Positions 1 through 64,000 of a stretch of DNA of 64,000 bases are shown piece after piece. The position numbers were made by a program, and so were the translations under genes. The notes below the pieces were generated by a model that searched no databases, was not told where the DNA came from, and saw nothing but the letters and a program-made list of their open reading frames with translations. Origin of the DNA: Flavobacteriaceae bacterium (GTDB lineage: Bacteria; Bacteroidota; Bacteroidia; Flavobacteriales; Flavobacteriaceae); contig JAPOSZ010000027.1 of assembly GCA_026709415.1 (NCBI GenBank), positions 62,001-126,000 on the forward strand, given 5' to 3'. Numbering within the stretch: the first letter of the stretch is position 1; each line of letters starts with the position of its first letter.

Positions 1-78
1 GAATCTTAAGAGACACTCTTAAAGGTTCCACATATTTTCTACGTTGAGAGGTCTCAATAGCTACAGGTTTAACTAAAA

Positions 79-1296
79 TTATTCCATCATCTTTTGATCA
101 TTCGATTTCATTTCTTTTGGTGATTGAATCGAAGCGATTAACTGCTGTATCTTACGACTTGGTTTGTGATCAATGATCTTCAAATACCTTCGATATTCTT
201 GCAACATCCAAGTTCTTAAAGATGGCATCGGGATTTGATAAAACCCATCGTCACGAATCTATAAAATTCCCCTTGCGATGACTTCTTGAAACATTTTTTC
301 AGAGTTTTCAATGATTGGATTGGTTTTAAAATCTGATTTTACTTTAAATCCCACTATCACATTTTCTTTTTCTTCATTTTCAAAAATGGCATTGAATATG
401 GAGGCTCTTTCTGGTGCTTCCAATTCAACAAAACGGCCATTGTAATAAATATTTTTTTTATCACGCGAATCCTTTAACCCTTCGAATAACAATTCATCCG
501 ATAAAAGACCATGATTATTTTTTACTTTTTCAGAAGCCACTTGTCCATAAGATGAAATATGATGAGCCCATTGATACGTTTCTTCAGACATTGGATCAAT
601 CCAACCATTCAGATTCGGATTGTTGGTGTCAACACCAGCTCCTTGAACTAAATAATCTTTGAGAATACTTCTTTCGGCTTCTTTTTCTAATACGCTCAGA
701 TTGATCACGCAATCACTATTAAATCTTGATATTTTGAATTGTTTGAAAATACTTCTTGTATCACTTAATCCAGCGATTAGAAAAACCAATCCATGTTCTA
801 ATTCGATGTTATGCAACTGATTAAATAATTGTGCTGCTTTTTTAATTTCAGGACTATCGGTTTGATGACCAACACTAATCATTTGAGCTTCATCTAAAAC
901 CAAGATCCGTGGTTTGTTGATAGCTCTGATAGTTTTTGAAACCGTTCGTTCCGTCCTATCAAAATGCATAGTCCCTGCCGCTAATTTGACATTAACATTC
1001 ACTTCTTGTGAGGTTTTTTCATCAATCAAACAATTGTACAATTCATTCACATTCCATAACGCTTCCAACTCTATTCTAGAAATTGTCCAACCAGTTTCAC
1101 TTCCTATTTTTTCAAGTTCTCTTAATAGAGCCGTTTTTCCAACACCAGGAGCCCCTTGTATTAATATCGAATGACCTTTTTTCTTTTCTTTAGATAACTT
1201 TAAAATATCTTTTACGAAATTGATTTCCTTTGTTCTTCCATGAAAGTAATCTGCCTTACCTCGATCAGAAATGGCTATTATTTTTTCTAGGTCCAT
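79..1296 (-). pseudogene. AAA ATPase (YFHGR-type) interrupted by an in-frame TAG
   Basis: Encodes a P-loop ATPase of the AAA_16/AAA_22 kind. An N-terminal motif DRGKADYFHGRTKEI (residues 11-25) precedes Walker A GAPGVGKT (48-55), and a Walker B-like strand LVLDEAQ follows. The open frame closes after 345 residues at a TAG (256-258), yet the same frame continues for another 59 codons to a TAA at 79-81. That continuation contains YQIPMPSLRTWM, which matches YIIPVPSMRKWL at the C-terminus of the homologue at 46497-47651. I therefore read it as one gene broken by a nonsense codon; an ATPase lacking its last helix-turn could still be made. Function is unknown. It is divergent from the sugar transporter and has no evident operon partner. 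Confidence 0.7.
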
Positions 1297-1628
1297 ATCA
1301 ACAAAGTTAAGAGAACTGTCTTTCTCAAAATGGAACTATTTTGGCTATGCTTTTGCCGCTTTAGTACCTCATTCCCAAATAAGATGCCACCATTCTCTCT
1401 ATATCAAGATTTAAACGGACTCATGATACACAGGTGTGTTGTACAAGGCATACACTGCTTGAGTATCAATTACATTGTAGAGTTGTAACAATATTTATTT
1501 ATTTGCCTTTCTGATAGATTACTTTTGAAAAAGACGTGTTCATTCATTGAAAATAGAGTCCGATATAGATCTGATAAGATTTTCAAAGCCGTTTTTGGTT
1601 TATTAAATCATCAAAAAAAACAAAATCA
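1297..1628. other. Intergenic region between divergent genes
   Basis: No coding sequence is supported here. It separates the minus-strand ATPase pseudogene from the plus-strand transporter, so it should hold promoters for both. A TACTTTTG element at 1520-1527 matches the Bacteroidota -7 consensus TAnnTTTG about 100 bases before the transporter start, but no TTG lies at the expected 19-21 base distance, so it is only a candidate. Confidence 0.3.
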
Positions 1629-2873
1629 ATGCTCAATAGAAACCTATTTACTGTCATTCTAGTATTGTTGATATTTTTTGTCATTTCATTTTTGACAAAT
1701 ATTTTAGGGGCACTTAATCCAGCCATTAAAGAAAGTTTTCATCTCGAATATTCTTCTTTAGGGTTCATGACTTTGGCGTTTTTTTCTGCCTATGGGGTCA
1801 TGTCCATTCCTTCTGGGTTTTTAGTGGAACGATACAAAGAAAAGAGAGTGATATTAATGGCTTTTATCCTTGCCGGTACGGGAGCTCTTATCTTTTCTTT
1901 GAAACCAACATTTTTGATTTTTTTAGGTTCTCTGTTTGCTATCGGTACAGGAATGGCTATGTTGCAGGTGGCCATCAATCCATTGCTAAGGGAAGCTGGG
2001 GGTGAAGAACATTTTGCTTTCAATTCGGTATTAGGACAACTGTTTTTTGGAGTTGCAGGCGTTGCAGGCCCCTATTTTTTCAGTTATCTAATGGAAAATA
2101 TCGATAAAAAAGATGTTGGCTTTGTGGTCGAAACATTATCCGATCTCAGCAACATCGATATGAAATGGACCTCTCTCTATTGGGTATTTGCTTTCATTTG
2201 TATTCTCATGGTTTTAGTGGTGTTATTTCATAAATTTCCAATCATTGAAAAGAAAGAAGATGAACGAATCGGAACACTCATCCAGTACAAACAACTGTTT
2301 AAAAATCCGATCGTTATTTCTTTTTTTATCGGTATCTTCTGTTACGTTGGTTTCGAACAAGGCGTGTCCTTTTGGATTTCACAATTTTTAAGTCAGTATC
2401 ACGATGTGGATCCTAATGCTCAAGGCGCTGAAACGGTAGGAAATTTTTGGGGGCTCTTAACGTTAGGATGTTTTCTCGGTCTATTACTCCTGAAGTTTAT
2501 TGATAGTAAGAAGGTTTTGCTCCTTTTTTCATCACTAGCGTTCATAAGTCTTACGTTAGCTTTATTTGGTCCTTTACGCATCGCCCTTTTTGCCTTTCCA
2601 GCTGTAGGATTTTTTGCTTCAGTCATGTGGTCGGTTATTTTTTCACTGGGTTTGAATTCTTTAAAGTTCAATCACGGGGCTATGGCGGGCATTCTCTGTA
2701 CAGGTATTGTTGGAGGTGCCGTCGCTCCATTCATTATTGGTGGAATCAGTGATTTCATTGGATTGAAATTTGGCATGTTATTCAACTACCTCTTGCTGGC
2801 CTACATTTTTTCAATTGGCCTATGGGCCAATCCTATAGTGAAAAACAGAGTTATTAAAATCAAGAATAATTAA
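1629..2873 (+). CDS. MFS sugar transporter, FucP-like
   Basis: A 414-residue inner-membrane protein with about twelve hydrophobic segments, the usual size for the major facilitator superfamily. The first helix pair with SFLTNILGALNPAIKESF, followed by AFFSAYGVMSIPSGFLVERY, resembles the FucP/GluP branch of proton-coupled fucose, glucose or galactose symporters, where this loop carries the conserved superfamily motif. It lies 35 bases before the sulfatase on the same strand, so the two are probably cotranscribed. The likely role is uptake of a monosaccharide released from a sulfated glycan. The sugar cannot be read from the sequence. Confidence 0.8.
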   Translation: MLNRNLFTVILVLLIFFVISFLTNILGALNPAIKESFHLEYSSLGFMTLAFFSAYGVMSIPSGFLVERYKEKRVILMAFILAGTGALIFSLKPTFLIFLGSLFAIGTGMAMLQVAINPLLREAGGEEHFAFNSVLGQLFFGVAGVAGPYFFSYLMENIDKKDVGFVVETLSDLSNIDMKWTSLYWVFAFICILMVLVVLFHKFPIIEKKEDERIGTLIQYKQLFKNPIVISFFIGIFCYVGFEQGVSFWISQFLSQYHDVDPNAQGAETVGNFWGLLTLGCFLGLLLLKFIDSKKVLLLFSSLAFISLTLALFGPLRIALFAFPAVGFFASVMWSVIFSLGLNSLKFNHGAMAGILCTGIVGGAVAPFIIGGISDFIGLKFGMLFNYLLLAYIFSIGLWANPIVKNRVIKIKNN

Positions 2874-2908
2874 ATCAATAAAATCGGAATATCATACCGT
2901 AACCTAAC

Positions 2909-4462
2909 ATGAAATTGTTTATGAAATACCAAACCATCGTATTCTTCTTTAGTTCATTAGCCACTATCTTAATCATTAGTGGATGCCATAATGAGTCCGA
3001 AAAAGTGAATCAAATAGACCCTCCTAATATTTTGATTTTGATGTCTGATAATCATTCAGCAGATCATTTGGGTTGCTATGGAGATCCTTCTGTCAAAACA
3101 CCCCATATTGATCGATTGGCAAGTGAAGGTGTTTTATTTTCGAATGCTTTTTGTGCGGCTCCCTCTTGCTCTCCTGCTAGAGCCGCCATGTTGACAGGGC
3201 AAGATATTTGGCGATTGGGCACGGCTGCCAATCTATGGAGTGGATTTCCTAAAATGGATGTCTATCCACAAATGATGGAAGAAAATGGATACCATGTGGG
3301 AATTCAAGGAAAAGGTTGGGGACCTGGTGATGCTCAACCCGATGGATGGACAGATAATCCAGGTGGAAAACGATATGGTTCATTCGAAGAGTTTTATAAT
3401 GAAAAAGAAAGTAATCAACCTTGGCTATTCTGGTATAGCAGTAGAGACCCACACAGACCGTTTCGAAGTGAAGGATGGAATAAATCTGGTATCGATTTGG
3501 AATCTATTGAAGTGCCACCATATCTTCCTAACCATATCGATGTCAAAAAAGACATGGCCGATTATTATCATGAAGTGCAGTTGTTTGATCAAGATGTCGC
3601 CAATTATTTGGCTTTGTTAGATGAAATGGGGGAAACCGAAAATACCATGGTCATTGTTTGTAGCGATAATGGATGGCAAATGCCTAGAGGGTTAGCTAAC
3701 TTGTATGATTTTGGCTCAAAAATTCCTTTGATTGTTTGGTGGCCTAAACAAATTGAAGGAAATAGAAAAATAGATGATTTTGTGAATTTGAACGATTTGG
3801 CCCCTACCTTTTTAGAACTAGCCAATATTGAAGCTCCTTCAGAAATGACCGCCAAAAGTTTGAAGGGATTATTATTTGAAAATAAAGAAGGCACCATAGA
3901 TCCTTCTCGAAATTTTGTTGTGACTGGTCGAGAGCGACATGCTTATGTTCGGAGTAATGGCTTAGGGTATCCTGCAAGAGCTCTAAGAACAGAGGACTTC
4001 TTGTACATCAGAAACTACGAACCGGATCGTTGGCCAGCTGGAGATCCTCCTCTATATGGAGATGTTGATTCCCATATGCTACACTACCCTGCCCCCACGA
4101 AACTACACCTGCTCGTCCATAAAGAAAATCCAAGCGTCGAGCCATTATTTGAGCTCAGCTTTGGCAAAAGGCCCTTTGAAGAGCTGTACGATTTAAAAAA
4201 AGATCCCTACCAATTGGTAAACGTGGCCGGTCTAGATGGATACGCTGAAATAAAAAACAATCTATCCCATCAATTAACCGAATATTTAATAACAACAAAT
4301 GACCCTCGTGAAATCAATCAATCATTTACTTGGGATACCGATACCTATTTCAAAGAGGGGGACAAGCGTCCCAAGCCATCCCAAGAAGCCATCGAATTAC
4401 TCGATTTAGAGGAAGAATATGACTATACGACGGATAACTCAAACGCAACTAGTGAAAATTAG
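2909..4462 (+). CDS. Sulfatase, exported lipoprotein, formylglycine (S1) type
   Basis: A 517-residue sulfatase. The N-terminus has a hydrophobic stretch ending in ISGC (Cys 26), a lipobox, so it is probably anchored in the envelope. The nucleophile motif C-S-P-A-R is at residues 87-91; Cys 87 must be oxidised to formylglycine for activity. Metal-binding residues include D47 and N48 in LILMSDN. It removes sulfate esters or sulfamates from a sugar; the arrangement resembles SGSH/arylsulfatase-type enzymes, but the substrate is not readable. The gene follows a sugar transporter. A matching formylglycine-generating enzyme is encoded at 36563-37627, which could activate it. The family assignment is firm. 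Confidence 0.9.
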   Translation: MKLFMKYQTIVFFFSSLATILIISGCHNESEKVNQIDPPNILILMSDNHSADHLGCYGDPSVKTPHIDRLASEGVLFSNAFCAAPSCSPARAAMLTGQDIWRLGTAANLWSGFPKMDVYPQMMEENGYHVGIQGKGWGPGDAQPDGWTDNPGGKRYGSFEEFYNEKESNQPWLFWYSSRDPHRPFRSEGWNKSGIDLESIEVPPYLPNHIDVKKDMADYYHEVQLFDQDVANYLALLDEMGETENTMVIVCSDNGWQMPRGLANLYDFGSKIPLIVWWPKQIEGNRKIDDFVNLNDLAPTFLELANIEAPSEMTAKSLKGLLFENKEGTIDPSRNFVVTGRERHAYVRSNGLGYPARALRTEDFLYIRNYEPDRWPAGDPPLYGDVDSHMLHYPAPTKLHLLVHKENPSVEPLFELSFGKRPFEELYDLKKDPYQLVNVAGLDGYAEIKNNLSHQLTEYLITTNDPREINQSFTWDTDTYFKEGDKRPKPSQEAIELLDLEEEYDYTTDNSNATSEN

Positions 4463-4554
4463 GCTAGCATCGAAGTTTTAGAGATTGGCAGAATAACTTT
4501 GAGATGTTAAGTGCCATGGCTATTATAAACATAAGAAAATTAGCACTTTGTAGG

Positions 4555-5085
4555 AATACAACGTGATCCTTTGAAAGGTAAAGTAGAGTGTTATCATGGA
4601 CGTGAAAAAGAGTTGTCTGCTTTCAAAGAACTTGTAGCAAAAGCGGAGGAAAAAATCGGGAACTATTTTTTTTAGTTCAAGGTGAGTTCCGGGTGTTAGC
4701 AAAACTGCCTTTTTTGAATATTGTAAAGGGATGGCTAATGAAAAAAATGGGACATAGCCGAAGAAAATTCTGATATTTTTTGGGGTGTGAAACAAATCCG
4801 AATCACCAAGATATTTGCACATTTAGAGGTTGAAAAACTATTCAAGTTAGGAGCCGAATTCAAACGAGTAGACAAAACAATAATCGAAAGCGTGAATGTC
4901 AGAAAGAAAAGAGGATTGTTATTGATGGTTAACAAGGTTCAAGATTTAGGAAAATACAATGCATCATTGGAAAATCAACAACCCTTTTATTCTTGTTGAT
5001 GAGTGGACACTTCAATGAAACTAAAAGACAAGAAATACATTATTCCTGTTCTTTCCATACGAAGTTGGAGATTCAACAAGTTCGG
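4555..5085 (+). pseudogene. Decayed copy of the YFHGR-type AAA ATPase
   Basis: Scattered frames match the intact homologue at 46497. The stretch KVECYHGREKELSAFKELV corresponds to KARYFHGRRKEIDKFKSLM. Then comes an LVQG segment followed, in a shifted frame, by remains of the PGVGKTA Walker A motif. Near 5028-5065 lies KKYIIPVLSIRSWRFN, matching the C-terminal KYIIPVPSMRKW. Several stops and frameshifts, and the short distance between the ends, show internal deletion. Small open frames inside it (for example 4787-4999) are fragments rather than genes. This is the third member of the family in the window. Confidence 0.7.
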
Positions 5086-5362
5086 GGATTCATTTGGGTG
5101 ATATAATCTCAACTTGTTCTGTCCCTTAAAATTAGGATAGCCACTTCAGTCATGTCTCGTAGTAAATTTTTTATTAAATGAAACGAAAACTGCAAAAACC
5201 GTAGATACAGTTAGGCGTTTTAATGTTCACCCTATTATAACACCAAATTAAAAAACGAGTTTAATCAATGTGCCAAATGATTATTTCATCTCTCAAATAG
5301 TAGAGATTGCAAAGTCGATAAGTATAAGAACTGAACATAAAAGAAATAACAAGAGCCGTTCG

Positions 5363-5386
5363 TAATTTTGAATACCGTAAGGTATT
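5363..5386 (+). promoter_or_regulatory. Possible promoter -7 element with overlapping palindromic operator
   Basis: TAATTTTG (5363-5370) fits the Bacteroidota -7 consensus TAnnTTTG. It is followed directly by the inverted repeat AATACC-GTAA-GGTATT (5371-5386), where a repressor could sit over the transcription start. The first gene of the kinase/nuclease/methylase locus begins 57 bases downstream. I see no TTG at the -33 position, so the promoter call is weak; the palindrome itself is exact. Confidence 0.35.
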
Positions 5387-5442
5387 TAAAAAAATAAAAT
5401 AACTAGCAATGAATATTTAAACTAAATACTTAAAAACGGCAA

Positions 5443-7791
5443 ATGATTAATAAAATATTAGAATTAAAAGGTTGTGGTATTTTTCAAAACTTTAAATGGG
5501 ATAAAAAAATCCCGAATTTTGTTCGTTACAACTTAATCTACGGTTGGAACGGAAGTGGCAAGACCACTCTTTCTAAATTATTTGCGCATATAGAGGAAAA
5601 TTCAAATTCATTTAAAAAAGATTATCCTGAAGTGAAATTTAAAATAGAATTAGAAAACGAAGAGATTATTAATCAACATGATTTTTACAAAAAATCTCAA
5701 AGTATTAAAGTGTTTAATAAAAATTTCGTAAAAGAAAATGTGTTTTTTGATAGGGATGAATCAAAAACAAATCCAATAATTTTTGTAGGGAAAGAAAATG
5801 TAGAAATCCAAAAACAACTTACCAAGTTGAGAGAAGAGCAGCAATTAAAGGAAAAAGAATTAGGTAAAAAAAACTCTGAATTAAAACATTCAAAAAAAAA
5901 GAAAGATAACTTCTTAGTCAGTACAGCAAAAAAAGTTAAAACGCGAATTGGAGACTTTAAGGATGATGATATATATTCAAATTATGATAAGAGAAATTTG
6001 GAAAAAGAGATAACAACAGTAAATATTAAAAACCATCAAAATCATACTCAAGAGGATTGCGAGATATTATACAAAACCATCCAAACAAAACAACTTAAGG
6101 AATTAGACCTTCATAATAAAAATGTGCTTAGTATTCCCTTAAAAGGAAATACTATACATGGATTTTACAGTATATCAGAAAAAATTAATGACTTGCTCCA
6201 GTATCAGTTATTAACGAAACCTATCGAGCATTTAATGAATGATGATGAGTTGAACAAATGGGTCGAGCAAGGCTTTAGGATACACAAAAAAAGAAATAAG
6301 AATAAATGCATGTTCTGCAAAAATGAGTTTTCTGATGATTTTCTTAACTCTCTATCAAAACATTTTAGTAATGAATATGAAAATTTTAAAAATGAGATTA
6401 AATCTATTATTTCCAAACTCAACAGTTTTAAAATTGATTCTAACACCTTGCAAAAGGATGAGTTTTATCCGGACTTACAAAATGAATTTGAAATAAAAGT
6501 TAAAGAGTTAAATAAAAGTTCAGAAAGATTTAATTCTTGGATAAAATCAGCAGTAAATTCTTTAGAACAAAAGCAAGAAAATCCTTTTCAAGTTGTTAAC
6601 CAGGTTGAATACCCTGAGAATTTTGAGGATTTTCACAACGCTTCAATTGAACGTTATAATTGTCATATTGATAAGCATAATAAGCTTTCTCAAAATCATG
6701 ATATCGAAATTAAAGGTGCAAAAAAGAAACTTGAACATCATATTATTGCGCAAGAAATTGAAGTTGAGGATTACAAGGACACATTGCTTGATTTAAAAAC
6801 ATTAGAGACCGATGTGGTTAGAATTAAGGATGAAATAGCCAAAATTGAAAGTAAAATATCAGACCTAGAGAAAAAAAATTCAGATTCATCAAGGGTAGTA
6901 TCCGATATAAATCGTTTTCTAGAACAATATTTTGGCCGAAAAGAAATTCATCTTGATTCTAATCCCTTAAATCCAAAAGAAGGATATACCATCAAACGAC
7001 ATAACAAATCCGCAAATAACCTAAGTGAAGGTGAGAAAAATGCAATTGCTTTCACATATTTCATTCAAAAAACGAGAGAAAAGGGTTTTAACTACAAAGA
7101 AGGAACTGTTGTCATTGATGACCCAGTTTCCAGTTTGGATTCTAATTCAATTTATATGTGTTATTCTTTGATTAAAAACAAATTCAAAGATGCAAAACAA
7201 CTCATATTATTGACTCATAACTTTGAGTTTTTTAATCTTATTAGATATTGGTTTGTAAATAAATCCGATAAGAATATCAAAAAAAACCCTTCCAACTTAG
7301 GGTCATATGAGATATTCAAAATTAGGAATGATATTATAGATAAACATCGTAATGCATCTATTTCTCAGATAGACAAAACTCTTAGACAATTTAGTTCTGA
7401 ATATCATTACCTTTTTTGGGAACTAAATAGTTTTTTAGAGGAAGCAGATGAAAACTACTCGAGTTATTACACCATTGGGAATATAGCTAGGCGATTTTTA
7501 GAAATTTATACACACTTCAAAATTCCAAATAAGAGGAATCTAAGACAAAAATTAGATCAACTGTGTGTTGATAAAGACCATGAAATTGCAGAGGTAGATA
7601 TCGAAAGGTTGTACAAACTAGTTAACAAATCTTCGCATTCTGGTGAAGACTTTTCACAAGTTTTTCTTCATAAAGAAAGACATGAAATAAAACATGCCGT
7701 CGAATCCTTAATGAATATTATAAAAAAAACAGACAGTACCCATTATGAAAATCTGAATAAATTGTATCTTCATCGAAGTACGTCCTCCTAA
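5443..7791 (+). CDS. AAA_13-type ATPase, RloC/PrrC-like, with CxxC in the coiled-coil
   Basis: A 782-residue ABC/SMC-like ATPase. Walker A GWNGSGKTT is at 34-42, the signature NLSEGEK at 526-532, Walker B VVIDDPVSSLD from 556, and the switch histidine in LLTHN is H592. The middle is long coiled-coil carrying C289-M-F-C292, placed like the zinc hook of RloC and Rad50. AAA_13 proteins include the anticodon nucleases PrrC and RloC, which cut tRNA when a DNA restriction system is disabled by phage. I cannot confirm an anticodon-nuclease triad. It heads the five-gene locus, 89 bases before the double-GHKL gene, and may be the sensor or effector. Codon use is A-rich like the genes that follow. Confidence 0.75.
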   Translation: MINKILELKGCGIFQNFKWDKKIPNFVRYNLIYGWNGSGKTTLSKLFAHIEENSNSFKKDYPEVKFKIELENEEIINQHDFYKKSQSIKVFNKNFVKENVFFDRDESKTNPIIFVGKENVEIQKQLTKLREEQQLKEKELGKKNSELKHSKKKKDNFLVSTAKKVKTRIGDFKDDDIYSNYDKRNLEKEITTVNIKNHQNHTQEDCEILYKTIQTKQLKELDLHNKNVLSIPLKGNTIHGFYSISEKINDLLQYQLLTKPIEHLMNDDELNKWVEQGFRIHKKRNKNKCMFCKNEFSDDFLNSLSKHFSNEYENFKNEIKSIISKLNSFKIDSNTLQKDEFYPDLQNEFEIKVKELNKSSERFNSWIKSAVNSLEQKQENPFQVVNQVEYPENFEDFHNASIERYNCHIDKHNKLSQNHDIEIKGAKKKLEHHIIAQEIEVEDYKDTLLDLKTLETDVVRIKDEIAKIESKISDLEKKNSDSSRVVSDINRFLEQYFGRKEIHLDSNPLNPKEGYTIKRHNKSANNLSEGEKNAIAFTYFIQKTREKGFNYKEGTVVIDDPVSSLDSNSIYMCYSLIKNKFKDAKQLILLTHNFEFFNLIRYWFVNKSDKNIKKNPSNLGSYEIFKIRNDIIDKHRNASISQIDKTLRQFSSEYHYLFWELNSFLEEADENYSSYYTIGNIARRFLEIYTHFKIPNKRNLRQKLDQLCVDKDHEIAEVDIERLYKLVNKSSHSGEDFSQVFLHKERHEIKHAVESLMNIIKKTDSTHYENLNKLYLHRSTSS

Positions 7792-7880
7792 ATGGTACCT
7801 TCTCCCTTTGTTTGACACATAGAGTATATAAAAGTTTCAATGATTGTATTTAAAAGTTTTGTTATTTAAAACATAATAGC

Positions 7881-10190
7881 ATGGGAAAAATATCTTTTAC
7901 TGTTTCAGCTAGAACAGCAAGATTAATTGGGAAAGAAAATTTTTCTAATGCCGGAGGTGCTGTTATTGAGTTAATCAAAAATACTTATGATGCAGACTCA
8001 AAAATAGGCGTTGTTATTATTGACCCTATTGATGATCAAATATTCATTATAGATGAAGGGAAGGGAATGTCAGAAAAAGAAATTAAAGACCATTGGATGG
8101 TTCTAGGAACTGATGATAAGCTTGATAACCCATTATCCAATACATCTCGAATAAAAACTGGATCTAAAGGTATCGGTCGGTTTGCCATAGACAGATTAGG
8201 ATCTAAATGTACTATGTTCACGAAGCCTTTAAGTAAATCAAACATTCTGAGATGGTCCGTTGATTGGGAAGCCTTCAATAAAAAATCAGCAATTATATCC
8301 GATATAAAGGCAAGTTTTGATTATACTGAAGAATCAGATATAAGAAGTTTAGCAAAAGATACACTTGCTGATTATGCATTTGATGATGATTTATTTAATG
8401 TCTGGAATGAAAATAAAGGGACTATAATCCATATCACTAATTTAAGAGATCAGTGGAATGATAAATCTGTGGACGGTTTGTATTCCAATTTAGAATTGCT
8501 GATTCCTCCTCAAATCACCTCTAAATTCAATCTGTATTTATATTCTTCTTTGAAACCAAAAGACTATGGAAAAGTGGAATCAACAATATGCGATGACTTT
8601 GACTATAAACTAGCTGCTCATTGTAATGAAAGAGGTGAATTAAAAATAGAAGTGCATAGAAATGAACTTGACATAGAAATATTGAAGCAAATTGATTTTT
8701 ATAGCTCTGAAATTGTTCAAACATCTCCTAATATCTATGGTTATGAGGTATTTCAAAAAGGCTTTTTTATAATTAAGAAAACACTAAAAGAATTGCTTGC
8801 GGGATTTAAGGATATAGATGATAATCTTAAGGAAATTGGAGCTTTTGAGTTCGAGTTTTATTTCATGAAGCGGGGTGGTGGACAGGAAAAAGATGAAATC
8901 AAGAAATATCCGTACAAGATTGTGAATTTCAGAGATAGAGCAAAATGGCTTAATGAATTTGGAGGAATTAAACTTTTTAGAGATAATTTCAGAGTGAGAC
9001 CTTATGGTGAAACGAACAGTAATTCTTTTGATTGGTTAGATTTAGGAAAAAGGGCATTACAGAATCCGACCGTTACCAGGCCTGGGTATAAAGTAAGACC
9101 ACAACAATCTTATGGTATAGTCAAAATTTCCAGACTTCATAATGAACAATTTGAAGATAAATCTGGAAGAGAAGGGATACAAGAAAATGACACCTTTTCT
9201 CTGTTTAAAATTATCCTACTAGAACTCATCGGGATATTTGAAAAGGATAGGAATCAAATAATGATGGCACTCAAAAAGAATCATGGTCAACGAAATGGAA
9301 ATGAAAAGGTAAAGAAAGAGGCCAAGATGAAAGCTAAAGAAAAACAAGGAAATCCAGAATTAAAGACTTCGGACAAAGACACAAAAACACTTGTAGAAGG
9401 TGTTTTAGCTTTTGAAGAAGAAATTGAAGAGCTAAAAGATGAGCAAAAGATGTTGCGAGTTTTGGCAAGTGCTGGAATGATTGTCACCTCTTTTGCTCAT
9501 GATTTTAAAAATATAAGTGATAACATTCTTCCAAGAACCTCGGACCTCAAACTCATCCTTAAAAATTTAATACCAGAAAATCAAATCATTGAATTACCAG
9601 AAGATATCAATCCAATGATATTGATTGATGATATCCAAGATCAAGACAAGAAATTAAAGCATTGGCTTGATTTTTCTTTAGGAGCAATAAAGAAAAATAA
9701 AAGAACAAGAAGAAGTATTGATTTAGTCGCCTACCTGAAAAAATTACAAAGATTATGGAATTCCATTCTTGAAAAGAAAAAGATTGTATTTTCGATTGAA
9801 TACGAAAATCAAAAGGGATTGTTTTTTAAAGCACATGAAATAGATTTAGATAGTATCTTCATTAACTTGATTACAAATTCAGTGGATGCCTTTAATCGAG
9901 CAGATGCATCTAATGAAAGAAAAATAGAATTTAGAATTAAATATGACTCTAAAAATGGGATAAATGTAGTTTACGAGGATACTGGACCTGGTTTAGTTGG
10001 TGAAATAACTGACCCAAATGTAATATTTCAACCATTCTACAGTACGAAAAGGGATGAACATACAGGGGAACAAACGGGCATAGGACTTGGATTGTGGATT
10101 TTAAAATCCGTTGTAGATGAATATAATGGATTGATTCGGCTGACCAAACTAAGACCGGGATTTAAATTATGTATTAATCTACCAACTTAA
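7881..10190 (+). CDS. Double GHKL ATPase: MORC/Hsp90-like N-terminus, histidine kinase C-terminus
   Basis: A 769-residue soluble protein with no membrane segment. The first half is a GHKL ATPase: N-box E30/N34/D37 in IELIKNTYDAD, G1 box IIDEGKGM (57-63), and lid TGSKGIGRFA (93-102), as in HATPase_c_3/MORC proteins. After a lysine-rich linker (about 460-500) comes a histidine-kinase core: candidate phospho-histidine H540 in SFAHDFKN, N-box N666 in INLITNSVDA, then EDTGPGL and a G-box GIGLGLWIL. So two ATP-binding folds are fused. The next gene, 11 bases on, is a receiver protein and its natural phosphorylation partner. The kinase may report DNA damage or phage signals detected by the MORC-like half; that is inference. 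Confidence 0.8.
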   Translation: MGKISFTVSARTARLIGKENFSNAGGAVIELIKNTYDADSKIGVVIIDPIDDQIFIIDEGKGMSEKEIKDHWMVLGTDDKLDNPLSNTSRIKTGSKGIGRFAIDRLGSKCTMFTKPLSKSNILRWSVDWEAFNKKSAIISDIKASFDYTEESDIRSLAKDTLADYAFDDDLFNVWNENKGTIIHITNLRDQWNDKSVDGLYSNLELLIPPQITSKFNLYLYSSLKPKDYGKVESTICDDFDYKLAAHCNERGELKIEVHRNELDIEILKQIDFYSSEIVQTSPNIYGYEVFQKGFFIIKKTLKELLAGFKDIDDNLKEIGAFEFEFYFMKRGGGQEKDEIKKYPYKIVNFRDRAKWLNEFGGIKLFRDNFRVRPYGETNSNSFDWLDLGKRALQNPTVTRPGYKVRPQQSYGIVKISRLHNEQFEDKSGREGIQENDTFSLFKIILLELIGIFEKDRNQIMMALKKNHGQRNGNEKVKKEAKMKAKEKQGNPELKTSDKDTKTLVEGVLAFEEEIEELKDEQKMLRVLASAGMIVTSFAHDFKNISDNILPRTSDLKLILKNLIPENQIIELPEDINPMILIDDIQDQDKKLKHWLDFSLGAIKKNKRTRRSIDLVAYLKKLQRLWNSILEKKKIVFSIEYENQKGLFFKAHEIDLDSIFINLITNSVDAFNRADASNERKIEFRIKYDSKNGINVVYEDTGPGLVGEITDPNVIFQPFYSTKRDEHTGEQTGIGLGLWILKSVVDEYNGLIRLTKLRPGFKLCINLPT

Positions 10191-10201
10191 ATGATAGAAA
10201 A

Positions 10202-10834
10202 ATGAAATACAAAGTAGTCTACATTGATGAAGTGGACAGTGAAATCAGATCTTTCAAGCGAAGTGTTAAGTTACGTGCGAATGAAAAATTTGATATCTCG
10301 GTAGTAAAACCAAAACCAACTATCGAATCCACGGTATCAGAGATTATTAATCAATTTGCTGATGCAGTGGTAGCTGATTTTAGACTTTCTGAAGAAGCTC
10401 CAGAAGTTCATTACAACGGCTCAACTATTATTGAGGAAATATTAAAAATCAGAAAGGATTTTCCTGTATTTATTTTAACATCTTTTGAGGATGATGCAAT
10501 AGATAAGGGATTTGATGTTAACATTGTTTACCAGAAAAAAGACATTCTTTCAAACTCCAAGTTTTTTGATAGGGTGGTTAACCAAATTAAAAAGCATAGA
10601 GTTAAAATAAAAAATGCTGAGACTCGAACCCTTGAATTAATTAAAAAAAGAGAACAGAAACAATTATCTCAGCAGGAAGAGTATGAACTTTTAGAATTAG
10701 ACCAATTTATTGAAGAAAGATTGGATCAAAGAGGTTTAATTACCAAAGATTTAAAAACAATCACAAATTCAAAGAGACTTAAGTCTTTATTAGACAAGGC
10801 AGATAAGATTCTTGAAGAGATTAAGAAAAAATGA
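10202..10834 (+). CDS. Response-regulator receiver protein without a classical output domain
   Basis: A 210-residue protein. Residues 1-120 form a receiver domain with the acidic pair D9/E10 (VYIDE), the probable phospho-acceptor D59 in VVADFRL, T93 in FILTSF and K112 or K113 in VYQKKD, so all key positions are present. Residues about 125-210 are charged and helical (EQKQLSQQEEYELLEL and onward), with no recognisable DNA-binding domain. It follows the double-GHKL kinase by 11 bases and its stop is one base before the HNH gene, so kinase, receiver and nuclease are probably translated together. It may gate the nuclease or ATPase by protein contact rather than control transcription. Confidence 0.8.
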   Translation: MKYKVVYIDEVDSEIRSFKRSVKLRANEKFDISVVKPKPTIESTVSEIINQFADAVVADFRLSEEAPEVHYNGSTIIEEILKIRKDFPVFILTSFEDDAIDKGFDVNIVYQKKDILSNSKFFDRVVNQIKKHRVKIKNAETRTLELIKKREQKQLSQQEEYELLELDQFIEERLDQRGLITKDLKTITNSKRLKSLLDKADKILEEIKKK

Positions 10835-10835
10835 A

Positions 10836-11402
10836 ATGATAGAAGAGCAATTGTTCAGAAAAGAAAGTCCCAAGCGAACCTATCAAGGTCTAGAATTAAA
10901 ACCATATTCGAAATACAAAACGAAACTTGCTGAGGATTTTAATCACAAATGCGGTTACACGGATTGTAATCATGTTTGGTTCGGAGGTATTAGAAATTTT
11001 CATATCGACCATCTGAAACCGAAATCTAAGTACCCCCATCTAGAAACAAAATATTCTAATTTGGTATACTCTTGTCCGCCTATTAATATTGCAAAAAGTG
11101 ATGATGACTTTGATTATTTAGACCCATGTGATGATGATTTGAATAAACATTTTTATAGAACTAAAACTGGTGAAATATTTCCTTTTAAGCATTCTAATCG
11201 GGCTAAATACATGTATTACAAGTTAAAGCTATATCTCAAAAAATATTCGATAATATACATGCTAGAGGAGATTAGAAATAAAATGACAAAACTTGAACTA
11301 GTAATAAAGTCGATTGAGGATACTCAAGAAGTTTCTAAAATCAAAGGAATTAAAAATGACCTTACCAATGTGTTTTTCGAGTATTTGAAATATTTAGAGT
11401 AA
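10836..11402 (+). CDS. HNH endonuclease
   Basis: A 188-residue protein from the ATG at 10836; a TTG start at 10812 in the same frame would add eight residues but overlap the receiver gene. The HNH core is C39-x4-C44, then HIDHLKPKSK with H56 and H59, N75 in YSNLVYSC and N84 in PPINIAKSD. The second zinc-knuckle CxxC normally found near the end of the motif is reduced to one cysteine (C80). Such small HNH proteins act as effectors in restriction and in Septu (PtuB). Its place between a receiver and a DNA methyltransferase suggests DNA cleavage as the output of the locus. Translation is coupled to the receiver gene. Confidence 0.8.
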   Translation: MIEEQLFRKESPKRTYQGLELKPYSKYKTKLAEDFNHKCGYTDCNHVWFGGIRNFHIDHLKPKSKYPHLETKYSNLVYSCPPINIAKSDDDFDYLDPCDDDLNKHFYRTKTGEIFPFKHSNRAKYMYYKLKLYLKKYSIIYMLEEIRNKMTKLELVIKSIEDTQEVSKIKGIKNDLTNVFFEYLKYLE

Positions 11403-11406
11403 ATCA

Positions 11407-13026
11407 TTGAATAAAAAACAATTAGGATCTTTTTATACTCCGCAAAGGTTAGCAAATTTTATTGTTAACTATTGTTTCTCTAGATTAAATAGAGCCTCAA
11501 TTTCAGTGTTAGAACCTTGTGTTGGTGATGGTGCATTTATTGAGGCGTTTAATCAATCTCATTTACTAAAAAAATATAACAATATCGAGTTACATGTTGT
11601 AGAAATAATCAATGAAGAATTAAACAAAGCGATTCAAAAAAATGACGACAGTCAAATTAATCTAACAACTTACAACCAAGATTATCTTTCTTTTCATTAT
11701 GAAAAAAAAGATACGTATTCTCTTGTCATTGGAAATCCTCCCTATTTAAAAGACAACCTATTAACAGAAGAGCAAAAAGATTTAGCTATAGATATTCATC
11801 TCAGCCAAAATCTATCTATAAAGCGAATCAACAATATCTGGACAGCTTTTCTAGTCAGTACTATTTCAAAATTAGAAGATGATGGAATTTTAGCTTTTGT
11901 TCTCCCTTTAGAACTTCTTCAAGTTAAATTCACTATTGGAATTAGGGACTTTTTGAAACAATCTTTTACTAGGATTGAGATATTTATGTTTGATAAATTA
12001 CAATTTCAAGAATGTAAAGGCCAAGATACAATCTTATTGATAGGATTCAAAAATCATAAGCACGAGGGAATTCATTACACTACAATAGGTTCAATTGATG
12101 ACTTAGAATCTGAAAGATTTAACCTAAAACAAAACTTGACTGTATCCAATTCTAATAAAAAGTGGACGCATCATTTTATTTCAAGTGATGAATATTCTTT
12201 TCTTGAAGAATTAAGAGATAAACTAAATCGTATTAATGACTTAGTGGATAACAAAACTGGGATTGTAACAGCAGCAAACGATTTCTTTATAGTAAATGAG
12301 GGCATTATTAATCAATATCAGTTACAAAATTATGCCAAGCCAATTATTAGAAAAGGACATTTTATAAATGGTTCATTAACGTTTAACAAGAAAGATTTTA
12401 TGTGTTTGGCAACTAAACACAAGCCAGTTTACCTATTGGATTTTAATTCGGTAAATCCAAAAAGACTTTCTAATGGAGTGAAAAAATACCTTCAAAAAGG
12501 AGAATTACAAGAATTACATTTAAGATATAAATGCAGAAAAAGAAAACATTGGTATCAGATTCCATATAAAATGGATTTTGGAGAATCATTATTTTTTAAA
12601 AGAGCGCATGAATACCCTAAGCTACTTAAAAATGAAACCCATATTCTCGTCACTGATAATGCTTATGTTGTAAATACAAAGCAAGGAATTGAAATAGACG
12701 ACTTTATTTATTCATTTTATAACTCATTAACCTTAGTTTTTGCCGAATTAGAAGGGCGATACTATGGTGGTGGTGTTTTGGAATTAACCCCAAATGAATT
12801 CAGAAAACTACCATTACCCCTGACTAAAGTTGGTGATTTTGATAGTTATGCAGAAAGCTTCAAAAATAAATCAAGTATCACAGAAGTATTGAACAGATTT
12901 AACCCACACATTTTAAATTCTACTTTGGGACTTACAACTGAGGAAATAATGAAAATCGAAAGTATTCGAAAAAAATTAATAAATAAAAGGCATCGAAAAA
13001 AAAACAAAAGCCCAATGAACTCCTAA
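11407..13026 (+). CDS. N6-adenine DNA methyltransferase (gamma-type, Eco57I/TaqI-like)
   Basis: A 539-residue protein starting with TTG four bases after the HNH stop. Motif X GSFYTPQRLANFI opens it, motif I LEPCVGDGAF is at 35-44, and catalytic motif IV NPPY is at 110-113. The remaining 400 residues form a target-recognition region ending with GGGVLELTPNEFRKLPLP, typical of TaqI/Eco57I enzymes. It transfers a methyl group from S-adenosylmethionine to adenine in a specific DNA sequence. As the last gene of the locus it probably protects host DNA from the HNH enzyme. No cleavage domain is fused to it. Confidence 0.85.
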   Translation: MNKKQLGSFYTPQRLANFIVNYCFSRLNRASISVLEPCVGDGAFIEAFNQSHLLKKYNNIELHVVEIINEELNKAIQKNDDSQINLTTYNQDYLSFHYEKKDTYSLVIGNPPYLKDNLLTEEQKDLAIDIHLSQNLSIKRINNIWTAFLVSTISKLEDDGILAFVLPLELLQVKFTIGIRDFLKQSFTRIEIFMFDKLQFQECKGQDTILLIGFKNHKHEGIHYTTIGSIDDLESERFNLKQNLTVSNSNKKWTHHFISSDEYSFLEELRDKLNRINDLVDNKTGIVTAANDFFIVNEGIINQYQLQNYAKPIIRKGHFINGSLTFNKKDFMCLATKHKPVYLLDFNSVNPKRLSNGVKKYLQKGELQELHLRYKCRKRKHWYQIPYKMDFGESLFFKRAHEYPKLLKNETHILVTDNAYVVNTKQGIEIDDFIYSFYNSLTLVFAELEGRYYGGGVLELTPNEFRKLPLPLTKVGDFDSYAESFKNKSSITEVLNRFNPHILNSTLGLTTEEIMKIESIRKKLINKRHRKKNKSPMNS

Positions 13027-13239
13027 TCAACGAATAGCCTTTGTTCGATTTTATAAATTTTTGATTGATAACCTCTCTTAAATCCTTATATTGATATCAA
13101 ATTACCACAAGTCTGAAAATTTGCTTTTTTCATGGATTTAATATTAGCATTTTATTTAAATATATTATGAAACTATACTTGGAATGCTCCTATTTTTGGG
13201 TAACCGTACAACATATGTTATGCACTAAAATTCCCCATT

Positions 13240-14955
13240 TTATTCATCTTCAACTTTCCATATGGACATTGCATTTGTAAATAGAAACTCAGCACGATTT
13301 TGTATTTCTTGTTCGTTCCACTCTTGTTTGTCTAAATAGGGAGCAAGTGTTTCAATTCCACCTGAATAGTACCTCAAACCTCCGTGTCTCTCAGATCCCT
13401 TTTTTTTAGTCTCCCAGTTGGAATCTCTAATTGAAGCATTTAAAGATTGAGTAATGATTGATAAATTTCCCAGCGTTTTCAGTTTTAAATTCCTGAAATC
13501 TTTATCCTCTTGCATTGGCACATTTGCCCACTGATTTTCCCATCTTTTTGGCATTAAATGTTCTAAACTATATTGACTAATACCTAAAAGTTGGGTTGCT
13601 TGCCTTTGTTGATCTCTAATTCTAGATTCCAAAAAATAAATTATTCCTCTCGATTGCTGGTTAATCAAAACTGATTTATGGAAACCTTCTTTTAATTTTC
13701 TATCATTGGGCAAATAATTTACTTCATCATTGCGATTACTTAAATACTCTCTAAATTGCTCTTTTGATATAACGCCACTTGATATTAACCTATCTGTAAA
13801 AAATTGATTATAGTTTTTATTAGTTGCTTTTACCACGATTCTTCTCATTACGTAGCACTCTATAAACTCAAATAACTCATTTCTCTGATTTTCATCTGCT
13901 ACATTTTTCAGAACAAACAAAACATAAGGAATTAGTGTAGAAGTATCTAAGCCAAAAATAATTGCGTTTATTCTTTCAATTCCAAAATCACGGGTCAGTT
14001 GTTTCGAAGTAATATCATAATCAAAGTTCTCTTTGAAGAGATTTGCGTACTCTTTTATTTCAATTAACAACTCTCCTTTATCCAAGTTATATTCCCTAAT
14101 TATTTTTTTGTATGACTCAAAAAGTATCTCAACTTTTGAGAACTCAATTTTGTCCTCTGTTCTTATTGTTAGTTCGCCTTGATAAATTTTAATTTGTAGA
14201 TACGAATAAAAAAACAAGTCAATAAATGCTCTTCTCAAACGCCCTGTTGTCATTTCTCTGTCCCAATAGTTTTTAGTTTCATTATCTTTTTCAAAAACAT
14301 TTTTCCAATACGTCTCATAATCGTCTATATCATTTCTGTTGAAAAAATAGTTTTTTAATAATTCAGCCGTTGTTAGCCTAACTCCAAGCGAATTTATTGT
14401 ATCAAAAATCTGTTGTTCATCCTCCTGTTCGTCTAAATCAATGGCAACGAACATTATGTTATTTAAAATCTTTTGTCTATCTAACTTTTCAAGATTTAAT
14501 TTATCTTTAAAAAAGTTGTAAGCTTTAAGGATATTATCTTTACTTTCAATTTCTTCCAATTCTCTAAAGTTTAAAACTCTTTGAAAAGATTCAATGTCAT
14601 TATGATTATGCCATAAAGCCAATTCTCCATTTTCAAGTTTGAAGAGCCTTTCAAAAGAAAAGTTTCTATCCGTTTTTAAACACAAAACTTTAAAAAAGAT
14701 AATTAGTGTGGTGAACCTTTGCTGTCCATCAATCAAAGTTCGGACATCACTAACTTCATTTGAAGGGGTCTTTTGTTGTTTTAAGATTACAGAGCCTAAA
14801 AAATGGGGTTTGTTAGATGCAGTCATCAACTCCATATCTTCCAAAAGTCTTTCCCATTGTTTCTCACTCCAAACATAGGCTCTTTGAAAAAAAGGTATCT
14901 CTAAAACCCTATTCCCATTAAAAATGTCATTGATCGTTCTTTTACCAGCTTCCAT
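13240..14955 (-). CDS. DUF262/DUF1524 protein, GmrSD-like type IV restriction enzyme
   Basis: A 571-residue protein. The N-terminal DUF262 domain has IPFFQRAYVWSEKQWERLL and DGQQRFTTL, the ParB-like nucleotide-hydrolysis motifs. The C-terminal DUF1524 domain has SLEHLMPKRWENQW with the nuclease histidine H466. This two-domain layout matches GmrS-GmrD fusions and related enzymes that cut DNA with modified bases. It faces the methyltransferase operon, with the two 3' ends 213 bases apart, so it is separately transcribed. It is full-length with no sign of decay. The DNA modification it responds to cannot be predicted. Confidence 0.85.
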   Translation of the reverse strand: MEAGKRTINDIFNGNRVLEIPFFQRAYVWSEKQWERLLEDMELMTASNKPHFLGSVILKQQKTPSNEVSDVRTLIDGQQRFTTLIIFFKVLCLKTDRNFSFERLFKLENGELALWHNHNDIESFQRVLNFRELEEIESKDNILKAYNFFKDKLNLEKLDRQKILNNIMFVAIDLDEQEDEQQIFDTINSLGVRLTTAELLKNYFFNRNDIDDYETYWKNVFEKDNETKNYWDREMTTGRLRRAFIDLFFYSYLQIKIYQGELTIRTEDKIEFSKVEILFESYKKIIREYNLDKGELLIEIKEYANLFKENFDYDITSKQLTRDFGIERINAIIFGLDTSTLIPYVLFVLKNVADENQRNELFEFIECYVMRRIVVKATNKNYNQFFTDRLISSGVISKEQFREYLSNRNDEVNYLPNDRKLKEGFHKSVLINQQSRGIIYFLESRIRDQQRQATQLLGISQYSLEHLMPKRWENQWANVPMQEDKDFRNLKLKTLGNLSIITQSLNASIRDSNWETKKKGSERHGGLRYYSGGIETLAPYLDKQEWNEQEIQNRAEFLFTNAMSIWKVEDE

Positions 14956-15256
14956 AGAATATTTAATGCTTTTTATTTATTTCGTTAATATTTCACAAAT
15001 TACTTTTCAGAGTTAAGGCATCGTCTTTGTAGTTCATAACATATTCGCTTTATTGATAGGCAATGAAAGTAAAATCAAATATCGCGGAATGCAAATTGGC
15101 ATGATGTAATTCCCAAGTAATCAGCTTAAAAATATCTATCCATTACCATTCCTTTTGACTTAACAACATATCTTTATCTCCCTCATTATAGTTTTATAAC
15201 ATTACCCTTTTCGTTAAATTTCCGCCACCTATTGGTGATTCTTAAAACTTTACAAC
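14956..15256. other. Intergenic region
   Basis: About 300 AT-rich bases between the DUF262 gene start and the end of the hybrid sensor gene, both on the minus strand. I see no gene, clear hairpin or consensus promoter. Confidence 0.4.
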
Positions 15257-18200
15257 TCAGTTGATGATTAGTTCACCTGTTTGATTTAAGTAATAGGATG
15301 CTGCTACATTGAATTTTTCTTTAAAACATTTTCTAAAATAGGTGACATCTCTAAAACCTGTTTTGTAGCAGACTTCATTGACATTATATCTTTTTTGTTT
15401 TAATAGTTCAACCGCGACAGATAATCGAAAGTCTCGAATGAATTGATTCGGGCTTTTTCCTGTGATAGCTTTCACTCGCCGATAAAGATGCACCCGACTC
15501 AATCCCAGTGCTTTGCTGGTCTTTTGAACATTTAGATCGGGATCTTCAATGTTTTTTCTCAGATATTCCGAAAGTCGAATAAAAAACTGTTGTTGTGAAG
15601 TCGAATTGTTGATATCGTTTTTATTGAGCAGTATTCTTTGCCTCGAATAATCAATAATATTCATTTTGGTATTGATGAGATTGCTAACCTTTGATTTGAT
15701 GACCTGAATATCAAATGGTTTGGTTATAAAATCATCAGCCCCAATTTCATAGCTATCGATTTGAGTTTTATCACCAACTCTTGCCGTTATCAGAACGATG
15801 GGAATGTGGTTGGTTTTCGAATTTGATTTTAATTCTTTACACAAATCGATTCCTGAGACTTCAGGCATCATAATATCTGAAATGATTAAATCAGGGAGTT
15901 CTTTTTTAGCTATTTCGATGCCTTCTTTTCCATTGGAAGCCGTTAAAACATCATATTTTGAAGAAAATATCAGAGAAATAAATTTTCTCAATTCATCTTC
16001 ATCTTCCACCACCAAAATTTTAGTCTTTTCAAGGTTTGGGACATCGGCACCATTGGTACTTTCAGCTTCAAAGATCCCTTTATAAATTTTAAAATTGATA
16101 TCGGATTGCATCTTCACCGATACTTTATCTTCATTTTGATAGGCATCAAAAGCTGGAATGCTCACTGTAAAACTGGTGTACTTGCCCACCTGACTGTCCA
16201 TACTTATTTTTCCTTGGTGTAATTGAACCAAATCTTTGACAAATGAAAGCCCAATGCCACTGCCTGATTTTTTTATATCGGGTTCTTGATTGGCTTGGTA
16301 AAATCGATTAAAGATATTTTCTTTATCCGCATGGTTAATTCCCCCTCCAGTATTATATACCTTAATATCAATCCACTCTTTTTTATCTCTTTCTTTTTGA
16401 TGTGCCTCTATTTTAATTACGCCTCCTCTTTCGGTATGCTTGAAAGCATTGGATAATAAATTGTACATCACTTTTTCTATCTTGTCTTTATCATACCAAA
16501 TTTCGATATTGGAAATATCTGAATTCACTGAATATTTTACTTCACTGGTAATGGCTAAATGTTTGAATGACAAAGCGATGTTCTCAATGCACGGTAGAAA
16601 ATAATCATATTTAACAACCAAAGACATCTTCCCAGTGCTCAATTTTCTGAAATCCATCAATTGATTGATCAAACGAAGCATCAGATTAACATTTTTTCGA
16701 ATCAATTCTAAGTGATAAACGTACTCCATGTTTTTGATCTTTGATTTTAATTCTTGAAGAGGACCAAGGATTAAAGTCAATGGCGTTCTAAAATCATGAG
16801 CGATATTGGTGAAATACTGGAGTTCTAATTTGTTTAGATTCTCTAGCTGTTGTTTTTCAAGTTTTTCAAGTTTTAGTTTGTTTTCTAAATTCAGTTTTAT
16901 CAAAAAGTATTTTCTGACACCTAGCACCAATAAAATGAAAACGATTCCATAAATGATGTAAGCTAGTGGCGTTAACCAAATGAATGGGTTTTTTATGATG
17001 GTTAAAGAAGCGTATTGATCATCCCAAAGACCATTTTTATTAGCCGCTTTTACTTTAAACGTATAGGTTCCAGGAGATAAATTAGAATACGAGGCAAATC
17101 TTCTCTGACCTACATAATTCCAATCGGTTTCTAAACCTTCGAGCTTGTAGGCATATTGAGTCGTTCCCATTTCTCGATAATTTAATGCGGCATATTCAAT
17201 AGTGAATATATTTTGTCTTGGCCTGAACTCAATGGTATCAGTTTGTGTCAGCGGTTGACTAAGTATTCCACTTTCATCACCAACGGCAATTTCTTTATTG
17301 AATAGTTTGAGTCTCTTTAATTGAATAGAAGGTATGTTTTGACTATTGATTAATCTTTGAGGATCAAAACTCAGCAGACCGTTAAATCCTCCAAAAAACA
17401 GTTGATTGTTTGAATGTTCAAACGAAGAAGATTTATTGAATTCTGATATAGGTAATTCATTTCGTAAATCATAAACTTCAAACGTATCGTCTTTGGGATT
17501 GTATTTTGTCAAACTAGCTGGAGAGGATAGCCATAGATGATTCAAATAGTCTTCTTCAATGCGATAGACGATATTGTTGGTGTCTCCATGGGAAGTTTTT
17601 ACATCAACCAATTGCCCGTTTTTAAATGAGAATGCATTTAATCCGCCATTAGAGCCAATCCATAAATGGCCATTTTCATCTTCATGGATGTCATTGATTG
17701 TATTATGATTGATGGTATTAGGGTATTCATTGCTTTGATAAAAAGTCAATTTTTCAGAATCATACAATATCAGACCAAAGTTTTGAGTTCCCAACCATAG
17801 ATTTTCTTTAGAATCGCGTAAAATAGAATTAACGACGACATTATCATGGTTCAAATCTATTTTTTCCACATCGGTAAAAGATTGATCAAAGCGAAACAAT
17901 CCCGAGTTTGTGGCTGCCCATATTTTACTATCTAAATCTTCATACAATTCAATAATGCTCTTTTGTCCTGAGTAGAAATACCGAATCCCTTGATCAAACT
18001 CAAATTTTTCCATCCGATTCTGATTCAAATCAAGTTTTAATAATCCATTGGAATGCGTCCCTATCCACAAATTATTTTCAGAATCTAATAATAAGGATTT
18101 GATGGTTTGAGCTTCAATGGATCCGTTTGCAAAAGATGTTATTTGATTAAAAGATTCATTTTGGAAATCATAGTAATTCAATCCACCCCCTTCGGTACCA

Positions 18201-19360
18201 ATCCATAAATTGCCCCCATTGTCCTCCACCATGGCACTGATCACATTATAACTAATGGTGTTTTCAGAAAGGGGATTATGAAAGTAATGCTTAAATATAT
18301 CGGCTTGAGGTTGTAAAATATTCAGACCACCAAAATGCGTCCCTATCCAAACAATATTTGTATCGTCTATATACAATGATCTAATCGAATTATGAGATAG
18401 ACTTCTTGGTCTTGTTGGATCATTTTTGATCACCGTTATGTCTCCACTATCCATGTCGATATAATTCAACCCATTATAAGTTCCTATCCACAGATTTCTC
18501 ATTTCATCCAAACCCATGGTTCTGATAATTTGATTTGAAAGTGTCTCATTGGTTGAAAAAGCCTGTTCAAATCTTTGGAAAGCTTGATCATCGTTTAGAA
18601 TGTATAACCCATCCCCCGTTCCAATCCACAGAGATTCATCAATCTTTAAAATGGCTCTTACGTCTCTATTGTTGTCCGCATGCTCAAATGGCGAGGTGAA
18701 AGTATTTTCTGAACCTTGACTTAATCGATTTAATCCTCCATATTTTGTTCCTATCCATAAATTTTGATCAGCATCTTCATAAAGCGTATTGATATGATTG
18801 TTGCTGATGGATTTTTGGTTTGTCACATCCGACTTGTGTCGTAAAAATTGATCCGATCCTTTGATTCTTTTGTTGAGTCCATTTGTAGTCCCTATCCATA
18901 AATCACCATTGCTTCTGACCAAAGTCGATAACACATGATTATCTGATAGGGATCGTTGGTCTTCTGCGTCAAAATAAAAGTGGTGGTAACTCTCTGTTTT
19001 GCGGTCAAATGAAAATAAGCCGTTGGTTGTTCCTATCCACAAAACACCATCCAAATCTTCTGAAATAGAATTGACGACATGCCCCGTTAAATGAGGAATC
19101 TTTTGATTGTAACTGATAAACTCATATCCATCGAATCGGTTTAGTCCATCCTTTGTTCCGATCCACATAAAACCATCACTGTCTTTAAAAATCGACATGA
19201 TGCTACCCTGAGATAACCCGTCTTTAACCAATAAATGTTTGAAATTAAAATGTTCCGTATTTTGGGCATTGGATAATTGGAAACAAGTCGTACTGATAAA
19301 CAATAGTGCACTAAATAACAGTGTTTTTTTATGAATTGAGATTGCATGAAAAAAATTCAT
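15257..19360 (-). CDS. Hybrid two-component sensor/AraC regulator (HTCS)
   Basis: A one-protein signalling system of about 1367 residues from the ATG at 19360; a TTG at 19423 and an ATG at 19387 are upstream in frame. I prefer 19360 because it gives a normal signal peptide ending LSNA-Q. The periplasmic part has many propeller repeats of the LWIGT-x-GLNR kind plus a Y_Y_Y domain. One membrane helix (LAYIIYGIVFILLVLGV) leads to a histidine kinase with H855 in IAHDFRTPL, an ATPase domain, a receiver with phospho-acceptor D1162 in IISDIMMP, and an AraC helix-turn-helix. Such proteins sense oligosaccharides and switch on polysaccharide-utilisation genes. It is divergent from kduI, its likely target. 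Confidence 0.93.
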   Translation of the reverse strand: MNFFHAISIHKKTLLFSALLFISTTCFQLSNAQNTEHFNFKHLLVKDGLSQGSIMSIFKDSDGFMWIGTKDGLNRFDGYEFISYNQKIPHLTGHVVNSISEDLDGVLWIGTTNGLFSFDRKTESYHHFYFDAEDQRSLSDNHVLSTLVRSNGDLWIGTTNGLNKRIKGSDQFLRHKSDVTNQKSISNNHINTLYEDADQNLWIGTKYGGLNRLSQGSENTFTSPFEHADNNRDVRAILKIDESLWIGTGDGLYILNDDQAFQRFEQAFSTNETLSNQIIRTMGLDEMRNLWIGTYNGLNYIDMDSGDITVIKNDPTRPRSLSHNSIRSLYIDDTNIVWIGTHFGGLNILQPQADIFKHYFHNPLSENTISYNVISAMVEDNGGNLWIGTEGGGLNYYDFQNESFNQITSFANGSIEAQTIKSLLLDSENNLWIGTHSNGLLKLDLNQNRMEKFEFDQGIRYFYSGQKSIIELYEDLDSKIWAATNSGLFRFDQSFTDVEKIDLNHDNVVVNSILRDSKENLWLGTQNFGLILYDSEKLTFYQSNEYPNTINHNTINDIHEDENGHLWIGSNGGLNAFSFKNGQLVDVKTSHGDTNNIVYRIEEDYLNHLWLSSPASLTKYNPKDDTFEVYDLRNELPISEFNKSSSFEHSNNQLFFGGFNGLLSFDPQRLINSQNIPSIQLKRLKLFNKEIAVGDESGILSQPLTQTDTIEFRPRQNIFTIEYAALNYREMGTTQYAYKLEGLETDWNYVGQRRFASYSNLSPGTYTFKVKAANKNGLWDDQYASLTIIKNPFIWLTPLAYIIYGIVFILLVLGVRKYFLIKLNLENKLKLEKLEKQQLENLNKLELQYFTNIAHDFRTPLTLILGPLQELKSKIKNMEYVYHLELIRKNVNLMLRLINQLMDFRKLSTGKMSLVVKYDYFLPCIENIALSFKHLAITSEVKYSVNSDISNIEIWYDKDKIEKVMYNLLSNAFKHTERGGVIKIEAHQKERDKKEWIDIKVYNTGGGINHADKENIFNRFYQANQEPDIKKSGSGIGLSFVKDLVQLHQGKISMDSQVGKYTSFTVSIPAFDAYQNEDKVSVKMQSDINFKIYKGIFEAESTNGADVPNLEKTKILVVEDEDELRKFISLIFSSKYDVLTASNGKEGIEIAKKELPDLIISDIMMPEVSGIDLCKELKSNSKTNHIPIVLITARVGDKTQIDSYEIGADDFITKPFDIQVIKSKVSNLINTKMNIIDYSRQRILLNKNDINNSTSQQQFFIRLSEYLRKNIEDPDLNVQKTSKALGLSRVHLYRRVKAITGKSPNQFIRDFRLSVAVELLKQKRYNVNEVCYKTGFRDVTYFRKCFKEKFNVAASYYLNQTGELIIN

Positions 19361-19653
19361 GAACATTAAATGCACAAAAAATTTCATATGGCCATGAGAT
19401 ATTGCGAGGGAAATTGTTTTCAATAATACATTATCTCGGCTTATAAAATTAATGATAACGGAAAAGACCCATTTTGATTTGATTGAAATGTGATAAATCA
19501 GCTCCTTGGATTCTTAAAATTCATCGCTCAAATTAGACAAATATTTTACTATCATGGTTTTGGTATCAATTCTTTTTCAATTTAGTATCAATATCTAATG
19601 CTGATTTTGCAGCCAAACTTTTTATTTTCGACGCCGATAAAAAACCCTTTTCT

Positions 19654-20484
19654 ATGACCCATTATGAGTTTCGATATAGTGCGCATCCAAGAGATGTTGA
19701 CACCTATTCTACTGAAGAATTAAGAAAGCATTTTTTAATTGACAATTTATTTTCAAAAGACCAAATCCATTGGACATATACCATGTACGATCGTTATATT
19801 GTTGGTGGGGCCTTACCCAGAACCATCGACTTGAAACTGGAGACGATACCCTATTTAAAAGCAGACCGTTTTCTCGATCGAAGAGAAATGGGAATCATCA
19901 ATGTTGGCGGCAAGGGTTCCATTAAAGTGGATGGAGATATTTTTGAATTAAATCATAAAGAAGCTTTATACATTGCCAAAGGCACGAAAAATGTCATCTT
20001 TGAAAGAGGTGAAAATCCCGTTTATTATATCAATTCTGCACCGGCACATCATCGATATAAAACAACAAAAGTTGGTAAATCTCAAGCAGAAATTGTTGAA
20101 TTAGGGGACTCCCTTTTATCTAATCAAAGAACGATCTATAAATTGATTGTCAATTCTATTGTTCCCACTTGCCAACTGCAAATGGGATTAACTGAATTAA
20201 AACCTGGGAGTGTGTGGAATACCATGCCAGCACACACTCATGAAAGAAGAATGGAGATTTATTTTTATTTCGAATTACTCAAAGAACAGACAGTGTGCCA
20301 TTTTATGGGGCAACCCCAACAAACCAGACATCTTTTTGTTCAAAATCATCAAGCGGTGATTTCACCGGAATGGTCCATTCACTGTGGAGCGGGCACCTCC
20401 AATTATACCTTTATCTGGGCTATGGCTGGAGAAAACTTAGATTATTCTGACATGGATGTCTGCCCAGTGGACAAACTGCGCTAA
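19654..20484 (+). CDS. kduI: 5-dehydro-4-deoxy-D-glucuronate isomerase
   Basis: A 276-residue protein, the usual KduI length. Metal ligands are visible as H194 and H196 in PAHTHERRM, E201, and H243 in WSIHCG; the aromatic stretch EIYFYF follows. It converts 5-keto-4-deoxyuronate, released from unsaturated uronides of pectin or glycosaminoglycans, to 2,5-diketo-3-deoxygluconate, the substrate of KduD. It is divergent from the hybrid sensor gene, which may control it. A DNA methyltransferase gene separates it from kduD, and a terminator hairpin directly follows, so it is probably transcribed alone. Confidence 0.93.
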   Translation: MTHYEFRYSAHPRDVDTYSTEELRKHFLIDNLFSKDQIHWTYTMYDRYIVGGALPRTIDLKLETIPYLKADRFLDRREMGIINVGGKGSIKVDGDIFELNHKEALYIAKGTKNVIFERGENPVYYINSAPAHHRYKTTKVGKSQAEIVELGDSLLSNQRTIYKLIVNSIVPTCQLQMGLTELKPGSVWNTMPAHTHERRMEIYFYFELLKEQTVCHFMGQPQQTRHLFVQNHQAVISPEWSIHCGAGTSNYTFIWAMAGENLDYSDMDVCPVDKLR

Positions 20485-20510
20485 AAACCAACCGATTCAG
20501 ATTGGTTTTT
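20483..20510 (+). terminator. Intrinsic terminator after kduI
   Basis: The inverted repeat AAAAACCAA / TTGGTTTTT (nine pairs, ten-base loop) overlaps the kduI stop codon and ends in a run of T. It fits a Rho-independent terminator and would separate kduI from the methyltransferase. Confidence 0.7.
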
Positions 20511-20587
20511 GTCAAATTCATCGAATAATGGTTTGTTGATGTATCCTTAATTTTGGAGATACAAAGAGTCCTTTCAATACATCAGAT

Positions 20588-21388
20588 ATGCAATTTTTAG
20601 AGATTAATAAAATTCATCATATCGATTTTTTTGATGCCGTATCTCGAATCAAAAATGATAGTATTGATTTGATTGTTTGTGATGGTCCTTATGGAGTTAC
20701 GGATAATGATTGGGACAAAATCAACCCTATTCAAGATTATAACCTTCGTCTCATACAGATTTTTGAAAGCAAACTGAAACAAGGGGGTGCCTTATATTTA
20801 TTTGGAAAACAAGGTTGTATTGATTTTATTGACTACCGGCCCTATCTTTCTCTTCAATCAAAAATTATATGGTATCAACCTAGTCGATTAGCACAAGAAA
20901 GGAAGAATTTCACAAATAATTACGATCTCATTTGTTATTTCACTAAAGGAAAGCATCCCAATACATTTAATCTTGATGACATCAGAGTTCCTCAATTAGT
21001 TGAATTAGAACATCGGCTCAGATGCGAAAAAGTATCTTCAGTGACTAATGGGAAGTATGGTAAAACAAAATTTAATGATAAAGGAAAAAATCCCGGGAAT
21101 GTATGGGGAGACATCAAACAATTAACATATAAATCAAAAGAATTGTTGAGCAGAGAGGTTTTAAACACGATACAAAAGCCCGAAAAACTTATGGAACGAT
21201 TCATTAAAGCTAGTTCCAACGAAGGAGATTTGGTGCTGGATCCTTTCTGTGGTGTGGGTACTTGTCCTCTAGTTTGCAAAAAACTTAACCGGAGATTTAT
21301 CGGCATTGAACAAAACACCGATTTTATTGAATTAGGAAGAAATAGATTATTGGAATTCGAAGGGGATAAACAATCAATGATAGCTTAA
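20588..21388 (+). CDS. Orphan DNA methyltransferase (beta class)
   Basis: A 266-residue protein of the N6/N4 amino-methyltransferase family. Motif IV comes first, as DLIVCDGPYG (DGPY at 32-35), and the AdoMet-binding motif DPFCGVGT is at 218-225, followed by RRFIGIEQN; this order is the beta class. Motif IV is usually (D/N/S)PP(Y/F/W), so G replaces the first proline. I see no restriction partner, so it looks like an orphan that marks DNA. It lies 103 bases after kduI and 26 bases before kduD, splitting a pair that is normally adjacent; it may share a transcript with kduD. Confidence 0.82.
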   Translation: MQFLEINKIHHIDFFDAVSRIKNDSIDLIVCDGPYGVTDNDWDKINPIQDYNLRLIQIFESKLKQGGALYLFGKQGCIDFIDYRPYLSLQSKIIWYQPSRLAQERKNFTNNYDLICYFTKGKHPNTFNLDDIRVPQLVELEHRLRCEKVSSVTNGKYGKTKFNDKGKNPGNVWGDIKQLTYKSKELLSREVLNTIQKPEKLMERFIKASSNEGDLVLDPFCGVGTCPLVCKKLNRRFIGIEQNTDFIELGRNRLLEFEGDKQSMIA

Positions 21389-21414
21389 CATTGAAGCAAC
21401 ATTAAATAAATAAT

Positions 21415-22185
21415 ATGGGAATACTACAAAATTTTAATCTCGATGGAAAAACCGCACTTGTCACTGGGTGTAAAAGAGGCATTGGTAAAGCCATAGCTAT
21501 TGGTCTGGCAGAGGCTGGGGCTGATATTATTGGCGTTAGTGCTAGTTTAGAAAAATCAGAAAGTGATGTTGAAAAAGAGATCCATCGCTTAGGTAAAAAA
21601 TTTCATGCATACCAATGTGATTTTAGAAATAGAAAACAACTATACTCGTTTATTCATCAAATTAAATCCGAGTTTTCTAAAATCGATATTCTAGTGAATA
21701 ACGCCGGAACCATTCGACGAGCTCCAGCGGCGGAACACTCCGATGAATACTGGGATGAAGTCATAGAGGTCAATCAAACTTCTCAATTTATTTTATCCAG
21801 AGCCTTTGGAAAATCCATGTTAGAACAGAACTATGGTAAAATCATCTTTATAGCCTCTCTTTTAACGTTTCAGGGCGGTATCACCGTTCCTGGATATGCA
21901 GCCAGTAAAGGAGCTATTGGACAGTTAACAAAAGCTCTTGCCAATGAGTGGGCAAGCAAAGGATTGAACGTCAATGCGATAGCCCCTGGATACATAGCCA
22001 CTGACAATACCAAAGCATTAAGAGAAGATGGGAAACGAAATCAATCCATTCTAGAAAGAATTCCTGCTAATCGTTGGGGGAATCCCAATGATTTGGTTGG
22101 AGCGGCTATTTTTTTGGCTTCTGAAGCTTCTTCATATGTTCATGGAAATGTATTGTTAGTTGATGGCGGTTGGATGGGGAGATAA
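21415..22185 (+). CDS. kduD: 2-deoxy-D-gluconate/2-dehydro-3-deoxygluconate 5-dehydrogenase
   Basis: A 256-residue short-chain dehydrogenase. The nucleotide motif TGCKRGIG is at 17-24, NNAG at 95-98, and the catalytic S148, Y161 and K165 (YAASK) are present. It reduces 2,5-diketo-3-deoxygluconate made by KduI to 2-keto-3-deoxygluconate with NAD(P)H. The assignment relies on full-length similarity to KduD-like sequences and on kduI nearby; other short-chain dehydrogenases share the same motifs. It starts 26 bases after the orphan methyltransferase. Confidence 0.88.
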   Translation: MGILQNFNLDGKTALVTGCKRGIGKAIAIGLAEAGADIIGVSASLEKSESDVEKEIHRLGKKFHAYQCDFRNRKQLYSFIHQIKSEFSKIDILVNNAGTIRRAPAAEHSDEYWDEVIEVNQTSQFILSRAFGKSMLEQNYGKIIFIASLLTFQGGITVPGYAASKGAIGQLTKALANEWASKGLNVNAIAPGYIATDNTKALREDGKRNQSILERIPANRWGNPNDLVGAAIFLASEASSYVHGNVLLVDGGWMGR

Positions 22186-22423
22186 AAACTTGAAAAACTA
22201 GTCTGCTGACTTGAAATTATCTTCATGTTTTTCGGGATTCTTCCCCAAATATCCAAAGAAGATTGTTTTTGGTTGTGTTTCTTTAACTTCGATAAATAAT
22301 CTACCTTTTAAGTCCAATACCACCCAATGCAATATCAACAGCTCAAATTAAAGAAAAATTCGCATTCAGCTAAGGGTTTTTTGGAAATTTGTATGATAAG
22401 AAAAGTAATCGAACTACAAGAAC

Positions 22424-23686
22424 ATGAGCACTGCAACAGTCGAGTTCGTTGGGGATATTCCTCATAGTTTAGTTGTAAATAACGGCGATCGGTTCCTATT
22501 CATAAGCAAGGACCAACGCACGTATACTCACAGTATTCATAAGTATCCAGCCAAGTTCTTCCCAGAACTGCCTCGTTGGATGATTAAGCGGTATTCCTCT
22601 TTGGGAGATACCATTCTCGATCCTTTCATGGGGAGTGGCACAACCAATTTAGAAGCCTCCATCTTGGGTAGAAATAGCATTGGAATTGATATCGATCCGT
22701 TTTCTAAAATGCTTGCTCGAGTTAAAACGACCCCTCTATCAAATAATGAAATTCAATGCGCTTGGGAGAAACTTTATACACATGTCATCCATTATCAAGA
22801 ACCTTCAAATCTTGATGGCGTTCCTAACTTCCCTTATCGAGACCATTGGTTCCAAGAATTTATGTTGAAAGAATTAGCTCACATCAAAACGGGAATAGAA
22901 AATTTAAGTTGTCGGGAAGAAATGAAAAATTTTTTTAGAGTATGTTTTTCGTCCATCATTCGACAAGTATCAGAGGCCGATAATCATTGTACTCGAACCG
23001 TTATTCGCAAAAAGCTCCAAAAGAAAGTGAATCGTAGAATGGGGATTCATCTTTTTATAAAAAAAACCAAGCATGCCATGTTAGGGATGAATTCACTTAG
23101 CGAACTATGTCCTAAAGGTTTGGTCCTAGTACCTGATGACTGCGATGCTAGAAGTATGCCATCAATACAAGATGAAACAATAGATATGGCTTTGACATCT
23201 CCACCTTATGTTAATGCAGTAGACTATCCAAGAACACACCAACTAGAACTCTACTGGTTAGGACTAGCACATGGATCTTTACAAACCCTCAAAAAACGAC
23301 ATGTGGGAACTGAATCTGTTTCAGTCTCAGATTATAAAGACTTACATTCGACGGGATGCCATCCTGCAGACACCGTCATCGCAAAGATTTATCATAAAGA
23401 TCCTAGAAGAGCTTTCATAGCAACAAAGTATTTATGGGATATGTTTGATAATCTTCAAGAAGTATTCCGTGTTTTAAAATCAAAAGCAACCTATATTATA
23501 GTCGTAGGCAATAACATGATTCGTCAAATTCCATTTGAGACATGGAAATACCTGATAGACTACGCAACCCAGTTAGGCTATGATTTGGAATCTCACTTCG
23601 TTTCGGAAATCATTAACCACTATATAAAGGTTCCTCGAAAAGAGCGAATTAATGATGATCATGTGATCATTCTCCGAAAGCCATGA
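22424..23686 (+). CDS. Type II DNA methyltransferase (TSPPY)
   Basis: A 420-residue methyltransferase. HKYPAKFFPELPRWMI (39-54) is a signature of this group, the AdoMet motif DPFMGSGT is at 66-73, and catalytic TSPPY at 258-262. The S-PP-Y form favours N4-cytosine methylation, though adenine cannot be excluded. It overlaps the next gene by four bases (ATGA), and that gene encodes a nuclease-like protein, so this is the modification half of a type II restriction pair. It stands about 240 bases after kduD and is probably a separate transcription unit. Confidence 0.85.
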   Translation: MSTATVEFVGDIPHSLVVNNGDRFLFISKDQRTYTHSIHKYPAKFFPELPRWMIKRYSSLGDTILDPFMGSGTTNLEASILGRNSIGIDIDPFSKMLARVKTTPLSNNEIQCAWEKLYTHVIHYQEPSNLDGVPNFPYRDHWFQEFMLKELAHIKTGIENLSCREEMKNFFRVCFSSIIRQVSEADNHCTRTVIRKKLQKKVNRRMGIHLFIKKTKHAMLGMNSLSELCPKGLVLVPDDCDARSMPSIQDETIDMALTSPPYVNAVDYPRTHQLELYWLGLAHGSLQTLKKRHVGTESVSVSDYKDLHSTGCHPADTVIAKIYHKDPRRAFIATKYLWDMFDNLQEVFRVLKSKATYIIVVGNNMIRQIPFETWKYLIDYATQLGYDLESHFVSEIINHYIKVPRKERINDDHVIILRKP

Positions 23687-24189
23687 ATGTTGAGGAGAAA
23701 GTAATTATGGGGAGGCAAGCCTCAGCTAAAGGATTTGCCAATGAAAGTAGATTACTAGCAGCACTTCTTGATCGAGGCTTTAATGCATCCAATGTCGATT
23801 TACCTCACTCTACCTATGACATCGTTGTTGAACTTATTGAAGGCCCTCTTATCCGCATACAAGCAAAAACAATTGGAAAGGCCAATAGCATCAAATTCAC
23901 TGGAGGAACAAGAGGAGGTGTTGATCGAGAATACAAAAGCGGTGTCAAGTCTTACACACAAGACACGACGACATCAGATATTGTGGTTGGAGTTAGAAGT
24001 AAAAAAATGAATGGAGATGAAGGGGTTGATTTCTATTTTGTGTCTACGCTATTAATTGAATTATTCGAGCAGAAAAGCATTTCAGCAAATAAAGTTGAAA
24101 AATGGAAAAATCAATGGGAGATACTCGTCGAGTGTCAGAATCTAGAATTTGTGAAAAAGACATTTCGTGATTTATATAAAAAATCATGA
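23683..24189 (+). CDS. Putative restriction endonuclease of the PD-(D/E)XK fold
   Basis: A 168-residue protein. The N-terminus AKGFANESRLLAALLDRGF resembles the first helix of small PD-(D/E)XK nucleases (E21), followed by STYDIVVELIEGPLIRIQAKT, where D46 and Q60-x-K62 form a D...QxK variant of the catalytic centre. The next stretch, with glycines, arginines and a tyrosine, is also seen in such nucleases. It starts inside the methyltransferase stop, so the two are translationally coupled. By position it is the restriction partner; the cut site is unknown. A housekeeping nuclease is less likely. Confidence 0.65.
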   Translation: MNVEEKVIMGRQASAKGFANESRLLAALLDRGFNASNVDLPHSTYDIVVELIEGPLIRIQAKTIGKANSIKFTGGTRGGVDREYKSGVKSYTQDTTTSDIVVGVRSKKMNGDEGVDFYFVSTLLIELFEQKSISANKVEKWKNQWEILVECQNLEFVKKTFRDLYKKS

Positions 24190-24456
24190 AACAAAGAGAA
24201 CTACATCGAATGCCTCACGCTACATAGCATTTATTTCTCACATGTTCCACGATCAAGTGTCCTATGGCCCACGTTGTCTCTTGCAATTACAGACATAAAT
24301 AAAGGCTTAACTTTTGGAAAATAACCCTATGACTTATAACTTTGGCTTTCAACAACGAATGACAAAATCTTCATAAGAAATTGCAAACGTTCGAGCTAAT
24401 CGTACAAATTTTGAGTTCAATCTCCTTTATCCACAAATCATACATCGCTAATTCTG

Positions 24457-25725
24457 ATGCATTTTAAATTTCTACATACCGCTGATATTCATTTGGATAG
24501 TCCACTTAGAGGATTGGAGCGTTATGAAGGGGCTCCCGTTAATGAGATACGAGGGTCCATTCGCCAAGCTTTCGATCATCTAATCGATTTGGCCATTGAA
24601 GAACAGGTCGCATTTGTTTTGATTGCCGGTGATTTATATGATGGCGACTGGAAAGATTATAATACGGCCTTATACTTCAATAAATGCATGTCCAAATTGA
24701 ACAACCATGGTATCAAAGTGTTTCTCATCCGTGGAAATCATGATGCCGCCAGTTTAATGACCAAGCATCTTCGATTACCTGAAAATGTTACTTTATTTTC
24801 AACCAAAAAACCTCAGCAAATCGTTTTAGAAGACTTGAATGTTTGCATACATGGACAGAGTTATGCCAATCGTTCTGTTCAAGAAAATCTTTCGGTAAAT
24901 TATCCACTAGGAAATTCTAAGTTTTTCAACATTGGAGTGTTACATACTAGTTTGGATGGTCGAGAAGGACATGATCATTATGCCCCTTGTTCTGTTGATG
25001 ATCTGCAGTCAAAAGGCTATCAATATTGGGCTCTCGGTCATATTCACAAACGTGAAATAGTCAGCAAAGATCCGTGGATCGTATTTTCTGGAAATATTCA
25101 AGGGAGACATATTGGTGAACAAGGATCCAAGGGATGTACTCTCGTTACTGTGGAGCATGGAGAAATCGCAAATGTTAAACACCATACACTTGATGTGATG
25201 CGTTGGAAACTTTTGGAAGTGGATGTTTCCAATTGCCATTCAGTAGACAATGCTTGCGAATTGTTACGAGATGAATTAATCGAAGAATTGAATCGTAATC
25301 ATGGTTTGCTTTTAGCTATTCGACTGGTCTTTAAGGGCGTATCTCCCATTCATTCCAAATTCTCTAAAAACCAAGAGCAACTTATTAGTGATTTGAGAGC
25401 ACTAGTGACGGAAATTGATCATGAAAGAGTTTGGTTAGAAAAAATCTATTTCAACACAAAAGCACCAACATCCATAGAAGCCATTTTCGAACGTAATGAT
25501 GCTCTTTCTGAATTATTGCATTCTATTGAGAACATTGAATTCCATGACATGGAACGTATCGGACTGTTTCATGAATTAGATGACCTTAACGCAAAACTTC
25601 CAAGAGAAATTAAAGAAAGAAATGATTTTTTAGAGTATAACAATGAAACTTCTGTTAAAAAAGCCCTCCAAGAGACTAAAAATTTTTTGATTCAAAAATT
25701 ATTGAATGTTGAAATAGAAAAATGA
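24457..25725 (+). CDS. SbcD-like DNA exonuclease subunit (YhaO family)
   Basis: A 422-residue metallophosphoesterase. Metal-binding motifs are D10 and H12 in HTADIHLDSP, then LIAGDLYDGD, RGNHD and a GHIH motif in YWALGHIHK. This is the Mre11/SbcD nuclease fold with a longer C-terminal part, as in Bacillus YhaO. It works with the ATPase encoded by the next gene, which overlaps it by four bases (ATGA), in processing DNA ends or hairpins in the cytoplasm. Confidence 0.88.
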   Translation: MHFKFLHTADIHLDSPLRGLERYEGAPVNEIRGSIRQAFDHLIDLAIEEQVAFVLIAGDLYDGDWKDYNTALYFNKCMSKLNNHGIKVFLIRGNHDAASLMTKHLRLPENVTLFSTKKPQQIVLEDLNVCIHGQSYANRSVQENLSVNYPLGNSKFFNIGVLHTSLDGREGHDHYAPCSVDDLQSKGYQYWALGHIHKREIVSKDPWIVFSGNIQGRHIGEQGSKGCTLVTVEHGEIANVKHHTLDVMRWKLLEVDVSNCHSVDNACELLRDELIEELNRNHGLLLAIRLVFKGVSPIHSKFSKNQEQLISDLRALVTEIDHERVWLEKIYFNTKAPTSIEAIFERNDALSELLHSIENIEFHDMERIGLFHELDDLNAKLPREIKERNDFLEYNNETSVKKALQETKNFLIQKLLNVEIEK

Positions 25726-28700
25726 TTATCAAAGAGTTGAATTTGATTGCTTTTGGTCCTTTTACCAATAAAACATTATCTTTTCGGAATCGGGGATTAC
25801 ATATTGTTTTTGGACCCAATGAATCTGGAAAAAGTTCTGCATTGAGGGGTCTCAAATCATGGCTTTATGGGATTGATTCTCGAACCAATGACAACTTCAT
25901 TCATCGTTATGAACATTTAAAAATAGGCGGTGTGTTACAAAAAGAAAATGGAGAAATTCTTGAATTTATACGACGTAAAGGAAGTAAAAACACATTGATT
26001 AATTCTGAAGGAAGCCCCTTTGATGAAGATATTTTGCTGCCTTTTCTACAAGGAGTCAGTGATACCCTTTTTACAACTCTTTTTGGAATCAATCATCAGG
26101 AATTACAGCATGGAGGGCAAGAAATTCTCGATCAAAAAGGAGAATTGGGCAAAACCCTTTTTTCAGCAGGTCTTGGTAATTTCAATTTGAAAAAGATTCT
26201 TGATCAACTACAACATGAAACTGATGGTTTATTTAAAAAGGGGGGCTCAAAACCAACAATCAACACCCTAATCAAAAAGTATCAAGATTTAAAAAGAGAG
26301 ATTAAAGACCAATCACTTTCAGTACAAGAATGGGAAAATAGTCAACATGCTCTTGAATCGACTGAAGAAAAACTTCGATCGATTGTTTCTGAACTCAAAG
26401 TGAAACAAGCCCGTTTGAATCAGCTTCAAAGAATTCAAAAGGTTTTTCCAAAACTTTCTCAACTCAAAGAACTCGAAGAAGAATTTAACAACTATAAGAG
26501 CACGATTGTTCTAAAAGATGATTTTAAAAATCGAAGAAGAAAGGCAATGAATGAAAAAGAAAAGGCAGAAATGATATTGAAAAAAATATCCTCTCGACTT
26601 AACAAACTACAAGACAACGATGATACCTTATCCATCAATCAGACATTACTCCATCATTCGGGATCAATCAAAGAGCTTTTCAAAAGACTTGGAGAAGTTC
26701 AAAAAGCAAAAATAGATAGGCCAAAACTAGAGACCAACCTAAAATATTACGCCAATGCAACTAAAGAAATATCAGAAAAAATAAAGCCAGAATTTAGATT
26801 ACAAGATGTCGAAAAGTATCGCTTGATATGTGACCATCTAAAGAAAATACAGGAACTAAGTGAGTTGAAAACCAGCCTTGACAAAGATGATGAAAACAAA
26901 AAATATAGTCTGGAAAAAGAACATATCCATTTAAAAAATGCTCTTAAGGTGTTAAAAGACATTCCTGAATACGAATCTCTAGAAGCATTGCATTCAGAAA
27001 TAATGGCTTCTAGAAAATTAGGGGATTTGGATTCTAGAATCCAATCCGATATTGAAACCATCAATCATCACAAAAATGAATGTCAAATAGATATCGCTCG
27101 ACTTTCTATTTGGAATGGTGATTTACATTCTGTTGGAAGTTTACAACTACCACCAAAAGAAAAGATCACCTTATTTCAAGAAAAATTTAACCATCTTAAA
27201 ACTGAAAAACATCAACTTGAAAAGAAAAAAACAACTTTTCAAGAAGAATTAGAAGTAAACTTGACCTATATCGACGAAACCCAACGCAAAGGAGAGGTTC
27301 CATCTGAAGCCATCTTAAACGACATTCGCTCAAAAAGGGATGACATTTGGCAACTCCTTTATCGACAGTGGATCGAAGATGAGGATATTTCTCATGAAGC
27401 AAATAAATACAAAGAACAAGGTCCCCTAACCGATATTTTTGAAGATCACATCAAGTCTTCTGACGAGTTATCAGACCGATTGAGAAGAGAAGCTGAAGTG
27501 GTTCATAAACTAGCAACCCTTGAATCGAATAGAGAAAGTCTTCAAAGAAAATTGAAGATAGTCAATCAAAAAATAATGAATTTAATAGAGGATGAAAATA
27601 AACTTCAAAAGGACTGGGAAAGTCTGTGGATTACAGTAGATATAAAGCCTTTGACACCTCGTGAAATGGATGTTTGGGTCGATAAATTTGAAAAAATACG
27701 AGATAAGGCTCATGCAATAAACCAACTTCAACGACAACTGTCTCAAAATGAAGCCATTCGAAAAAATCATATTCAAGAATTGAACAAACAATTAAAACAA
27801 TTGAATGGTTCGGTATCAGATTCAGAACAACTCGATACTGTTCTTCAAAAGAGCGAATCACAACATAAAAAAATAGAACGATTTCAGAACCAACGTAGTG
27901 TCTTGACTGACCAGATTAAGAAAAAAGAAAAGGACATCGAGTTATTAAATGTAGAACGCCAGTCAATTACGGCAAAACTTCAAAATTGGAATCATCAATG
28001 GAGTGAATTGATGCAAAGTATTGATTTGCATAGTGATGCTAATCACCTAGATATTAGAGATTTAATCGATAGTTTATCCGATTATTTTGAAAATAAAACC
28101 CAGGAGAAACAATTGAGTCAGCGTATCAATGCCATTGACAGAGATTCTGAAAATTTTACAAATCAAGTAAAAACTCTGATGTTGCAGATAGCACCCGAAC
28201 TCAGTGGAAAAGCAGTAGAAACTATTGTATTGAACCTTGATACCTTATTGACCAAAAATTCAAAAATTTTAACACAACGTCAAAACATTCAAAAGCAAAT
28301 CGAAGATGCTGAAAATGAAAAACTAGAATCAGAAACGATGATTGATTCCATGAATCAAACACTTGAAAACCTATGTGAAGAAGCAGGTTGTGATTATCCT
28401 GAAAAACTCGAAGATGCTGAAAAAGCTTCTGATGAATATCTCGATATTAAAAATAAAATGGACTCTCTAAAACAGCAAATATTGGATCTTGGAGATGGAA
28501 AAACAATCGATGAATTAATCACAGAAGTCAAAAGCATCAATAATATTGACTCTTTACCAGGAGAAATCGATCAACTTAAAAGAGTCATTCAGGATGAACT
28601 TGAAACGAAACGCAATGAATTATCAGTTAAAAAAGGACGTCATTTAACGGAACTGGAACAATTGGACGGTAATGATCAAGTAGCGGAAATGACGAATCAA

Positions 28701-29213
28701 TTAGAATCCATTCTGTCTGCTATTCAATTTCACTCTGAAAGATATGCCCATAGAAAATGGGCTCTTAAAGTATTAAGGGATCAAATTGAAAAATATAGAA
28801 TGGAAAATCAAAGCCCCTTAATCAATCGAGCCAGTGACTATTTTGATTCTTTGACTTTAAATTCATTTGAAAGACTCCGGACTGATTTCAATGAAAAAGA
28901 TGAATCCATTCTCACTGGAATTCGAGCCAATGATGATGTCGTAAGAGTTGAAGGGATGAGTTCTGGGACAAGAGATCAGCTTTATTTGGCATTACGATTA
29001 GCTTCTTTTGAAAAGCACATTCAAAATGGAAGTCTCATGCCTCTTATTTTAGATGATGTCTTGGTTGATTTTGATGATCAGCGATCGCAGTGTGCATTGA
29101 ACGTTTTCGCAGAAATAGCTGAACAAACACAAGTCATTTTGTTTACTCACCATTCCCGAATTATGGAACAATCTGAAAACATAAATGGGATAGCTCATGT
29201 CTATAATCTATGA
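25722..29213 (+). CDS. SbcC/YhaN-like SMC ATPase
   Basis: A 1163-residue ATPase. Walker A FGPNESGKSS is at 30-39 and the C-terminal head has GMSSGTRDQLYLALRLASF and LILDDVLVDFDD; between them are about 900 residues of coiled-coil. NESGKSS and the overall length match YhaN, the partner of YhaO. I did not see an obvious CxxC zinc hook at the coiled-coil apex, unlike Rad50/SbcC. The pair presumably forms a nuclease-ATPase complex in DNA repair or defence. The stop overlaps the start of a small open frame. Confidence 0.88.
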   Translation: MIIKELNLIAFGPFTNKTLSFRNRGLHIVFGPNESGKSSALRGLKSWLYGIDSRTNDNFIHRYEHLKIGGVLQKENGEILEFIRRKGSKNTLINSEGSPFDEDILLPFLQGVSDTLFTTLFGINHQELQHGGQEILDQKGELGKTLFSAGLGNFNLKKILDQLQHETDGLFKKGGSKPTINTLIKKYQDLKREIKDQSLSVQEWENSQHALESTEEKLRSIVSELKVKQARLNQLQRIQKVFPKLSQLKELEEEFNNYKSTIVLKDDFKNRRRKAMNEKEKAEMILKKISSRLNKLQDNDDTLSINQTLLHHSGSIKELFKRLGEVQKAKIDRPKLETNLKYYANATKEISEKIKPEFRLQDVEKYRLICDHLKKIQELSELKTSLDKDDENKKYSLEKEHIHLKNALKVLKDIPEYESLEALHSEIMASRKLGDLDSRIQSDIETINHHKNECQIDIARLSIWNGDLHSVGSLQLPPKEKITLFQEKFNHLKTEKHQLEKKKTTFQEELEVNLTYIDETQRKGEVPSEAILNDIRSKRDDIWQLLYRQWIEDEDISHEANKYKEQGPLTDIFEDHIKSSDELSDRLRREAEVVHKLATLESNRESLQRKLKIVNQKIMNLIEDENKLQKDWESLWITVDIKPLTPREMDVWVDKFEKIRDKAHAINQLQRQLSQNEAIRKNHIQELNKQLKQLNGSVSDSEQLDTVLQKSESQHKKIERFQNQRSVLTDQIKKKEKDIELLNVERQSITAKLQNWNHQWSELMQSIDLHSDANHLDIRDLIDSLSDYFENKTQEKQLSQRINAIDRDSENFTNQVKTLMLQIAPELSGKAVETIVLNLDTLLTKNSKILTQRQNIQKQIEDAENEKLESETMIDSMNQTLENLCEEAGCDYPEKLEDAEKASDEYLDIKNKMDSLKQQILDLGDGKTIDELITEVKSINNIDSLPGEIDQLKRVIQDELETKRNELSVKKGRHLTELEQLDGNDQVAEMTNQLESILSAIQFHSERYAHRKWALKVLRDQIEKYRMENQSPLINRASDYFDSLTLNSFERLRTDFNEKDESILTGIRANDDVVRVEGMSSGTRDQLYLALRLASFEKHIQNGSLMPLILDDVLVDFDDQRSQCALNVFAEIAEQTQVILFTHHSRIMEQSENINGIAHVYNL

Positions 29214-29359
29214 TGACTGAACACGATATCTTCATCAGTCAAAATACCTTCTATCAAAATCTATGTGGAAAGAGATCTATCTCATACAGAAAACAAAATG
29301 GGTTATTAAAAGTTTTTGAAACGGTTCCCATTCTTAGAATAGGGATTGACCAAGTTTAA
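29213..29359 (+). CDS. Possible small coupled protein, 48 residues
   Basis: An ATG shares its first base with the last base of the YhaN stop (TGATG), and the frame runs for 48 codons beginning MTEHDIFISQNTFYQNL. There is no recognised domain, signal or repeat. The overlapping start suggests possible translational coupling, but short frames also occur by chance. Confidence 0.25.
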   Translation: MTEHDIFISQNTFYQNLCGKRSISYRKQNGLLKVFETVPILRIGIDQV

Positions 29360-29652
29360 GTTATATCCATGAGTTGTCTGGTTGATGTCGTACTAGCAAC
29401 TTGGACATGGCATCACAACCATTCTAATTGATGACACTTTTTGCATGGTAACATATGTGTTTTCGACCTCTCTTTTATCTCATGATGCTTGTTCATTGAT
29501 AGGACTTAATGACAATGACTATGAAATATTGCCGTTCATTCGTGACAATAAATATAAATTTTAATCTTTATTTTATTACAATTATTTTAAGATTTATCCC
29601 TTATTTTTATTCATAATGATTACCTTGCCTTTCTTATTCAAAAGAATAAACC
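29360..29652. other. AT-rich intergenic region
   Basis: About 290 bases between the YhaN cluster and the DUF4143 gene, with a very AT-rich last 100 bases. I see no gene, clear terminator or consensus promoter. Confidence 0.35.
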
Positions 29653-31011
29653 TTGGTATTTAAACGTCATTTAGTAGAAAAACTGAAGGAGTGGAAATCA
29701 AGCACTGAAAGAAAACCACTTATTTTAAGGGGAGCAAGACAAGTGGGTAAAACCACTTTAATCACTGAATTTTCGAAATTCTATCGACAAAAAATAATCA
29801 TCAACCTTGAAGAAACAGACAATCGAAAAATATTCGATCAAACAGATGATGTCCATCAAATTCTCGAGAACTTATTTTTCATAAACGGTCTCAATTCAGG
29901 TTATATTGAGGATACTCTGCTATTTTTAGATGAAATTCAAGAGGCTCCAAAAGCGATACAACTCCTTAGATATTTCTTTGAATACCTACCTCAACTTCAT
30001 GTCATTGCAGCTGGATCTCTTTTAGAGTTTGCGCTTAAAGATGTGAAAAGTTTTCCTGTAGGTCGAGTAGAATTTTTATATATCCACCCCTTAAATTTTA
30101 CTGAATACTTGATGGCTAATGAAAAAGAAATGGCTATTAAGCAATTAAATCATATCCCAATCAAATCATTTGCACACAATGAATTAATGCGGATTTTCAA
30201 TAGATACCTGATCATCGGAGGTATGCCAGAAATTATCAAAAAAGAAATTCAAGGAAAAATGTTAGGGGATTTGGTTAAAACTTATGAAGGAATTTGGATG
30301 ACATATGCAAATGATTTTGAAAAATATGCCTCCAACAACACTATAAAATCGGTATCAAGACATCTCATGTCAAATACTCCCTATTTTATTGATCAGAGAA
30401 TCAAATTCCAAAATTTTGGAAAATCAGATTATAAATCAAGAGAGGTAAGCCAAGTATTCAGAAGATTAAGTGAATCTCAGATTATCCGTTTGGTCTATCC
30501 AACAACATCTGTTGAGCCACCAATTATTCCAGATTATAGAAAATCCCCTAAGCTTCAATTTTTAGATATTGGGATATTAAATCATCTGCTTGAAATTCAA
30601 GGTCAAATGTTATCTATAGAAGATTTAAGTGGTTTTTACAGAGGCTCATTAATACCTCAAATCATTTTTCAAGAATTAATTTCTATGAATCATTTGACGA
30701 ATCATATACCTAAGTTTTGGGTGCGGACAAAAAATCAATCTTCATCGGAGGTTGATCTTGTACAAATAGCCCATGGCAAAATGATTCCTATTGAAATCAA
30801 ATCTGGAAAATCTGGAAAACTCAAGTCTTTACACCAGTTCATCGAGGCATGCGACCATCCATACGCCATGCGTATTTATGGGGGTGAGTTTTTCATTGAA
30901 AAAACCCAAACTCCTAAAGGAAAGCCTTTTCTTCTAATGAGTCTCCCCTACTATTTAGGGACAAAACTGCACGATTATCTTTCTTATTTTGTTCAGAATT
31001 ATAACATTTGA
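29653..31011 (+). CDS. AAA_14/DUF4143 ATPase
   Basis: A 452-residue protein starting at a TTG. Walker A GARQVGKTT is at 27-35 and Walker B LLFLDEIQE near 92; the C-terminal third is DUF4143, with SSEVDLVQ and IPIEIKSGK, which resembles a PD-(D/E)XK nuclease-like fold. Such proteins are common in Bacteroidota, often in many copies and horizontally moved; their role is unknown, though nuclease-like or defence roles have been suggested. It stands alone between the YhaON pair and the hydroxy-acid dehydrogenase. Confidence 0.85.
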   Translation: MVFKRHLVEKLKEWKSSTERKPLILRGARQVGKTTLITEFSKFYRQKIIINLEETDNRKIFDQTDDVHQILENLFFINGLNSGYIEDTLLFLDEIQEAPKAIQLLRYFFEYLPQLHVIAAGSLLEFALKDVKSFPVGRVEFLYIHPLNFTEYLMANEKEMAIKQLNHIPIKSFAHNELMRIFNRYLIIGGMPEIIKKEIQGKMLGDLVKTYEGIWMTYANDFEKYASNNTIKSVSRHLMSNTPYFIDQRIKFQNFGKSDYKSREVSQVFRRLSESQIIRLVYPTTSVEPPIIPDYRKSPKLQFLDIGILNHLLEIQGQMLSIEDLSGFYRGSLIPQIIFQELISMNHLTNHIPKFWVRTKNQSSSEVDLVQIAHGKMIPIEIKSGKSGKLKSLHQFIEACDHPYAMRIYGGEFFIEKTQTPKGKPFLLMSLPYYLGTKLHDYLSYFVQNYNI

Positions 31012-31151
31012 TAATTTTTAGTTAGAATGAATATTAGTATTTTGATTAACCGTTTAAAGCCATGATCATGGGATTGATAACCATTAAAATTGAAACACAG
31101 AACTTGCAATATGTTGACGCGAAATAGGCAAAGAATAACTTTTAACTTTCA

Positions 31152-32309
31152 ATGAAAACCTCTGAATTCAATACCCAATATCCCTCGACTCAATACCTCA
31201 GACAAAAAGCTAAAAAACGAATACCAAAATTCGCGTTTGAATATTTAGATGGGGGGTGCAACGAGGAAATCAATTTGTGGAAAAATATAAGTGATATCCA
31301 GAATATCGAATTCATTCCAAAATACATCACTCAAAAAAAATCAGTCGATTTAAGTTGTCGATTGTTTGATGAAACTTATGAAGCTCCATTTGGTATTGCC
31401 CCAGTTGGACTTCAAGGGCTGATTTGGCCAAAATCATGTCAGATACTAGCTCATGCTGCACACCATCACAACATTCCTTTCGTGTTGAGTACCGTAAGCA
31501 CTTCAGATATTGAAACCATTTCCAAAATCACCCAAGGAAAAGCATGGTTCCAACTGTACCATCCAGCAGAACAAAAGGTGACAGATGATATTCTCCATAG
31601 AGCACAAATTGCAGGAATCAAAACCTTAGTCCTATTGAGTGATGTCCCATCTTTTGGTCTTCGTTATAAAGACATCAAAAATGGGTTGTCCATGCGACCC
31701 AAAATGTCATTCAATAATTTTATTCAAATTTTAAAGAGTCCATCCTGGGCATGGAATACATTAATGAAAGGAAAACCCAATTTTGATTTACTCAAACCCT
31801 ATATGCCCCCACATCTTTCATTGAAAAGACTGGGCGAATACATGAACAATACTTTTGATGGAAAATTGACTCCAGAAAAAATAAGGAGAATACGGAATCA
31901 ATGGAAAGGAAACCTGATTGTTAAAGGCATTGCCTCTGAACACGATATTGAGAAGTGTATTGAATTAGGCGTGGATGGGGTGATCGTTTCCAACCACGGA
32001 GGGCGACAAATTGATGCCGGTGAATCGAGTTTTCATTCGATGCTCCGGCTTATCAGAAAATATAAAAATGAAGTTCCCATCATGATGGATGGGGGTATTC
32101 GATCTGGTGTCGATATTGCTAGGGTTTTAGCCTGTGGAGCATCCTATGTATTTATGGGAAGACCTTTTATGTATGGCGTAGGCGCCCTGGGGAAAAATGG
32201 TGGAAATCATACGATTAGTATGTTCAAAGGACAACTTGAACAAGTCATGGATCAGTTAGGGTGTCACCAAGTGGAACATCTTTCCGAATTTCTGAAACAA
32301 GACGGATAA
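31152..32309 (+). CDS. FMN-dependent alpha-hydroxy-acid dehydrogenase (LldD-like)
   Basis: A 385-residue flavoprotein of the lactate dehydrogenase/glycolate oxidase family. FMN-binding PFGIAPVGLQGLIWP is near the start, the catalytic base H282 lies in SNHGGRQID, and MMDGGIRSGVDIARVL and ACGASYVFMGRPF bind the phosphate. It oxidises an L-2-hydroxy acid such as lactate. It ends three bases before uxuA, so it probably belongs to the uronate catabolism operon; its substrate may then be a hydroxy acid or sugar acid other than lactate. Confidence 0.85.
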   Translation: MKTSEFNTQYPSTQYLRQKAKKRIPKFAFEYLDGGCNEEINLWKNISDIQNIEFIPKYITQKKSVDLSCRLFDETYEAPFGIAPVGLQGLIWPKSCQILAHAAHHHNIPFVLSTVSTSDIETISKITQGKAWFQLYHPAEQKVTDDILHRAQIAGIKTLVLLSDVPSFGLRYKDIKNGLSMRPKMSFNNFIQILKSPSWAWNTLMKGKPNFDLLKPYMPPHLSLKRLGEYMNNTFDGKLTPEKIRRIRNQWKGNLIVKGIASEHDIEKCIELGVDGVIVSNHGGRQIDAGESSFHSMLRLIRKYKNEVPIMMDGGIRSGVDIARVLACGASYVFMGRPFMYGVGALGKNGGNHTISMFKGQLEQVMDQLGCHQVEHLSEFLKQDG

Positions 32310-32312
32310 CTT

Positions 32313-33488
32313 ATGACATCGAAAAGTGGATTTCTCAGTCATTCCATGAGATGGTACGGACCCAGAGATTATATCAAGCTTGAAACCCTTAAAAACCATG
32401 GTATCAAAAATATCGTTTCGAGCTTGCATGATATTCCCGTGGGCAAAATATGGACATTAGACGAGATCAAATCATATCAATCTTTTATTCAAAAATCAGG
32501 ATTCAAATGGACCGTTGTTGAATCACTCCCTGTTCATGAAGATATCAAAACACAAGCAAAAGGGTTTAAACACAAAATTGATAACTATAAAAAAAGCATC
32601 GAAAATTTAGCCAGTCAAAACATTCGCACCATCACCTATAACTTCATGCCTGTATTGGACTGGTTGAGGACTCATCACAGAAAACCATATAAAAACAAAG
32701 GATTCACTCTGAGTTTTAATAGACACCACATGGTTTATTTTGACTTATATCACCTAAGACCCAAAACATCTAAAAAATGGTATACTGAAAAAGAACAAGA
32801 AATCGCTTTTAATCTGAATGAAAAGCTTAGTAACAAACAAAAGACAACGCTCGTTAAAAGTATCTTACAAGGTTTACCTGGTGATTCAGAAAATTTCACA
32901 ATGGATTCCATGCTGAAGTTGATGGAACCGTATACATCCATCGATAAAAAACAACTCCAAGAGCATTTACTTTATTTTTTAGATCAAATGATTCCCGTTG
33001 CACAAGAAAATGGAGTCAACATGGTGATCCATCCGGATGACCCACCTTTTTCTGTTTTAGGACTTCCTAGAATTGTAGGAACTGAAAATGATTTGACCGA
33101 AATTTTTGAATCAAATCCTAGTTTATCCAATGGTTTGTGCTTTTGCAGTGGTTCATTGGGGTCTCATCATGAAAATGATGTCCTCAAGATTTACTCCAAA
33201 CATGCCCATCGCATTCACTTTTTACATCTCAGAAATGTAAAAAAAAGAAAAACATATCACTTTTTTGAAACAGATATTTTTGAAGGTGATGTGAAAATGA
33301 AAAAACTGATGCAATTGATTTACAATCATTATCAAACAAATTCACTGAAAGTTCCCATGAGACCAGATCATGGACTATTGCTTCATGAAGAATCTCGTTT
33401 AAACGTTTATCCAGGATACTCTTTAATGGGGAGGCTAGAATCACTTGAAGAATTGAAACATTTAGAAAATGAAATCGGGTCAACTTGA
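32313..33488 (+). CDS. uxuA: D-mannonate dehydratase
   Basis: A 391-residue protein, the normal UxuA length. MRWYGPRD at the start, HPDDPPFSVLGLPRI, the metal site motif CSGSLG and RPDHG near the end are all characteristic. It dehydrates D-mannonate to 2-keto-3-deoxygluconate, the step after glucuronate is isomerised and reduced; KduD makes the same product from unsaturated uronates. It starts three bases after the hydroxy-acid dehydrogenase gene. No mannonate oxidoreductase or uronate isomerase is in the window. Confidence 0.93.
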   Translation: MTSKSGFLSHSMRWYGPRDYIKLETLKNHGIKNIVSSLHDIPVGKIWTLDEIKSYQSFIQKSGFKWTVVESLPVHEDIKTQAKGFKHKIDNYKKSIENLASQNIRTITYNFMPVLDWLRTHHRKPYKNKGFTLSFNRHHMVYFDLYHLRPKTSKKWYTEKEQEIAFNLNEKLSNKQKTTLVKSILQGLPGDSENFTMDSMLKLMEPYTSIDKKQLQEHLLYFLDQMIPVAQENGVNMVIHPDDPPFSVLGLPRIVGTENDLTEIFESNPSLSNGLCFCSGSLGSHHENDVLKIYSKHAHRIHFLHLRNVKKRKTYHFFETDIFEGDVKMKKLMQLIYNHYQTNSLKVPMRPDHGLLLHEESRLNVYPGYSLMGRLESLEELKHLENEIGST

Positions 33489-33590
33489 ATTCATTGATCC
33501 CAATAATTTATCATTTTACATTCTTCATGTGAAATGAATACGATTGATATGCATGCCTTGATTTTATAGCTTTCAATGAACGATTGACAC

Positions 33591-35072
33591 ATGTACTCCT
33601 TAGGCTATGATTTAGGAAGTTCTTCATTAAAGATTTCTATTGTCGATGCTCAGTACCATAATGAAGTTTCGACTATCAAAGAACCAACCACCGCTTTTTC
33701 TATAGAATCCGAACATCCTCATTGGGCAGAACAAAATCCAGAATTATGGTGGGACTATTTGTGCCTTGGTACCAAAAAGATTTTAAAACAAAATGATATT
33801 GATGCCACTGAAATATGTAGTATCGGTATTTCCTACCAAATGCACGGTTTGGTGATGATTGATGCTAGAGGAAAACCACTTGGGAATGCCATCATTTGGT
33901 GTGATAGCAGAGCCGTTCAAACCGGAATTGATATTGAAAGTCTTTTACCGCCTCGATACTGTAGCCATTCATTGTTAAACTCTCCAGGTAATTTTACCTT
34001 TTCAAAATTGAAATGGGTCAAAGACTATCAACCAGAGATTTATGAAAAAATGCGTCATTTTATGCTCCCTGGAGATTACCTATCTTTTAAACTTACTGGC
34101 AACATCAACACAACAGTCAATGGATTGACGGAAGGCATCTTATGGGACTATCCAAATCATCAATTGGCTCACACTTTGTTCGATAGATTTGAAATTGATG
34201 CTGGATTTTGTCCAGAAATTGTTGCTAATTTCGATTCACAAGGACATATCACCAAAAGAGCAGCCCAGGAAACTGGATTGACAGTGGGTATTCCAATAAG
34301 GTATCGATCTGGCGATCAACCCAATAATGCTTTTTCATTAGGGGTTTTTGACGGTGGAGAAATAGCAGCCACCTGTGGTACTTCCGGAGTTTTTTATGTC
34401 ATAGAAGACTCCTTAAAAACTAAAAAGGGATATGGTTTCAATTATTTTGCCCATGTCAATCATCAAAAGAGTCATCCTAGAATCGGAAAGTTACTTTGCA
34501 TTAATGGTGCTGGATTCGCCTATCATTGGCTCAAAGAAATTTTGAATCAAAAAGATTTTAATCAGTTGAACGAACTCGCAGAAAAAGTCTCAATAGGTTC
34601 TGATGGATTGATATCATTAACTTTTGGAAATGGTGCAGAAAGGATGTTAGGTAACAAAAATTTAGGAGCCTCCTTTTCCAATTTAAATTTTAATAGACAC
34701 CATTTAGGTCACTTGGCAAGGGCTACTATTGAAGGAATCGCATTTGCATTTGTTTACGGATATGAACTCCTGAATAAAAGCAAAGATGCAATAAAAACAC
34801 TGCGAGCAGGTAATGATAATCTCTTTCAATCAAAAATATTTTCTAGTACGTTGTGTACTTTAATCCAATACCCCATTGAAATCATCAATACAACTGGTGC
34901 CACAGGGGCAGCCAGGGCTTCCCTACTGAAAATGGGAGCGCTTCATGACATCAAAAAAATGCTCCGTGTCAATGATCGGTTTAAGGTGTACTACCCTGAT
35001 TCTGAAAAACACGAGCAGTACCTCAAGGCATACCAAAACTGGAAAGAACAACTACTCCAACAGTGTAGGTAA
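33591..35072 (+). CDS. xylB: Xylulokinase
   Basis: A 493-residue FGGY-family kinase. The N-terminal phosphate loop LGYDLGSSSLKISIVD, HPHWAEQNPELWW, and the substrate-binding YQMHGLV are typical; the catalytic D242 lies in SGDQPNNAFSLG. It phosphorylates D-xylulose with ATP. The next gene, 11 bases on, is xylose isomerase, which supplies the substrate, so the two form an isomerase/kinase pair, here in kinase-first order. Confidence 0.92.
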   Translation: MYSLGYDLGSSSLKISIVDAQYHNEVSTIKEPTTAFSIESEHPHWAEQNPELWWDYLCLGTKKILKQNDIDATEICSIGISYQMHGLVMIDARGKPLGNAIIWCDSRAVQTGIDIESLLPPRYCSHSLLNSPGNFTFSKLKWVKDYQPEIYEKMRHFMLPGDYLSFKLTGNINTTVNGLTEGILWDYPNHQLAHTLFDRFEIDAGFCPEIVANFDSQGHITKRAAQETGLTVGIPIRYRSGDQPNNAFSLGVFDGGEIAATCGTSGVFYVIEDSLKTKKGYGFNYFAHVNHQKSHPRIGKLLCINGAGFAYHWLKEILNQKDFNQLNELAEKVSIGSDGLISLTFGNGAERMLGNKNLGASFSNLNFNRHHLGHLARATIEGIAFAFVYGYELLNKSKDAIKTLRAGNDNLFQSKIFSSTLCTLIQYPIEIINTTGATGAARASLLKMGALHDIKKMLRVNDRFKVYYPDSEKHEQYLKAYQNWKEQLLQQCR

Positions 35073-35083
35073 TTAATTATTTT

Positions 35084-36391
35084 ATGGCATACTTTAAAAA
35101 CATTGGAAAAATAAAATTCGAAGGTAGAAATTCGGATAATCCACTTTCTTTCAAATATTATAATGCTCAACAAATAGTGGCTGGTAAAACAATGGCTGAG
35201 CATTTCAAATTTGCCGTTGCCTATTGGCATACATTCTGCGGTCTTGGCATCGACCCCTTTGGGTTAGCAACTCAATTTTATCCATGGAATCAGGCTAAAG
35301 ATTTCAAAACGAAAGCCTTCCATAAAGCAGATGCTGCCTTTGAGTTTTTAGATAAAATGGGATTTGACTATTTCTGTTTTCATGATTTTGATCTCATCGA
35401 AGAAGGTCCAACGCAACTCGAATCAGAAAAAAGATTAGAAACAATCAGTGATTATATCTTGGATCATTTAAAAGCGAGTCATAAAAAAGTGCTTTGGGGG
35501 ACGGCAAATTGTTTTTCCAATCCCATTTATATGAATGGAGCGGCAACCAATCCAGACTTTTCCGTAGTCGCTAGAGTCGGTGCTCAATTGAAAATGGCTC
35601 TGGACATCACCATCAAACTTGGAGGAGAAAATTATGTGTTTTGGGGTGGTCGAGAAGGATATATGTCTTTATTGAATACCGATATATCTAAAGAATTAGA
35701 TCACTTGGGTATTTTATTGACGATGGTAAAAGATTATGCAAGAAAACAAGGTTTTAGAGGCACTTTTTTTATCGAACCAAAACCGATGGAGCCCATGAAA
35801 CATCAATATGATTTTGATGCTTCAACCACTATTGGTTTTATAAAAAAATATGGTCTTGAAAAAGATTTTAAACTCAACATCGAAATCAATCATGCGACTT
35901 TGGCTCAACATTCATTTGACCATGAATTAGCTATAGCAACGAGTGAAAATATGTTGGGCAGTATCGATGCCAATCGAGGGGATTATCAAAATGGATGGGA
36001 TACAGATCAATTTCCAAACAATATCAATGAATTGACACGCACCATGCTCATTATTTTGCAAGCTGGTGGATTTCAAGGAGGTGGCATTAATTTTGATGCC
36101 AAGCTTCGAAGAAATTCAACCGATTTAGAAGATTTATTTCATGCCCATATAGGTGGTGCTGATGTTTTTGCAAGAGCTTTGCTTATTGCCGATTCTATTT
36201 TACAAAACGGGCAATATCAAAAACATAGAGAGCAACGGTATGCTTCTTTTGATACTAAAGAAGGAAGAAAATTTAGGGCTAAAGAACTGGTATTGGAAGA
36301 CTTGTATGCTATAGCTACTAGTAATCCACCACCAAAATCAATCAGTGGCAAACAAGAAATGCTTGAAAACTGGATCAACCGATTTATCTAA
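35084..36391 (+). CDS. xylA: Xylose isomerase
   Basis: A 435-residue class II xylose isomerase. The catalytic H100 and D103 lie in FCFHDFDL, and VFWGGREGY and EPKPMEPMKHQYDFD supply metal ligands. It interconverts D-xylose and D-xylulose. It is the last gene of a run that starts with the hydroxy-acid dehydrogenase and continues through uxuA and xylB, implying joint use of xylose and uronate from the same polysaccharide. Confidence 0.95.
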   Translation: MAYFKNIGKIKFEGRNSDNPLSFKYYNAQQIVAGKTMAEHFKFAVAYWHTFCGLGIDPFGLATQFYPWNQAKDFKTKAFHKADAAFEFLDKMGFDYFCFHDFDLIEEGPTQLESEKRLETISDYILDHLKASHKKVLWGTANCFSNPIYMNGAATNPDFSVVARVGAQLKMALDITIKLGGENYVFWGGREGYMSLLNTDISKELDHLGILLTMVKDYARKQGFRGTFFIEPKPMEPMKHQYDFDASTTIGFIKKYGLEKDFKLNIEINHATLAQHSFDHELAIATSENMLGSIDANRGDYQNGWDTDQFPNNINELTRTMLIILQAGGFQGGGINFDAKLRRNSTDLEDLFHAHIGGADVFARALLIADSILQNGQYQKHREQRYASFDTKEGRKFRAKELVLEDLYAIATSNPPPKSISGKQEMLENWINRFI

Positions 36392-36562
36392 TGGGATTCT
36401 TTTTCAATAAACGATAACTCTTTTCTTTATCTATAAAACGCTCCCAATGTTTTTGTATGAATATTTTAAAACAACACTTATAAAACCAATCGAATCAACT
36501 CATTTCATTTCCAATCTTTCATAGATTCGATTGAATTCATCAATCTTTTTCCTAAGTCACTC

Positions 36563-37627
36563 ATGGACCTTTTATCTAGTATTTCCCAAAAAATAAAACA
36601 TAACAAACTATTTTTTTTAACCTTTTCAATCCTTTGCCTTTCCTGTCAAGAAAGACAAAAAGAATTTACAATCATTGAAAAAGACAATATGATATGGATA
36701 CCCAGTGGGAGTTATACAAGAGGGAGTAATCACCCCATGGCTAGAGCCGATGAAAAACCCATTAATAGAGTTAAAATTTCTGGATTTTGGATGGACAAAA
36801 CAGAAGTCACCAATGCACAATTTAAAGAATTTGTTGATGCCACGGGTTATATCACAACAGCTGAAGTAGCTCCCAAATGGGAAGAATTAAGACAATCGCT
36901 TCCTGAAGAGACACCAAAACCTCACGATTCTTTACTCCAACCCGCTTCTTTAACATTCAAACCAACGCAAGGCCCCGTTGATTTGAATCAATTCAATCAA
37001 TGGTGGCATTGGACTCCGCAGGCTAGTTGGCGAAGGCCAAATGGTGCTGGTAGTTCCATCGAAGATAAAATGAATCATCCTGTGGTTCATATTTCTTGGT
37101 ATGATGCCAATGCTTATGCAAAATGGGCTGGCAAAAGACTCCCAACTGAAGCAGAATGGGAATGGGCTGCCAAAGGAGGAACTCAAGATGATCTTTATCC
37201 ATGGGGGAATGATTCTGTTGATCGTGGTGAACCCAAAACCAATTCTTGGGATGGTCAATTTCCTTATTTAAATACCCAACGAGATATGTTTTTTTTTACA
37301 GCACCAGTCATGTCATACCAACCCAATGGTTATGGACTCTATGACATGGCAGGTAATGTTTGGGAATGGTGTATCGATTGGTATGCTTATGATTATTACT
37401 TCAAATTATCCAAGCAAAGTGCTATTAATCCACAAGGCCCTGAAATTAGTTATGACCCAACAATGCCTTACGTACAACAACGAGTGCTAAGAGGGGGATC
37501 TTTCTTATGTAATGACACCTATTGTTCGGGTTACCGTGTATCAGCTAGGATGAAATCATCGCCAGATACCGGGTTACAACACACTGGATTTAGATTGGTG
37601 AAAGACGCTGATGAATCCAATCATTAA
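36563..37627 (+). CDS. Formylglycine-generating enzyme (SUMF1/FGE) lipoprotein
   Basis: A 354-residue FGE-sulfatase domain protein. The first 30 residues form a lipoprotein signal ending CLSCQ (lipobox). FGE motifs follow: MDKTEVTNAQF, WYDANAYAKWAGKRLPTEAEW, MAGNVWEWCIDW and RGGSFLCNDTYCSGYR. The last carries both cysteines of true aerobic FGEs, C316 and C321, and HTGFRLV closes the domain; most FGE-like proteins in Bacteroidota lack the cysteine pair. It should oxidise the sulfatase Cys 87 to formylglycine outside the cytoplasm. It stands 170 bases after xylA. Activity is inferred from the cysteine pair. Confidence 0.85.
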   Translation: MDLLSSISQKIKHNKLFFLTFSILCLSCQERQKEFTIIEKDNMIWIPSGSYTRGSNHPMARADEKPINRVKISGFWMDKTEVTNAQFKEFVDATGYITTAEVAPKWEELRQSLPEETPKPHDSLLQPASLTFKPTQGPVDLNQFNQWWHWTPQASWRRPNGAGSSIEDKMNHPVVHISWYDANAYAKWAGKRLPTEAEWEWAAKGGTQDDLYPWGNDSVDRGEPKTNSWDGQFPYLNTQRDMFFFTAPVMSYQPNGYGLYDMAGNVWEWCIDWYAYDYYFKLSKQSAINPQGPEISYDPTMPYVQQRVLRGGSFLCNDTYCSGYRVSARMKSSPDTGLQHTGFRLVKDADESNH

Positions 37628-37732
37628 ACTTCTCTAACGATTCCAATGGGCCAAACTGTGGGTATCCGTTCAATTATATGCCACTAACATTTTTCGATAA
37701 TTCTTGTTTTTTTACTTTTCTTATACACTTTA

Positions 37733-38890
37733 ATGGCTGAGTCTCGATTCATGAATGAAATGACAAATGGTTGGAATCCGTTGGTTGCATATAACCAACT
37801 GGCACACCTCCCTCCAAAAATTAATCTTGGCGATAAAGAACTGAATGAAAATCTGGAGCGTTGTATTGAGGTATTGAAAAGCTTGACAAAAGAATTTCAC
37901 TCTATTCCGAATCCAAGTATTATAAGTAATGTCAATATCTTAAAGGAGTCACAAGCCTCTTCAAAAATAGAGAACATCATCACTACAGGAGATTCTTTAT
38001 ACAAAGCATTATTAAAAGCTAATTTAGAAGAAGAAAAAGACCCTGTTAAAAAAGTTTTCAACTATCGAACGGCATTATATGAAAGCTATCAACATATCGC
38101 CAAGGGTGGTTTTTTAGACCGAGAGCTTATCACACATATCGCCACGACGATCAATGGATTCCCTACAGAAATTAGACAAAACAGATCAAATTTTATCATA
38201 GAGGGGGATGTTCGAGTTATCTACACGCCCCCAGACTCTGCTGATATTGTCAACAGCTTGCTTTTTAATTTATTTGAATATTACAATGATAAAATATCAG
38301 AAGATACCCATCCTTTGATTAAAATGGCGATAGCCCATCATCAATTTGAATCGATTCATCCCTTTATGGATGCTAATGGTCGTACGGGAAGGATTTTAAA
38401 CCTACTGTACTTAGTAAAACGAGAGGTCATTGAAGAACCCATATTGTTAACATCTGACGTTATTGATCGTAGTAGAAACACCTATGAAATGGAGTTGCTG
38501 AACATTAGAAAAACAAATCGATGGGAAGATTGGATCAACTATATGCTTCGAGTCGTTTTTGCTTCAGCATTTCAAACGACCAGCAAGATTTACGAAATCA
38601 AAAAACAAATGAACCGTGTCAATCAGCTTTTGGCATCCGTTGGAATCAATGATAACAAAAGATCATTGGTCATAGAAGTGATATTCTATAAGCTGTACTT
38701 CAAAATCAAGAATATTCGAAACATTCTAACTAAAGGAGAATCTAAGAAAATGTTTTATATTCTAACAATAAATAAGATTCTTTCAAAAGATAACATCAAT
38801 GAAGAAACGATTTATGTTAATACACCGATGTATCACTTATTGAATGCAAGCAACAACATAATAAAAGTAAATCACTCTCGTGAAACATAA
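37733..38890 (+). CDS. Fic-family AMPylase with N-terminal inhibitory helix
   Basis: A 385-residue Fic protein. The N-terminal Fic_N region carries SSKIEN (76-81), which matches the inhibitory motif (S/T)xxxE(G/N), E80 being the glutamate that blocks ATP. The catalytic motif HPFMDANGRTGR begins at H209 and is complete. The C-terminal 80 residues look like a winged-helix segment. Fic proteins of this class transfer AMP to other proteins or to themselves; targets are unknown. It is a single gene between the FGE and the hpf end of the ribosomal operon. Confidence 0.88.
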   Translation: MAESRFMNEMTNGWNPLVAYNQLAHLPPKINLGDKELNENLERCIEVLKSLTKEFHSIPNPSIISNVNILKESQASSKIENIITTGDSLYKALLKANLEEEKDPVKKVFNYRTALYESYQHIAKGGFLDRELITHIATTINGFPTEIRQNRSNFIIEGDVRVIYTPPDSADIVNSLLFNLFEYYNDKISEDTHPLIKMAIAHHQFESIHPFMDANGRTGRILNLLYLVKREVIEEPILLTSDVIDRSRNTYEMELLNIRKTNRWEDWINYMLRVVFASAFQTTSKIYEIKKQMNRVNQLLASVGINDNKRSLVIEVIFYKLYFKIKNIRNILTKGESKKMFYILTINKILSKDNINEETIYVNTPMYHLLNASNNIIKVNHSRET

Positions 38891-39228
38891 TTTCACAGCT
38901 AAAAAATCAATCGAATGGTGATACTCCCCTCCTTTAAACCTAATTCCTTGTCATTCAAGTGGAACATTTCTAATTTTTATTATTTTTTACAAAGTCGATA
39001 GACCATCCATAGAAGCTTTGGACTAAGATTCATCGATAATGAGAGGAATGCCACAATTACTATAAAAAGATTTTTTACCTATAAAACAAAAAGCAGAAGT
39101 GTTATGACAAAATTGAAGATGAGATTCAACAGTTGCCTTTAAAACAATAACTTCTATAAACAAATCTATGTTTTACTAGCGTGTGGAACTTGATAGTAGT
39201 AAAGGTTGGAAGAGAACCGTTGAAGAGT
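38891..39228. other. Intergenic region between convergent genes
   Basis: About 340 bases between the ends of the Fic gene and hpf. I see no gene, tRNA or clear terminator. In other Bacteroidota tRNA genes and tuf often follow hpf; they are not here. Confidence 0.4.
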
Positions 39229-39528
39229 TCATTTATCCTTTACTCTGTCTTTTCTTTTTTTAAGTGTCCGCTCTGCAGTATCTGATGCGTTGGCTATAGC
39301 TTCTTCAAAAGATTTTGCTTTTTTTCTGACAATGACATCATCACCTGGAATAAGACATCTCAGTTCCGCAACTTTGTTAACAGGATCACTAGAATTGGTA
39401 ATCTTAGTAGTTACTTCAATGCCAATGATTCGATTATAAAAGTTTCCAATTTTCCCAACTCTTTTGTTGGCAAAATCGATTAAATCATTTTGTGCAGAAT
39501 AATTCACTGCCCTAAATCTTATATTCAT
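39229..39528 (-). CDS. hpf: Ribosome hibernation-promoting factor, short form
   Basis: A 99-residue protein of the HPF/YfiA family, without the C-terminal dimerisation domain of long forms. It begins MNIRFRAVNYSAQ, contains EVTTKITNSSDPVNKVAELRC and ends in a basic tail KKRKDRVKDK. It binds the 30S decoding region and helps store ribosomes when growth stops. It follows xerC by eight bases and belongs to the rpsU-xerC-hpf transcript. Confidence 0.9.
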   Translation of the reverse strand: MNIRFRAVNYSAQNDLIDFANKRVGKIGNFYNRIIGIEVTTKITNSSDPVNKVAELRCLIPGDDVIVRKKAKSFEEAIANASDTAERTLKKRKDRVKDK

Positions 39529-39536
39529 GATTAAAG

Positions 39537-40424
39537 TTATTTTTTTTCTCTAGGATGGGCTAATTGATAAACTTTTTTGAGACTTGCTATACTGGTGTGA
39601 GTATAGATTTCCGTTGATGAAACGCTTTGATGACCCATCAAATCTTTTATGGCATTTAAATCCGCTCCCTCATCGAGTAAATGTGATGCAAAACTGTGCC
39701 GAATCAAATGTGGACTTCGATTTTGTTTGGTCGATACCAAACTAAAATAATCATTAATCGTTCTGTAAACGAATGATTCTGATATTTTCTGACCATTTCT
39801 TTTAATGAAAAGAAAGGGACTGGCACTACCCACTTCTTTTCTCCAATCAACATACAATTGAAGCAAATGGATCGCTTCACTAACCAATGGGACCAATCGT
39901 TCTTTGCTTCTTTTTCCAAATACCTTTATATACTTGGCATTTAAATGAAGATTTTCTTCTTGAATCGATACTAGTTCATTCCTTCTGATACCGGTATAAT
40001 ACAATAGAGCAATAATGGTTCGTTTTAAAACCCCATGTGGATCATTTTTAAAATGAGTAAGTTCTAAAACTTGATTCATTTCATCTTTTGTAAATGGCAA
40101 TGGTATCTTTTTAGACGTATTGATAAATTTTATTTTTTTTACTGGCGACTTTTCGATATGATTGATTTGAATTAAAAATTTATAATAGGATCTTAATACC
40201 GACACTTTTCGGTTGATGGTTCGAGAAGTATTTTCTTTGATTTCACTCAAATGAACCATCCAATCCCTAACGTCTTGATAATTGACTTCATCCAAATCTG
40301 TTGTATTGGTGAACAGATTTAAGTATAATTTAAATTCTAGAAGATTCTTTTTATAAGCTACTTGAGTATGCTTCGAATACCCCTTTTCTATAGCAATAAA
40401 ATCTAGAAATCGTTCAATCAACAC
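39537..40424 (-). CDS. xerC: Tyrosine recombinase XerC
   Basis: A 295-residue tyrosine recombinase with all catalytic residues: R147 in TGIRRNE, K171, H239 and R242 in HLIRHSFASH, H265 in LMGHQS and the nucleophile Y274 in STEIYTH. The N-terminal SAM-like domain is full-length. Its fixed position between rpsU and hpf marks it as the chromosomal XerC that resolves chromosome dimers at dif, rather than a mobile integrase. Confidence 0.9.
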   Translation of the reverse strand: MLIERFLDFIAIEKGYSKHTQVAYKKNLLEFKLYLNLFTNTTDLDEVNYQDVRDWMVHLSEIKENTSRTINRKVSVLRSYYKFLIQINHIEKSPVKKIKFINTSKKIPLPFTKDEMNQVLELTHFKNDPHGVLKRTIIALLYYTGIRRNELVSIQEENLHLNAKYIKVFGKRSKERLVPLVSEAIHLLQLYVDWRKEVGSASPFLFIKRNGQKISESFVYRTINDYFSLVSTKQNRSPHLIRHSFASHLLDEGADLNAIKDLMGHQSVSSTEIYTHTSIASLKKVYQLAHPREKK

Positions 40425-40554
40425 TTTGAACTATTAAATCACTTAAAATTCAAATCCATTGACGTTGATTCTAAGAGAATTTTGAACTTAATGAATTGGA
40501 CAGTAAGGTAATCAAAAAAGAAACACCAAGCCACTAGATTACTTGGTTCGTCAA

Positions 40555-40749
40555 TCAGTTGATATCTAATTCGACTTTTTTCTGGATATAACTCGCTCGT
40601 AATACTTTTTGACGATGTTTTACGGATGGCTTCGTGAATTGTTTACGTTTTCGAAGTTGTCGCAACTTTCCTGTTTTATCAAATTTTCTTTTGAATCTCT
40701 TTAACGCCCTGTCTATGTTTTCTCCTTCTTTAATCGGAATAATAAGCAT
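40555..40749 (-). CDS. rpsU: Ribosomal protein bS21
   Basis: A 64-residue basic protein beginning MLIIPIKEGENIDRALKRF and rich in lysine and arginine, typical of bS21. It is part of the 30S subunit near the anti-Shine-Dalgarno end of 16S rRNA. No Shine-Dalgarno sequence precedes the ATG. It is the first gene of the rpsU-xerC-hpf run; a promoter is recognisable just upstream. Confidence 0.95.
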   Translation of the reverse strand: MLIIPIKEGENIDRALKRFKRKFDKTGKLRQLRKRKQFTKPSVKHRQKVLRASYIQKKVELDIN

Positions 40750-40771
40750 ATTTATGATAATTTCTAGCCGA

Positions 40772-40802
40772 CAAAACTACAAAGAATTAAATTCATTACA
40801 AT
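40772..40802 (-). promoter_or_regulatory. Bacteroidota-type promoter of rpsU
   Basis: Read on the minus strand, ATTG (40802-40799) is followed by 19 bases and then TAGTTTTG (40779-40772). This matches the phylum's -33 TTG and -7 TAnnTTTG elements at the accepted spacing. The rpsU ATG lies about 22 bases downstream of the -7 element, leaving a very short leader. Confidence 0.65.
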
Positions 40803-40960
40803 CTAAATATTCTTTAAAATGAACCAAATCAAGAATCTCTAAGAAGACTTCTTTTTAATTGATCTTTATTGCCTTCATAGGATTTATCATATAAAATATT
40901 TTCTTTTTAAATGATGATAATAGAATATTTTAACCTAAATTTGTCTGAAATGAGATTAAA

Positions 40961-42436
40961 ATGGAAAATTTTCAACCATTACACTTAAGCGAAATTCTTT
41001 TTGCTTCAAGTGATTCAAAACAATCGAAAATGGTTTCAAGTTTGAAACAAAAGGGACTGATCAAAAAAATAGCCCCTAGAGTTTATACTTCAAATTTTGA
41101 AGACACGCCTCAAGTAATCATCAGAAGAAATCTTTTTTCCATACTTGGGAAATTATACCCTCAAGCTATTTTAAGCCATCGATCTGCATTTGAATTCAAA
41201 CCAACGACTTCTGGAGATATTTTTCTAACTTATACCTACACTAAAAACATTAGTTTACCTGGCGTCACCATACGATTTTTAAAAGGACAAGGACCCATTG
41301 AAGGTGATCAACCGTTTGTCGCGGATCTTTTTGTTTCTCAACAAGAAAGAGCCTTTCTTGAAAATTTACAAATCACAAAAAATATAGAATCTAAATCCAA
41401 AGTATTATCTCGATCTGATATAGAAGAAAAATTAGATCAAATGATTCGTATTCATGGAGAAAATCACCTCCATCAATTTAGAGAAAAAGCAAAAAAGATT
41501 GCCAGCAAATTAAGCATGCACCAAGAATATAAAAAATTGAACCATCTCATAGGTGCTTTACTTTCTTCAAAACCATCAAGCATTTTGATCTCCCCTTTGA
41601 CAATGGCAAGAGCTTTTGGCCGTCCTTATGATCCCAACAGAATACAACTCTTTGAAACATTATGCCAATTTTTAAAACAAATTGAATTCATAAAGGTTCC
41701 CGATCCAAATGTTAGCAACGTTCAGTTTAGAAATTTTGCTTTTTATGAATCTTATTTTTCAAATTATATAGAAGGAACAACTTTCGAATTAAACGAAGCG
41801 AAAAAAATTATTGAAACCAAAACGCCATTACCCCATCGAGTCGATGATTCCCATGATATTCTTGGAACGTTTGAAATTGTTAACAATGTGTTAGAGATGA
41901 ATAAAACCCCATCGACTGCCGAAGAAATGATGGAACTATTGCAATCGAGACATCAAATCCTTTTAAAATACAGAACATCAAATAATCCAGGAAAATTTAA
42001 AGAACAAAACAATCGAGCTGGAAACATGTTTTTTGTTGATTACAATCTAGTTAGAGGGACGCTGTCTAAAGGATTTGATTACTATAAGATTTTAGATCAC
42101 CCCTTTGCAAAAGCTGCCTATATCCATTTTCTGATTAGTGAAGTCCATCCTTTTATGGATGGTAATGATCGCATCGCTAGAATCATGATGAACGCTGAAC
42201 TAGTCAAAGAGAACCACTCTAAAATTATCATCCCTACAGTGTATCGAGATGATTATCTCGGAGCTCTTCGGTTATTGACTAGAAAAAACAAACCTAAAGT
42301 CTATATTCAAATGCTTCAAAGAGCACTAAAGTTCAGTGTGACCATTTGTGATAACGATATGGTTGAAATCGAAAATCATTTGAATCAATGTCATGCTTTT
42401 CAAGAACCAAGCGAATCATTACTAAAAATAGTTTGA
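40961..42436 (+). CDS. Fic protein fused to an AbiEi-like winged-helix domain
   Basis: A 491-residue protein in two parts. Residues 1-200 resemble the AbiEi/type IV antitoxin winged-helix domain (LKQKGLIKKIAPRVYTSNF, then HRSAFEFKPTTSGDIFLTYT). The second half is Fic: inhibitory-type motif SNYIEG (S267, E271, G272) and catalytic HPFMDGNDRIAR starting at H396. The catalytic loop has D in place of the usual second glycine (GNGR becomes GNDR). It may AMPylate a target, or use the DNA-binding part for autoregulation. It diverges from rpsU and stands alone. Confidence 0.82.
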   Translation: MENFQPLHLSEILFASSDSKQSKMVSSLKQKGLIKKIAPRVYTSNFEDTPQVIIRRNLFSILGKLYPQAILSHRSAFEFKPTTSGDIFLTYTYTKNISLPGVTIRFLKGQGPIEGDQPFVADLFVSQQERAFLENLQITKNIESKSKVLSRSDIEEKLDQMIRIHGENHLHQFREKAKKIASKLSMHQEYKKLNHLIGALLSSKPSSILISPLTMARAFGRPYDPNRIQLFETLCQFLKQIEFIKVPDPNVSNVQFRNFAFYESYFSNYIEGTTFELNEAKKIIETKTPLPHRVDDSHDILGTFEIVNNVLEMNKTPSTAEEMMELLQSRHQILLKYRTSNNPGKFKEQNNRAGNMFFVDYNLVRGTLSKGFDYYKILDHPFAKAAYIHFLISEVHPFMDGNDRIARIMMNAELVKENHSKIIIPTVYRDDYLGALRLLTRKNKPKVYIQMLQRALKFSVTICDNDMVEIENHLNQCHAFQEPSESLLKIV

Positions 42437-42460
42437 TGCGATTTTGAAAATCACATCGCA
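42437..42460 (+). terminator. Possible hairpin after the Fic gene
   Basis: TGCGAT and ATCGCA can pair around a 12-base loop just after the stop codon; the overlapping palindrome GATTTTGAAAATC offers an alternative fold. No strong T-run follows, so termination is uncertain. Confidence 0.25.
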
Positions 42461-42537
42461 AATCTTATTCAAGAAACGGAATTAATTTCCTGAATAGGAA
42501 TCTTTACGTAAAAACTGTGGAAAATTGGATTTTAAAT

Positions 42538-43701
42538 CTACTTTTCTCTTGTCAACTTTCTTGAAAGAATAAGCTTTTGAATTTCTGAAGTACCCTCACC
42601 AATGGTGCATAGCTTAGAGTCCCTATAGTATTTTTCAACGGGATAATCTTTTAAATACCCATAACCGGCCATTATTTGGACCGCTTCAGAGCTGACTTTC
42701 ACGCATGTTTCGGAAGCAAATAATTTTGCCATACATACGGGAATCGCCGGATTTTCATTTATGTTGACGGCTTGAGCAGCATTTTTTATAAGTAAACGAG
42801 AGGCTTCAATGTCGGTAGCCATTTGAGCTATTTTAAAAGCAATCGCTTGAAAATCGATAATACGACGACCAAATTGCTCCCTCTTTTTAGCATGATCTAA
42901 TGCTGCACGATAGGCCCCTTTGGCAATACCCAAAGAAAGCGCCGCGATGGAAACCCTTCCTCCTTCTAGAATCTTCATGGACTGGTTGTAACCTTCACCG
43001 ATGTTTCCAAGCAAGTTACCTTGATCGATGCAACAGTTGTCAAAAATCATCTCGGCTGTTTCCGATGCACGCATGCCAAGTTTATCATCTTTTTTACCAG
43101 TTAAAAAGCCTTTTGTTCCTCTTTCGACCACGAAAGCTGTAATCCCTTTGTTCTCACCTTCGACAAAAGCATTAGCTAAAACGACGGCCACATCCGATGA
43201 AGCCCCATGAGTGATGAAATTCTTTTGTCCATTGAGAATCCATTGATTCTTTTGTTTGATCGCTTGTGTTTTCATTCCTCTTGCATCCGATCCGGCATCT
43301 AGTTCCGTCAGTCCCCAAGCGCCAAGCCATGTGCCCTGTGCTAATTTTTTTAACCAACGCCGATGCTGCTGATCATTGCCAAACAAATAAATATGGTTGG
43401 TACATAAAGAATTATGAGCGGCTATCGATAAGCCAAGAGCAGGATCAACAATAGAAATTTCTTCAATAATGGATGCATAGGCATGGTAGTCTAATTCAGC
43501 TCCACCCCATTTATTAGGAACCAAAACCCCCATTAACCCATATTTTCCTGCCAATCGCATGGTGTCGATAGGGAAAAACTGCTCTTCATCCCACTGTTTA
43601 ACAAATGGGCTGATGTGATGTATGGCAAAATTTTTAGCTGATTCTATGTGGTTAGAAATCAGTGGCTCCACAACGGAAACTTTTGAACTATCTTCAAGCA
43701 T
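42538..43701 (-). CDS. Acyl-CoA dehydrogenase
   Basis: A 387-residue flavoprotein of the short/medium-chain acyl-CoA dehydrogenase family. WLGAWGLTELDAGSDARGM binds FAD, and the catalytic base E369 lies in IGEGTSEIQ near the C-terminus. REQFGRRIIDFQAIAFKIA is the usual helix. It oxidises acyl-CoA to trans-2-enoyl-CoA and passes electrons to an electron-transfer flavoprotein. Chain-length preference cannot be read. It is on the same strand as the symporter upstream but 70 bases apart. Confidence 0.92.
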   Translation of the reverse strand: MLEDSSKVSVVEPLISNHIESAKNFAIHHISPFVKQWDEEQFFPIDTMRLAGKYGLMGVLVPNKWGGAELDYHAYASIIEEISIVDPALGLSIAAHNSLCTNHIYLFGNDQQHRRWLKKLAQGTWLGAWGLTELDAGSDARGMKTQAIKQKNQWILNGQKNFITHGASSDVAVVLANAFVEGENKGITAFVVERGTKGFLTGKKDDKLGMRASETAEMIFDNCCIDQGNLLGNIGEGYNQSMKILEGGRVSIAALSLGIAKGAYRAALDHAKKREQFGRRIIDFQAIAFKIAQMATDIEASRLLIKNAAQAVNINENPAIPVCMAKLFASETCVKVSSEAVQIMAGYGYLKDYPVEKYYRDSKLCTIGEGTSEIQKLILSRKLTREK

Positions 43702-43771
43702 AAGTAAAAACGAGTATCGCTTTTTTTCTCAAATAGATTGCAAATATAATGAGGTCAGTTATGCCGATAAA

Positions 43772-45484
43772 TTATTTAAATTTTGAACCCACAATGGCTT
43801 TTAAATATGAGTTTAACTCTCGCCTCACTCGAGGAAAAAGAATAAATAGACCAATCATATTTGGAAACACCAATGCAAGTATCATAGCATCAGCAAACCG
43901 AACGACCGAGTCTAAAGTAATTGAGGCCCCGACAACCACAAAAAACAAAAACAATATTTTAAAACTCAAATCAGAAAGTTGACTTCTACCAAAAAGATAT
44001 TTCCATGACTGAATGCCATAATAAGACCAAGAAATCATAGTCGAAAAAGCAAACAAAATGACGGCAATCGTCAATATATATGAGAATCCAGGTAACACTG
44101 AATCAAAGGCTCTAGAAGTTAAATCAACGCCACCAAGCTGTTCTCCTGTTTCATTAAGCACCACACCACTACTTTCAACATTACCATAAGTGAACTGACT
44201 TTGAAAATTACCATCACTAAAATTAAAAAAGATAATCACCAATGCGGTCATCGTACAAATAATAACGGTATCTATAAACGGTTCCAATAAAGCCACAATG
44301 CCTTCAGAGGCTGGATGTTTCGTTTTGACCGCGGAATGAGCGATGGCAGCAGAACCGGCTCCCGCCTCATTAGAAAAGGCAGCTCTTCTAAAGCCAACAA
44401 TCAATACCCCAATAAACCCTCCCAATCCAGCCATTGGTGTAAAAGCACTATTAAAAATCAAAACAAAAGCATCATCGATATATCTGATATTTACGGCTAA
44501 AATAATCAGCGTGGCGACGATATATATTCCAGCCATTATTGGAACAATTCGCGAAGTAAAGTTGGCGATTCTTTTGATGCCACCAATGATCACAATACCA
44601 ACCAAAAAAGCGAAAATCAACCCAGTAACAAAACCAGAAGCTCCGCCTTCTAAATTCAAAAGAGTGGTTATTTGATCTGTGGCCTGGTTGGATTGAAACA
44701 TATTCCCTCCTCCTAAGGCTCCTCCAACACAAAAAACAGCGAAGAGACCCGCCAATATTTTTCCGACGACACCCATACCAAATCCCATTTCTTTCAATCC
44801 TCGAGAGAGATAATACATGGGGCCACCATGCACCACTCCATTATGGTCTACATCACGATATTTAACACCTAGTGTGCATTCAACAAACTTGGTAGACATC
44901 CCAAACAGTCCACAAACAATCATCCAAAAAGTGGCTCCAGGTCCGCCAAGGGCAATAGCAACAGCCACGCCCGCTATATTGCCCAATCCGACCGTCCCAG
45001 ATACGGCTGTAGTGAGAGCTTGAAAATGACTTACTTCGCCATCTTTTGATTTTTTATCCTTCAAATTGTCATATTTTCCTCTTACCGTATCAATAGCTAG
45101 TTTGAATTTTGTAACATTTGGAAACTTAAAGACGATCGTAAAAAATAATGCTCCTACGGCTAAAAGAATCACGACAAAGGGAATAGAATGTTTTTTTGAA
45201 AGTGGAACTTGAAAGAAAACGATACTTTCCCAAACAGAAGCAATTGGTCCAAAACCTTGATCGATTCGATCATCTAATCCTAAACGAGTCTCTTCTGAAA
45301 TCGGCTCACTAGGTGGAGCATTTTCATCAATATCATTTTGAGTTACATCAATATGATCCTCAGAAACAACGATAGTATCATCACTAATTGGTTGATTTGA
45401 TTGATTGACATCTTGAGAGAATAGCACCGTTCCATGTAACAGAATCCATGCTATTGAAATTTTTTTGAAATAAATTGACTTCAT
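43772..45484 (-). CDS. Sodium:amino-acid symporter (AGCS family) with signal-peptide-like extension
   Basis: A 570-residue inner-membrane protein. The core (about residues 110-560) is the alanine/glycine:cation symporter family: TAVSGTVGLGNIAGVAVAI, GPMYYLSRGL, AAFSNEAGAGSAAIAHSAV and AFSTMISWSYYGIQSWKYLFG. It imports alanine or glycine with sodium. Unusually it starts with a signal-peptide-like segment (ILLHGTVLFSQDV) and a 60-residue acidic stretch before the first core helix, which would place that stretch in the periplasm. The core looks complete. Confidence 0.9.
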   Translation of the reverse strand: MKSIYFKKISIAWILLHGTVLFSQDVNQSNQPISDDTIVVSEDHIDVTQNDIDENAPPSEPISEETRLGLDDRIDQGFGPIASVWESIVFFQVPLSKKHSIPFVVILLAVGALFFTIVFKFPNVTKFKLAIDTVRGKYDNLKDKKSKDGEVSHFQALTTAVSGTVGLGNIAGVAVAIALGGPGATFWMIVCGLFGMSTKFVECTLGVKYRDVDHNGVVHGGPMYYLSRGLKEMGFGMGVVGKILAGLFAVFCVGGALGGGNMFQSNQATDQITTLLNLEGGASGFVTGLIFAFLVGIVIIGGIKRIANFTSRIVPIMAGIYIVATLIILAVNIRYIDDAFVLIFNSAFTPMAGLGGFIGVLIVGFRRAAFSNEAGAGSAAIAHSAVKTKHPASEGIVALLEPFIDTVIICTMTALVIIFFNFSDGNFQSQFTYGNVESSGVVLNETGEQLGGVDLTSRAFDSVLPGFSYILTIAVILFAFSTMISWSYYGIQSWKYLFGRSQLSDLSFKILFLFFVVVGASITLDSVVRFADAMILALVFPNMIGLFILFPRVRRELNSYLKAIVGSKFK

Positions 45485-45700
45485 TTTATGTTTTGGATGG
45501 AGTTTTCTAAAATTGGGTAATGATATACAATAAAACCTTGACTGAAAGATAAATACTTTTTTTATACACTTTCAATCAATCCCGGTTTGAAAGCAAAAGT
45601 TGGTTATAAAGTCAAATATAGTCATTTGATTGAAGCGAATTCATTTGATTTCCTACGAAGGATATAGTTATTTCAACTTTTTAATGAATGGATGAAACGT

Positions 45701-45922
45701 TTACAAATCAAATACGGAAGGTCTTTTCCGATAAACCATATCCTTGAAAGTTTGCAAAATAGCAATTAATAAATACAAAATGGGGCCACCTAAAATGGTG
45801 ATAAAGGAGGTATAGATAAAAAAAAGACGCACACTAGTGACTTTCATCCCCAATAAATTGGCAATTCGAGTACATACTGAAAAACCATATTGTTCAAAAA
45901 AAACACGAAGTTTTAAAATCAT
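45701..45922 (-). CDS. PspC-domain membrane protein
   Basis: A 73-residue protein resembling the PspC domain: RIANLLGMKVTSVRLFFIY, then a hydrophobic helix FITILGGPILYLLIAIL and a basic tail. PspC-type proteins sit in the inner membrane and sense envelope stress. It lies 14 bases after the rhodanese gene and is probably cotranscribed. Confidence 0.75.
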   Translation of the reverse strand: MILKLRVFFEQYGFSVCTRIANLLGMKVTSVRLFFIYTSFITILGGPILYLLIAILQTFKDMVYRKRPSVFDL

Positions 45923-45936
45923 TGTGAATCGAATGA

Positions 45937-46248
45937 TTAAGGATTATCTATTGAACCATTCCATTTTTCTAGACCTCCAGTTAAATTATAGCAATTGAGA
46001 TTTTCTAATTTTTTCATCAGATGGCATGCTTTAGCTCCTCTGATTCCAGCCTTGCAATACACAAAGTAATTTTTGGATTTATCTAATTTTTGGATTTCCT
46101 TTAAAAAGGATTCTGTTTGTTTGATATCAATCAATGTGGCGTTAGGAATATGTCCCCTATTATATTCTTTTAGGGTTCTAACATCGATAATTTGGGTATT
46201 TGGTTTGCTCCGGAGTTCTTGAACCCATTGAGTTCTTTCTAAATTCAA
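45937..46248 (-). CDS. Rhodanese-like protein
   Basis: A 103-residue single rhodanese domain. IIDVRTLKEYNRGHIPNA is the conserved entrance motif and the persulfide-carrying cysteine C65 lies in YFVYCKAGIRGAKA. There is no signal peptide, so it is cytoplasmic. Such proteins move sulfane sulfur; the natural acceptor is unknown. It is paired with the PspC gene. Confidence 0.88.
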   Translation of the reverse strand: MNLERTQWVQELRSKPNTQIIDVRTLKEYNRGHIPNATLIDIKQTESFLKEIQKLDKSKNYFVYCKAGIRGAKACHLMKKLENLNCYNLTGGLEKWNGSIDNP

Positions 46249-46496
46249 ACGTTGACGATTTAAAAATCAAATATAATATTTGATTTTTGATTGAACCTAT
46301 CAAGTTGACCAAAGTGTTTTTAAGTTTAAAAAAGTTAGGAGCCCTACCGTATAACGGTTATCATTCTTACACAATATTCATGCTATTTCTGTAAATCATA
46401 CCTAAGGGTCAAAAACTGGAATTATAGTGAAGTTCTTTTTTGCGTTAATTTTGGAGTACCATTCGTTCAACACCTTAAATCAATCTCATTAAGATT

Positions 46497-47651
46497 ATGA
46501 ACTTGTCGTTTTGGAACCATAAAAGAAAACTAAAAGAGAATTTACTTGATCGAGGAAAAGCGAGGTATTTTCATGGACGCAGAAAAGAAATCGACAAATT
46601 CAAATCACTAATGTGGGAAACTAAAAAAAATCAATCCGGAACATCTTTTTTAGTTCAAGGTTCCCCCGGTGTTGGGAAAACTGCATTATTAGAAGAATTG
46701 AAAACCGTGGTTGATAAAAAAAAATGGCGGGTTTGTCACATTCCAATGAGAGCTTTATGGGATGTCGATGAATTATATCGTTGGGTGTCTAATAAATCAT
46801 CTTATCGTTCGACTGATTCTTTTGCTAGATTTGATGTTCATATAGTAAAAGCTGGGGTAAAAAAAACAAAAACGGTTCATCCTTCATTGCTCAAGGTCAT
46901 CAAGAAAATCAAAAAAAAACCAACCTTGATTGTTTTAGACGAAGCACAACGATTAGGATATAATCGCGTGATTTCCGAAGATAATGAACGAGACTTTTTA
47001 GATGTTTTTGATTATTTACACAATCTTAAAACCAAGAAAGGGTTTATTTTCTTAATAGGTGGATTGGGGATGACGGAAGATATTTTTGATCGACTGGGCG
47101 TTGCTTCTAGATTTAACGAAGATTGCGTTATTAATCTTCCAGCACTAGACAAAACGGCTGAGAGAGCTATTTTGAAAAATTGGATTATCAATGAAGGCGG
47201 ATCAAAAGAAAGTAATCCAAAGGTTCATTTTTGGATTGATGAGATTGTGAAAGAAACCCACGGATGGCCTTTACATATTAACTGTTATGCAAAATCTGCA
47301 GCCAATTATCTACAAAAAAATAATGTGGCGATGACAAATGATGGATTAAAAAAAGTATTGCGTGAAGGCAGGAATAAAAAAATAAAATACTATGAAAAAA
47401 GATTAAAGAGTTTTGATGACAAAGAAGTTGATTCTATCGCTAAATTTTTGCAACAAAATCAAAACCAAGAAAGCTTTAGTAAAGACACCATTCTTGAGTT
47501 TTTTAGAAGGTATTATCCTTTCGAAAAATCGATGAATATTTATTTTCGATTGGTAGAAAAAGGAGTTTTTCATCGAAACTCGGATAGAAAATATATTATT
47601 CCTGTTCCTTCGATGCGTAAGTGGTTAATGAAACTTCACGAAGGCGACTGA
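46497..47651 (+). CDS. AAA ATPase (YFHGR-type), intact member of the local family
   Basis: A 384-residue P-loop ATPase. The N-terminal motif DRGKARYFHGRRKEIDKF precedes Walker A GSPGVGKT (55-62), Walker B TLIVLDEAQ (D148, E149) and a sensor region LIGGLGMTEDIFDRLGVASRF; the C-terminus KYIIPVPSMRKWLMK looks like a short winged-helix element. It is homologous to the interrupted gene at 79-1296 and the remnant at 4555-5085, and is the only complete one here. The fold resembles STAND or Orc/Cdc6-like AAA ATPases. Its biological role is unknown. Confidence 0.7.
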   Translation: MNLSFWNHKRKLKENLLDRGKARYFHGRRKEIDKFKSLMWETKKNQSGTSFLVQGSPGVGKTALLEELKTVVDKKKWRVCHIPMRALWDVDELYRWVSNKSSYRSTDSFARFDVHIVKAGVKKTKTVHPSLLKVIKKIKKKPTLIVLDEAQRLGYNRVISEDNERDFLDVFDYLHNLKTKKGFIFLIGGLGMTEDIFDRLGVASRFNEDCVINLPALDKTAERAILKNWIINEGGSKESNPKVHFWIDEIVKETHGWPLHINCYAKSAANYLQKNNVAMTNDGLKKVLREGRNKKIKYYEKRLKSFDDKEVDSIAKFLQQNQNQESFSKDTILEFFRRYYPFEKSMNIYFRLVEKGVFHRNSDRKYIIPVPSMRKWLMKLHEGD

Positions 47652-47686
47652 CTGGTTTTGGAAAAACAAAATCGGAACTAGAAAAA

Positions 47687-47971
47687 ATGAAAAGGATCAA
47701 ACAAGCAACAATAGAAATCATTCGAAGTGAGATAATCCGTGGGATGTTACAAACAATTTTAGACTCCTCTGGCAATTTGGTATGTCATGCCATCCACACT
47801 TCTTTCCACTGGAAAGATAAAATCAACATGGGTCACGTTGCATTAGCGGATGAAACAGGACATCTAATAAATGAAAATCTCATTGCTATGACTTATGGAT
47901 TAGGGGATAGAATGGTGAGACACGACATCATCAGCTTCAAAGTTTCCGTTTTTTCTAATGAGATGGTTTAA
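47687..47971 (+). CDS. Hypothetical protein, 94 residues
   Basis: An open frame from the ATG at 47687 (an earlier ATG at 47621 overlaps the ATPase gene). The sequence MKRIKQATIEIIRSEI leads to HAIHTSFHWKDK, HVALADETGHLINEN and a valine-rich end. I recognise no family. It follows the intact AAA ATPase by 35 bases on the same strand and could be its partner or a chance frame. Confidence 0.35.
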   Translation: MKRIKQATIEIIRSEIIRGMLQTILDSSGNLVCHAIHTSFHWKDKINMGHVALADETGHLINENLIAMTYGLGDRMVRHDIISFKVSVFSNEMV

Positions 47972-48354
47972 TCCACTCAAAGAAATATCAAGATAGAATC
48001 ATGTAAGTTTATCAAAAATCGATTGAGGCAAAGGAGTATCTTCATTGTAAAGGGATCAAGCATCGTAACAAAACAAAACATGTGATGTCCTCAAAAGAAT
48101 ACATGTCGATGCTTTTGGCCATCATCCGCTTTTTTCTAATTGGAGATTCAAAATAAAAACGTGTTCTCGTATCAAGTGCAATACATATCATGATAGAGCT
48201 AAATTGATTAATGGGAATTATCAATAAAAATTTACTTTTGAACCTCTGTTTTTACTTAAAAAGCATTTATTTATTTGGATCAGCCGTTGACTCATTCCTC
48301 ATACCAATTTAACATCTTTCGATCGCATTTAATGGCCTTTTTTGGATCTAACTA
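47972..48354. other. Region upstream of the trp operon
   Basis: About 380 bases without a supported gene. A short frame with stops (around 48030-48205, plus strand, containing KEYLHCKGIKHRNKTKH) may be a gene remnant but matches nothing I know. The last 120 bases would hold the trp promoter and leader. I saw no tryptophan-rich leader peptide. Confidence 0.35.
48233..48240 (+). promoter_or_regulatory. Candidate -7 element of the trp operon
   Basis: TACTTTTG matches TAnnTTTG and lies about 115 bases before trpE. The nearest upstream TTG is 26 bases away rather than 19-21, so the assignment is tentative. Confidence 0.3.
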
Positions 48355-49758
48355 ATGGCAAAATTTCGCTTTAAAACAGAGTCTATTAAACTACAAGCGG
48401 ATTTGTTGACTCCTGTTGAAGTCTATTTAAAGCTAAGAGATCACTATCCCAATAGTATTCTTTTAGAAAGTAGTGATTATGCCGGGCAGAACAAAAGTTT
48501 TTCTTACATCTGCTGTAATCCAATTGCTTCTATTACTATCAAAGACCATTCCGTTTCTTATCGTTATCCCAATGAAAGAACCTATCATAAGGATATTACT
48601 TCTAAGGATAGTGTTGCTGAAATGATTCACAATTTCGCCAAACATTTCTATTTTGAAAAGCCACATACGGAGTTTATCACCCATGGTATGTTTGGCTTTA
48701 TGGCTCATGAAGCGATACAGTATTTTGAAGATATTAAGCTCAATGATTCAAAACCTGGATTTGATATTCCTCAAATCTTTTATGCTGTATACCAAAATGT
48801 CATCGCCATCAGCTTATTCAGTCATGAGGCCTATATCTATTCTCATATCACAGAAGACAAACAACATAATGTCCAAGAAGTCCTCAAATTCATCACTAAT
48901 TCCACAGCCTTAGAATACCCATTCAAAGCCATTGGTGAACCTCATTCAAACATGGATGATAATGAATTCCTTGATTTGGTTAAAAGAGCAAAATGGCACT
49001 GCAAAAGAGGTGATGTCTTCCAATTAGTCTTGTCTAGAAGGTTTTCTCGTGAATTCAAAGGAGATGAATTTAACGTTTATCGAGCCTTGAGAAGCATCAA
49101 TCCTTCCCCGTACCAATATTTTTTTGATTACGGTAATTTTAAAATTTTTGGCTCTTCACCTGAATCCCATTTGGTGGTTAAAGATGGGCGTGCTGAAATT
49201 CATCCGATCGCCGGTACTTTCAAAAGAACTGGAAATAATCTTGAAGATACTGCATCGGCTGAAAAACTACTTCAAGATGCCAAAGAAAATAGCGAACATG
49301 TCATGTTGTTAGATTTAGCCCGTAATGATTTGAGTCGAAATGGATCGAAAGTTCAAGTGGTAAAAAATCGAGAAGTCCAGTTTTTTTCACATGTGATTCA
49401 CTTGGTATCCAAAGTTACTGCCCAGTTAAATCCTCATGTCTCTGTTTTTCAATTAATAGCGGATACTTTTCCTGCGGGGACTCTCAGCGGGGCTCCTAAA
49501 CATCGTGCCTTAGAACTTATCGACCAATACGAACGGACTCGTCGAAACTTCTATGGAGGGGCTATTGGCTACATTGATTTCTATGGAAAATTTGATCATG
49601 CCATCTTGATCCGATCCTTTTTGAGTATTCATCAAGAATTACACTACCAAGGGGGTGCCGGTTTAGTGGTTGATTCGAATTCCAAAGCCGAATTAGAAGA
49701 AGTCAATAACAAATTAAGAGCCTTAGAGCAATCCATTATTGAAGCTGAAAAAATATGA
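48355..49758 (+). CDS. trpE: Anthranilate synthase component I
   Basis: A 467-residue chorismate-using enzyme. The conserved blocks are present: RGDVFQLVLSRRF, INPSPYQYFFDYG, GSSPESHLV, HPIAGTFKRTG, DLARNDLSR, and TFPAGTLSGAPKHRA with GGAGLVVDS at the end. It makes anthranilate from chorismate and ammonia from TrpG. It is the first gene of a complete, tightly packed trp operon and overlaps trpG by four bases. Confidence 0.95.
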   Translation: MAKFRFKTESIKLQADLLTPVEVYLKLRDHYPNSILLESSDYAGQNKSFSYICCNPIASITIKDHSVSYRYPNERTYHKDITSKDSVAEMIHNFAKHFYFEKPHTEFITHGMFGFMAHEAIQYFEDIKLNDSKPGFDIPQIFYAVYQNVIAISLFSHEAYIYSHITEDKQHNVQEVLKFITNSTALEYPFKAIGEPHSNMDDNEFLDLVKRAKWHCKRGDVFQLVLSRRFSREFKGDEFNVYRALRSINPSPYQYFFDYGNFKIFGSSPESHLVVKDGRAEIHPIAGTFKRTGNNLEDTASAEKLLQDAKENSEHVMLLDLARNDLSRNGSKVQVVKNREVQFFSHVIHLVSKVTAQLNPHVSVFQLIADTFPAGTLSGAPKHRALELIDQYERTRRNFYGGAIGYIDFYGKFDHAILIRSFLSIHQELHYQGGAGLVVDSNSKAELEEVNNKLRALEQSIIEAEKI

Positions 49759-50324
49759 GAGTTAAAAGTGTGTTTGTCATTGATAATTATGATTCATTTA
49801 CATACAACCTAGTTCACTATTTAAAAGAATTGGACTGCCAAGTCACTGTGAAAAGAAATGATGCTTTCAACATTTCAGAAATCAGAAGGTATGAATACAT
49901 CATGATTTCACCGGGTCCTGGATTACCCATAGATTCAGGAAACCTATTAGACACTATTAAAAAATATGCTCCCACTAAAAAAATTTTTGGAATTTGTTTG
50001 GGACAACAAGCGATTGCTGAAAGTTTTGGTGGATCACTCATGAATTTAGATAAAGTATACCACGGTGTATCGACCGATATCAACATCACAACTGATGATC
50101 TTCTTTTTGAGGGCTTACCAAACGTATTCCAAGCCGGTAGATATCATTCTTGGGTCGTTAAAACCCCTCTTCCCAGTTGTTTGGTGGCCACATCTTTTGA
50201 TTCGGAACAAAATCTCATGTCGCTACGTCATGAGACTTTTAATGTCCGAAGTGTTCAGTTTCATCCTGAGTCTATTTTGACTCCCTATGGAAAAAAAATG
50301 ATTGAAAACTGGGTTCATTCTTGA
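49755..50324 (+). CDS. trpG: Anthranilate synthase component II (glutamine amidotransferase)
   Basis: A 189-residue class I glutamine amidotransferase. VIDNYDSFTYNLVHY opens it, the nucleophile C81 lies in FGICLGQQA, and the catalytic His/Glu in QFHPESILTP. It releases ammonia from glutamine for TrpE. ATGA overlap with trpE; trpD starts four bases after its stop. Confidence 0.95.
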   Translation: MRVKSVFVIDNYDSFTYNLVHYLKELDCQVTVKRNDAFNISEIRRYEYIMISPGPGLPIDSGNLLDTIKKYAPTKKIFGICLGQQAIAESFGGSLMNLDKVYHGVSTDINITTDDLLFEGLPNVFQAGRYHSWVVKTPLPSCLVATSFDSEQNLMSLRHETFNVRSVQFHPESILTPYGKKMIENWVHS

Positions 50325-50328
50325 GCAT

Positions 50329-51333
50329 ATGGAAATCATTCTTGAGCGTTTACTGAATAATGAAACCTTAAGTTATCGCGAGGCCAAAAATGTTTTGGGG
50401 TTCATCACTGAGAACAAATACAATGAAGCTCAAATCGCTAGTTTTTTAACCATCTATAGACAACGAGGAATAACCATTGAAGAGCTCAAAGGATTTCGTG
50501 CCGCTTTATTGGAACGATGTCATCAAATTGATTTGAGTGACTTTCACCCCATCGACTTATGCGGTACCGGAGGTGATGGCAAAAACACGTTTAATATTTC
50601 TACTGCATCGGCATTTGTCGTCGCTGGTGCTGGTATTAAAGTGGCCAAGCACGGAAATTATGGCGTTTCCTCAAAATGTGGATCGAGTAATGTTTTGGAA
50701 CATCTTGGGATTAAGTTTTCCAATCATCAGGATTTTCTAGAACGTTGTATTGAATCGGCAGGCATTTGTATTCTTCATGCCCCACTTTTTCATCCTGCGA
50801 TGAAAAATGTTGCGGGAATTCGGAAAAATTTAGCGATTAAAACATTGTTTAATATTCTTGGGCCCCTTGTGAATCCATCCTCTCCAGAAAAGCAACTCAC
50901 AGGTGTTTATAGTCTAGAAGTGGCACGTTTGTATCAATATTTATTTCAAGAAGTTTTAGAGCATTACACAATCATCTATGACTTGGAAGCCTATGATGAA
51001 GTTTCATTAATCGGATCGGCAAAGCTTCTGACGGAACGTGGCGAATTTTTAATCGATTCACACAATTTTAATGTCGGGCATGTTGTTCCATTAGAACTTT
51101 ATGGCGGTAAAACGGTGAAGGATGCCGGTGATATCCTGATGGATATCTTAAAAGGAAAAGGAACTCGATCTCAAGAAAATGTTGTCTGTGCCAATGCAGG
51201 ACTAGCGATTTCTACAGCCTTGAGCACGACTTTTGAAGAAGGGTTCGAAAGAGCTAGAGAAGCTATCAAAAACAAACGAGCCTTTAAAACTTTTAAAACC
51301 CTCTATGATCTTTGTCAAAAATGGGTGTCCTAG
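50329..51333 (+). CDS. trpD: Anthranilate phosphoribosyltransferase
   Basis: A 334-residue protein from the ATG at 50329; an in-frame TTG at 50302 would overlap trpG and add residues unlike the family. CGTGGDGKNTFNIST binds phosphoribosyl pyrophosphate, and KHGNYGVSSKCGSSNVLE follows. It transfers phosphoribose to anthranilate. The stop overlaps the start of trpC. Confidence 0.94.
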   Translation: MEIILERLLNNETLSYREAKNVLGFITENKYNEAQIASFLTIYRQRGITIEELKGFRAALLERCHQIDLSDFHPIDLCGTGGDGKNTFNISTASAFVVAGAGIKVAKHGNYGVSSKCGSSNVLEHLGIKFSNHQDFLERCIESAGICILHAPLFHPAMKNVAGIRKNLAIKTLFNILGPLVNPSSPEKQLTGVYSLEVARLYQYLFQEVLEHYTIIYDLEAYDEVSLIGSAKLLTERGEFLIDSHNFNVGHVVPLELYGGKTVKDAGDILMDILKGKGTRSQENVVCANAGLAISTALSTTFEEGFERAREAIKNKRAFKTFKTLYDLCQKWVS

Positions 51334-52106
51334 ATGAAATAGTTCGGTCCAAAAGGCAAGCTGTCGCCTCTCAAAAGCAAGTTTTTCCTGAGACTTTGTT
51401 AAGAAAAGCGCCCTTTTATGGCCAATCTTCTTCAAGCCTTGTAACCTCCATCAAATCAAGTGCCCATGGCATCATTGCCGAATTTAAACGACGATCTCCA
51501 TCCAAAGGAGATATTCATATAGGGGCCAAAGTCCATGATGTGGTCTCTGGCTATACCAATGCGAGCGTCTCTGGAATTTCTGTCTTAACCGACACTCCAT
51601 TTTTCGGTGGGTCCTTGGAAGATTTGGTTTTGGCTAGACATACTAGTCGTTTGCCGATCCTTCGTAAAGATTTTATCATTGATGCTTACCAAATACATGA
51701 GTCAAAAGCTTTTGGTGCTGATGTCATCTTATTGATTGCACGAATTCTGAATTCAAATCAAATCAAGGAGTTTTCTCTATTAGCACATTCCCTCGGTCTG
51801 GAAGTTTTACTCGAAATTCATCAGCAAAAGGAATTAAATCATCTTGATTTATCGAATATCGATTTGATTGGTATCAACCATAGAAATCTGGAAACTTTTG
51901 ATGTCCATATGCAACACAGTCAACATATTGTCGAGACCATTCCCCATCATTTTACAAAAATTGCTGAGAGTGGCATTCGTTCGGTAGAAGAAATCAAAAC
52001 TTTAAAGGCGTTGGGTTTTGATGGGGTTTTAATTGGTGAATACTTGATGCGTTCCAAAAACCCTGGTGAAAAAGCCAACCAATTAGTTCAAAATCTCTAT
52101 TCATGA
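51321..52106 (+). CDS. trpC: Indole-3-glycerol-phosphate synthase
   Basis: A 261-residue TIM-barrel enzyme starting at the ATG inside the end of trpD (an in-frame TTG lies at 51312). IIAEFKRRSPSKGDI, LRKDFIIDAYQIHESKAFGAD, LLEIHQ and AESGIRS carry the catalytic and phosphate-binding residues. It closes the indole ring. trpF overlaps its stop by four bases. It is separate from trpF, unlike the fused enterobacterial form. Confidence 0.94.
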   Translation: MGVLDEIVRSKRQAVASQKQVFPETLLRKAPFYGQSSSSLVTSIKSSAHGIIAEFKRRSPSKGDIHIGAKVHDVVSGYTNASVSGISVLTDTPFFGGSLEDLVLARHTSRLPILRKDFIIDAYQIHESKAFGADVILLIARILNSNQIKEFSLLAHSLGLEVLLEIHQQKELNHLDLSNIDLIGINHRNLETFDVHMQHSQHIVETIPHHFTKIAESGIRSVEEIKTLKALGFDGVLIGEYLMRSKNPGEKANQLVQNLYS

Positions 52107-52720
52107 AACTCAAAGTATGTGGGTTGACCCAGGGAGAGAATCTGAAGCAGATTGTCAATTTAAAACCAGATTACATCGGTTATATTTTTTTTGAAAAATC
52201 GCCAAGATTCCTAAATCATCGACTACCAAGTTTTTCGACATCAACGAAAAAGACGGGCGTTTTTGTGAATGCTACGATTGATTTTATCGTCGAAAAAATT
52301 CAAACCTACCAGTTAAATGCCATTCAGTTACATGGTCATGAAACACTAGAGTTCTGTCGCCATTTAAAATCCCAATCTCTAGAAATCATCAAGGCGTTTG
52401 GCTTGGATTCCACCATGGATTATGAGATCATTGAGCCGTACCAAGATGTTTGTGATTATTTTCTTTTTGATACCAAAACCAAACAATATGGTGGGAGTGG
52501 CCAAACATTTGACTGGTCTTTACTGGATTTATATCCTTTTAAAAAGCCATTTTTCATCAGTGGCGGGATCGATTCTAACCGACTCATTGAAATTAAAAAT
52601 CTAAAAGATCAAAATGCTTATCTATACGGTGTGGATATCAACAGTCAATTTGAAATCAAACCAGGATTCAAAGATGTTCCAAAAATCGCTCAATTCAAAA
52701 CTTTAATCGATGAACTATAG
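52103..52720 (+). CDS. trpF: Phosphoribosylanthranilate isomerase
   Basis: A 205-residue TIM-barrel. The catalytic cysteine is in KVCGLTQGENL near the N-terminus; PDYIGYIFFEKSPRF, IQLHGHE, DTKTKQYGGSGQTFDW and ISGGID are the family blocks. It isomerises phosphoribosyl anthranilate. Its end overlaps trpB by 11 bases. Confidence 0.93.
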   Translation: MKLKVCGLTQGENLKQIVNLKPDYIGYIFFEKSPRFLNHRLPSFSTSTKKTGVFVNATIDFIVEKIQTYQLNAIQLHGHETLEFCRHLKSQSLEIIKAFGLDSTMDYEIIEPYQDVCDYFLFDTKTKQYGGSGQTFDWSLLDLYPFKKPFFISGGIDSNRLIEIKNLKDQNAYLYGVDINSQFEIKPGFKDVPKIAQFKTLIDEL

Positions 52721-53891
52721 CGTAGATGCCGATGGTTACTATGGAGACTATGGAGGTGCGTTTATTCCTGAAATGCTCTTTCCGAATGTTGATGAACTAA
52801 AAACAAAATATCGGGAAATTATTGAACGTTCTGCGTTTCAAAAAGAATTTCATCATCTTCTGAAACATTATGTTGGCAGACCGACACCACTGTATCATGC
52901 CCGTCGATTATCTGAAAAAATAGGAGCTAAGATCTATTTAAAAAGAGAAGATTTATGCCATACGGGGGCTCATAAAATCAATAATACCATCGGACAAATA
53001 CTTTTGGCAAAACACATGGGTAAAAGCCGAATCATAGCAGAAACTGGCGCTGGTCAACATGGTGTCGCAACCGCTGCAGTCTGTGCTTTAATGGGCATGG
53101 AATGCGTCGTCTTTATGGGAGCCGTTGATATCAAACGTCAAGCGCCGAATGTGGCACGCATGAAAATGTTGGGTGCTCAAGTACAACCGGCTACTTGTGG
53201 TAGCCAAACACTTAAAGATGCCACCAATGAAGCCATTAGAGATTGGATCAATCATCCTCAAAAAACCCATTACATTATTGGTTCTGTGGTGGGACCACAT
53301 CCCTATCCCGATATGGTATCTCTTTTTCAATCGGTCATTAGCCAAGAAGTCAAAAATCAATTGAAATCCATCGAAGGAAGAGAACAGCCTGATTATCTCA
53401 TTGCTTGCGTTGGTGGAGGAAGCAATGCTGCCGGTCTTTTTTACCATTATTTAAATAATCTTGAGGTCGGCATTTATTGTGTTGAAGCAGCAGGACATGG
53501 CATCGAAACCGATCAAAGTGCAGCCACCACAAAACTTGGAAAACCAGGCATTATTCATGGTTGTAAAACGCTTCTGATGCAAAATACCGATGGGCAAATT
53601 CAAGAACCCCATTCTATTTCTGCTGGATTAGATTATCCTGGTATTGGTCCTCTTTTTGCTCACCTCAGCGATACTCAAAGAGCAACGTTTCGAGCCGTCA
53701 AAGATCAAGATGCCATGCGCTGGGGATTGGAACTCTCTAAATTAGAGGGGATTATTCCAGCCATCGAAACAGCGCATGCACTAGCTCTATTAGAAACCGA
53801 AACTTTTAAAACCGATGATGTAATCGTTTTGGGTTGTTCGGGAAGAGGCGATAAAGATTTGGAAACCTATATCAACTATTTTGGATTATAA
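52710..53891 (+). CDS. trpB: Tryptophan synthase beta chain
   Basis: A 393-residue pyridoxal-phosphate enzyme. K89 in HTGAHKINNT forms the Schiff base, GGGSNAAG holds the cofactor phosphate, and GAGQHGVATAAV is conserved. It condenses indole with serine to tryptophan. Its stop shares one base with the trpA start. Confidence 0.95.
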   Translation: MNYSVDADGYYGDYGGAFIPEMLFPNVDELKTKYREIIERSAFQKEFHHLLKHYVGRPTPLYHARRLSEKIGAKIYLKREDLCHTGAHKINNTIGQILLAKHMGKSRIIAETGAGQHGVATAAVCALMGMECVVFMGAVDIKRQAPNVARMKMLGAQVQPATCGSQTLKDATNEAIRDWINHPQKTHYIIGSVVGPHPYPDMVSLFQSVISQEVKNQLKSIEGREQPDYLIACVGGGSNAAGLFYHYLNNLEVGIYCVEAAGHGIETDQSAATTKLGKPGIIHGCKTLLMQNTDGQIQEPHSISAGLDYPGIGPLFAHLSDTQRATFRAVKDQDAMRWGLELSKLEGIIPAIETAHALALLETETFKTDDVIVLGCSGRGDKDLETYINYFGL

Positions 53892-54658
53892 TGAACAGGC
53901 TTGATACGTTATTTGAAACCGATAAAAAAATACTATCCATTTATTTTACTGCGGGATATCCAACATTAGAGGATACCGTTCCGATCCTAACAGAACTTCA
54001 AGACTCTGGCGTTGATTTAGTCGAAATCGGACTCCCCTTTTCGGATCCGTTAGCCGATGGACCAATCATTCAGTATAGTTCAACCCAAGCGCTTCAAAAT
54101 GGGATGCAGTCTAATGTTTTATTCGAACAACTGAAAAACATCCGAGACAACATTCACATTCCATTAATCATCATGGGGTATTTTAATCCTATTTTACAAT
54201 ATGGCGTTGATCATTTTTGTCATCAATGCCAACAAGTCGATATCGATGGGCTCATTATTCCTGATCTTCCTTTTGATGTTTATGGTCAATCATATGAATC
54301 AATATTTAAAAAGCATGCATTAAAAAACATCTTTTTAATCACACCACAAACACCAACTGAGCGTGTTCAAATGATTGATGAAAAATCCAATAGTTTTTTA
54401 TACATGGTGAGTTCAGCAAGCGTCACTGGTGCCAAAAAAAAATTTGATGAAAAAGCGATTTCTTATTTTAAGAAAATCAATGAATTACAATTAAAGTCTC
54501 CCAAACTCATTGGTTTTGGAATTAGTCATCATACAACGTATGAGTTGGCATCGAAATATGCCGAAGGAGTTATTATCGGATCCGCTTTTATTGATTTTTT
54601 GAAAAAAAACAGAATCCAAGATATCAGCCAATTCATCAAATTGATAAGATCAAATTGA
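53891..54658 (+). CDS. trpA: Tryptophan synthase alpha chain
   Basis: A 255-residue TIM-barrel with the catalytic pair E45 and D56 in VEIGLPFSDPLADGP. It splits indole-glycerol phosphate and passes indole to TrpB. It is the last gene of the operon; I see no clear terminator hairpin after it. Confidence 0.95.
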   Translation: MNRLDTLFETDKKILSIYFTAGYPTLEDTVPILTELQDSGVDLVEIGLPFSDPLADGPIIQYSSTQALQNGMQSNVLFEQLKNIRDNIHIPLIIMGYFNPILQYGVDHFCHQCQQVDIDGLIIPDLPFDVYGQSYESIFKKHALKNIFLITPQTPTERVQMIDEKSNSFLYMVSSASVTGAKKKFDEKAISYFKKINELQLKSPKLIGFGISHHTTYELASKYAEGVIIGSAFIDFLKKNRIQDISQFIKLIRSN

Positions 54659-54897
54659 TAATCCTCTTCCATGATTTTTGTTAATCGATGAAGTGAGTGT
54701 TTTTTGTCTTTGAATTTAACAAATGGTAATGTTTACGCATTGCACCTCTTTACGATTACAGTGAAAGGATTCAAAAGCAAGCACTGTCTGTTGTTTATAT
54801 AAGGCGCACAACCCCATTGTGGGGATTTGAACCTCTTTCCACACGCATCAAGATAGAATATGTTTTTTATTTTCAATCAGTTGTACTAAACCTTTCT

Positions 54898-55583
54898 TTA
54901 CTCTACTTTTTGCTTTCTATCTTCTGTAATAAACACATCAACTTTATCTATCCAACGTTTAATATCATCTTCCACTGTAGTGAATCCATGCATGGGTATC
55001 ACTTCTTCTTGCACAAGCTCGAATTCCCTTAGACGATATGGATTAAATGGTTCGGGTTTTCTATAAAAGACTCCCCAACTACGAAGTCTTTTTTGATATC
55101 TAGTTTTTGCTTTCCATAATTCCATAATAGAAATCTTTTCCGTGATTAAGTCCAAATCATAAGCGTCTCGGTATTTAGCTCGATCATGCTAATCCCTACG
55201 TCTTTTAATGATAATAGAGGAATACGATGCTCTTTAGTATAGTCAAGCTTATAAATTCTTGAAGAGCCTGTAACTAAATCAACTTTTACGGCCTTTCCAT
55301 TTTCTTTAATAAAATATTGAACAAACGATGGTCTTTTCAACTTATCTCTTACTACATTTTCATCAATTAATCTTGCACCATAAACCTTATGGAAGGAATC
55401 CCTCATTCTTAAAAATTTCTCATTATTTGCTACTTCACTTATAAATAAATCAATATCAATCGAAATCCGATGGTTGAATCTTAATGCAAGGTTTGTCCCT
55501 CCTACTAAAAACTAGTTTTTAAGTTCTGGGATTTTTTGAGTATCCAATAAAACTCGGTAAAGTTCATCACTGATAGCTTTCAT
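54898..55583 (-). pseudogene. Broken nucleotidyltransferase (AbiEii-like toxin)
   Basis: The frame opens MKAISDELYRVLLDTQK and then meets TAG at 55512-55514, between PELKN and FLVGGTNLALRF; the second part carries the nucleotidyltransferase motif with SIDIDLFIS. About 110 residues later, near 55185, the reading shifts frame: the continuation RAKYRDAYDLDLITEK runs to a stop at 54898. The total length is not a multiple of three, fitting one indel. An intact gene would be a toxin-type nucleotidyltransferase of about 228 residues. A second, intact relative lies at 56322-57278. Confidence 0.7.
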
Positions 55584-55588
55584 TTCTC

Positions 55589-55780
55589 CTACCAATTATT
55601 ACTTTCAAAGTTTTTGATATTGTATACTTTTAAAAGATAACTATAGGCACTTGGATTTGCATTTTCCTTTGTTGTTCTAAAAACAGCAATTATTTCATCA
55701 ATTGTATAATACTGTTTCAAAAAGTCAATTTTCATTTTAGCATGTTTCATCAAGTGGATCTTCGAGTAAGGACGTTCCAA
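55589..55780 (-). CDS. Small protein upstream of the broken nucleotidyltransferase
   Basis: A 63-residue frame (TTG start) reading MERPYSKIHLMKHAKMKIDFL and DEIIAVFRTTKENANPSAYSYLLKVY. Its stop overlaps the start of the broken toxin gene, the arrangement expected of an antitoxin. It is shorter than an AbiEi antitoxin and may itself be the remainder of a longer gene. No family is recognised. Confidence 0.45.
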   Translation of the reverse strand: MERPYSKIHLMKHAKMKIDFLKQYYTIDEIIAVFRTTKENANPSAYSYLLKVYNIKNFESNNW

Positions 55781-55804
55781 AAGCCCATGTCATCCTTGGA
55801 ATGA

Positions 55805-56086
55805 TTAAACTTTTGTTGAATTTCCAATGAAGCCAATACACATCAGTATCCCAAAAACCTTCGCAGGATGTGGATTTTGGTTTTTAATTTTTTCTAAACG
55901 TAACAACTCCCTTTTATAGATTTTCCTTTTTTCAACTTTTGATTTTCCATGTTTTTTAACCTTCCATTTTATGTCTTCTAACATTCTATCTTCTGAGTAA
56001 TGCAATCGCTTTTGATTCCCATTGTATGGAAATCCAGTACCTAATCCAAGAGATTGAAACATCCTAAAATTTATCAAACGCATCAC
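55805..56086 (-). CDS. Hypothetical basic protein, 93 residues
   Basis: A lysine-rich frame with LHYSEDRMLEDIKWKVKKHG and RKIYKRELLRLEKIKNQNP in the middle, looking like charged helices, followed by a hydrophobic end VFGILMCIGFIG. No known domain. It sits between the broken and the intact AbiEii-type genes and could be part of the same degraded insertion. Confidence 0.35.
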   Translation of the reverse strand: MMRLINFRMFQSLGLGTGFPYNGNQKRLHYSEDRMLEDIKWKVKKHGKSKVEKRKIYKRELLRLEKIKNQNPHPAKVFGILMCIGFIGNSTKV

Positions 56087-56100
56087 AATTTACAAAAAAC

Positions 56101-56109
56101 GGGGGGGGG
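56101..56109. repeat. Homopolymer of nine G
   Basis: A run of nine G in an otherwise AT-rich stretch, 15 bases upstream of the start of the hypothetical gene at 55805-56086 (minus strand). Such tracts can slip during replication. It is outside any supported coding region. Confidence 0.5.
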
Positions 56110-56321
56110 TAGTAGTGAAGGGGTATGTCAAGTAATAATAAAAAAGGGGATTATATACTAAAGTGGCAAAGACTAAAATGAACTGACCATTAGGATAGTG
56201 GTATTCAATGTTAAAGGTTCAAGCCTAAAAAATATTAAAGAAATACATCATTTGAATCAAGCGATGATTGATTCATAACCAGCTGATTTATCAAAATAAA
56301 GAACGTATTCATGGGATTGGT

Positions 56322-57278
56322 TTAATAATCAATATTTCTTGGTGCTAAAGGATCGACGGAATGATTTGGTGCATCCGCATGAATGGCTGTTTTTAAACGG
56401 TTTAATAATTTTTGATAACTCGATGGCCTTTCTTTTTTCAATAACATGACATGTTGTTGCTTCCATAGGATACTTGGGTAACCTAACCAATCATAACGAT
56501 TTAACCGATTCCCTTGTTTAAAATCCAATAAAAATTGTTTATCCTTTTCAGTCAAAGCGCTTAGTAGCGTATTCAACAGTTGTTCAAACGTTTCTTGATA
56601 TTGTTTTTCTACTAAAGGACTTTCAAATAACCCGGCTATTTCTTTTCGGATGGGATTTCTTCGATGTTCTATTGGAATTAAAAAATGATTAGCTATAGAA
56701 TTGTTGTTACTGAGTATGGCATAAAAAAACCCTTCTTTGATTTTTTCATTAAAGGACGTGTGTTGAAAAATTTGATGCACATCAAATAAATCTCGCACTA
56801 ATTTTCGGGATAAAGCGGCCGAAAATTTACCACCAAAAACTTGTTCTTTAGGACAACATCGCATGTGAATATCTTTCTTGAAAAAAGCTTTGGCTTTGGG
56901 ACTTAATGATAATACTTCTGGCTTTGAAATCGTGCCTCGCATTGAACGATTAGGTTCTATTTTAATGCGAGTCCCCTGTTGTTCGATGATGAGTTTGGAT
57001 GATTTATATTTTTTTTGGATCCTGACATTCGGCATCTCTGTTTGTATTTCTTTGGCTATTTCAGTCAGGGCTTTATTGATTTGGTGGACGCCTTGTCCAA
57101 ATGGTTCGTGTATCGGTAAGTAGGTTAAATCAATATCAATCGATAAACGAGGCATATTGAGGATAAAAAAATTTAATGCCGTACCTCCATGCAATGCAAA
57201 ACATTCTTTTTTCAAAAAAAAAGGCATCATATCTAACAATAATGTTGATTGCTTGATAACTTCTTTTGAAAAGGACAT
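56322..57278 (-). CDS. AbiEii-type nucleotidyltransferase toxin
   Basis: A 318-residue protein of the AbiEii/AbiGii family. HGGTALNFFI (GG at 31-32) and SIDIDLTYLP with D48 and D50 form the nucleotidyltransferase centre; KEQVFGGKFSAALSRKLVRDLFDVHQIF is the family's second block. Such toxins transfer nucleotides, in studied cases to tRNA, and stop growth of infected cells. The gene starts five bases after the end of its antitoxin partner. Confidence 0.88.
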   Translation of the reverse strand: MSFSKEVIKQSTLLLDMMPFFLKKECFALHGGTALNFFILNMPRLSIDIDLTYLPIHEPFGQGVHQINKALTEIAKEIQTEMPNVRIQKKYKSSKLIIEQQGTRIKIEPNRSMRGTISKPEVLSLSPKAKAFFKKDIHMRCCPKEQVFGGKFSAALSRKLVRDLFDVHQIFQHTSFNEKIKEGFFYAILSNNNSIANHFLIPIEHRRNPIRKEIAGLFESPLVEKQYQETFEQLLNTLLSALTEKDKQFLLDFKQGNRLNRYDWLGYPSILWKQQHVMLLKKERPSSYQKLLNRLKTAIHADAPNHSVDPLAPRNIDY

Positions 57279-57283
57279 CGGGA

Positions 57284-58099
57284 TTAATAATCAAACCGTT
57301 CTTGTGGAAAATCGACTTCTTTCACGGAGTGGGGAATTAAGAGTCGATATTTTGGATCATAAACACCGCCTTCGTAAGGACTTGGTGACAACATCCCTTT
57401 TCCTAGTGGGATACGCGATACATCCAAATCATCAAACCAGGCGACTTCATTTTGTTCCGCAAAACTCAAAAAGAGCCTTTTGACTTTATAGGATTGACAC
57501 TGCTCTAATAAAACTTGCATTAAATCCGTATCTATATCGTCTGGAAACACCAGACATTCGATGTTTTGATAGCACTCGGCCAAAGAGATCTTTTGAGGGG
57601 CTTGATGCAAACATTCAAGAGTCGCCCGTTCTACAGAGGAAAACCACATCCCGTTGGATTGATTTTCATGTGATACCAGGCCTAGATCAGGGGGTAGAAA
57701 ATGGGTCCGATGATAGGCCTTATCACAAGGCCAATCCATATGTTGGAACCATGACGGAATAGTGGTATCTAATCGAGAAAAAAGCCATACTTCGGAAAGA
57801 TGAGAATAGATGTAATGGGTTCTTTGGTGAAGGATTAAAGCGGTGAGCCCCCCGACATGAACGGGTTTGTTTTCTTGTTGTTGGATGACTGCAATAGCAC
57901 GGAATAATCCCGGTTTTTGACGACCGACATACCAAGCTCCTCGACCGAATGGAGTGATGGTTTGTTTCTTTTTTTCTTTTTGTAATAACGCATTCGATAG
58001 ACCATGGCGGTTCAAATAAGAAGTGGTAAATAAATTGTCGTTCGGATGATTCTTTAAAAAGGACTGTAATTTCAATTGGAATAGTTTACTAATCAACAA
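57284..58099 (-). CDS. AbiEi-type antitoxin / transcriptional regulator
   Basis: A 271-residue protein with a TTG start. The N-terminus has a winged-helix pattern (LNRHGLSNALLQKEKKKQTI) followed by HVGGLTALILHQRTHY and ERATLECLHQAP, as in AbiEi antitoxins, which repress their own operon and neutralise AbiEii. A TATATTTG sequence immediately upstream resembles a -7 element but would leave almost no leader. Confidence 0.82.
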   Translation of the reverse strand: MLISKLFQLKLQSFLKNHPNDNLFTTSYLNRHGLSNALLQKEKKKQTITPFGRGAWYVGRQKPGLFRAIAVIQQQENKPVHVGGLTALILHQRTHYIYSHLSEVWLFSRLDTTIPSWFQHMDWPCDKAYHRTHFLPPDLGLVSHENQSNGMWFSSVERATLECLHQAPQKISLAECYQNIECLVFPDDIDTDLMQVLLEQCQSYKVKRLFLSFAEQNEVAWFDDLDVSRIPLGKGMLSPSPYEGGVYDPKYRLLIPHSVKEVDFPQERFDY

Positions 58100-58372
58100 A
58101 TATAATATAATTAATGAAATATGAACTTCACAAAAAAAAGTAGGGAGTTGTTTCTCTTGAATCCATGTTAGCCTTTGCCACTTCGGTATATAATTCGCAT
58201 AAATTGACTGATCTTCTTGATTTTCATTCGATCTACGAAAATTTTATGTAATATAGTATATAGTAGTTCCCCTATTTATTAATCTTTTTAGATAATTTCA
58301 AACACGTTTCTCAAAGAATCAACCAATTAATTTCAGTCTAATACAAAAAAGATTTATTTAGGCTTAACAGGT

Positions 58373-58993
58373 TTAATAGGACAATTCATTTTTTTTTTTC
58401 AGCCCTCTTTCTTTAACGAATTTTGAAACAGTTAGTCTATGCACATTTAAAATTCTAGATATAGCACTATATGAAACTCTTTTATCTAGTAGTTCTTTAA
58501 TTTGTTTCTCCTTTCCTGTTAATTTGGTTTTTGATGATTTACTACCTTTAGGTCTCCCAAGAATAACCCCTTCTGCTTTTTTCCGAGCTAATGCTTCTTT
58601 TGTTCTTTGTGAAATGAGATTTCTTTCGATTTCAGCTGAAAGTCCAAATGCAAATGCTAAAACTTTTGAATTGATGTCATTTCCTAATCGATAATTGTCT
58701 TTGATTGTCCATAACTGAACTTCATTTTTCATACACTGGTTAAGTACACCCATAATCATCAAAAGATTTCTTCCTAATCGAGAGAGTTCAGTGCAAACCA
58801 ATATATCATCTTTTTTCAGTCTTTTAAGAAGTCTACCAAGTTTACGATCTTCTATGTTTTTCGCTCCTGAAATAGTCTCTTTTATCCATCTGTCTACAAC
58901 TAAAGTTTCTTCTTGGCAAAACCTATTAATTTCAAATCTTTGATTTTCAACAGTTTGTTTATCTGTGCTCACTCTTATGTAACCATAAACCAT
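58373..58993 (-). CDS. Serine recombinase (resolvase/invertase)
   Basis: A 206-residue small serine recombinase. The nucleophile S9 lies in YIRVSTDKQ, followed by LSRLGRNLLMIMGVL and AEIERNLISQRTKEALARKK; the C-terminus GRPKGSKSSKTKLTGKEKQ leads into a helix-turn-helix. The size and order match Hin/Pin invertases and transposon resolvases. It lies about 370 bases from a palindromic junction inside a scrambled restriction gene, which may be its target site. Confidence 0.9.
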   Translation of the reverse strand: MVYGYIRVSTDKQTVENQRFEINRFCQEETLVVDRWIKETISGAKNIEDRKLGRLLKRLKKDDILVCTELSRLGRNLLMIMGVLNQCMKNEVQLWTIKDNYRLGNDINSKVLAFAFGLSAEIERNLISQRTKEALARKKAEGVILGRPKGSKSSKTKLTGKEKQIKELLDKRVSYSAISRILNVHRLTVSKFVKERGLKKKNELSY

Positions 58994-59157
58994 TTTATTA
59001 CTTTTTTGTTATTTCAAGATATGTAAAATTAGATTCTACAAAAGTCATCTCCTATTTGGATTGAAATTACTAAGTAGATTTCGCATAATTTTTCAAAGAC
59101 ATCGTTGTTGTTCAATTATAGAAACTAGAATAGTCTTAAACTGACGCTTTTAATTGA
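58994..59157. other. Intergenic region next to the recombinase
   Basis: AT-rich DNA between the recombinase start and the inverted methyltransferase fragment. No gene or clear recombination-site repeat was found. Confidence 0.3.
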
Positions 59158-59376
59158 CCTATTTTACGCGGCAAAGACATCAGAAAGTATGGCTACAAGT
59201 TTGCTGATAAATACCTAATTAATACTCATAATGGAGTCAAGTCTTTAGGGATTAACCCTATAGATATAACGGATTATCCAATTGTAAAAGAACATTTAGA
59301 TCAGTATTTTGATGCTTTAGTTAAAAGACAAGATCAAGGATTCACTCCATATAACTTGAGGAATTGTTCATATATG
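59158..59376 (+). pseudogene. Inverted C-terminal fragment of a type IIG methyltransferase (TaqI_C domain)
   Basis: The plus strand encodes PILRGKDIRKYGYKFADKY, LINTHNGVKSLGIN and PIVKEHLDQYF...GFTPYNLRNCSYM, the conserved start of the TaqI/Eco57I specificity domain. There is a stop just upstream and no start codon. The family-like sequence ends inside a palindrome, beyond which the same DNA on the other strand encodes the N-terminal part of such an enzyme. It is therefore a displaced, inverted piece, not an independent gene. Confidence 0.75.
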
Positions 59377-60364
59377 GACAATTTAAAGTTGCAAAAAACA
59401 AGTTCTGAAGAATCGCCTTGTAATAAATACTTTCATAATCCTCTTTTCTGACTAAAATACTTTCCAACTCAGGTTCATATTCATTTAAAACAGAATTTTT
59501 TAATTCATTAATGTCAAATAATTCATCTGGAACAAGTCCTTTTTGTTTGATGAACCAAACGAATAATAAACGCGTTAGTAGTCGAATAAGATTAACTGAT
59601 TTGTGCTCTTTGATTAAATCTTCTAATTGAACACCTTTTTCGATAGCATCAATAGATTCAGGCTCATTAGGAAAGGTTACGTGTTTTAATGCCCAGAAAT
59701 ACCAATGAGATAATTCCGTATAAAATGATTTATTGAGTACTTGAATATTAAATTCCTTACCCCAATATTCATTGAGTTGTTTAAGTGTAGTAACGTTTTT
59801 ACCATGAATACTAAGTCTATTGAGAATATCTATGTGACCCCGATGTGGGTTTTCGATGTTGATATCTTTTAAAAGTGTAATCTTTCCTATTTTTTCTCCC
59901 TCACGCCAACTCTGTTTATATTCTGATCGTGACGCATGTGAAAAAGTGATAAATGAGTTTTTGTTATCACTATAATTAAAGACAACGACTACAGGACGGC
60001 TATTAAACTCACGATTTAATGATCGAGTTAACTCTGATAGTTGTGTTCTATTTGGTAAGAGTTGATATTGCCTTTGCTTTAATCGAATCGCAAAAACAAC
60101 CAACGCATCATAATTATTTTGGTCAATCTTACTTTTTTCAACTTCAAGATAATTATCACTGAATACATCGTCTAAGACGAAACCAACCAAATGTATCTCT
60201 TCAATCAAATGGAAGGCCTCATTATCTTTCCATGTATTTTTTAAAATTTCTCTTTTATCCATTGGATCAGAGTCCGTCAAAGAACGAATCCGAATATCCA
60301 GATTCTCAAAGAAGATTATTGTAGCGTCAGCTAACGATTGATCATTAAAATAAGTAAGGTCCAT
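59342..60364 (-). pseudogene. N-terminal part of a type IIG (Eco57I-like) restriction-modification protein
   Basis: A 340-residue frame. It contains VFNYSDNKNSFITFSHAS, ELSHWYFWALKHV, RLLTRLLFVWFIKQKGLVPDE and YYKAILQNLFFATLN, the region that precedes the methylase core in these large enzymes. After ATLN the family sequence stops and a short unrelated tail ends at 59342. The AdoMet site and NPPY motif, about 700 residues further on, are absent. The start is one base after the helicase stop, so it was the second gene of a helicase-methylase operon. Confidence 0.78.
59364..59381. repeat. Near-perfect 18-base palindrome at the gene junction
   Basis: TTGTTCATATATGGACAA differs from its reverse complement at two positions. 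It lies exactly where the plus-strand specificity fragment and the minus-strand methyltransferase fragment meet. This symmetry and position fit a crossover site of the nearby serine recombinase. I did not find a second copy in the window. Confidence 0.5.
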
Positions 60365-60365
60365 A

Positions 60366-63300
60366 TTAGAGTGAAATTACCATCCAAGTGATCAGTTCAA
60401 CATACCTAGAATCATATTTCTTCTTTGCTTTTTCAGAGTTAACGATGCTCTCAAAACTTTTCTTACTCCCATTTCTCATGGCATCGAATATAGCTTTCGC
60501 TTCACCCTTCATTTTCTGATTCAAATATGATTTCAATAATTGGCTCAACCTTTTAATCTCATGAGTATCCATGTTATCAATTTTTTCAGACACATTCCTT
60601 TGGAATTGATCGTGATGTTTTAAAACATTCAAAATTTCCGTTCGATTTTGATAAACTAATTCACCTTCATTGTTGAGAAATATTAAGTCATGTTCTAATT
60701 TCCTTGTATGATTCCAATCTCTACCTCTATAGCCAAGTAAAACAACAATTCCACTTTCTTTACAAATTGAAGAATCTCCTATAAAACCTGAGTATATTCC
60801 CTTTGGAATTTCTTCATAAAATGACCTTTCTCTACTCAACTCTTTTGCCAAATCTTGCCTGAATAATTCCAAGGAAAGCTTTTCCATCCCAAATGCTTGT
60901 ATGGAATCTAAATCTTCTACACTCAATTCCATAAACTTCAACATTTTTTCTCTCTGCTTTCGTTCCAATTCGTTACTCCTAGTAATTTCTGAAAGTCTTT
61001 CTGAAAACTCATCAATAATTTCCGATTCAACCAGCCTCATGAGAGCCATTCGATCTTCAATTCGGTTCTGTAAGTTCAGATATTTATTGATGTTTTCTGT
61101 AGGCCAAAAGTTAACTACTGACACGGTTTTGTTCGGTGATTCTAATCTATCAATTCTACCGACTCTCTGGATAACTCTTACTGGATTCCAATGGATATCA
61201 TAATTAATGACCATATCAGCATCTTGTAAATTTTGCCCCTCGCTTAACGAATCGGTTGAAATGAGAATATCTATGGGAGCTTCAAGTAACTTGTATGTTT
61301 CAGGATTTCGATGCTTTAGTTGATTTTTCCAATCATTAAAGTCTTTATAATTGAACTGCCATTCATAACCTTTAAATAAATTAGTATACGGAGCAAATCG
61401 CTCTAAAATTCTTTCACATTTTTTTAACTCGTAATCTGAATCCCATGCAAATGATTCTGAACCAGAAACCATAGCAAAATTGATGATTCCCCTCTCCTTG
61501 AATTGATTATACAAGTATTTTGCGGTATCCACATATGTTGTAAAAATGAGAACTTTTTTATTCGAATTGTTTTGTCCCGATTCTTGCTTTGATTTAATTT
61601 CTTGTAACAGTCTTTCTAGTTTTTTATCAACTGAGTGACTTTTATTTGAACTCTTTACTTCAGATTCAATGAGAGTGTTGAACCATTTAAGGTTTTCATA
61701 TAATCTGTCCAACAATTGAATATCCTCTGATAAAGCACGATGAAATACTTCTAAATTTCCTGCTTTTTCAATATCCAGTAGTTTGTGTTTATTAAAACCT
61801 TTTGATAATATTTCTTCAAAGTCTTGAGATAAAAATTCATCATCTTCGAAGATTTCTTCATCGTAGTTATCCCCAATATCTCTCCTATCGAGAGATTCAC
61901 CATTCAACAATAAATTGCTTTGATGAAACAAATCGGTATGTCTCAATCGAATCTTTGATATGGTTTTATAAAAAGCATACCAAGATGATTCTAATCTTTT
62001 GACCATCAGTATATACATCATTTTGACTAAGAACCAATCTCTCCATCGTTCATCATCAAAACCGCCAAATTGAGTATCACTATCATAAGGTTTAGCATAA
62101 ATGGATAATTGATACACAACTAATTTCTTTGGAAATGAGTTGAATAAATCTTCAAATGAAACAAAATCACCGATTCTTTCAGGAGTTATATAGAGGTTTT
62201 TTGGAGGATTTTTTTTAGGAAAAATCAAACTTGATTCTTGGCCTTCAATCATTTTTCGAGTTCTAGCAACAACCAATTGATCCGTTAATTCAAAGAACTG
62301 ATTGTTAAGTCGCTCCATTAAGTCATCAATCTTAGGATTTTTTTCGCTTTTCCAAGAAGTAAAAACAGATTCAGCCCTTTTAAATAAACCATCAATACTA
62401 CTGATTCCAATAGATTCTTCAAAACCATTGTTTTGGCCTTTTACCAATAGTTTAAATTGATTTCCAACATCTGTGAGTGTGTTGTTGATTGGGGTTGCCG
62501 ATAATAGTAAAACTTTGACATCTTCATTTTTACTCAAAATTTCTCGAACTAAAAATTGGTATCTATTGGTTTTATGATTTCTAAGATTATGGCTTTCATC
62601 TATTACAAATAATTTTGGTTTATCATTTCTAAAAAACTTATCTCTTCTATCATCATATGAATTCATTCTGCGCTCACTTAAATCGGTATGGAAGCGAATC
62701 TGAAAATCAAACTCATCTCTTTCAAAACGGGATTCTTGCCTCAGATGATATCTTTTCCAATTATATTCAATTCTTTTTGGACAAATTAAAATCACCTCCC
62801 TACCTTGTAACTGATAAAACTTCATTACTGCTAATGCCGTCCATGTCTTCCCTAACCCTACGGCATCCGCTAGAATAGCTCCATTATATTTATTGAGCAT
62901 TCTTATCAAACTTATGGCTCCTTTTTGTTGAAAATCAAATAATGCATTATAAATTGTTGTATTCTCTAACCTTCCAACACTTCTTTGGTATTCAGGGGAA
63001 TCTTGATCAATTAATTCAGAACCATATAATTCAAATAGAATCTTATAGTATACATCTTTTGGCGAATATTCTTTAAATATTTTTTGAATTTGCTCAATTA
63101 AGTACTTCTTAAAATCTGTTCTTTTGCCATCTGAAAGCTTTTTCTTTGTATAAGCTTTTTCACTATTCCACAACTCATTAAACCATTTGATTTGATCTCG
63201 ATATTCATAAGAGTTTCCGGTAGCCGCTAGATTCAATTCAACGTTATTAGTTCGCTTAAGTCCTACCCCAGACTCAGTCAAATTTGAGCTTCCAGAGATG

Positions 63301-63686
63301 TAATATTTGTTTCGGTGATTTCCATCTTTCGGAGAAAATAAATAACATTTTGCGTGACAAAAATTAGGTTCTAAAGTTTTTGCTAATAGTTTATCTTGTT
63401 TTAAAAATTCAACAGCCTCTCTAGATAATTTGACAAGCTCAAATGCCGAGTCTGCAGTAACATTCTCATTGAGAAGATTAATTGCTCTAATCTCTTTTTG
63501 TTCTACATTGGCAATATTTCCTAATATTAATCGGAATCGATTTATTTTTTTATTGATCTCCTTTGATAAGAAACTAAGTGCTCCAATAGTAAAGTAACCA
63601 GTGACTATATCTAATTTTCCTTCTTCAGTGTTTTCCTTAATCCATTGATAAACTGATTTTTCTTTAGAATTATTGTCTAATAGCAT
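60366..63686 (-). CDS. SNF2-type helicase with N-terminal phospholipase D-like nuclease domain
   Basis: A 1106-residue protein. Residues 1-200 form a PLD-like domain with H111-x-K113 (HAKCYLF) and SGSSNLTESG. The helicase part has Walker A VGLGKTWTALAV near 275-285, the DESH box VIDESHNLRN near 363, LLLSATPINNT, and the C-terminal half STDSLSEGQNLQD and RVIQRVGRIDRLE. The layout is that of restriction-linked translocases that pair a PLD nuclease with an Eco57I-like methylase. Its partner gene, one base downstream, is truncated, so the system is probably not working in this arrangement. The helicase itself appears intact. Confidence 0.85.
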   Translation of the reverse strand: MLLDNNSKEKSVYQWIKENTEEGKLDIVTGYFTIGALSFLSKEINKKINRFRLILGNIANVEQKEIRAINLLNENVTADSAFELVKLSREAVEFLKQDKLLAKTLEPNFCHAKCYLFSPKDGNHRNKYYISGSSNLTESGVGLKRTNNVELNLAATGNSYEYRDQIKWFNELWNSEKAYTKKKLSDGKRTDFKKYLIEQIQKIFKEYSPKDVYYKILFELYGSELIDQDSPEYQRSVGRLENTTIYNALFDFQQKGAISLIRMLNKYNGAILADAVGLGKTWTALAVMKFYQLQGREVILICPKRIEYNWKRYHLRQESRFERDEFDFQIRFHTDLSERRMNSYDDRRDKFFRNDKPKLFVIDESHNLRNHKTNRYQFLVREILSKNEDVKVLLLSATPINNTLTDVGNQFKLLVKGQNNGFEESIGISSIDGLFKRAESVFTSWKSEKNPKIDDLMERLNNQFFELTDQLVVARTRKMIEGQESSLIFPKKNPPKNLYITPERIGDFVSFEDLFNSFPKKLVVYQLSIYAKPYDSDTQFGGFDDERWRDWFLVKMMYILMVKRLESSWYAFYKTISKIRLRHTDLFHQSNLLLNGESLDRRDIGDNYDEEIFEDDEFLSQDFEEILSKGFNKHKLLDIEKAGNLEVFHRALSEDIQLLDRLYENLKWFNTLIESEVKSSNKSHSVDKKLERLLQEIKSKQESGQNNSNKKVLIFTTYVDTAKYLYNQFKERGIINFAMVSGSESFAWDSDYELKKCERILERFAPYTNLFKGYEWQFNYKDFNDWKNQLKHRNPETYKLLEAPIDILISTDSLSEGQNLQDADMVINYDIHWNPVRVIQRVGRIDRLESPNKTVSVVNFWPTENINKYLNLQNRIEDRMALMRLVESEIIDEFSERLSEITRSNELERKQREKMLKFMELSVEDLDSIQAFGMEKLSLELFRQDLAKELSRERSFYEEIPKGIYSGFIGDSSICKESGIVVLLGYRGRDWNHTRKLEHDLIFLNNEGELVYQNRTEILNVLKHHDQFQRNVSEKIDNMDTHEIKRLSQLLKSYLNQKMKGEAKAIFDAMRNGSKKSFESIVNSEKAKKKYDSRYVELITWMVISL

Positions 63687-64000
63687 TTGACCTATTGTTT
63701 ACCATTTTCATATGTTTCTTTGGCTCTGACTACAGATTCATAGATTGTGAGATCTTTGAATAGAGCGAAATTAAAAAAATGGGATGCTATGAGGAAACTA
63801 TTTTTTCCTTTTCAGTGAGCTTATCAACTGATTCAATGTTGCTTTCCTCCAAAAAGTCACGATATTTCTCCGATTTTGGCCTCTTGGGCTCATGATTCTA
63901 TCATGTTTGAGCCCAAAGAGTTTCCAATGCTTCTTTTTCCCTTGGTATCTCTTTTGAGGCTTGCATGGGAGCCATCATACTTGGTAATCTTTTCAGATAG
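63687..64000. other. Region upstream of the helicase, possible gene remnant
   Basis: No intact gene. On the minus strand a frame reading APMQASKEIPREKEALETLW is closed by two stops, then continues as NHEPKRPKSEKYRDFLEES; this looks like a broken coding sequence. The stops fall inside a double palindrome described separately. The helicase promoter should also be here. Confidence 0.3.
63884..63916. repeat. Nested inverted repeat
   Basis: Outer arms TTGGGCTCA / TGAGCCCAA (nine pairs) enclose an inner palindrome CATGAT-TCT-ATCATG. A GC-rich double hairpin of this kind stands out in AT-rich DNA. It may be a terminator, a protein site or a small repeat element. There is no T-run after it. Confidence 0.5.

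Follow-up and report, generated by a model that had tools for sequence, protein, structure and literature searches.

Probable decay of an invertible-specificity methylase locus beside a Mpi-family invertase gene in a Flavobacteriaceae bacterium

The stretch of Flavobacteriaceae DNA analyzed here (the window: 64,000 nt, G000:C17:62001-126000, from a 2.66 Mb genome of 34 contigs that is 95% complete) probably carries a decayed invertible-specificity locus, in which the core of a recombination site in a silent cassette, site B, was joined by deletion to the N-terminus of a methylase through a 4-bp homology (TGGA), leaving the methylase dead. The locus is organized as a Mpi-family invertase (-), a silent inverted recognition cassette (+), an Eco57I-type methylase (-) and an HKD-SNF2 helicase (-). 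Where relatives have kept the locus intact, inversion at three points within the coding sequence (C, A, and B) would let the invertase trade recognition-domain halves between the gene and the convergent cassette. Such half swaps would change the target specificity, and recombination of A with B would turn the gene off. In the present genome, the deletion would have cost the gene its own recognition domain and about 690 methylase residues, and the cassette its second half. The architecture, the sites, the natural recombinants and the deletion end-points could be read from comparison with related loci, as detailed below.

The locus and its intact counterparts

The locus was flanked by trpA and a radical-SAM gene (names inferred from translations), and its features are listed in Table 1. 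The window recombinase is, by its sequence, a Mpi-family serine invertase, with a score above the cut-off of 272 bits for NF009949 ("master DNA invertase Mpi family") and a match to the resolvase catalytic domain (PF00239). Copies 74–81% identical adjoin invertible methylase genes in other genomes, and comparison of sites and recombinants suggests that the Mpi-family enzyme inverts DNA at paired sites and would perform the exchange. A second Mpi-like invertase, about 75% identical and split over two frames, was located at G000:C27:158646-159383 (L041 4654-5393) and had no adjoining methylase. The AbiE pair was bracketed by a 31-nt inverted repeat (56150-56180 and 58164-58194, 87% complementary); related units of 26–45 nt elsewhere in the same genome and in several contigs of the genome G001 suggest a small dispersed repeat.

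Table 1. Features of the locus, in window positions.
Feature	Position	Strand	Basis
AbiE genes, near the recombinase	56322-58099	-	window
Mpi-family serine DNA invertase, 206 aa, apparently intact	58373-58993	-	PF00239 3.2e-34; NF009949 345.6 bits
Candidate invertase site A (GCTTTTAATTGACCTATTTTACGCGGCA); cassette/gene homology begins here	59146-59173	+	leave-locus-out site model
A-to-B module ("NTHNG" type) of the silent inverted cassette, covering the first half of the recognition domain	59160-59378	+	G001 C109, 99.5% identical
TaqI-type TRD fragment ORF, GKDIRKYGYKFADKYLINTHNG...NLRNCSYMDN	59170-59381	+	window ORF
18-nt near-palindrome, by-product of the junction	59364-59381	.	unique in own genome; in neither G001 parental sequence
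Deletion junction, where methylase N-terminal sequence adjoins the left half and core of site B	59366-59393	+	G001 comparison
Methylase N-terminal ORF, homologous to the intact gene up to ...NLFFATLNCP	59342-60364	-	window ORF
Eco57I/type IIG-like methylase N-terminal fragment, ~330 aa, core and recognition domain deleted	59375-60364	-	G001 C38 identity
HKD (PLD)-SNF2 helicase, partner gene, intact, 1106 aa	60366-63686	-	PADLOC C3a139 HKD+Snf2 2.2e-76
Perfect GGAGGATTTT within the helicase gene, high site score	62203-62212	+	site model

The methylase fragment was 100% identical to residues 1–331 of the intact gene on contig C38 of G001, a near-identical genome of the same genus. The Eco57I-type N6A methylase core with its NPPY motif, present in the intact G001 gene (PF07669) and in relatives, was lost from the window copy. 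Because these ~690 core residues and the recognition domain are deleted, the methylase cannot work; it is dead in this assembly, and the helicase and the invertase are intact. The TaqI-like C-terminal recognition domain (PF12950) was found in the gene and cassette of locus L065, in the cassette of L098 and in an alternative C-terminus of L062, and the 71-aa half-domain of the window alone fell below a PF12950 match. Structure prediction, meant to show whether the two halves form separate lobes, had a mean pLDDT of 41, too low to use. The label "type IIG" is based on PADLOC and Pfam matches to the methylase and recognition domains, and the N-terminal fragment had no Pfam or PADLOC match to an endonuclease domain; the nuclease may come from the separate HKD-SNF2 protein. 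Such a helicase adjoins the methylase in L007, L008, L010, L062, L065, L134, L136, L139, and L177, and was not seen in the examined stretches of L135, L138, and L098.

Three contigs of G001 were informative. C38 contained the same helicase and an intact methylase of 1036 codons, open to the contig end, and the window matched it at 99.8% identity over 8.2 kb. C109 was 99.6% identical to window positions 55852-59384 and stopped just past ATGGAGGATTTT. C64 represented a second haplotype of the same place. Its plus strand bore a complete recognition cassette, its minus strand the recombinase and a convergent type IIG gene whose N-terminus was different, and there were further half-cassettes. The cassette and recombinase had the same orientation in G001 as in the window and, since the cassette is intact in the G001 contigs, its opposite orientation is ancestral and did not arise from the window junction. 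The A-to-B module of the window was 99.5% identical to that of C109, 93% to that of C64 and about 61–63% to those of L176 and L177 (222 nt), with an A-to-B spacing of 220 nt in each of these copies. C64 (L038 9924-13040) and C38 (L039) had a DUF7149/DUF7814 and a helicase-linked N-terminal architecture, respectively, at the same genomic place and were 83% identical over a shared C-terminal stretch of ~220 aa; these different systems appear to have exchanged C-terminal specificity modules. An apparent partial tandem duplication of the region around site A put the C64 methylase out of frame there (L038 9940-9990).

Relatives were found by searching family, class, and viral collections with the window recombinase. 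An invertase of the same kind adjoined convergent methylase gene/cassette pairs in L062 (G025, one contig), L065, L071, L098, L135, L138 (at a contig end), and L139, and L134 and L136 showed the same invertase and architecture more loosely. Most of these relatives also carried the HKD-SNF2 helicase beside the methylase, and L176 and L177 had exactly the order and orientation of the window. A gene and a convergent silent cassette, together with inverted repeats and the recombinase, were present in L065, L071, L098, L139, L135, L175–L177, and G001 C64, and the window copy has lost one arm by deletion. Intact inverted pairs with long inverted repeats were seen in L062, L065, L071, L098, and L139; the repeats measured 62 nt (perfect) in L062, 306 nt with a perfect stretch of 118 nt in L065, and 321 nt at 95% in L139. 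When L065 8907-9997 was inverted in silico, an equally full-length ORF with the other recognition domain was obtained. There was no methylase beside the invertase relatives at L133 (a contig end), L137, and L140–L143. The viral-collection contigs L114 and L117, which carried relatives of Mpi-like invertases, had several short inverted repeats (TGACCCTCAAAAGTACAAGG) and may represent a different kind of shufflon. The earlier note on this DNA, made from the window alone, had proposed a type IIG-like gene with an invertase-family recombinase belonging to it and a broken (off) system, which was borne out; it had named a fixed arrangement without any recombinase in relatives as the finding that would speak against its reading, and the relatives with the arrangement do carry the recombinase.

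Natural recombinants among the relatives confirm exchange at the points C, A, and B. In L098, the A-B module was precisely inverted inside the gene; its reversal in silico between the hybrid sites restored both canonical sites and a 1309-codon open frame, so that the inversion is an apparent off state. The Bacteroides finegoldii plasmid gene NZ_OY725960 (L144) had a backbone 98.7% identical to L098 and contained a 541-bp segment 99.6% identical to the opposite-strand cassette of L098, with the switch near C and the return to the gene-strand second half at B. Across loci, the NTHNG first half was paired with YPNMT or WKRIG, and the TFPS first half with YPNMT, YPDIC or W(G/N)xIS. Such pairings are the pattern expected of half-module shuffling at B, to which homologous recombination could add, and the exchange would probably change the specificity.

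Candidate sites C, A, and B

A DNA motif of about [CG]TTATT-N5-GATTTT was present at the three points C, A, and B in the gene and the cassette. All half-cassettes started at GGAGGATTTT in G001 C64, and likewise in L065, L071, and L098, while site A lay at IRP(I)LRG and site C at LSDFV, where the DNA was similar to that of the GGAGGATTTT point. Protein conservation does not explain the resemblance between the sites, because the GATTTT element at A is in a different frame from that at B and C. A site model of 28 positions was built without the locus under test, with training on a few loci. Sites A and B were the top of ~33,000 positions in held-out L065 and L071, the known sites led in L098 and L038, and the model picked up C unprompted in L065 and L098. 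Sites were also recovered in L135, L138, and L139, which lay outside the model training. In the window, the leave-locus-out model placed site A second and the deletion junction fifth among 127,944 positions, half of the junction being by descent a true site B. The motif was not present at the repeats of L062, L134, and L136, which lie elsewhere (62 nt at NPPYG in L062; 114–128 nt at ~74%). The GGAGGATTTT inside the helicase gene had a score equal to that of true sites and was also found in G001; its recombination with the cassette site B would remove the start of the methylase and the end of the helicase.

When methylase C-termini from across the phylum were scored, only L146, L147, and L156 were high at both A and B beyond the already known L145 and L149. 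Their flanks (L175–L177), fetched afterwards, contained an invertase (74–81% identical) and an inverted cassette in three out of three cases; an inverted second match had been visible beforehand for L156, and nothing was known of L146 and L147 before flank retrieval. Neither an invertase nor an inverted cassette was found in the flanks (L178 and L179) of two genes without a scoring B site. Codon conservation as the cause of the motif was rejected at A, where genes with near-identical peptides but without a high-scoring B were mostly low (control median 5.5, in a set that still included three genes later found with an invertase). One gene (L173/L178) scored 21 at A with no invertase nearby, and no B was found in it. 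Site A of the species' own gene had diverged (ATTACTTCG vs ATTTTRCG), and this divergence may already have hampered shuffling.

The junction and its probable origin by deletion

The minus-strand methylase N-terminus and the plus-strand TaqI-type fragment abut as first described, meeting at 59375-59378 with the recombinase adjoining, and the gap to the recombinase is ~370 nt, as the earlier note gave it. The plus-strand piece had been taken for the end of a specificity domain; it is instead the front half, consisting of exactly one A-to-B module, and the right-hand cassette edge at the junction is the core of site B. The sequence at this point is ATATATGGAGGATTTT in G001 C109, TTTTATTGGACAATTTAAAG in G001 C38 and ATATATGGACAATTTAAAG in the window, TGGA being common. 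The window junction (AATTGTTCATATATGGACAATTTAAAG) matches the cassette (CATATATGGAggatttt in G001) as far as TGGA, and onward from TGGA it matches the methylase N-terminus (tttatTGGACAATTTAAAG in G001), which identifies it as a deletion with 4-bp homology. Compared with G001, the methylase has lost its own recognition domain and at least ~2.1 kb of its core, corresponding to residues ~334 to ~1026 in the G001 protein, and the cassette lacks its distal half. The earlier note had put the loss at ~700 residues, either deleted or lying elsewhere; the deletion stands, and a displaced piece does not, as a search of all 34 contigs found no methylase core elsewhere in the genome.

The deletion may have been an aberrant event of the invertase, which is about as likely as a plain microhomology deletion. 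The methylase N-terminal partner (TTTTATTGGACAATTT) was site-like, ranking 3 of 3,096 positions with the A+B model and 22 of 3,096 with B alone, a partner partly preselected by TGGA, of which there are 11 positions on that gene strand. The case for an invertase error is moderate, because the sharing of TGGA already narrows the choice of partner. An ordinary microhomology or slippage deletion, independent of the invertase, has slightly less than an even chance and would leave the reading of the rest of the locus unchanged. The 4-bp homology suffices for such a deletion, although its left end falls exactly in the site B core and, as modest support for the invertase, its right end scores well as site-like on that gene strand.

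An assembly chimera is a less probable source of the junction, and on balance unlikely. The cells would then carry an intact locus in several cassette states, and the assembler or a gap closer would have mis-joined site B to the methylase N-terminus. The G001 assembly does break at the same spots, with C109 ending right after GGAGGATTTT and C38 starting in the region of site A, where 55 nt are common to C64, as expected of a mixed locus; these contig ends at A and B would fit an active switch in a mixed population. However, the two sides share 4 bp only, too little for a k-mer misjoin, and the junction lies inside a contig of 134,858 bp. The lack of the methylase core in all contigs also argues against a chimera, though a repeat-broken piece might remain unbinned. 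The deletion is presumably fixed in the cells, though the junction may instead be a minority variant.

It is very improbable that the plus-strand fragment is a decayed gene duplicate, functionally unlinked to the recombinase. The fragment is indeed truncated and non-functional in this genome, but the invertase, inverted cassette, and methylase recur together in many genera, with a common DNA site in different reading frames and with natural recombinants.

The near-palindrome at the junction is present as first noticed, with 2 mismatches to its own reverse complement, and exists only because AATTGTTCAT of the cassette now faces ATGGACAATT of the gene. It was rejected as a recombination site, being absent from both parental sequences in G001 and having a single copy in the genome, where the second copy that the earlier note proposed to look for was sought and only the palindrome itself and one chance match with 2 mismatches were found. 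The least credible explanation is therefore the one first put forward, that recombination at the palindrome, which spans the junction close to an invertase gene, flipped part of the gene in this genome, since relatives already carry an intact plus-strand cassette with the minus-strand gene and the recombinase, and a flip would not remove the methylase core.

Relation to known systems

The decayed switch favored here resembles phase-variable type I systems with inverting hsdS, e.g., in Streptococcus pneumoniae (PMC4948785), in that site-specific recombination would trade the recognition domains of an expressed gene for those of silent, inverted copies. It differs from them in that a single-chain Eco57I/type IIG-like methylase, partnered by an HKD-SNF2 protein, has the recognition domain as its C-terminus, that HsdM, HsdS, and HsdR are lacking, and that the sites are inside the methylase coding sequence. 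In the BREX system of Lactobacillus rhamnosus, PglX is reported to have a partial second copy with a site-specific recombinase in between (PMC7513527). The combination of a full methylase, a partial copy, and a recombinase is similar, as is, distantly, the methylase domain, whereas the window-type exchange apparently occurs in two half-modules by a Mpi-family enzyme. The methylase scored 86.2 bits for PglX, far below the BREX cut-off of 500 bits, and no other brx or pgl genes were recognized by eye among the ORFs flanking the locus. For DISARM, which is additionally defined by drmA and drmB, the helicase scored 125.6 bits for DrmD, below the cut-off of 610 bits.

Mpi of Bacteroides fragilis, which inverts promoters of surface polysaccharide loci, belongs to the same NCBIfam equivalog family as the window recombinase. 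The apparent targets of the window-type enzyme, in contrast, are sites in coding sequence. Phase variation of type IIG enzymes in Campylobacter jejuni is an on/off change through tract length, whereas the window type would rely on inversion and swapped specificity. The C. jejuni enzyme was reported by Anjum et al. (2016; cited in PMC5903667). Gene-altering programmed inversions (Milman et al., 2023; cited in PMC11892184) represent the general class of coding-sequence inversions to which this switch would belong. A literature search for inverting type IIG systems returned no direct match, the key papers being outside its reach.

Inversion is a well-documented means of specificity switching in type I systems; in the present case it would operate in single-chain methylase/helicase defense systems. 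It is an even question whether the following holds across the Bacteroidota: that Mpi-family invertases shuffle two recognition half-modules in single-chain methylases at three coding-embedded sites (C, A, and B), giving several specificities and an off state (A with B), and that a deletion joining a true site to a pseudo-site occasionally kills the gene, as would be the case in the window. With a definable DNA site, switching methylases, the number of their specificities and their off states could be predicted from sequence alone, and the motif has already served to predict an invertase beside the gene in three unseen genomes. The window illustrates how a specificity switch of this kind can be lost.
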